Shown here: in pieces, positions 1 to 20,092 of the stretch
Numbering within the stretch: the stretch's first letter is position 1
Layout: every line of letters begins with the position of its first letter
Source: Candidatus Saccharimonadota bacterium
GTDB lineage: Bacteria > Patescibacteriota > Saccharimonadia > Saccharimonadales > Saccharimonadaceae
Assembly: GCA_030527565.1 (NCBI GenBank)
Contig: JAUNAO010000001.1
Span: 1 to 20,092 of the forward strand
Length of the DNA: 20,092 bases
Direction of reading: 5' to 3'
The notes under the pieces: generated by a model
Database searches by the model: none
Told to the model about the DNA's origin: nothing
Seen by the model: the letters and a program-made list of their open reading frames with translations, nothing else
Translations under genes and position numbers: made by a program

Positions 1-55
1 AGGGACGATGGTGACCTTGGCTGGGTACGCGATTGCTAGCCGCAAGAAAATGTAA
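1..55 (+). CDS. C-terminal end of an upstream protein (partial)
   Basis: Only the last 17 codons are visible, reading from base 2 and stopping at TAA 53-55. They encode GTMVTLAGYAIASRKKM. A short hydrophobic stretch followed by a basic tail (RKK) is the usual shape of the C-terminus of a membrane-anchored or LPXTG-type surface protein, but the sorting motif, if there is one, lies outside the window. A hairpin terminator about 70 bases downstream fits the end of this transcription unit. Family cannot be assigned from so little sequence. Confidence 0.45.
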   Translation, partial: GTMVTLAGYAIASRKKM

Positions 56-124
56 GTTGACCGCTTCATTTAGGGTGTCCGCCTTGGCTTTATGCCGTGG
101 CTGGGTACTGGGGTGGTTATCTTG

Positions 125-168
125 AAAATGCGCCTTGGGATTGTTGAGATCTCGGGGCGCATTTTTTT
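125..168 (+). terminator. Rho-independent terminator of the upstream gene
   Basis: A perfect 10-bp stem (125-134 with 156-165, left arm AAAATGCGCC) has a 21-base loop, and a seven-T run (162-168) begins within the right arm. The A-run on the left arm lets it work in both directions. It lies about 70 bases after the stop codon at 53-55. Confidence 0.75.
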
Positions 169-209
169 GTTGCTATGGTTTTTGGGGATTGTGGTTGTGG
201 TTTTTCGGA

Positions 210-251
210 GTCTATTCCAAAAAAGTGCAATTCTCGTAGGTTTTTTGGAAT
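210..251. repeat. Palindromic hairpin repeat, copy 1
   Basis: This is a 42-bp unit identical to 285-326. Inside it an 11-bp perfect inverted repeat (ATTCCAAAAAA at 214-224, complement at 241-251) encloses a 16-base loop, GTGCAATTCTCGTAGG. The loop is identical in both copies, so the whole unit was duplicated rather than only the stem conserved. Confidence 0.85.
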
Positions 252-284
252 GGGATAAGTTACTGACCCCTGTTAGGCAAAATT

Positions 285-326
285 GTCTATTCCAAAAAAG
301 TGCAATTCTCGTAGGTTTTTTGGAAT
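285..326. repeat. Palindromic hairpin repeat, copy 2
   Basis: This second identical copy of the 42-bp unit sits 75 bp from the first and ends 7 bp before the -35 box of the ATPase promoter. The stem is 289-299 with 316-326. The 33-bp spacer between copies is not repeated. An operator, a small mobile repeat and a transcription-stopping hairpin are all possible. Confidence 0.85.
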
Positions 327-333
327 AGATGGG

Positions 334-362
334 TTGACAAGAAAATAAAAAAGCGCTAAAAT
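334..362 (+). promoter_or_regulatory. Promoter of the DUF4143 ATPase gene
   Basis: A consensus -35 box TTGACA (334-339), a 17-base spacer and TAAAAT (357-362) form the best sigma-70 match in the window. A Shine-Dalgarno AAGGAG (370-375) follows, 4 bases before the ATG at 380. Unlike most promoters here it lacks the TG extension. Confidence 0.8.
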
Positions 363-379
363 TAAGGGTAAGGAGTAAT

Positions 380-1627
380 ATGAAAATAGCGCGACCATTA
401 TATCTAAAACGCCTAATTGGGGCGAAGAATGACCAGATGATAAAAGTAATTACGGGGATTCGGAGATGCGGGAAATCGTATCTTTTGAATACTCTTTTTC
501 ATGATTATTTGCTTGAGTCGGGAGTAAGAGAGGATCAGATTATTCAGATTCCGTTAGACGACGCAAAAAATGAAGAGCTGCTAGATCCGAAGAAACTGAG
601 CAATTATATTCGCGAGAAGATTGTTGATGCGCGGGAATATTATTGTTTACTAGATGAGATTCAGTTGGTAGAGAATTTCGAGAGCGTACTAAACGGGCTG
701 CTTAGAATTGAAAACCTAGACATTTATGTAACTGGGAGCAACTCGAGGTTTTTATCGAGCGATATTTTGACGGAGTTCCGAGGGCGAGGTGAAGAAATTC
801 GGGTGTATCCATTGAGTTTTGCAGAATTTATGTCGGCTTATCCGGGAGATAAGAACACTGGTTTTGATGAGTATTGTACTTACGGCGGGCTGCCGCTAAT
901 TATGATGATGGAAACGCCGGAACGAAAGGTAGAATATCTTGCAGCTCAGCAGAAAAATGCCTATATTAACGATGTGATTGAGCGAAATAAGATACGGGAA
1001 GACGATGATTTGGTGCGAGTAGTTGAAACGATTGCATCGAGTGTTGGGTCGTTGACGAGCCCATATAAGATTTCGGATACTTTTAAGAGCACAATTAAGG
1101 CTGAAGTTGATCCGAAGACGGTTTCGTCATATCTAAAATATCTTGAGGAGGCATTTTTGGTTGAGAAGTCGCTCCGGTTTGACGTCAAAGGCAAGAAATA
1201 TCTGAGTACGCCATATAAATATTATTTTACCGATCCTGGAATTCGGAATGCGTTTATTAATTTTCGGCAACCGAATGACTCGCATGTAATGGAGAATATA
1301 ATTTACCTTGAGTTAAGACGGCGAGGTTTTCAGGTTGATGTCGGAGCGGTTAAAGTGCGGACGACTAAAAACGGGGAGTATGTTAATCAACAGTATGAGG
1401 TTGACTTTGTGGCAAACCTTGGGAATAATAGGATTTCTATCCAGTCGGCTTACCATATTTATGATGAAGAGAAACGAGAACAGGAGACGCGCTCTTTGAT
1501 GGCGATTGATGATTCGTTCAAGAAAGTAGTTATTACGAGAGATTTGGGCGGGTATCGGGATGAGAATGGTGTGATTTTTATGAATATTTATGATTTTCTG
1601 TTGGATGGGGATAGTTTAAAGCAGTAG
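380..1627 (+). CDS. AAA-family ATPase with DUF4143 C-terminal domain
   Basis: A 415-residue P-loop ATPase of the AAA_14/DUF4143 type. Walker A is GIRRCGKS (26-33), Walker B is CLLDEIQ (89-95), and the sensor-like strand YVTGSNSRFLS lies at about 116-126. The region from about 200 to the end fits DUF4143, with a YEVDFVA segment near residue 340 resembling the acidic/hydrophobic core of nuclease-like folds seen in this family. The substrate is not established for most members; they are common, multi-copy accessory genes in Patescibacteria. The gene stands alone with its own consensus promoter and AAGGAG site, preceded by two hairpin repeats that may be its regulatory or mobility sequences. No clear terminator follows. 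The family assignment is firm; a role in defence, addiction or chromosome partition would be speculation. Confidence 0.88.
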   Translation: MKIARPLYLKRLIGAKNDQMIKVITGIRRCGKSYLLNTLFHDYLLESGVREDQIIQIPLDDAKNEELLDPKKLSNYIREKIVDAREYYCLLDEIQLVENFESVLNGLLRIENLDIYVTGSNSRFLSSDILTEFRGRGEEIRVYPLSFAEFMSAYPGDKNTGFDEYCTYGGLPLIMMMETPERKVEYLAAQQKNAYINDVIERNKIREDDDLVRVVETIASSVGSLTSPYKISDTFKSTIKAEVDPKTVSSYLKYLEEAFLVEKSLRFDVKGKKYLSTPYKYYFTDPGIRNAFINFRQPNDSHVMENIIYLELRRRGFQVDVGAVKVRTTKNGEYVNQQYEVDFVANLGNNRISIQSAYHIYDEEKREQETRSLMAIDDSFKKVVITRDLGGYRDENGVIFMNIYDFLLDGDSLKQ

Positions 1628-1675
1628 GGTTTCGCGTTTTTAGATGGGGGCTTGCGGAGATTTTTGTGTTGGGTT

Positions 1676-1705
1676 TGTGATTTTTTGTGATTTTCTGTGA
1701 TTTTT
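1676..1705. repeat. Three 10-bp tandem repeats TGTGATTTTT
   Basis: Three head-to-tail copies start at 1676, 1686 and 1696, with one mismatch (the middle copy ends in C). The 10-bp period puts each copy on the same face of the helix. They end 26 bp before the -10 of the next gene, where an UP element or a regulator site could lie. Confidence 0.7.
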
Positions 1706-1728
1706 GGCTAGATTTTTGAAAATGGTTA

Positions 1729-1737
1729 TGTTATGAT
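1729..1737 (+). promoter_or_regulatory. Extended -10 promoter of the single-span membrane protein gene
   Basis: TGTTATGAT is an extended -10 (TGnTATGAT). Only 9 bases separate it from the ATG at 1747, so the transcript would have almost no leader. No strong -35 is visible; TAGATT at 1709-1714 has the right spacing but is a poor match. Confidence 0.55.
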
Positions 1738-1746
1738 GGGGTTAAT

Positions 1747-2694
1747 ATGGATCCGTCATTTGATAATTCTTTGGGTGGTTTTTCGGGGAATCCGAATTTT
1801 TCGGCAGGGGCGCCGGTTGGGGGTGTTTCGGGTGTTTCGAGTGGTGGGGCGCCGATTGCTTCGGGTTCGGGCGATATTATTTTGGCGCCGAGTGAGGGGA
1901 AGAAGGGGAGGAAAAGATTGGTGATTGGTCTTTTGGCGGTGGCTTTGACGTTGATTTTTGGCGGTTTGGGGTTGTATTTTTTGGTTTTAAATCCACCAGA
2001 GATTTTTAAATCTAAATTGGGAGAGTTCGTACAACAATATGATAAAATAACATCTTTCTATTCAACGGTTGTTGATGTAGAGAATGGCTATATTGAATGG
2101 GAAAAAATCAGTGAAAACTATACCGAGAACGGTCTTTCATATAAGGGAATTTCTGAATTACAGAAGGAAATTAATAGCATAAATCCAATGACGTTGGACG
2201 GGGGTTTAGTTGGGCAAGCTAAAGATGTGGTTGCGAAAACGACGGCAATTGCAGAAGGCATGACGGGCAATTTGGAATTTTTGAAGAGCCTTTATGATGG
2301 ATATATTTCCTATTATTTGCCGTATTTAACAAATTCCGAATATAATGGTGATTTGCCGACTTTTGATGTCGTTCTTCTGGGGATAGAAAATAACGACTTA
2401 TTTGACGAGCGGTTGATGGGTTTTGGAGATTTTATGGAATTTTATAGAAGTGGAATGCAGGCAATGAATTACAACTATAAATTATTAGATTGTTCCGAGG
2501 AAAAAATGACTGAAGAATGTGCAGGGTTAAAACAAAATATATTATCCAATTTTGCTGCGTTGGGACTAGAATGGGCGCAGCTCGAAGAAGAAATTTTTGC
2601 TCATTTAAATAAAATTGAGAAGTTCTCCAATTCGGATATTTATGGGGTTTTAGAATTGAAAGCTATGGAGGAGAAAATAAATGGGCAAGAATAA
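1747..2694 (+). CDS. Single-span membrane protein with Gly/Ser-rich N-terminus, unknown family
   Basis: I do not recognise this 315-residue protein. Residues 1-57 are Gly/Ser/Pro-rich and end in DIILAPSEGKKGRKR. A transmembrane helix spans about 58-81, and the basic residues before it predict an inside N-terminus and an outside C-terminus. The outer part (82-315) is probably helical, with one close cysteine pair (DCSEEKMTEECAG) that could form a disulfide. It overlaps the start of the VirB6-like gene by 14 bases, so the two are co-transcribed and probably act together in the envelope. Codon usage changes sharply near base 1990, just after the helix: the N-terminal part uses GGG/GCG/TCG like the core genes, and the rest is AT-rich like the downstream gene. 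The first ATG is taken because it follows an extended -10 closely; no good Shine-Dalgarno is present. Confidence 0.75.
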   Translation: MDPSFDNSLGGFSGNPNFSAGAPVGGVSGVSSGGAPIASGSGDIILAPSEGKKGRKRLVIGLLAVALTLIFGGLGLYFLVLNPPEIFKSKLGEFVQQYDKITSFYSTVVDVENGYIEWEKISENYTENGLSYKGISELQKEINSINPMTLDGGLVGQAKDVVAKTTAIAEGMTGNLEFLKSLYDGYISYYLPYLTNSEYNGDLPTFDVVLLGIENNDLFDERLMGFGDFMEFYRSGMQAMNYNYKLLDCSEEKMTEECAGLKQNILSNFAALGLEWAQLEEEIFAHLNKIEKFSNSDIYGVLELKAMEEKINGQE

Positions 2695-5600
2695 AATAAA
2701 AAGAGGGTTAATTTCTGGCTTAATTTTCGTTGTGGCGATGACTATGTTCTCTGGTATTTTTACGGGTATGGCGTATGCGGCGTTGAGTGATAACGGGATT
2801 AAATATTATTTACCTGGATGTTATCGGAGTGAAAGCGGTGATAATTATACTTTTAAATTTCAAGTTTATCAGTATCCAGAGAATGGCGATCGAAAGGCTG
2901 TTTTTGAAGCGATTCAGGATGTTCCTAAAAAATCGGTGAGTGGCGAAAAAGTGACCGAGCAATGCGGTAATCTCGGAGCATTATATTTAGGGGGAGCAAC
3001 AAATACGGTTCAATATAATGCTAAACAAGCGCAAGAAAGTATCGATTCTGTTTTAAAGAATGGCGGATGGAAAGTTACGGTAGATGAGACGGGTAGCTCG
3101 GAAACGACCGTAAAATATCCGCAGTATTATATGGATTGTCGAGTTTTTGGATATGATGGGAAAAAACACAATGTTGGTGTGACGGTAAGAAAAAAGACGG
3201 ACGCAAATACGTCTACGCAAATTTTTTCCGCTCAAGTTAATGACATAAAAGGAAAATCTCCTGGGTTTGAGGAGTCGTGCGCTAAACTTGGAATTACGAC
3301 GGATGATCATCCGCATACTGAAGATGAGGCAAATACGTTCATAAATAAAGTGAAGAATGACGCAACAAATTCTTGGGAAGTAACTATTGACTTGACTTCT
3401 TCTGGCGCGAGTGATCCGAATAAATATTTTATCACCTGTACGTATAGTCCAAATTTGGGTGGTGCCGAAATTGAATCCACGCACCTGATGCTCTATCAAG
3501 GAGATTTGAATACTGGTAGTTATAGTCATTTATATGGAGCGGATTTAAGCACCAATAAAACAATTGGATATCGTAGTTGCCAGACGTGGTTAGGAATTAG
3601 CAATTCGGCGAATCGTTTAGAGATTACAAAAGAGAAACACGATGAGATTTTAGGAATTATTGATCAGCAAAAAGAAGCTGATAGGCAGGCCGCCGAAGAT
3701 TATCAATCGGGTAATAGCTCTATTACTCCAGAAGATACGTGTTTGAGTGCAGGTGGAGCGGGGTCGATGGGGTGGATTGTTTGTCCAGTTATTGAATGGA
3801 TTGGCGGGGCCGTGACAAGCATGTATGAAGGAACGATAAAGGAAAACTTAAACATTCAACCGGAACTATTTAGTGCTACGACGAATAGCAACAAATCAAC
3901 AAAGGATGCGTGGGAAGTTTTCCGAAATATAGCAAATACTATTTTTGGTATATTGTTTGTTGTTGTGATTTTTTCGCAACTTACGGGCATTGGAATTGAC
4001 AATTACGGTATCAAAAGGATTTTGCCAAAATTAATTGTGGCAGCGATCTTAGTGAATTTATCATATATTCTTTGTTTGGTTGCGGTGGATCTATCAAATA
4101 TTTTAGGAAATGGTATACAAAAAATGTTTGAAGGCTGGGCCGGCAATCCTGAAGTGATGGGGGAATCCATGATGGGATCATCGAGCGGCGCTGGTGGGCT
4201 TGTTGTGGGTGGCGCGATTGCTGGCATTGGTATTTTGGGAATATTGTTTGTAATATTGGGCGCAATTGCGACGGACGGAGCGATTTTACTTACCATTCTA
4301 GTTGCATTTATAGGTGTGCTTATCTCGGTATTTTTCCTATTTGTTATATTGAGTGTTAGAAAAGTTGCGATTATTGTTTTGACCGTCGTGTCGCCGGTGG
4401 CGTTCGTATGTTATATGTTACCAAATTTGAAGAAATCAGTGTTTGATAAGTGGCTTAGTGCCTTAAAAGGTCTTTTGCTAGTATATCCAATTTGTGGGTT
4501 TTTGATTGGGGGTGGTAATTTTGTCGCTAGTTTAATAGTTGCGACGGGAAGTGATAATTTTTGGCTCGCAATAACCGCTATGATTGCTAGTATTGCGCCA
4601 GTTTTCTTTATCCCGACTATACTTAAATCTTCAATGGCAGTGCTTGGAAATCTTGGCGCGAAGATTTCAAGTTTTGGTGCTCGAATGCGAGCGGGGACGG
4701 ATAGATCGATGAGGGGCTCGGCATGGTATCAAAATGCGCAGAAGAGAGGTCAAGAGCGACGAACGCAGCTTAAAGCCGGATTGGATAGGGATGGAAATCC
4801 AACCGACAAACATAAATGGGCGCGAGCGTGGACTTCAAAAGGGCGAGCACGTGCTACGCGAGCAGCGATTGCTACCGCGGCAGAAAATCGAGAATTGGAA
4901 AAATATAAGGATCCGAATTATGCAGCTATCGTAGCTGAAGAACTTGAAGAAAAGCAGATGGCAAGGCAAATAACGGCCGAACTGCGTTCGGGTAATCTTG
5001 GCGGAAAAACGCCGAATGATTACTTAGCTGATGAGTTGACGGATGCTGCAAATAACAATAATGCGGCACGGGTCAAAGCGATTACCAATGAAATGATTGC
5101 AAGAAAACAATATGATGAGGCCTTTGCTGCGATGAAAAGGGCGACAAGGGCGAATGCTGGCACGCAATTAGCATTCCATTCAAATATTGTGGATAATCAT
5201 GGCAAGGCCATGAAGACCAAAACTCCGGCGCGTTTCCAGGAAAGCAAAGCTGCGGTATCTGCGTTGTCTGGTCTCGCGAAAAGTTCTGTTCCAGTTTCCA
5301 CGATTGGTAATTTGACAGCTAACAATGATGCGCTTGTTGCCAATGCAGAGAATATGGTGAAGATGTTGGAGGATGGAGTGATGGCCGATATGTCGGGCGC
5401 TTCGTTTAGGGATTTTAAGGATTTAATGAATATAGATGCGAGTGCAATTGCGGATGCTACTGATCGTGCTCGAGTAGAGAATGCTCAGACGAGCATAAAG
5501 AATTATGCACAAAGGCAGTTTGAGGTAGCTGGTGGAACAAGCGGGGCTGACCAAAGTAGAATTGATGTCATGAAAGCATGGAGCGATGGTTCTAGTGTCG

Positions 5601-5917
5601 CGCAGCAACAGGCGGCACGCGAAAGCCAGTTGGCGGCGCAGCAGGAGCAGATATTTAATGTACAGCAAGAGCAGAGTGCACAGGCATCTGGTCCGTCGGC
5701 GAATGCTATCAATTATGGAAGCGGTGTTGGTGGAAGTACGATTACGATTAATGCTGGCGAGTTTGCGATGCCGAGTTCGTTCCAGACGTCGAAAGTTAGC
5801 TCGACGTATGTGACGGCGAAAGATGGCACTAAACATCACTTGCTAAGCCATGATGGTAAAATTTGGGATGCGACGGCGGGTGAATATATGAAAGAGAATA
5901 AGTTTAAGAATACGTAA
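2681..5917 (+). CDS. VirB6/TrbL-like polytopic membrane protein with triplicated cysteine ectodomain
   Basis: A 1078-residue protein. A signal peptide with cleavage near AYA|A (33) leads into three repeats of about 100 residues, each with a Cys pair 47-48 residues apart: C47/C95, C153/C200 and C253/C300. The first Cys of each pair is in a tyrosine-rich strand and the second precedes an LG. A linker near 350-365 has a further pair in a CLSAGG...GWIVCP segment. Residues about 410-655 are strongly hydrophobic, with several predicted spans resembling the VirB6/TrbL channel proteins of type IV secretion systems. The C-terminal 400 residues are charged, then Gln/Ala-rich, and probably cytoplasmic. 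Translation starts at ATG 2681 behind a strong GGAGGAG site (2667-2673) within the preceding gene. VirB6-like is a topology-based call; a conjugation, DNA-uptake or export role is inferred, and no ATPase or coupling protein of such a system is in the window. Confidence 0.7.
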   Translation: MGKNKIKRGLISGLIFVVAMTMFSGIFTGMAYAALSDNGIKYYLPGCYRSESGDNYTFKFQVYQYPENGDRKAVFEAIQDVPKKSVSGEKVTEQCGNLGALYLGGATNTVQYNAKQAQESIDSVLKNGGWKVTVDETGSSETTVKYPQYYMDCRVFGYDGKKHNVGVTVRKKTDANTSTQIFSAQVNDIKGKSPGFEESCAKLGITTDDHPHTEDEANTFINKVKNDATNSWEVTIDLTSSGASDPNKYFITCTYSPNLGGAEIESTHLMLYQGDLNTGSYSHLYGADLSTNKTIGYRSCQTWLGISNSANRLEITKEKHDEILGIIDQQKEADRQAAEDYQSGNSSITPEDTCLSAGGAGSMGWIVCPVIEWIGGAVTSMYEGTIKENLNIQPELFSATTNSNKSTKDAWEVFRNIANTIFGILFVVVIFSQLTGIGIDNYGIKRILPKLIVAAILVNLSYILCLVAVDLSNILGNGIQKMFEGWAGNPEVMGESMMGSSSGAGGLVVGGAIAGIGILGILFVILGAIATDGAILLTILVAFIGVLISVFFLFVILSVRKVAIIVLTVVSPVAFVCYMLPNLKKSVFDKWLSALKGLLLVYPICGFLIGGGNFVASLIVATGSDNFWLAITAMIASIAPVFFIPTILKSSMAVLGNLGAKISSFGARMRAGTDRSMRGSAWYQNAQKRGQERRTQLKAGLDRDGNPTDKHKWARAWTSKGRARATRAAIATAAENRELEKYKDPNYAAIVAEELEEKQMARQITAELRSGNLGGKTPNDYLADELTDAANNNNAARVKAITNEMIARKQYDEAFAAMKRATRANAGTQLAFHSNIVDNHGKAMKTKTPARFQESKAAVSALSGLAKSSVPVSTIGNLTANNDALVANAENMVKMLEDGVMADMSGASFRDFKDLMNIDASAIADATDRARVENAQTSIKNYAQRQFEVAGGTSGADQSRIDVMKAWSDGSSVAQQQAARESQLAAQQEQIFNVQQEQSAQASGPSANAINYGSGVGGSTITINAGEFAMPSSFQTSKVSSTYVTAKDGTKHHLLSHDGKIWDATAGEYMKENKFKNT

Positions 5918-5933
5918 ACAGAATGGTAGCCGC

Positions 5934-5965
5934 AAAAAATCACTCCCCTGAAGGAGTGATTTTTT
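5934..5965. terminator. Bidirectional terminator between convergent genes
   Basis: A perfect 13-bp stem (5934-5946 with 5953-5965) with the 6-base loop CCTGAA has six A's on the left arm and six T's on the right, so it can stop transcription from both sides. The folD stop codon (5964-5966, minus strand) overlaps its edge. Confidence 0.92.
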
Positions 5966-6761
5966 AGGATTTTTTGGTGGATTGGATGACGTGGTCGAAG
6001 AGGCAGGTGACGGTTAGAGGGCCGACGCCGCCGAGTTTCGGGGTTATCGCACTGAGGTCTTTTCGCTCGCGGACTTCTTCGGCGAGGTCGCCTTTTAAAA
6101 TTCCTTTTTCGCTTGCGGTGCCGGCATCAACGATGACTGCGCCTGGTTTTAGATATTCAGAAAGAATCAGGTTCGGGGAACCCGTTGCAGTAACGATTAT
6201 ATCACACTCGGCTAATTTTGTCAAGTCGGAGCCGCGATGGAAGAGTTCGACGTTAAGACCGGAGTTCGTCCACATCTTATATAACGGGGCGCCGACTAAT
6301 TTTCCGCGACCAACAATCGCGATTTTTTTGTTTTCTAATTTTACATCATAGCCGGCAAGTAACCAATTAATCGCCGTTGCGGTTGCGGAATCATAATTAC
6401 CAGAACCTGAGAGCCCATCAACATCTTTTTTGGGAGTGATTAGGGCGGTTAGCTCGTCGGTTTTTTCTTTGTCTTTAATTGGGAGTTGTAAAATAATACC
6501 ATTTATTTCGGGATTTTTATTCGCGGATTTAATAATTTCTGCAATGTCTTCAGAGTTTTTCGCACAAATTTCGTCAACCGCAATGCCGATATCCTCGCCG
6601 TAACCGATTTTCAAATTCACATATTTCATAATGACCGGATTATCGCTGTCGCGAATAATGAGGAGCTTCGGTTTTTTCTTTTCAGCTTTCAAAACACGGA
6701 CTTCGTAAGCCTGACGTTCCTTAATGAATTCGGCAAGTTCTTTTCCATCTAAAATTTTCAT
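5964..6761 (-). CDS. folD: Methylenetetrahydrofolate dehydrogenase/cyclohydrolase FolD
   Basis: FolD interconverts 5,10-methylene- and 10-formyl-tetrahydrofolate with NADP(H), supplying one-carbon units. The 265-residue protein is slightly shorter than the usual ~285. The catalytic YxxxK is Y47-K51, LQLP (91-94) contains the substrate-binding Gln, and KDVDG is at 112-116. The nucleotide-binding loop is GRGKLVGAPL (151-160), and the C-terminal signature GGVGPLTV is at 244-251. The usual PCTPxG substrate loop is replaced by a Ser/Ala/Thr stretch (about 125-130), which is unusual. The start overlaps the murB stop by 4 bases (ATGA), with GGAG 5 bases upstream, so it is translated as part of a murB-folD operon. 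The stop codon sits in the shared terminator. The identification is secure; full activity is likely but not certain because of the altered loop. Confidence 0.93.
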   Translation of the reverse strand: MKILDGKELAEFIKERQAYEVRVLKAEKKKPKLLIIRDSDNPVIMKYVNLKIGYGEDIGIAVDEICAKNSEDIAEIIKSANKNPEINGIILQLPIKDKEKTDELTALITPKKDVDGLSGSGNYDSATATAINWLLAGYDVKLENKKIAIVGRGKLVGAPLYKMWTNSGLNVELFHRGSDLTKLAECDIIVTATGSPNLILSEYLKPGAVIVDAGTASEKGILKGDLAEEVRERKDLSAITPKLGGVGPLTVTCLFDHVIQSTKKS

Positions 6762-7771
6762 ACGAGCTCCACTGGTTCTTGTTCGAGCGTAAAACCAGAA
6801 TCATTTTTTACGGTTTCAATAATTTTTTTACGGGCGGTTGCTAAATCTTCATAACTTTTTGCGGACTCATTAATTAAGACGAGTGCGGCTTTATCGCTGA
6901 CGCGCATGCCGTCGATTAACTGGCCTTTCAAACCAGCTTTTTCGATTAGAAATCCAGAGTTGATTTTAACACCGTCTTTTCCGCGGTAGACGCGAATACC
7001 TTTTTCTTCAGCGAGTTTTGCTTCATCTTCGGTTAGATAAACATTTTTGAAGAATGAGCCGGATGAGGCTTTGTCTTTTGGATCTGGGAGTTTATCGCTG
7101 CGAATTTCGGAAACAATTTTACGGATGTTTTTTGGACCGAAATCGGTTTCGTTATTGTCGGCGATATATTTTTCGATTGAATTATAGAATGGGCGGGACA
7201 TTACGCCTTTAGATAATTTTAAGGTAATCGAAACGACGAAATAATGATTTTTTTCGGTTGTATTTAAAATTGATTTACGGTAAGAAAAATTTAGGTCGTC
7301 TTTTTTTAGAGTTTTAAAAGTTCTTTCTACACGATCGTAAACTTCGGCAGATACAAAAGTTCGTGAGATGTCTTGGCCGTAGGCGCCAATGTTTTGGACT
7401 GGGGCGGCGCCGGCGGAACCTGGAATTTTCGAGAGGGCTTCGATGCCAGTATAGTCTTTTTCGGTTGCGAAAGCGACGACATCGTCCCATTCTTCGCCAC
7501 CGCCAGCGGTAATTAAAATAGAATTTTCATCAAGAATTTTATCGGAAAGACTGCGGATTTTATTTAAGATAATTACGCCATCATAGCCTTCGTCATGGCC
7601 GAGGGTGTTGGCGCCGCCGCCGAGGATGAAAGTCGGGAGGTTTTTTTCTTCAGCAAAAGTGAAAGCGTCAACAACGTCGGTTTTAGTTTCGACCTCAATG
7701 ACATATCTCGCGGGACCGCCAAGGCGCATGGTAGTTAGTTCAGAAATGTTTACATTTTCACGAATCTTCAT
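6758..7771 (-). CDS. murB: UDP-N-acetylenolpyruvoylglucosamine reductase MurB
   Basis: MurB reduces UDP-GlcNAc-enolpyruvate to UDP-MurNAc with NADPH and FAD, the second committed step of peptidoglycan synthesis in the cytoplasm. The 337-residue protein is of the long (type I) form. FAD-binding GGGANTLG is at 51-58, PGSAGAAPVQNIGAYG at 117-132, and the tyrosine of SYRKS at 164. The catalytic serine region is SSGSFFKN (S239), and the C-terminal LEQEPVEL matches the LEPE motif that carries the catalytic glutamate. It is the first gene of a two-gene operon with folD. The start is fixed by an extended -10 only 7 bases upstream, so the mRNA is probably leaderless. It is divergent from recA, sharing a short intergenic region with two promoters facing apart. 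Confidence 0.96.
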   Translation of the reverse strand: MKIRENVNISELTTMRLGGPARYVIEVETKTDVVDAFTFAEEKNLPTFILGGGANTLGHDEGYDGVIILNKIRSLSDKILDENSILITAGGGEEWDDVVAFATEKDYTGIEALSKIPGSAGAAPVQNIGAYGQDISRTFVSAEVYDRVERTFKTLKKDDLNFSYRKSILNTTEKNHYFVVSITLKLSKGVMSRPFYNSIEKYIADNNETDFGPKNIRKIVSEIRSDKLPDPKDKASSGSFFKNVYLTEDEAKLAEEKGIRVYRGKDGVKINSGFLIEKAGLKGQLIDGMRVSDKAALVLINESAKSYEDLATARKKIIETVKNDSGFTLEQEPVELV

Positions 7772-7778
7772 GGCATAT

Positions 7779-7787
7779 ATTATAACA
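7779..7787 (-). promoter_or_regulatory. Extended -10 promoter of murB-folD
   Basis: On the minus strand TGTTATAAT (perfect TATAAT with TG extension) ends 7 bases before the murB ATG. A weak -35, TTAAAC, lies 17 bases upstream. The spacing predicts a start of transcription at or next to the ATG. Confidence 0.78.
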
Positions 7788-7812
7788 TGTTTTCGGGTTT
7801 AGTTTAAGCATA

Positions 7813-7828
7813 GGCGGGAGGGGAGGGG
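7813..7828 (+). promoter_or_regulatory. Four G-runs abutting the recA -35 box
   Basis: Runs of 2, 3, 4 and 4 G separated by single bases (7813-7814, 7816-7818, 7820-7823, 7825-7828) end directly at the TTGACA at 7829. With one short run, only a two-layer G-quadruplex is guaranteed. It may simply reflect the G-rich composition of the genome. Confidence 0.4.
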
Positions 7829-7858
7829 TTGACATTCAAATTTTGTTATGAATATAAT
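7829..7858 (+). promoter_or_regulatory. recA promoter P1
   Basis: TTGACA (7829-7834), an 18-base spacer and TATAAT (7853-7858) are a full consensus pair. Transcription would begin near 7865, at the foot of the hairpin at 7866-7891. Confidence 0.82.
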
Positions 7859-7865
7859 GTCGCAA

Positions 7866-7891
7866 CCGCGGGCCTAATAGTAGGCTCGCGG
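7866..7891 (+). promoter_or_regulatory. Strong hairpin at the 5' end of the P1 recA transcript
   Basis: An 11-bp stem (7866-7876 with 7881-7891, one G-T wobble) is capped by the tetraloop ATAG. It is GC-rich and has no T-run after it, so it is not a terminator. It would form the first structure of the P1 transcript and lies upstream of P2. Confidence 0.75.
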
Positions 7892-7924
7892 AGGTGCGGA
7901 CTTATGGTGAAAGTGAAAAGTCTG

Positions 7925-7933
7925 TGCTATAAT
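7925..7933 (+). promoter_or_regulatory. recA promoter P2 (extended -10)
   Basis: TGCTATAAT is a perfect extended -10 with no good -35. Transcripts starting near 7940 would carry only the AAGGAAGG ribosome site and lack the upstream hairpin. Confidence 0.72.
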
Positions 7934-7945
7934 CATAATAACTAT

Positions 7946-7953
7946 AAGGAAGG
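7946..7953 (+). promoter_or_regulatory. Ribosome binding site fixing the recA start
   Basis: AAGGAAGG lies 7 bases before ATG 7961. It decides against the longer open frame from 7829, whose first codons overlap both promoters. Confidence 0.85.
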
Positions 7954-7960
7954 TATTGCT

Positions 7961-8989
7961 ATGGCAAAAAAGGATGCGGTGGACGAAAAAAATGTAAAGA
8001 ATGACGGAAAATCTGAGGCGTTGAAACTGGCGATTTCGCAGATTACGAAACAGTTCGGGGATGGTTCGATTATGAAACTTGGCGAGACGCCGAAAATGGA
8101 TGTTGAATTGTTGTCTTCGGGATCTTTGTCGCTTGATTTGGCGCTTGGCGGAGGCTATCCGAAAGGACGAATTATTGAAATTTACGGGCCGGAATCTTCG
8201 GGTAAGACGACTTTGGCTTTGCACGCGATTGCGGAAATCCAAAAACAAGGCGGACAGGCGGCGTTTATTGACGCGGAGCATGCTTTAGACCCAGCTTACG
8301 CAAAGAAAATTGGGGTTGATACGGCGAACCTTTTGATTTCACAGCCAGATAACGGGGAATCGGCGCTTGAGATTTGTGAAACTTTGGTGCGGTCGAATGC
8401 GGTTGATTTAATTGTTGTTGATTCGGTTGCGGCGCTGGTGCCACAGGCGGAGATTGATGGCGATATGGGCGATGCGCAGATGGGGCTTCAGGCGCGGTTG
8501 ATGTCGCAGGCGATGCGAAAGTTGACAGGGATTATTTCAAAATCAAAAGCGACGGTGATTTTCATCAACCAAATTCGAATGAAGATTGGTGTGATGTTCG
8601 GAAATCCAGAAACGACGACGGGCGGAAATGCATTGAAGTTTTATGCGTCGGTACGGGTTGATATTCGCCGAATTGGACAGATTAAAGATGGCGAAAATAT
8701 TGCCGGGAACCGGACGAAGATTAAGGTTGTGAAGAATAAAATTGCGGCGCCATTTAGAACAGCGGAATTTGACATTATGTACAATGAAGGAATTTCGAAG
8801 GCGGGGGATGTACTTGATCTCGGCGTGCAATATGGTGTGTTTGATAAGGCCGGTGCGTTTATTAAATACAATGGCGAAACGATTGGGCAAGGTCGTGAAG
8901 CGGTGAAAAAGTTATTTAAAGAAAAGCCAGAATTTATGGCGGAGATTGAGACGAAAGTACGCGAAAAAGCGGCTGAAGCAAATAAATAA
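7961..8989 (+). CDS. recA: Recombinase RecA
   Basis: RecA forms ATP-dependent filaments on single-stranded DNA, drives strand exchange and activates SOS-type cleavage where that exists. The 342-residue protein has Walker A GPESSGKT (76-83), Walker B in [12 protein letters not shown] (about 150-161), and the DNA-binding L2 region beginning NQIRMKIG, with [18 protein letters not shown] following. The start is ATG 7961 ([11 protein letters not shown]), chosen for the AAGGAAGG site and because the conserved core begins about 20 residues later. The C-terminus is basic/neutral (KAAEANK) rather than the acidic tail of the E. coli protein, so that autoinhibitory tail appears to be missing. It leads the recA-Nudix-recX operon and has two promoters. 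I saw no LexA-type operator. Confidence 0.98.
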
Positions 8990-8994
8990 GGAGG
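8988..8994 (+). promoter_or_regulatory. Consensus Shine-Dalgarno for the GTG-started Nudix gene
   Basis: AAGGAGG overlaps the recA stop codon (8987-8989) and lies 5 bases before GTG 9000. It supports the GTG start and shows that full anti-Shine-Dalgarno pairing is used in this genome. Confidence 0.85.
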
Positions 8995-8999
8995 CTTAG

Positions 9000-9554
9000 G
9001 TGCATAAAGACGAGATTTGGCAAGTTTTTCATCCGAATGGAGAACCGATGGTCGGTGAGGGTTGGCCGGCGAAGTTGGATAATCCGGAAGTAACGGGAAG
9101 TGATAAAATTGTCGGGGTGGTGATTGCGTTTTTGTACCGAGTAAGCGATAGGGGGGTTGAGGTGCTCTGGCAGAAAAGGTCGGAGCAGATTGATCGATAC
9201 CCTGGTGATTATGATCTTTCGGCGGGTGGGCACATTAATCTTGGCGAGAGTTTAGTCGAGGCGGCGGTTCGAGAAGCCGGTGAGGAAATTGGGGCGAAGA
9301 TTACGGCGGAAGATTTGGAACTCGTTACACTACATTCGTTTAATAAGAATCGATTAGCTTGGGTTTATATGGTGAACTGGACGGGGCGAGAAGATACTTT
9401 TAAATTCGACGATGGCGAAGTTTCGGAAGTGAGATGGGTGCCATGGGCGGAGATTGATGAATTTCGGATGAAATTTGCGAAGGAACCTTTGAAGCGGGAC
9501 ACGGTAGTTTTTGAATTATTTAATGAATGGTTTTTGCGGCGCGGGCTAGTTTAA
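9000..9554 (+). CDS. Nudix hydrolase
   Basis: A 184-residue Nudix-fold protein. The box GX5EX7REUXEEXGU is complete from G77 to about K100 (GGHINLGES, then REAGEEIG), so Mg-dependent pyrophosphohydrolase activity on a nucleoside-diphosphate-linked compound is likely. The N-terminal lead (HPNGEPM) and overall layout resemble YfcD and type 1 isopentenyl-diphosphate isomerase-like Nudix proteins, but the isomerase-specific cysteine motif is not apparent. The substrate cannot be told from sequence. It starts with GTG behind a perfect AAGGAGG overlapping the recA stop, and ends one base before recX, so it lies within the recA operon. Clean-up of damaged nucleotides would suit a DNA-repair operon, but that is inference from position. 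Confidence 0.9.
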   Translation: MHKDEIWQVFHPNGEPMVGEGWPAKLDNPEVTGSDKIVGVVIAFLYRVSDRGVEVLWQKRSEQIDRYPGDYDLSAGGHINLGESLVEAAVREAGEEIGAKITAEDLELVTLHSFNKNRLAWVYMVNWTGREDTFKFDDGEVSEVRWVPWAEIDEFRMKFAKEPLKRDTVVFELFNEWFLRRGLV

Positions 9555-9555
9555 T

Positions 9556-10350
9556 ATGGAAATTTTGCGCGGATGTGGCGGCGAGGAAGTTGGGCCTGAT
9601 TTTGATGACGCGAAAAAGAATGAATTAAAAATTACGGATATTAAAGCAGCAGCGCGCGATGAAAATCGAGTAAATGTTTTTGTAAACTCGAAATATGAAT
9701 TTTCGTTAGATATTGCACAGCTGGTTGATTTTAAAATTAAAATTGGGCTTGTGATTTCGGAAGAGGAATTAGAACGATTTAAGCAGGCGTCGGAATTTGG
9801 GAAATTGTATCAGCGGGCTTTAGAATGGGTTTTAATTCGGCCGCGGTCGCTTAAAGAAACGCGAGATTATTTAAAAGGGCGAGTGCAAAAACGGCGGCTG
9901 GAGAATTTGAAGCGGGAGCGAAATCGTGAGCGGCTTGCGGAGCTGAAGCGTGTTAAGGATGCTGAGGGAGTACGGCGGATGCGAGAATATAAAACTCCGC
10001 TGAAAGAACTGCCGGAAATTTCGAGCGAACTTTCCGACTTAGTTTTTGAAAGACTTTTAGAACGCGGGTATCTTGATGATTTGAAGTTCGCAAAATATTA
10101 TGTCGAGAATCGATTTGTGAAAAAAGGTGTTTCGATGCGGCGGCTCGAGATGGAACTTTTGAAAAAGGGGATTTCGAAGGAAATTGTTGCGGAGGTTTTT
10201 ACGGATTCGGGAAGAGATGAGAGGGAAGAGATTTTGAAGATGGCCGCAAAAAAGCGGGCGAAATATGATGATCCACAGAAGTTGCTGGCGTATTTGGTGC
10301 GGCAGGGGTTTAGTTATGAGTTGGCAAAAGAAGTAGTTGGTTTAAACTAG
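9556..10350 (+). CDS. recX: Regulatory protein RecX with charged insertion
   Basis: RecX binds RecA filaments and limits their growth and ATPase activity. The 264-residue protein has the Firmicutes-like N-terminal segment (ITDIKAAARDENRVNVFVNS from residue 26) and the helical RecX modules: RSLKETRDYLKGR (97-109), then FERLLERGYLDDLKFAKYYVENR (164-186), then repeats to the end. Between the first two helices, residues about 110-152 form an extra highly charged, probably coiled-coil stretch rich in R/K/E that most RecX proteins lack. It starts at ATG 9556, one base after the Nudix stop, with no separate ribosome site, so translation is probably coupled. Its place in the recA operon supports the call. 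Confidence 0.9.
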   Translation: MEILRGCGGEEVGPDFDDAKKNELKITDIKAAARDENRVNVFVNSKYEFSLDIAQLVDFKIKIGLVISEEELERFKQASEFGKLYQRALEWVLIRPRSLKETRDYLKGRVQKRRLENLKRERNRERLAELKRVKDAEGVRRMREYKTPLKELPEISSELSDLVFERLLERGYLDDLKFAKYYVENRFVKKGVSMRRLEMELLKKGISKEIVAEVFTDSGRDEREEILKMAAKKRAKYDDPQKLLAYLVRQGFSYELAKEVVGLN

Positions 10351-10378
10351 CGGAAATAGGCGAGTTTAAAATGAAAAG

Positions 10379-10963
10379 TTAATCTTTTTTAATTTCGGCG
10401 AATTCTTCGTTTTTACGGAAGGGATTAACGAAGTTTGGAATGAAATCTTCTTTTGCGGCTTTTTCTTTGATGGTTTTTTCTTCGTCTTTGATGATGATTT
10501 TATAGTCGGTAATTTCAATAATTTCTTTGCGCGGGATAGTTAATTCGGGATCGATGAGCGCTTTCAAGGCTGGGCGTTTAACGATAATTTGTTGGACGGT
10601 AAAGTTGTCGTCTGTAACGGTAAAATCGGAAACTTTTCCAAGTTTTGAGCCTTTTTTCGTTTCGACTTTTAGGCCGAGAAGGTCAAAATTCAAGTCGAGA
10701 ACTTTTTTAATTTTAACGACGTCATCTCGCTCGACGAGTTCGTCGGCGGAATCGATAATGCAACCATAGCGGGAATATTCACGAATTGAGGAAACGTCGA
10801 GAATGTTCGCGGCAGATTTTGCAATGAGCGGTCCGGAAAGTTTAAAACCGATAATTTTCAAAGTATCCGGATCGACGATCGCGGATTCGATGCTGGCGAT
10901 TTGTCCAGCAGCTTGCATACTAAGAATTGGTGCGCCGATTAGGCGATTTCCGCTTACTAACAT
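10379..10963 (-). CDS. PRC-barrel domain protein
   Basis: A 194-residue cytoplasmic protein with two PRC-barrel-like units. The first is near residues 1-75 (VSGNRLIGAPILSM, then AIVDPDTLKIIGF) and the second near 90-165 (LLGLKVETKKGSKLGKV, then DFTVTD). PRC barrels occur in RimM and in photosynthetic reaction centre H subunits and usually bind proteins or RNA; the substrate here is unknown. The tail is charged. The start overlaps the truB end by 7 bases, and an extended -10 inside truB lies 6 bases before the ATG, so the gene can be transcribed both with truB and alone. A ribosome- or RNA-maturation role would suit the neighbourhood but is unproven. Confidence 0.8.
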   Translation of the reverse strand: MLVSGNRLIGAPILSMQAAGQIASIESAIVDPDTLKIIGFKLSGPLIAKSAANILDVSSIREYSRYGCIIDSADELVERDDVVKIKKVLDLNFDLLGLKVETKKGSKLGKVSDFTVTDDNFTVQQIIVKRPALKALIDPELTIPRKEIIEITDYKIIIKDEEKTIKEKAAKEDFIPNFVNPFRKNEEFAEIKKD

Positions 10964-11643
10964 AAGTTTATTATAGCATCTTTAACATCGAAATTGTCAA
11001 TTTTTAGGCGGCGAAGGGCGGTTAGGTAGGCGCCGGTTTCGAGTTTTTTGCCAATGTCTTCGCCGAGGGTGCGGATGTAGGTTCCGGAGGAGACTTTTGT
11101 TTTGATTTTTAAGGTCGGGTAATTATATTCAAGAAGTTCGATGTCGTAAATTTTGACTTTTCGAGTTGGGGTTTCGAAGTTAGCGCCTTTTCGCGCGAGG
11201 TCGTAAGCGCGGCGACCATTGATTTTTACGGCGGAGAATTTTGGGACGGTTTGTTCAATTTCTCCGAGGAAAAAATTCAGACACTCTTTAACTTCGGATT
11301 CAGTCGGAATTTTATCGTTAATTTTAGCAACTTCACCTTCAGGGTCGCCGGTGGTTGAGGTTTCGCCAAGTTTTATAGTGGCTTCGTATTCTTTATCTTT
11401 TTTAAGAAATTCGTCAGATTTTTTGGTCATTTTGCCGGAGAGGAGGATTAAGAGACCGGTTGCAAAAGGATCGAGGGTTCCGGTATGACCAATTTTAACC
11501 TTTTTGTTAAATTTAGATTTTAGGGCGCCGCGAACTTTTGCGACGACGCCAAAAGAAGAGATACCAGCTGGTTTATCAACGAGAATAATATTATCTTCGG
11601 AGTCTGGGAGAAGGTCGGGTGAGATGGAGATTTTGTCAATCAT
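10957..11643 (-). CDS. truB: tRNA pseudouridine(55) synthase TruB
   Basis: TruB converts U55 of the tRNA T-loop to pseudouridine. The 228-residue protein keeps the catalytic core: DKPAGISSFGVV (23-34), GHTGTLDPFATGLL with catalytic D58 (52-65), then DKEYEATIKLGETSTTGDPEGEV and QTVPKFSAVKINGRRAYDLAR. It is about 85 residues shorter than the E. coli enzyme and ends without the C-terminal PUA-like domain, a known compact form. It is divergent from rpsO, with both extended -10 elements in a 57-base gap. Its own -10 lies 6 bases before the ATG, so the mRNA is probably leaderless. The PRC-barrel gene follows with a 7-base overlap. Confidence 0.95.
   Translation of the reverse strand: MIDKISISPDLLPDSEDNIILVDKPAGISSFGVVAKVRGALKSKFNKKVKIGHTGTLDPFATGLLILLSGKMTKKSDEFLKKDKEYEATIKLGETSTTGDPEGEVAKINDKIPTESEVKECLNFFLGEIEQTVPKFSAVKINGRRAYDLARKGANFETPTRKVKIYDIELLEYNYPTLKIKTKVSSGTYIRTLGEDIGKKLETGAYLTALRRLKIDNFDVKDAIINLC
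10970..10978 (-). promoter_or_regulatory. Internal extended -10 promoter of the PRC-barrel gene
   Basis: On the minus strand TGCTATAAT ends 6 bases before the ATG at 10963, inside the last codons of truB. A perfect TTGACA (minus strand, 10995-11000) is 19 bases upstream, slightly further than ideal. It predicts a separate, nearly leaderless transcript. Confidence 0.65.
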
Positions 11644-11649
11644 GAGGAT

Positions 11650-11658
11650 ATTTTAACA
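11650..11658 (-). promoter_or_regulatory. Extended -10 promoter of truB
   Basis: On the minus strand TGTTAAAAT ends 6 bases before the truB ATG. Its -35 region is weak (TTAAAA) and overlaps the spacer of the rpsO promoter facing the other way. Confidence 0.6.
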
Positions 11659-11664
11659 TAGATG

Positions 11665-11693
11665 TTGAAAAATTTTAAGAGGTGTGGTATAAT
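11665..11693 (+). promoter_or_regulatory. rpsO promoter
   Basis: TTGAAA (11665-11670), a 17-base spacer ending in TGG, and TATAAT (11688-11693) form a strong extended -10 promoter. Only 7 bases separate it from the ATG at 11701. Confidence 0.82.
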
Positions 11694-11700
11694 TCTTCAC

Positions 11701-11967
11701 ATGATAACAAAAGAGAATAAAACGGAAGCTATTGCCAAGGTCGCTCGGAATAAGAACGACGTCGGTTCTCCTGAAGTTCAAGTGGCTATTCTTACCGCTC
11801 GTATCAAAGAAGTTACTGAGCATGTAAAGAATAATAAACATGACTTTATGGCTAAAAGAGGTTTAATGCAAATGGTTGGGAAGCGAAAGAAACTTCTCAA
11901 ATACCTCGAGAACACCGATTTCAAGTTGTACAAAGAGACGGTGGCAAAATTAGGTCTTCGTAAATAA
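11701..11967 (+). CDS. rpsO: 30S ribosomal protein S15
   Basis: S15 is a primary binder of 16S rRNA in the central domain of the 30S subunit. The 88-residue length is normal for the family. Conserved segments are GSPEVQVAILTARI (24-37) and the H-x10-LMxxVxKRKKLLKYLE region (KHDFMAKRGL onward). The start at ATG 11701 fits both the family length and the promoter, whose -10 ends 7 bases upstream; the longer open frame from 11662 would begin inside the promoter. No Shine-Dalgarno is present, so the mRNA is probably leaderless and there is no room for the S15 autoregulatory leader known from other bacteria. A strong terminator follows at once. Confidence 0.97.
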   Translation: MITKENKTEAIAKVARNKNDVGSPEVQVAILTARIKEVTEHVKNNKHDFMAKRGLMQMVGKRKKLLKYLENTDFKLYKETVAKLGLRK

Positions 11968-11968
11968 G

Positions 11969-11999
11969 AAAAAGTCCCCGCTTAATGCGGGGATTTTTT
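11969..11999. terminator. Bidirectional terminator after rpsO
   Basis: A 7-bp GC-rich core stem (11975-11981 with 11987-11993), extended by A/T pairs and one G-T wobble, has a 5-base loop and six T's at 11994-11999. The A-run on the left allows use by the convergent minus-strand gene, whose TAA stop (11998-12000) lies in the T-run. Confidence 0.92.
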
Positions 12000-12501
12000 A
12001 CTGGGGTGCCACTTTAAGAGCCTTGTTGCGTGAGCGGCGGATGCCGATCTTGACTAAAAAAGCGTTGATGAATTCATCGGATTTTTCTCTAATTTCGTCA
12101 CGACCACTATAGTCGGAGAGAAGTTTGAGATAATCTGTGTAGCCGCCTTCTTCGGCTGCGATGAATTTTTGAATGACATCTTCGAACATTTCGGATTGCT
12201 TTTTGAAGCTATCTTTATATTTTTTGATGTATTCTTTGACGTCGGCATTTTGTTGACTATCTAAAATGCCGACATTGACGTAGAAACTTACAAGTATTTT
12301 CTTGTCTTTTGTTTTATAGCTGAAGATGGCCGCGGAGTCGACGCCGAGTTCTTTGGTGATGCATTTGCGCAGACTTGCCCAAATCTTACCAAGCGGGTCG
12401 AGTTTTTCGGCGTAGGGAAAAGTTAATCCGATAATGGCGAGTTTGCCACTTGCGCCTGCTTCAGCATCTTCGTAAAAAGCTACTTGCGTGTTCATGTTCA
12501 T
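11998..12501 (-). CDS. Uncharacterised small cytoplasmic protein
   Basis: I do not recognise this 167-residue protein (MNMNTQVAFYEDAEAG from ATG 12501). It has no signal peptide or membrane segment, is of mixed helix/strand character, and ends in a basic tail (RRSRNKALK). The start is chosen because AAAGAGGTG lies 6 bases upstream. A frame start at 12558 is also open but would place the first codon 5 bases from the -10 and would translate through a leader hairpin; it would add 19 basic residues. The gene has a strong promoter of its own and is convergent with rpsO, sharing its terminator. It is divergent from pnp. A role tied to translation or RNA decay is possible from position only. Confidence 0.78.
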   Translation of the reverse strand: MNMNTQVAFYEDAEAGASGKLAIIGLTFPYAEKLDPLGKIWASLRKCITKELGVDSAAIFSYKTKDKKILVSFYVNVGILDSQQNADVKEYIKKYKDSFKKQSEMFEDVIQKFIAAEEGGYTDYLKLLSDYSGRDEIREKSDEFINAFLVKIGIRRSRNKALKVAPQ

Positions 12502-12523
12502 TGTGCACCTCTTTCTAAGGAGC

Positions 12524-12556
12524 GAGGGTTGGATTTTCGCGGATTTGCGAACCCTC
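12524..12556 (-). promoter_or_regulatory. Leader hairpin of the 11998-12501 gene
   Basis: GAGGGTT (12524-12530) pairs with its complement at 12550-12556, with an inner CGC/GCG step after a bulge. The two unpaired parts share the word GGATTT. The hairpin would form almost at the 5' end of the mRNA and ends 12 bases before the ribosome site, so it probably protects or tunes the message. Confidence 0.6.
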
Positions 12557-12563
12557 ATATTCC

Positions 12564-12592
12564 ATTATATCACACTTATGCCAAAAAGTCAA
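12564..12592 (-). promoter_or_regulatory. Promoter of the 11998-12501 gene
   Basis: On the minus strand TTGACT, a 17-base spacer ending in TGA, and TATAAT form a near-consensus promoter with extended -10. Confidence 0.8.
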
Positions 12593-12623
12593 GTTTATAG
12601 GGGTGGGGTGATGGTTTTTGTGG

Positions 12624-12652
12624 TTGATTCGGGGGCGGAATTTTGGTATAAT
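12624..12652 (+). promoter_or_regulatory. pnp promoter
   Basis: TTGATT (12624-12629), a 17-base spacer ending in TGG, and TATAAT (12647-12652) predict transcription from about 12659, leaving a leader of about 87 bases. Confidence 0.8.
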
Positions 12653-12670
12653 TAGGGTAACATTAACAAA

Positions 12671-12732
12671 GGGAAGACGGCAGATATTGGGGTTCGAATT
12701 TTGAGTCGAGCGCGGATATCTGGAGTTTTCCC
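12671..12732 (+). promoter_or_regulatory. Long hairpin in the pnp leader
   Basis: Two stems stack: GGGAAGAC (12671-12678) with 12725-12732 (one G-U pair), then a 2x2 mismatch, then CAGATAT (12681-12687) with 12716-12722. The 28-base loop contains a small TCGA/TCGA pairing. The hairpin ends exactly where the ribosome site AAGAAAGG (12733-12740) begins. In E. coli a long pnp leader stem is cut by RNase III and used for autoregulation by PNPase; a similar role here is inferred. Confidence 0.7.
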
Positions 12733-12745
12733 AAGAAAGGAAAAT

Positions 12746-14920
12746 ATGGAAATTATTAATCCAAATGGAAAGCGGACGCTTGCGGTGTCGACGGAATGGC
12801 TGGGGCGGACTTTGACGCTTGAGGTGAACCGAGTTGGTTTCCGGTCGACGTCGTCGGTTTTAGTCACTTATGGCGAAACGGTTGTTTTAGGGTCGGTGGT
12901 GGTTGGAACGAAGCCAGTAGTGCAGGACTTTTTCCCGCTTTCGATCGATTACGAAGAAAAGTTTTATGCGGCGGGGAAGATTTCGGGTTCGAAGTTTATT
13001 AAGCGCGAGGGGAAGCCGGCGGATGAGGCGGTTTTAGTTGGGCGGTTAATCGACCGGCCAATTCGGCCGTTGTTCCCGAAGGGTTATCGGCAGGAAGTGC
13101 AAGTTGTGACGACGGTATTGTCGATGGATCCGAATTTTAGGCCGGATTGTGTTGCGATGATTGCGGCTTCGGCGGCGCTCTCGAATGCTGGGGTGCCGTT
13201 TGATGGGCCAATCGCGGGGGTAAGAATTGGGCGAATTGGCGGGGAGTTTAAGGCGTTTTTGTCGCCGGAAGAGCGAGAAGTTTCACCGCTTGACCTGGTT
13301 GTCGCTTGCAAAGACGGTAAGGTGATGATGGTTGAGGCGGGGGCGAAAGAGGTGCCGGAGGAGACGATTATTGAGGCGATGCATTGGGCGGTTGCGAATG
13401 TTCAGCCGGTGTTGGATTTGCAGCGAGAACTTGCGAAGCAGGTTGATGCGAAGAAGCAGGAGTACGAATTAGTGTTGCCAGATGAGGCGGTTTCGGAAGA
13501 GGTGAAGGCTTGGACCGAAGGGAAATTTGGCTCGAAGGTGCGCGGGAATGTGATGGAGCGATCGCAGATTTTGGATGATCTTAAATATGCGATGCATGAT
13601 GAGTTTGCATTATCGAAGGGTGAGGGCGAGACGGATAACGAGAAGGTTGAGTGGTATGATGCGAATTTGCGCGATGTTTACGATCAGGCGTTTGAACTTG
13701 CAGTGCATGCGGAAGTACGACGCGGGATTGTTGAGGAAGGTGTGCGGCCGGATGGGCGGAAACTTGATGAGGTGCGACCTTTGTCATCGCAGACGGGGAT
13801 TTTGCCACGAACGCACGGTTCGTCACTCTTTACGCGGGGCGTGACGCAGGCGATGAATATTGTGACGCTCGCGCCGCTTTCTTACGCGCAAGTTGTTGAT
13901 ACGATGGAAGTGACGGATGGGACGCGGCGGTATATGCATCATTATAACGCGCCATCTTATACGGTTGGGGAACCTGGGCGGATTGGTTCGCCTGGGCGCC
14001 GAGAAATTGGACACGGTTATCTTGCGGAACGGGCGCTAATCCCAGTTTTGCCTTCGGAAGAAGATTTCCCTTATGCAATTCGCTCGGTGACAGAAATTAT
14101 GTCGCAGAATGGTTCGACTTCGATGGCGGCAACTTGTTCGTCATGTATGGCTTTGATGGACGCGGGGGTGCCAATTAAGCGGCCGGTGTCTGGTGTGGCG
14201 ATGGGGCTGATGGTCGATGTGCCGAAGGGCGCGGAGATTACGGCGGACGATATTGATAAGGCGTATGTCTTGACGGATTTGATGGACGCGGAAGACTTTG
14301 CGGGAGATATGGACTTTAAGGTGACTGGTACTACGGAAGGCGTAACGGCATTACAGATGGATATGAAGGTGCATGGGTTACCGGTTGAGATTCTCGAGAA
14401 GGCGATTCGTCAGAGTCATGCGGGGCGGATGCATATTCTCGACCACATTGTCGAGGTGATTGCTAGCCCTAGGGCGGAGATTTCGAAGTATGCGCCACAG
14501 ATTGAGAAATTGATGATTTCGAAGGAAAAGATTGGGGCGGTAATTGGCAAAGGTGGGGAAACGATTAATAAAATTACTCAAGAGACTGGTGCGGAAGTGA
14601 ATATTGAGGAGTCGGGGCTTGTGACGATTGCTGGGAATGATCCAGAAAAGATTAAAAAGGCGGTTGATTGGGTTCGAAGTTTAACGGAAGAACCGGAAGT
14701 CGGGAAGATTTATGAGGGGACGGTTGTGACGATTAAAGATTTCGGGGCATTCGTGAATATTATGCCTGGAATTGATGGAATGCTTCATATTTCGCAGATT
14801 AGCGATAAACGACTGAAGTCGGTTGATGAAGTGCTACATGTTGGTGATAAGATTCGGGTAAGACTCGTTGCGATTGATGATCGCGGAAAATTGTCACTTT
14901 CGATGCGCGGGGTGGAATAA
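12746..14920 (+). CDS. pnp: Polyribonucleotide nucleotidyltransferase (PNPase)
   Basis: PNPase degrades RNA 3' to 5' by phosphorolysis and can add tails. The 724-residue protein has the full order: RNase PH domain 1 (about 10-145), a helical linker, and RNase PH domain 2 (about 325-475) with LPRTHGSSLFTRG, GSPGRREIGHG, NGSTSMA and GDMDFKVTGTTEGVTALQMD, which holds the two catalytic aspartates. KH (KIGAVIGKGGETINKI) and S1 (GKIYEGTVVTIKDFGAFV to the end) domains follow. The start is ATG 12746 behind AAGAAAGG; the open frame extends to 12701, but that would translate through the leader hairpin. lepA follows 12 bases downstream in the same operon. Confidence 0.97.
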   Translation: MEIINPNGKRTLAVSTEWLGRTLTLEVNRVGFRSTSSVLVTYGETVVLGSVVVGTKPVVQDFFPLSIDYEEKFYAAGKISGSKFIKREGKPADEAVLVGRLIDRPIRPLFPKGYRQEVQVVTTVLSMDPNFRPDCVAMIAASAALSNAGVPFDGPIAGVRIGRIGGEFKAFLSPEEREVSPLDLVVACKDGKVMMVEAGAKEVPEETIIEAMHWAVANVQPVLDLQRELAKQVDAKKQEYELVLPDEAVSEEVKAWTEGKFGSKVRGNVMERSQILDDLKYAMHDEFALSKGEGETDNEKVEWYDANLRDVYDQAFELAVHAEVRRGIVEEGVRPDGRKLDEVRPLSSQTGILPRTHGSSLFTRGVTQAMNIVTLAPLSYAQVVDTMEVTDGTRRYMHHYNAPSYTVGEPGRIGSPGRREIGHGYLAERALIPVLPSEEDFPYAIRSVTEIMSQNGSTSMAATCSSCMALMDAGVPIKRPVSGVAMGLMVDVPKGAEITADDIDKAYVLTDLMDAEDFAGDMDFKVTGTTEGVTALQMDMKVHGLPVEILEKAIRQSHAGRMHILDHIVEVIASPRAEISKYAPQIEKLMISKEKIGAVIGKGGETINKITQETGAEVNIEESGLVTIAGNDPEKIKKAVDWVRSLTEEPEVGKIYEGTVVTIKDFGAFVNIMPGIDGMLHISQISDKRLKSVDEVLHVGDKIRVRLVAIDDRGKLSLSMRGVE

Positions 14921-14932
14921 AGCGGAGGCAAC

Positions 14933-16771
14933 GTGCGCGAGATTCGAAACTTTTGCATCATTGCACATATTGATCATGGAAAGTCGACGTTAGCGGATCG
15001 GATGATGGAGCTGACGGGGACGGTTGAGAAGCGGGAGATGAAGTCCCAGCTTCTTGATTCCATGGAGCTTGAACGTGAAAAAGGAATTACGATTAAGTTG
15101 ACGCCGGTGACGATGGAATGGAAGGGCGTGCAGCTGAATTTGATTGATACGCCTGGGCACGTGGACTTTTCGTATGAAGTTTCGAGGTCATTACAGGCGG
15201 TTGAATCGGCGGTTTTAGTTGTTGATGCGACGCAAGGGATTCAAGCGCAGACACTCGCGAATGTCTATCTTGCGATCGAACAGGATCTCACGATTATTCC
15301 GGTAATTAACAAGATCGATCTTCCGGCGGCGGATGTCGAAAAAGTGGCGGCGGAGATTATGAATTTGCTTGGATGTTCAAGAGAAGAGATTATTGGAGTT
15401 TCTGCGAAGACGGGATTGAATGTCGAATCTGTGCTCGATAGGATTATCGCGGGACCTGAACCTTCTGCCGCAGGTCAGGGGGCGCTCTCCTCATCTAAAG
15501 AATCGGACCCGCGCCCGCCTAGAAACGACCTGCTTACAAAAGGTTCAGGTTTCGCAAGGGCGCTGATATTTGATTCGTATTTCGATGATTATCGCGGGGT
15601 GGTTTTGTATGTCCGAGTGTTTGATGGTGAGATTTTGAAGAATGCGGAAATTGCGATGATGGCGGCGGGAACGAAGGGTTTGGCGCTTGAAGTGGGAACT
15701 TTGACGCCAAAAATGTCGCCAGCGGCGAAGTTGTCGGAGGGGGAAATTGGGTATATTGTAACGAACTTAAAGACGACGCGGGAAGCGAAAGTTGGTGATA
15801 CGGTTACGATCGCGAAAAAGCCGGCAGTTGAAGCTTTGCCGGGTTATAAAAATGTGTTGCCGTTTGTTTATGCGGGCTTTTTCCCAGTCTCGAATGACCA
15901 GTATAAGGATTTGAAGGACGCGATTGAGAAGTTGTCGTTGTCGGATTCGGCGCTCCGGTTTGAGCCGGAAAATTCGCCGGTTCTTGGGTTTGGGCTTCGG
16001 ATTGGATTTTTAGGGCTTCTTCATATGGATATTATTCGGGAGCGGTTAGAGCGGGAATTTAAATTAGATTTAATTGTTACAAATCCTTCGACAAATTATG
16101 AAGTGATGCTCGCGAATGGTGAGATGGTTGAGATTAAGTCGGCGGCGGATTTGCCGGACGTTTCGGAAGTGGCGGAGATTCGGGAGCCTTGGGTTAAGGG
16201 GGAGATTATTTTGCCGAAGGGGATGATTGGGAATGTTTTGGAGCTGATTAACTCGAAGCGGGGACATCAGACGATTTTGTCGTATATTGAGGATCGGGCG
16301 GTGATTGATTTCGAAGCGCCGATGGCGAATTTGCTGACGGATTTTTATGATCAACTGAAGTCGGCGACGAGCGGATATGCATCGTTTAATTATGAATTAA
16401 ATGGGTATCGGGCCGAGGATTTGGTGCGGGTTGATTTTCTAGTTGCGGGGCATAAAATGGATGCGCTTTCGGTTATGGCACACGCAAAAGAGGCGGATGG
16501 AATTGGGCGTGAGGTGACGAAGAAGTTGAAAGAAGTGATCCCGCGGCAGAATTATGAGGTTGCTTTGCAGGCGGCGATTGGGGCGCGGATTATTGCGCGA
16601 GAAACAATTGGGGCGTATCGGAAAGATGTAACGGTTAAAATTCATACGGGGGATCGGGACCGGAAGGCGAAGTTGCTTCAGAAACAGAAGCGGGGGAAGG
16701 CGCGGATGAAGCGGTTTGGGAAGGTTGATATTCCGGCCGAAGCGTTTACGGTGATGTTGAAGCGCGATTAG
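14933..16771 (+). CDS. lepA: Elongation factor 4 (LepA) with in-frame insertion
   Basis: LepA is a ribosome-binding GTPase that affects translocation and ribosome assembly. The 612-residue protein has G1 AHIDHGKST (11-19), G3 DTPGHVDF, G4 NKID, then EF-G-like domains and the LepA-specific C-terminal region ending GKARMKRFGKVDIPAEAF. Residues G174-G206, between the G domain and FARALIFDSYFDDYRG, are extra: other LepA proteins have only a short GDP-type linker here. The extra DNA is a 97-bp nested palindrome with C-rich codons unlike the rest of the gene, and it keeps the frame open. It sits in a loop between domains, so the protein is probably functional. Translation starts at GTG 14933, 4 bases after GGAGG, in an operon with pnp. 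Confidence 0.96.
   Translation: MREIRNFCIIAHIDHGKSTLADRMMELTGTVEKREMKSQLLDSMELEREKGITIKLTPVTMEWKGVQLNLIDTPGHVDFSYEVSRSLQAVESAVLVVDATQGIQAQTLANVYLAIEQDLTIIPVINKIDLPAADVEKVAAEIMNLLGCSREEIIGVSAKTGLNVESVLDRIIAGPEPSAAGQGALSSSKESDPRPPRNDLLTKGSGFARALIFDSYFDDYRGVVLYVRVFDGEILKNAEIAMMAAGTKGLALEVGTLTPKMSPAAKLSEGEIGYIVTNLKTTREAKVGDTVTIAKKPAVEALPGYKNVLPFVYAGFFPVSNDQYKDLKDAIEKLSLSDSALRFEPENSPVLGFGLRIGFLGLLHMDIIRERLEREFKLDLIVTNPSTNYEVMLANGEMVEIKSAADLPDVSEVAEIREPWVKGEIILPKGMIGNVLELINSKRGHQTILSYIEDRAVIDFEAPMANLLTDFYDQLKSATSGYASFNYELNGYRAEDLVRVDFLVAGHKMDALSVMAHAKEADGIGREVTKKLKEVIPRQNYEVALQAAIGARIIARETIGAYRKDVTVKIHTGDRDRKAKLLQKQKRGKARMKRFGKVDIPAEAFTVMLKRD
15454..15550. repeat. Nested palindromic element inserted in lepA
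   Basis: Three nested inverted repeats share one centre: ACCTGAACCTT (15454-15464) with 15540-15550, GCAGGTC (15470-15476) with 15527-15533, and GGGCGC (15480-15485) with 15511-15516. The region is C-richer than the flanks, with codons such as GCC, CTC, TCC, GAC, CGC and AAC that the rest of lepA uses sparingly. It adds about 25-30 residues to a linker. It looks like a coding palindromic element of the kind known in Rickettsia (RPE), though no relationship is shown. Confidence 0.75.
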
Positions 16772-16773
16772 TG

Positions 16774-16782
16774 TGATATAAT
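16774..16782 (+). promoter_or_regulatory. Extended -10 promoter of the 16789 gene
   Basis: TGATATAAT follows the lepA stop codon (16769-16771) by 2 bases and ends 6 bases before ATG 16789. No -35 with normal spacing is visible. It predicts a leaderless mRNA. Confidence 0.72.
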
Positions 16783-16788
16783 CGAAAT

Positions 16789-17298
16789 ATGAAGATAAAA
16801 GGTATATCTCTCTATTGTAGCATACTTCTTATGTTTTGTCAAGTTTTCCTCTGTAATTCGGCGTTTGCGGTGTCTGAGGAGAAGGTGAATGCGGTGCGGG
16901 AAAACTGTGCGGGGATTTTAGAGGTTTTGAAGAGCGTGCAGCGGGAAGATTCGGTTGTTAGGACACATATTGGGCCGTATTATAATAATGTTTTGGAGAA
17001 GTTTATTAAGCCGTTGAATTCGCGATTGGTTGAGAATAATATGTTCGATACGGGGCTTTTAAATAACCAGAGTAATTTTGTGACAGCGCAGGAGGTTTTC
17101 CGGGCGGATTATAGTGAATATCAGCGGGAGTTGTCGGAACTTACTGCGATGGATTGCGTGGCGGATCCGGCTGGATTTTATGAGAAATTAGAGTCGGTGC
17201 GGGAGCGGCGACGAGTGGTTTCTTTGAGCGTGTCAGAAATGCGAGGGTTAGTTTCGGAACAGATGACGTTAGTTGAGGGATTAAGGGATAGAATATGA
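16789..17298 (+). CDS. Secreted protein of unknown family
   Basis: I do not recognise this 169-residue protein. It has a signal peptide (residues 1-27, cleavage SAFA|VS) and a helical mature part with exactly two cysteines, C40 and C123, which could form a disulfide outside the cell. The C-terminal third is rich in charged helix residues (KLESVRERRR). It overlaps the next gene by 4 bases (ATGA), so the two are co-translated and probably work together. The first 25 codons are C/T-rich and AT-rich, and the rest G-rich like neighbouring genes. The start is fixed by the extended -10 six bases upstream; no Shine-Dalgarno is present. Confidence 0.8.
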   Translation: MKIKGISLYCSILLMFCQVFLCNSAFAVSEEKVNAVRENCAGILEVLKSVQREDSVVRTHIGPYYNNVLEKFIKPLNSRLVENNMFDTGLLNNQSNFVTAQEVFRADYSEYQRELSELTAMDCVADPAGFYEKLESVRERRRVVSLSVSEMRGLVSEQMTLVEGLRDRI

Positions 17299-17657
17299 GT
17301 GAGGTAGAGGAAGCGAAAATTGAGAAGAAAAAGAATCGGGGCGGGCGGAATTTGACGATTCTTGGGGTTGTAACGATTTTGATTGCGCTGGTTGCGACGA
17401 CGGTTTCGCTCGCGATTTATGAAGTTTCGGGAGATATTTATTTGGATCGGTCGCGGCCTGGATATCTGCCGGATGAGGAAGAGGTTTCGGAAGAGAATCT
17501 CGACGAGGGGGCGTATGATTTTTCGCAGACGGGCGAGATCAATAAAGAGGTTTTAGACGAGTATATTGAGAAATTACAGGTTGAGATTGATGCGATTGAT
17601 AAATATGCGGAGCCGTTTTCGGGGGAGGCGCTGTCAGATGAGAGGTTGGGGATTTAA
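17295..17657 (+). CDS. Small single-span membrane protein, unknown family
   Basis: I do not recognise this 120-residue protein. A charged, lysine-rich N-terminus (1-19) precedes one transmembrane helix (about 20-42), so the N-terminus is inside and the C-terminus outside. The outer part is very acidic (PDEEEVSEENLDEGAYD) and ends in a predicted helix (EVLDEYIEKLQVEIDAIDKYAEP). There are no cysteines. It shares an ATGA overlap with the secreted protein upstream, suggesting an envelope pair. galU follows 32 bases later but has its own promoter. Confidence 0.77.
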   Translation: MSEVEEAKIEKKKNRGGRNLTILGVVTILIALVATTVSLAIYEVSGDIYLDRSRPGYLPDEEEVSEENLDEGAYDFSQTGEINKEVLDEYIEKLQVEIDAIDKYAEPFSGEALSDERLGI

Positions 17658-17671
17658 AAACTTGCCTCCTG

Positions 17672-17680
17672 TGATATAAT
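17672..17680 (+). promoter_or_regulatory. Extended -10 promoter of galU
   Basis: TGATATAAT ends 9 bases before ATG 17690, predicting a leader of 2-3 bases. No clear -35 is present. Confidence 0.75.
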
Positions 17681-17689
17681 GGGAACATT

Positions 17690-18514
17690 ATGATTACGAA
17701 AGCTATTATCCCAGTTGCGGGGTGGGGGACGCGACGGCTACCAATAACGAAGATTATTGAGAAATCGATGTTGCCGGTTGGGAATCGACCATTGGTAGAT
17801 TATTCAGTGCAAGAACTGATTAAAGCGGGGGTTAAAGATATTTATATGGTGATTTCGAATTCTGAGCCGTGTCAGGTGAAGGAATTTTATCAGGAGAATT
17901 TGGCGCTGACGCGATATCTTGTTGAGCGCGGGAAAGAAGATAAACTCGCGGCGGCGAAGACTTTGCCGGATGATGTGACGATTCACTATACGGTACAGGA
18001 TCCGTCTTCGAAATATGGAACGGCGGTGCCGATTGCGATGGTGGTTGAGGAGTATAGTATTAATGAGCCGGTTTTAGTGTTTATGGGTGATGATTTTATT
18101 TGGAATCCGGGCGGCGAGTCGGCAGCGGAAGCCTTGATTAAGGCGGCTGGCGAAGGCGAGTCGGCGATTCTAGGCGTCGAAATTGAGCGTTCACAAGTTG
18201 AGAAATATGGTGTGTTGTCGGCGGAAGATGGAAAATTAGTTTCAGTAGTTGAGAAGCCGAAGCCAGAAGAAGCGCCATCGAATTTAATTAATGTTTCGAA
18301 GTATATTATGGCGCCGGAATTATTGCAGAAAATTGTGAAGTATGTGAATGAACATGAATTTGGGCCGAAGGATCAGGAATATATGGTGACGGATCCGATT
18401 GATGAGTTTATTCGTGAAGGTGGGGTTATGCGAGTAGCGCCGACGACTGGAGAATATCTTGATGGAGGATCGGTTGAGGGGTGGCTACATGCGAATAATG
18501 TTGTTTGCGGTTAA
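17690..18514 (+). CDS. galU: UTP--glucose-1-phosphate uridylyltransferase (GalU family)
   Basis: GalU makes UDP-glucose from UTP and glucose-1-phosphate for envelope glycans. The 274-residue protein has the nucleotide-binding signature GWGTRRLP (11-18), then KSMLPVGNRPL (25-35), and MGDDF near residue 130 with the metal-binding aspartate. VVEKPKPEEAPSNL (near 205) and a GSVEGWLHANN C-terminus match bacterial GalU proteins. It lacks the longer C-terminal dimerisation segment of the E. coli enzyme. A related sugar-nucleotide pyrophosphorylase specificity cannot be excluded. The gene is monocistronic by promoter position and lies before an AMP-binding ligase with a separate promoter. Confidence 0.9.
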   Translation: MITKAIIPVAGWGTRRLPITKIIEKSMLPVGNRPLVDYSVQELIKAGVKDIYMVISNSEPCQVKEFYQENLALTRYLVERGKEDKLAAAKTLPDDVTIHYTVQDPSSKYGTAVPIAMVVEEYSINEPVLVFMGDDFIWNPGGESAAEALIKAAGEGESAILGVEIERSQVEKYGVLSAEDGKLVSVVEKPKPEEAPSNLINVSKYIMAPELLQKIVKYVNEHEFGPKDQEYMVTDPIDEFIREGGVMRVAPTTGEYLDGGSVEGWLHANNVVCG

Positions 18515-18530
18515 AAAAATATGATACAAT
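18501..18530 (+). promoter_or_regulatory. Promoter of the AMP-binding ligase gene
   Basis: TTGTTT (18501-18506), an 18-base spacer ending in TGA, and TACAAT (18525-18530) overlap the end of galU. A leader of about 33 bases with GTGAGG (18560-18565) precedes ATG 18570. Confidence 0.6.
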
Positions 18531-18569
18531 TGGGTTAAGCGTGGGCGGAATAATTTAAAGTGAGGTAAT

Positions 18570-20092
18570 ATGCTTAAAATTAAAAACCAGAAAAGTGACC
18601 CAATTGTGCCACCACTAACTATTTCGGCATTGTTTGATTTGTCGAGTTTTCGGCATTGGAAATCGGTCGTCGTAAATCAAAAAGAAATGAATGTGACGCG
18701 GCGAGAAGTGAAGAAGGATCGGAAGATTCTTGCGAAGGCGTTTTTAGAGCTTGGGGTAAAGAGGGGCGATATTATTACGGTTGCGACTGGGCGGTCGATT
18801 TATGATAATATTTTGATTTTTCTTGCGGCGAATAAAATTGGGGCAGTAGTTTCGTTTTTGGACGAGAAAACGCCGCGCGAGACTTTAATTCGGTATCTTG
18901 ATGAATTCCAGTCGAAGATTTTAGTGACTTATAAAAAGACGAGCGGCAAGATTAAGGAACTGAAGCATGATGCGAAATCGGTGAAGACTGTAATTAATCT
19001 TGAGGGTTATGATGATACGGTTGAGGGGATGGAGTATCAGTCGATTCTCGGGACGTTTATGGTTGGGAAGCAGTCGATTTTGAAGATTGCGGAGAAATAT
19101 AAGGGTCGAGTGCCAGCTGGGTTAATCGGCGCGAAGAATGAGGCGTTGATTTCGTTTACGTCGGGTTCAACTTCGGGTCCGAAACCAATGGTGTTTACGA
19201 ATGAGAATTTGATTGCGGCGGCGTTGTTTTCGAAAGCGGCGAGTGGGATTAAGATGTGGGACAAGGAAATTCAAACTTGGTTTTCGTTTGTGAAGTTTGA
19301 TTGTCCGTATGGGTTTTGGACGTCGGTTTTGACGCCGATTATTGGCGGGAGCTCGGTGATTTTGACGCCGGATCTTGATGAAAAGAATTTTGAGTATTAT
19401 TTCAGTAAGGAAATTAGTTGTATTCAGGGGGTGCCACTTTTGCTTGAGTTGATGCCGAAATTGTTGCCGGAAGGTTTTGATTTGTCAAGCGTGAAGATGG
19501 TAATTTCGGGTGGCGAACGGCTTGAGAAAGATTTGTCGCTTTCGACGATTGAGTTTTTTAAAGAACATGGTGCGAAGGTGAGGATGTGTAATGGGTATGG
19601 CGTCGGTGAATGTCTTGGGAGTATTACGGTCGCGGTTGGCTCGAGTTATAATCCGGATACGGTTGGACGAGTGGTGCCTGGTGCGCATGTGATGGTGCTT
19701 GATCCGGAGACGGGTGAAGAGTTGGACTTTGGGCGAACGGGACTTTTGCATGTTTCAGGAAAACATCTTCTTAGAAGATACTTCAATCGGCCGGAACTTG
19801 ATGAGGAAAAAATTATTACGATTAAGGGTCGAAGGTTTGTGAATACGGGGGATCTTGCGGTTGTTTCGGAAACTGGGTTTGTGACTTTGATTGGGCGGGC
19901 GACGTTCTTTATTAATAATACGCCGGCGAAGGTTTATTACGAGGTTGTGCGTGCGGCGGTCGCGAAGTCGGATTTGGTTTCGAAATGTTATGTGGTTAAA
20001 ATGCCGGATAAGAAGTTAAAATGGGTGACCTGTGCGTTTGTGGTGCCGAAGGAGGGGGTCATCCAGCACCAGAGGATGAGGGGCTTTGCCCG
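18570..20092 (+). CDS. AMP-binding (adenylate-forming) ligase, partial
   Basis: The gene is open to the window edge (507 codons seen). It belongs to the acyl-CoA synthetase/NRPS adenylation superfamily: core motif A3 is FTSGSTSGPKP (196-206), A5 is NGYGVGE (341-347), A7 is VNTGDLA (424-430), followed by LIGRATFFINNTPAKVYYEV at the A8 hinge. These enzymes activate a carboxylate with ATP and pass it to CoA or a carrier protein. The A8 hinge is divergent, and the A10 lysine would lie beyond the edge, so catalytic competence and substrate are unknown. A DltA-like or fatty-acyl ligase are both possible. The last 12 codons (IQHQRMRGFAR region) have unusual codon use and short hairpins and may belong to an inserted element. 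Confidence 0.85.
   Translation, partial: MLKIKNQKSDPIVPPLTISALFDLSSFRHWKSVVVNQKEMNVTRREVKKDRKILAKAFLELGVKRGDIITVATGRSIYDNILIFLAANKIGAVVSFLDEKTPRETLIRYLDEFQSKILVTYKKTSGKIKELKHDAKSVKTVINLEGYDDTVEGMEYQSILGTFMVGKQSILKIAEKYKGRVPAGLIGAKNEALISFTSGSTSGPKPMVFTNENLIAAALFSKAASGIKMWDKEIQTWFSFVKFDCPYGFWTSVLTPIIGGSSVILTPDLDEKNFEYYFSKEISCIQGVPLLLELMPKLLPEGFDLSSVKMVISGGERLEKDLSLSTIEFFKEHGAKVRMCNGYGVGECLGSITVAVGSSYNPDTVGRVVPGAHVMVLDPETGEELDFGRTGLLHVSGKHLLRRYFNRPELDEEKIITIKGRRFVNTGDLAVVSETGFVTLIGRATFFINNTPAKVYYEVVRAAVAKSDLVSKCYVVKMPDKKLKWVTCAFVVPKEGVIQHQRMRGFA
20054..20092. repeat. Possible inserted element at the window edge
   Basis: Two short hairpins follow each other, TCATCC (20059-20064) with 20074-20079 and GGGC (20081-20084) with 20088-20091, in a stretch whose codons (GTC ATC CAG CAC CAG AGG) differ from the preceding gene. 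It shares the word GATGAGG with the reverse strand of the lepA element. The rest is outside the window. Confidence 0.3.

Follow-up and report, generated by a model that had tools for sequence, protein, structure and literature searches.

Why does lepA, in the Saccharibacteria genome analyzed here (G000), carry an extra palindromic stretch, and how could such a stretch sit in a protein gene without breaking it? The window, i.e. the whole stretch of DNA that was analyzed (20,092 nucleotides of contig JAUNAO010000001.1), comes from this genome. A sequence-only reading had pointed to three inverted repeats (11, 7 and 6 bp) nested within 97 bp (15454–15550), and all three are present around one common centre (Table 1). 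The outermost, ACCTGAACCTT/AAGGTTCAGGT (11 bp), is itself nested in a 19-nt arm (15449–15467/15537–15555) that is 84% complementary. The 97-bp extent stands for the repeats and does not stand for the boundaries: the palindrome is longer at both ends, and the DNA added to the gene is probably shorter. By its coordinates the insert spans LepA residues 174–206, and in the alignment with E. coli LepA (3cb4) the extra residues are unmatched, falling after the KTG segment and before RALIFD, as had been proposed. The claim that its codons are C-rich relative to the host gene also holds: the element has 33% C and the remaining lepA 15%, with 26% in the highest host 97-nt window. The LepA reading frame stays open throughout the element. 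Folding of the RNA, named beforehand as a check, gave −47.4 kcal/mol for 15454–15550 versus −26.7 ± 3.4 kcal/mol for 200 dinucleotide shuffles (z −6.1; 0 shuffles as good).

Table 1. Features of the lepA element and its host gene in the window
Feature	Position	Strand	Basis
lepA, the gene that carries the insert; product elongation factor 4 (612 aa)	14933–16771	+	open reading frame; best PDB match 3cb4, E 9.3e-186
Entire palindrome including outer arms, a family A copy	15449–15555	+	inverted repeat; fold computed on 15454–15550
Added DNA (approximate), 72 nt relative to the empty G015 allele (L102)	15482–15553	+	sequence comparison; boundary inferred
Left outer arm, codons G174-P-E-P177; GPEP likewise in the empty G015 allele	15454–15464	+	inverted repeats, G015 comparison
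Right outer arm, the left arm copied inverted	15540–15550	+	inverted repeats, arm pairing scores
Second stem, left, GCAGGTC; likewise in the empty G015 allele	15470–15476	+	inverted repeats, G015 comparison
Second stem, right, GACCTGC	15527–15533	+	inverted repeats
3' bulge of six bases, AGAAAC; a bulge here recurs in many family A copies	15521–15526	+	folds, gap-free alignment
Conserved core, covariance model R1 match	15477–15521	+	72.5 bits, E 4.9e-15
Inner covarying stem, left, GGGCGC	15480–15485	+	inverted repeats, covariation
Inner covarying stem, right, GCGCCC	15511–15516	+	inverted repeats, covariation
Conserved tip, CTCATCTAAAGAATC, in-frame reading SSKES	15490–15504	+	core pattern, alignment, frames

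In G000 itself the element is single-copy, as neither blastn with the 97 bp nor covariance model R1 found a second copy there, and its mobility consequently rests on the relatives, whose genomes are drafts in many contigs. Two findings had been named beforehand as speaking against a mobile element, a single copy in the genome and the presence of the stretch in all related LepA proteins; the former is true, whereas the latter is false, empty alleles being present among relatives. Searching relatives with the 97 bp, as the sequence-only reading proposed, recovered the same core at other genes and in other genomes of the genus. Among 196 related genomes, 15 gave blastn matches at E ≤0.1, the weakest of which are chance hits, and in the clear copies a long hairpin is capped by the 15-mer tip sequence CTCATCTAAAGAATC or one close to it. 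R1, which was built from 15 copies including the lepA element of G000, was matched by 12 of the 116 genomes of the genus, with 62 matches altogether: 20 in G050, 10 in G043, 8 in G040, 7 in G013, 5 in G097, 4 in G041, 2 each in G015 and G024, and 1 each in G000, G014, G058 and G111. A 22-base core pattern was found in 15 stretches of genome_contigs, every one of them in a record titled (uncultured) Candidatus Saccharibacteria. The exact core pattern has 0 matches in viral_contigs, which speaks against a phage origin.

For the analyses below we used 24 family A copies. On the basis of folds and by eye, we dropped from the one-mismatch pattern hits a recurring sequence without a hairpin (L067, L068, L072–L074, L076–L078, L080–L082, L085, L087, L090, L092) and further hairpin-less hits (e.g. 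L058–L066, L069–L071, L079, L083, L084, L086, L088, L091, L097–L101), as well as the short blastn hits L043–L047 and L055. L093, whose core is altered, the divergent L095 and L096, which a contig end truncates, were excluded as well, and L075 is the same place as L042. The gap-free set A2 (15 copies) is without nine of the 24, namely those with shifted stems (L040, L041, L042, L050, L051, L052, L089 and L094) and L048 (core the same as in L036), and R1 therefore represents the main subtype.

When lined up without gaps, copies of the main subtype share a conserved tip, an internal loop and a bulged G, and many have the six-base 3' bulge; the inner stem varies in sequence with its pairing kept. 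In the 15 cores 97.4% of cells are paired. Cells in which both sides have changed number 28, compared with 9.0 ± 2.0 after shuffling and 0–3 with slid partners. Two of the five measures in this covariation test do not stand out, namely pairs changed on both sides (6 versus 4.7 shuffled, a value reached by 82 of 500 shuffles) and further pair types (9 versus 7.1, reached by 66 of 500). Inspection by eye of G050 also revealed a variant of family A (L305–L314) in which the tip is swapped for various longer hairpins and the inner stem is kept.

Eleven of the 24 copies lie inside long frames, defined as open for 200 codons or more and flanking the copy by no fewer than 30 codons at either end. Two copies lie in frames of 100–199 codons, one of them, L094, in a short fetched piece, and 11 lie outside. 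The 11 in-frame hosts are lepA and ten other genes, and the best NCBIfam matches of these ten are housekeeping families: pcrA, ileS (two), a TatD-type nuclease, leuS, argS (two), recJ and obgE (two). Four of these ten matches (pcrA, one ileS, the TatD-type nuclease and one argS) are below the curated NCBIfam cut-off, in the case of pcrA and that ileS, at least, owing to truncation of the gene in the fetched piece. Within genes family A is read in both orientations, giving either SSKES or an antisense peptide of the GSDSLDEES type, and the 15-mer tip has stops in three of its six frames. From the open frames we infer that the insert would be translated as a flexible linker.

The lepA linker itself, measured from KTG to RALIFD, provides the empty sites whose presence the sequence-only reading had proposed to check. 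It is 25 residues long in 19 of 19 parsed genes from other genera, and in the same genus it has 24–29 residues in 27 rows, 30–36 in 9 and 39–69 in 38. These 74 rows stand for 73 genomes, as G061 occurs twice (L116, L241), so that the short group amounts to 26 of 73 genomes; it includes L015 (a hairpin without a core) and L246 (a remnant). The 110 lepA loci fetched are genes with good matches, not a random draw; 98 entered the linker parse and 93 were parsed, the exceptions being L027, L240, L255, L273 and L280. Not entered were L103–L111 (split or with no upstream half), L114 (not lepA), L118 (a run of N) and L119 (cut). Among the lepA linkers listed that are shorter than 260 nt, 36 of 37 have a length divisible by three, and the exception has a run of N. 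The filled linker of G000 has 47 residues and the empty one of G015 has 26; the two LepA proteins are 94% identical over residues 206–612, and the G015 linker contains GPEP and no such palindrome. The G015 allele could be a deletion scar instead of a never-filled site, because GCAGGTCAGGGG is common to G015 and the left side of the element. The insert is also absent from uvrD and recJ of relatives, the recJ stretch measuring 66 nt in five relatives, 87–129 nt in four others and 168 nt in G040.

Some relatives show other states of the lepA linker. In L015 (lepA of G028) the linker contains a hairpin that lacks a family core and whose ∼19-bp arms enclose a short loop, as a plain inverted duplication would give. 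Shortened in-frame linkers in L028, L246 and L271 (lepA of G077, G052 and G089) resemble remnants of families C or B (described below), which suggests loss through internal deletion.

Beyond the bulge, the arms of family A are specific to their place, save for a few related pairs, and constant terminal inverted repeats were not found among the 24 copies, where the outer arms vary by place. The two arms of a copy pair with a mean score of 17.2 (lowest 11), compared with 5.7 ± 1.5 for arms taken from different copies, and in 23 of 24 cases no other copy's right arm pairs equally well; high cross-copy scores are seen for L036/L048, L040/L050, L049/L053 and L056/L089. By eye, near-identical copies in G043 have two kinds of outer arms, both of which pair. 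The same behavior is found at lepA, where the ends of 38 long alleles pair with a score of 12.6 versus 5.5 ± 1.7 when swapped; these alleles are not independent of one another, the inserts of L009 and L010 being almost identical, and 9 of the 38 score 9 or less.

Comparison with the empty G015 allele bears on where the arms come from. The left arm in G000 matches the lepA linker, with GPEP and AGQG likewise present in G015, and the right arm is extra DNA, the inverted copy of the left; given the approximate extent of the added DNA, the left arm would be host sequence. A PxP motif occupies this linker position in 18 of 19 genes from other genera and in 18 of the 27 short rows from within the genus (18 of 26 genomes), and is kept in the left arm of only 16 of 38 long alleles. 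Because most long alleles have lost PxP, the left arm itself has been altered there, as copying in both directions would do. Since arms pair within a copy and the left arm is host linker, they point to template switching between the arms, of which host linker together with its inverted copy would be the mark. In G040, leuS and recJ have 95 bp in common at 97% identity, arms included. A unit complete with arms can therefore move and capture of host sequence may come later, which argues against a pure model of copying at insertion.

Two further sets of inserts use the same linkers. Family B (query, lepA of G056) was detected in 53 and family C (query, lepA of G085) in 46 of the 116 genus genomes at E ≤0.01, the weakest matches of both being short. 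We took one locus per genome from 30 of the 53 and 30 of the 46 genomes, and long open frames hold 24 of 30 copies in either family. Ten B/C host proteins were scanned and nine could be named (obgE, ychF, ligA, mnmA twice, trmD, tsaD, a TatD-type nuclease and exonuclease I); the host protein of L175 had no match in the family scan. Family B is read in several frames and both orientations, and its peptide is therefore not what is conserved. Family C is read in a single orientation in 24 of 24 copies, and many of its tips are CTTCGG, which we take to be a UUCG-type tip. The uvrD linker is occupied by family A in G040, by family C in G064 and by an insert that looks B-like by eye in G001, and the lepA linker is likewise used by families A, B and C, whose cores are unrelated. 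Hairpin inserts outside all three families were seen by eye in L123 (uvrD of G097) and L024 (lepA of G029).

Family A copies are dispersed and share a conserved core that covaries; relatives have empty sites, frames stay open across housekeeping genes, and the arms are place-specific and pair within each copy. The sequence-only reading's proposal of a mobile palindromic element that leaves the frame unbroken agrees with these features. In our judgment the 97 bp is quite probably a copy of a small mobile palindromic family of Saccharibacteria that inserts in open frame in protein genes, works in the manner of the Rickettsia palindromic elements (RPE), is translated as a linker and has its arms reworked by template switching. 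The hairpin would land as a unit, as the G040 leuS/recJ pair suggests, and replication or repair synthesis would later switch template between the arms. Such switching would keep the arms complementary, change both sides together and pull flanking host codons into the palindrome, and insertions that break the frame would be removed by selection. A wider proposal, which we advance tentatively and hold to be less likely than not, is that A, B and C are contagious hairpins free of a transposase: a conserved, structured tip spreads, and at each place template switching makes and remakes the arms out of the flanking host gene, which fuses element with target, the three families sharing this habit and the linkers.

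Pairing of the arms might also be maintained in a different way. The same mobile element could owe it to selection on folded RNA or single-stranded DNA acting through compensatory substitutions, with recognition by an enzyme or a function of the hairpin as the target of selection and no template switching. The conserved tip, internal loop and bulged base and the covarying inner stem are what selected structured nucleic acids display, the CTTCGG tips of family C fit the same picture, and homologous outer arms in G050 differ, by eye, through changes on both sides. Selection of this kind alone leaves unexplained why the lepA arms are inverted copies of the host linker and why the filled allele is longer (47 residues in G000 versus 26 in G015), and we regard it as possible, if on balance unlikely. 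Ordinary lineage-specific expansion of a linker with a chance palindrome draws on the variable length of inter-domain linkers; we give it practically no credence, given the z of −6.1 for the fold and a core common to unrelated genes and intergenic places, and a chance palindrome was rejected on that fold and the dispersed copies.

As to how family A spreads, a cellular reverse transcriptase might copy it via RNA. Of the 116 genomes of the genus, 68 have an RVT_1 match (66 over the cut-off), and G000 has two (G000:C39:1055–1762 and G000:C15:6027–6713), yet G040, ∼91% complete and with 8 R1 matches, has none, and the unit is without an evident constant end; this route seems improbable. REP sequences are small hairpins with bulges, and family A would resemble in this respect an element of the REP/RAYT kind, or another of IS200 type, that depends on a Y1 transposase for its movement. 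The carriers G041 and G024 are among the five genomes with a Y1_Tnp match, but those five (4 over the cut-off) are the only ones of 116, and no match was found in the carriers G000, G040, G050, G043 and G013, drafts that may miss the gene, so that we hold this origin to be very unlikely. We find it equally hard to credit that the hairpin is a programmed bypass or a self-removing insert (byp-like or intron-like) absent from the protein, as a strong hairpin in a coding gene and stops at the same point in lepA of some relatives might indicate. The insert stays open in a single frame in 24 of 30 copies of family B, 24 of 30 of family C and 11 of 24 of family A, and frame is kept in nearly all of the short lepA linkers listed (see above). 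In the stop-bearing lepA genes inspected, TATAAT and an ATG precede the second half and the layout is that of two genes, and Rfam 15 gave 0 matches in the window at gathering score.

The putatively translated mobile element that we favor is most readily compared with the RPE, which are ∼100–150 bp long, form a long stem-loop and are multicopy, both intergenic and in-frame within conserved protein genes (Ogata et al., 2000, 2002; PMC2229807). One fused enzyme, guanylate kinase, is described as active with changed substrate affinity. The palindrome here (107 bp) and the family C query (146 bp) fall within the 105–146 bp taken as the RPE size range, and copies are likewise dispersed between genes and in-frame in conserved protein genes. 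The element thus works like an RPE as far as these descriptions go, and the Rickettsia analogy drawn in the sequence-only reading appears apt as one of mode of life, without implying relatedness. In contrast to the RPE as described, the present elements belong to another phylum (the exact core pattern was found only in Saccharibacteria-titled records of the genome_contigs scan), their arms vary by place and are partly host sequence in lepA, a single linker can hold any of several unrelated cores, and constant terminal inverted repeats were not found in the 24 copies.

Protein-coding palindromic repeats have also been reported for Wolbachia (2005) and Methanocaldococcus jannaschii (2005) (PMC2229807); to judge from the titles these are similarly palindromic with coding potential, and the hosts differ. 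In Nematomorpha mitochondria, inverted repeats within functional protein genes form coding palindromes that are judged to be translated (PMC6649704). There both arms encode conserved protein and no mobile core is named in the abstract, whereas the core of our elements is mobile and their right arm is no part of the ancestral protein. In yeast coding DNA, template switching between arms homogenizes inverted repeats in genes (PMC8604942), which is the process proposed here, with no mobile element named in the abstract. The sequence-only reading knew of no such element in Saccharibacteria, and among the open-licence papers listed for Saccharibacteria and Patescibacteria, judged by title or opening of the abstract, we likewise found no report of one. 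REP/RAYT elements and MITEs are small non-autonomous hairpins as well; family A differs from the former in the rarity of Y1 transposase in the genus and may differ from the latter in that the outer arms of the 24 copies are not constant.

Palindromic elements fused into working genes have been recorded in Rickettsia, Wolbachia, one archaeon and, for some small repeats, enterobacteria, according to the overview available (PMC2229807). To these, one genus of Saccharibacteria with genomes of ∼0.3–1.2 Mb adds several families, hosted by genes for tRNA synthetases, DNA repair, GTPases and LepA, with up to 20 family A model matches per genome and empty sites in many close relatives. What is new relative to the known elements is the place-specific, partly host-made arms and the sharing of linkers by several families. 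Movement without an evident transposase and the upkeep of arm pairing in genic palindromes are thereby made testable, and odd insertions in predicted Saccharibacteria proteins, which could be mistaken for domains, are accounted for.

Several relatives have a lepA that is broken into two parts at this linker (L103–L109 and L111, from G059, G062, G020, G018, G047, G051, G053 and G046). The G-domain gene stops, another gene follows, and TATAAT and an ATG then restart LepA at RALIFD. The gene between the halves is presumably histidine-phosphatase-like in seven genomes (RHG motif or likeness) and aquaporin-like in G018. A split is also seen in L027 (G080), where only 105 nt with stops intervene, and L110 (G054) has no upstream half within the fetched piece. 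Elongation factor 4 may work as two proteins in the relatives with a split lepA.
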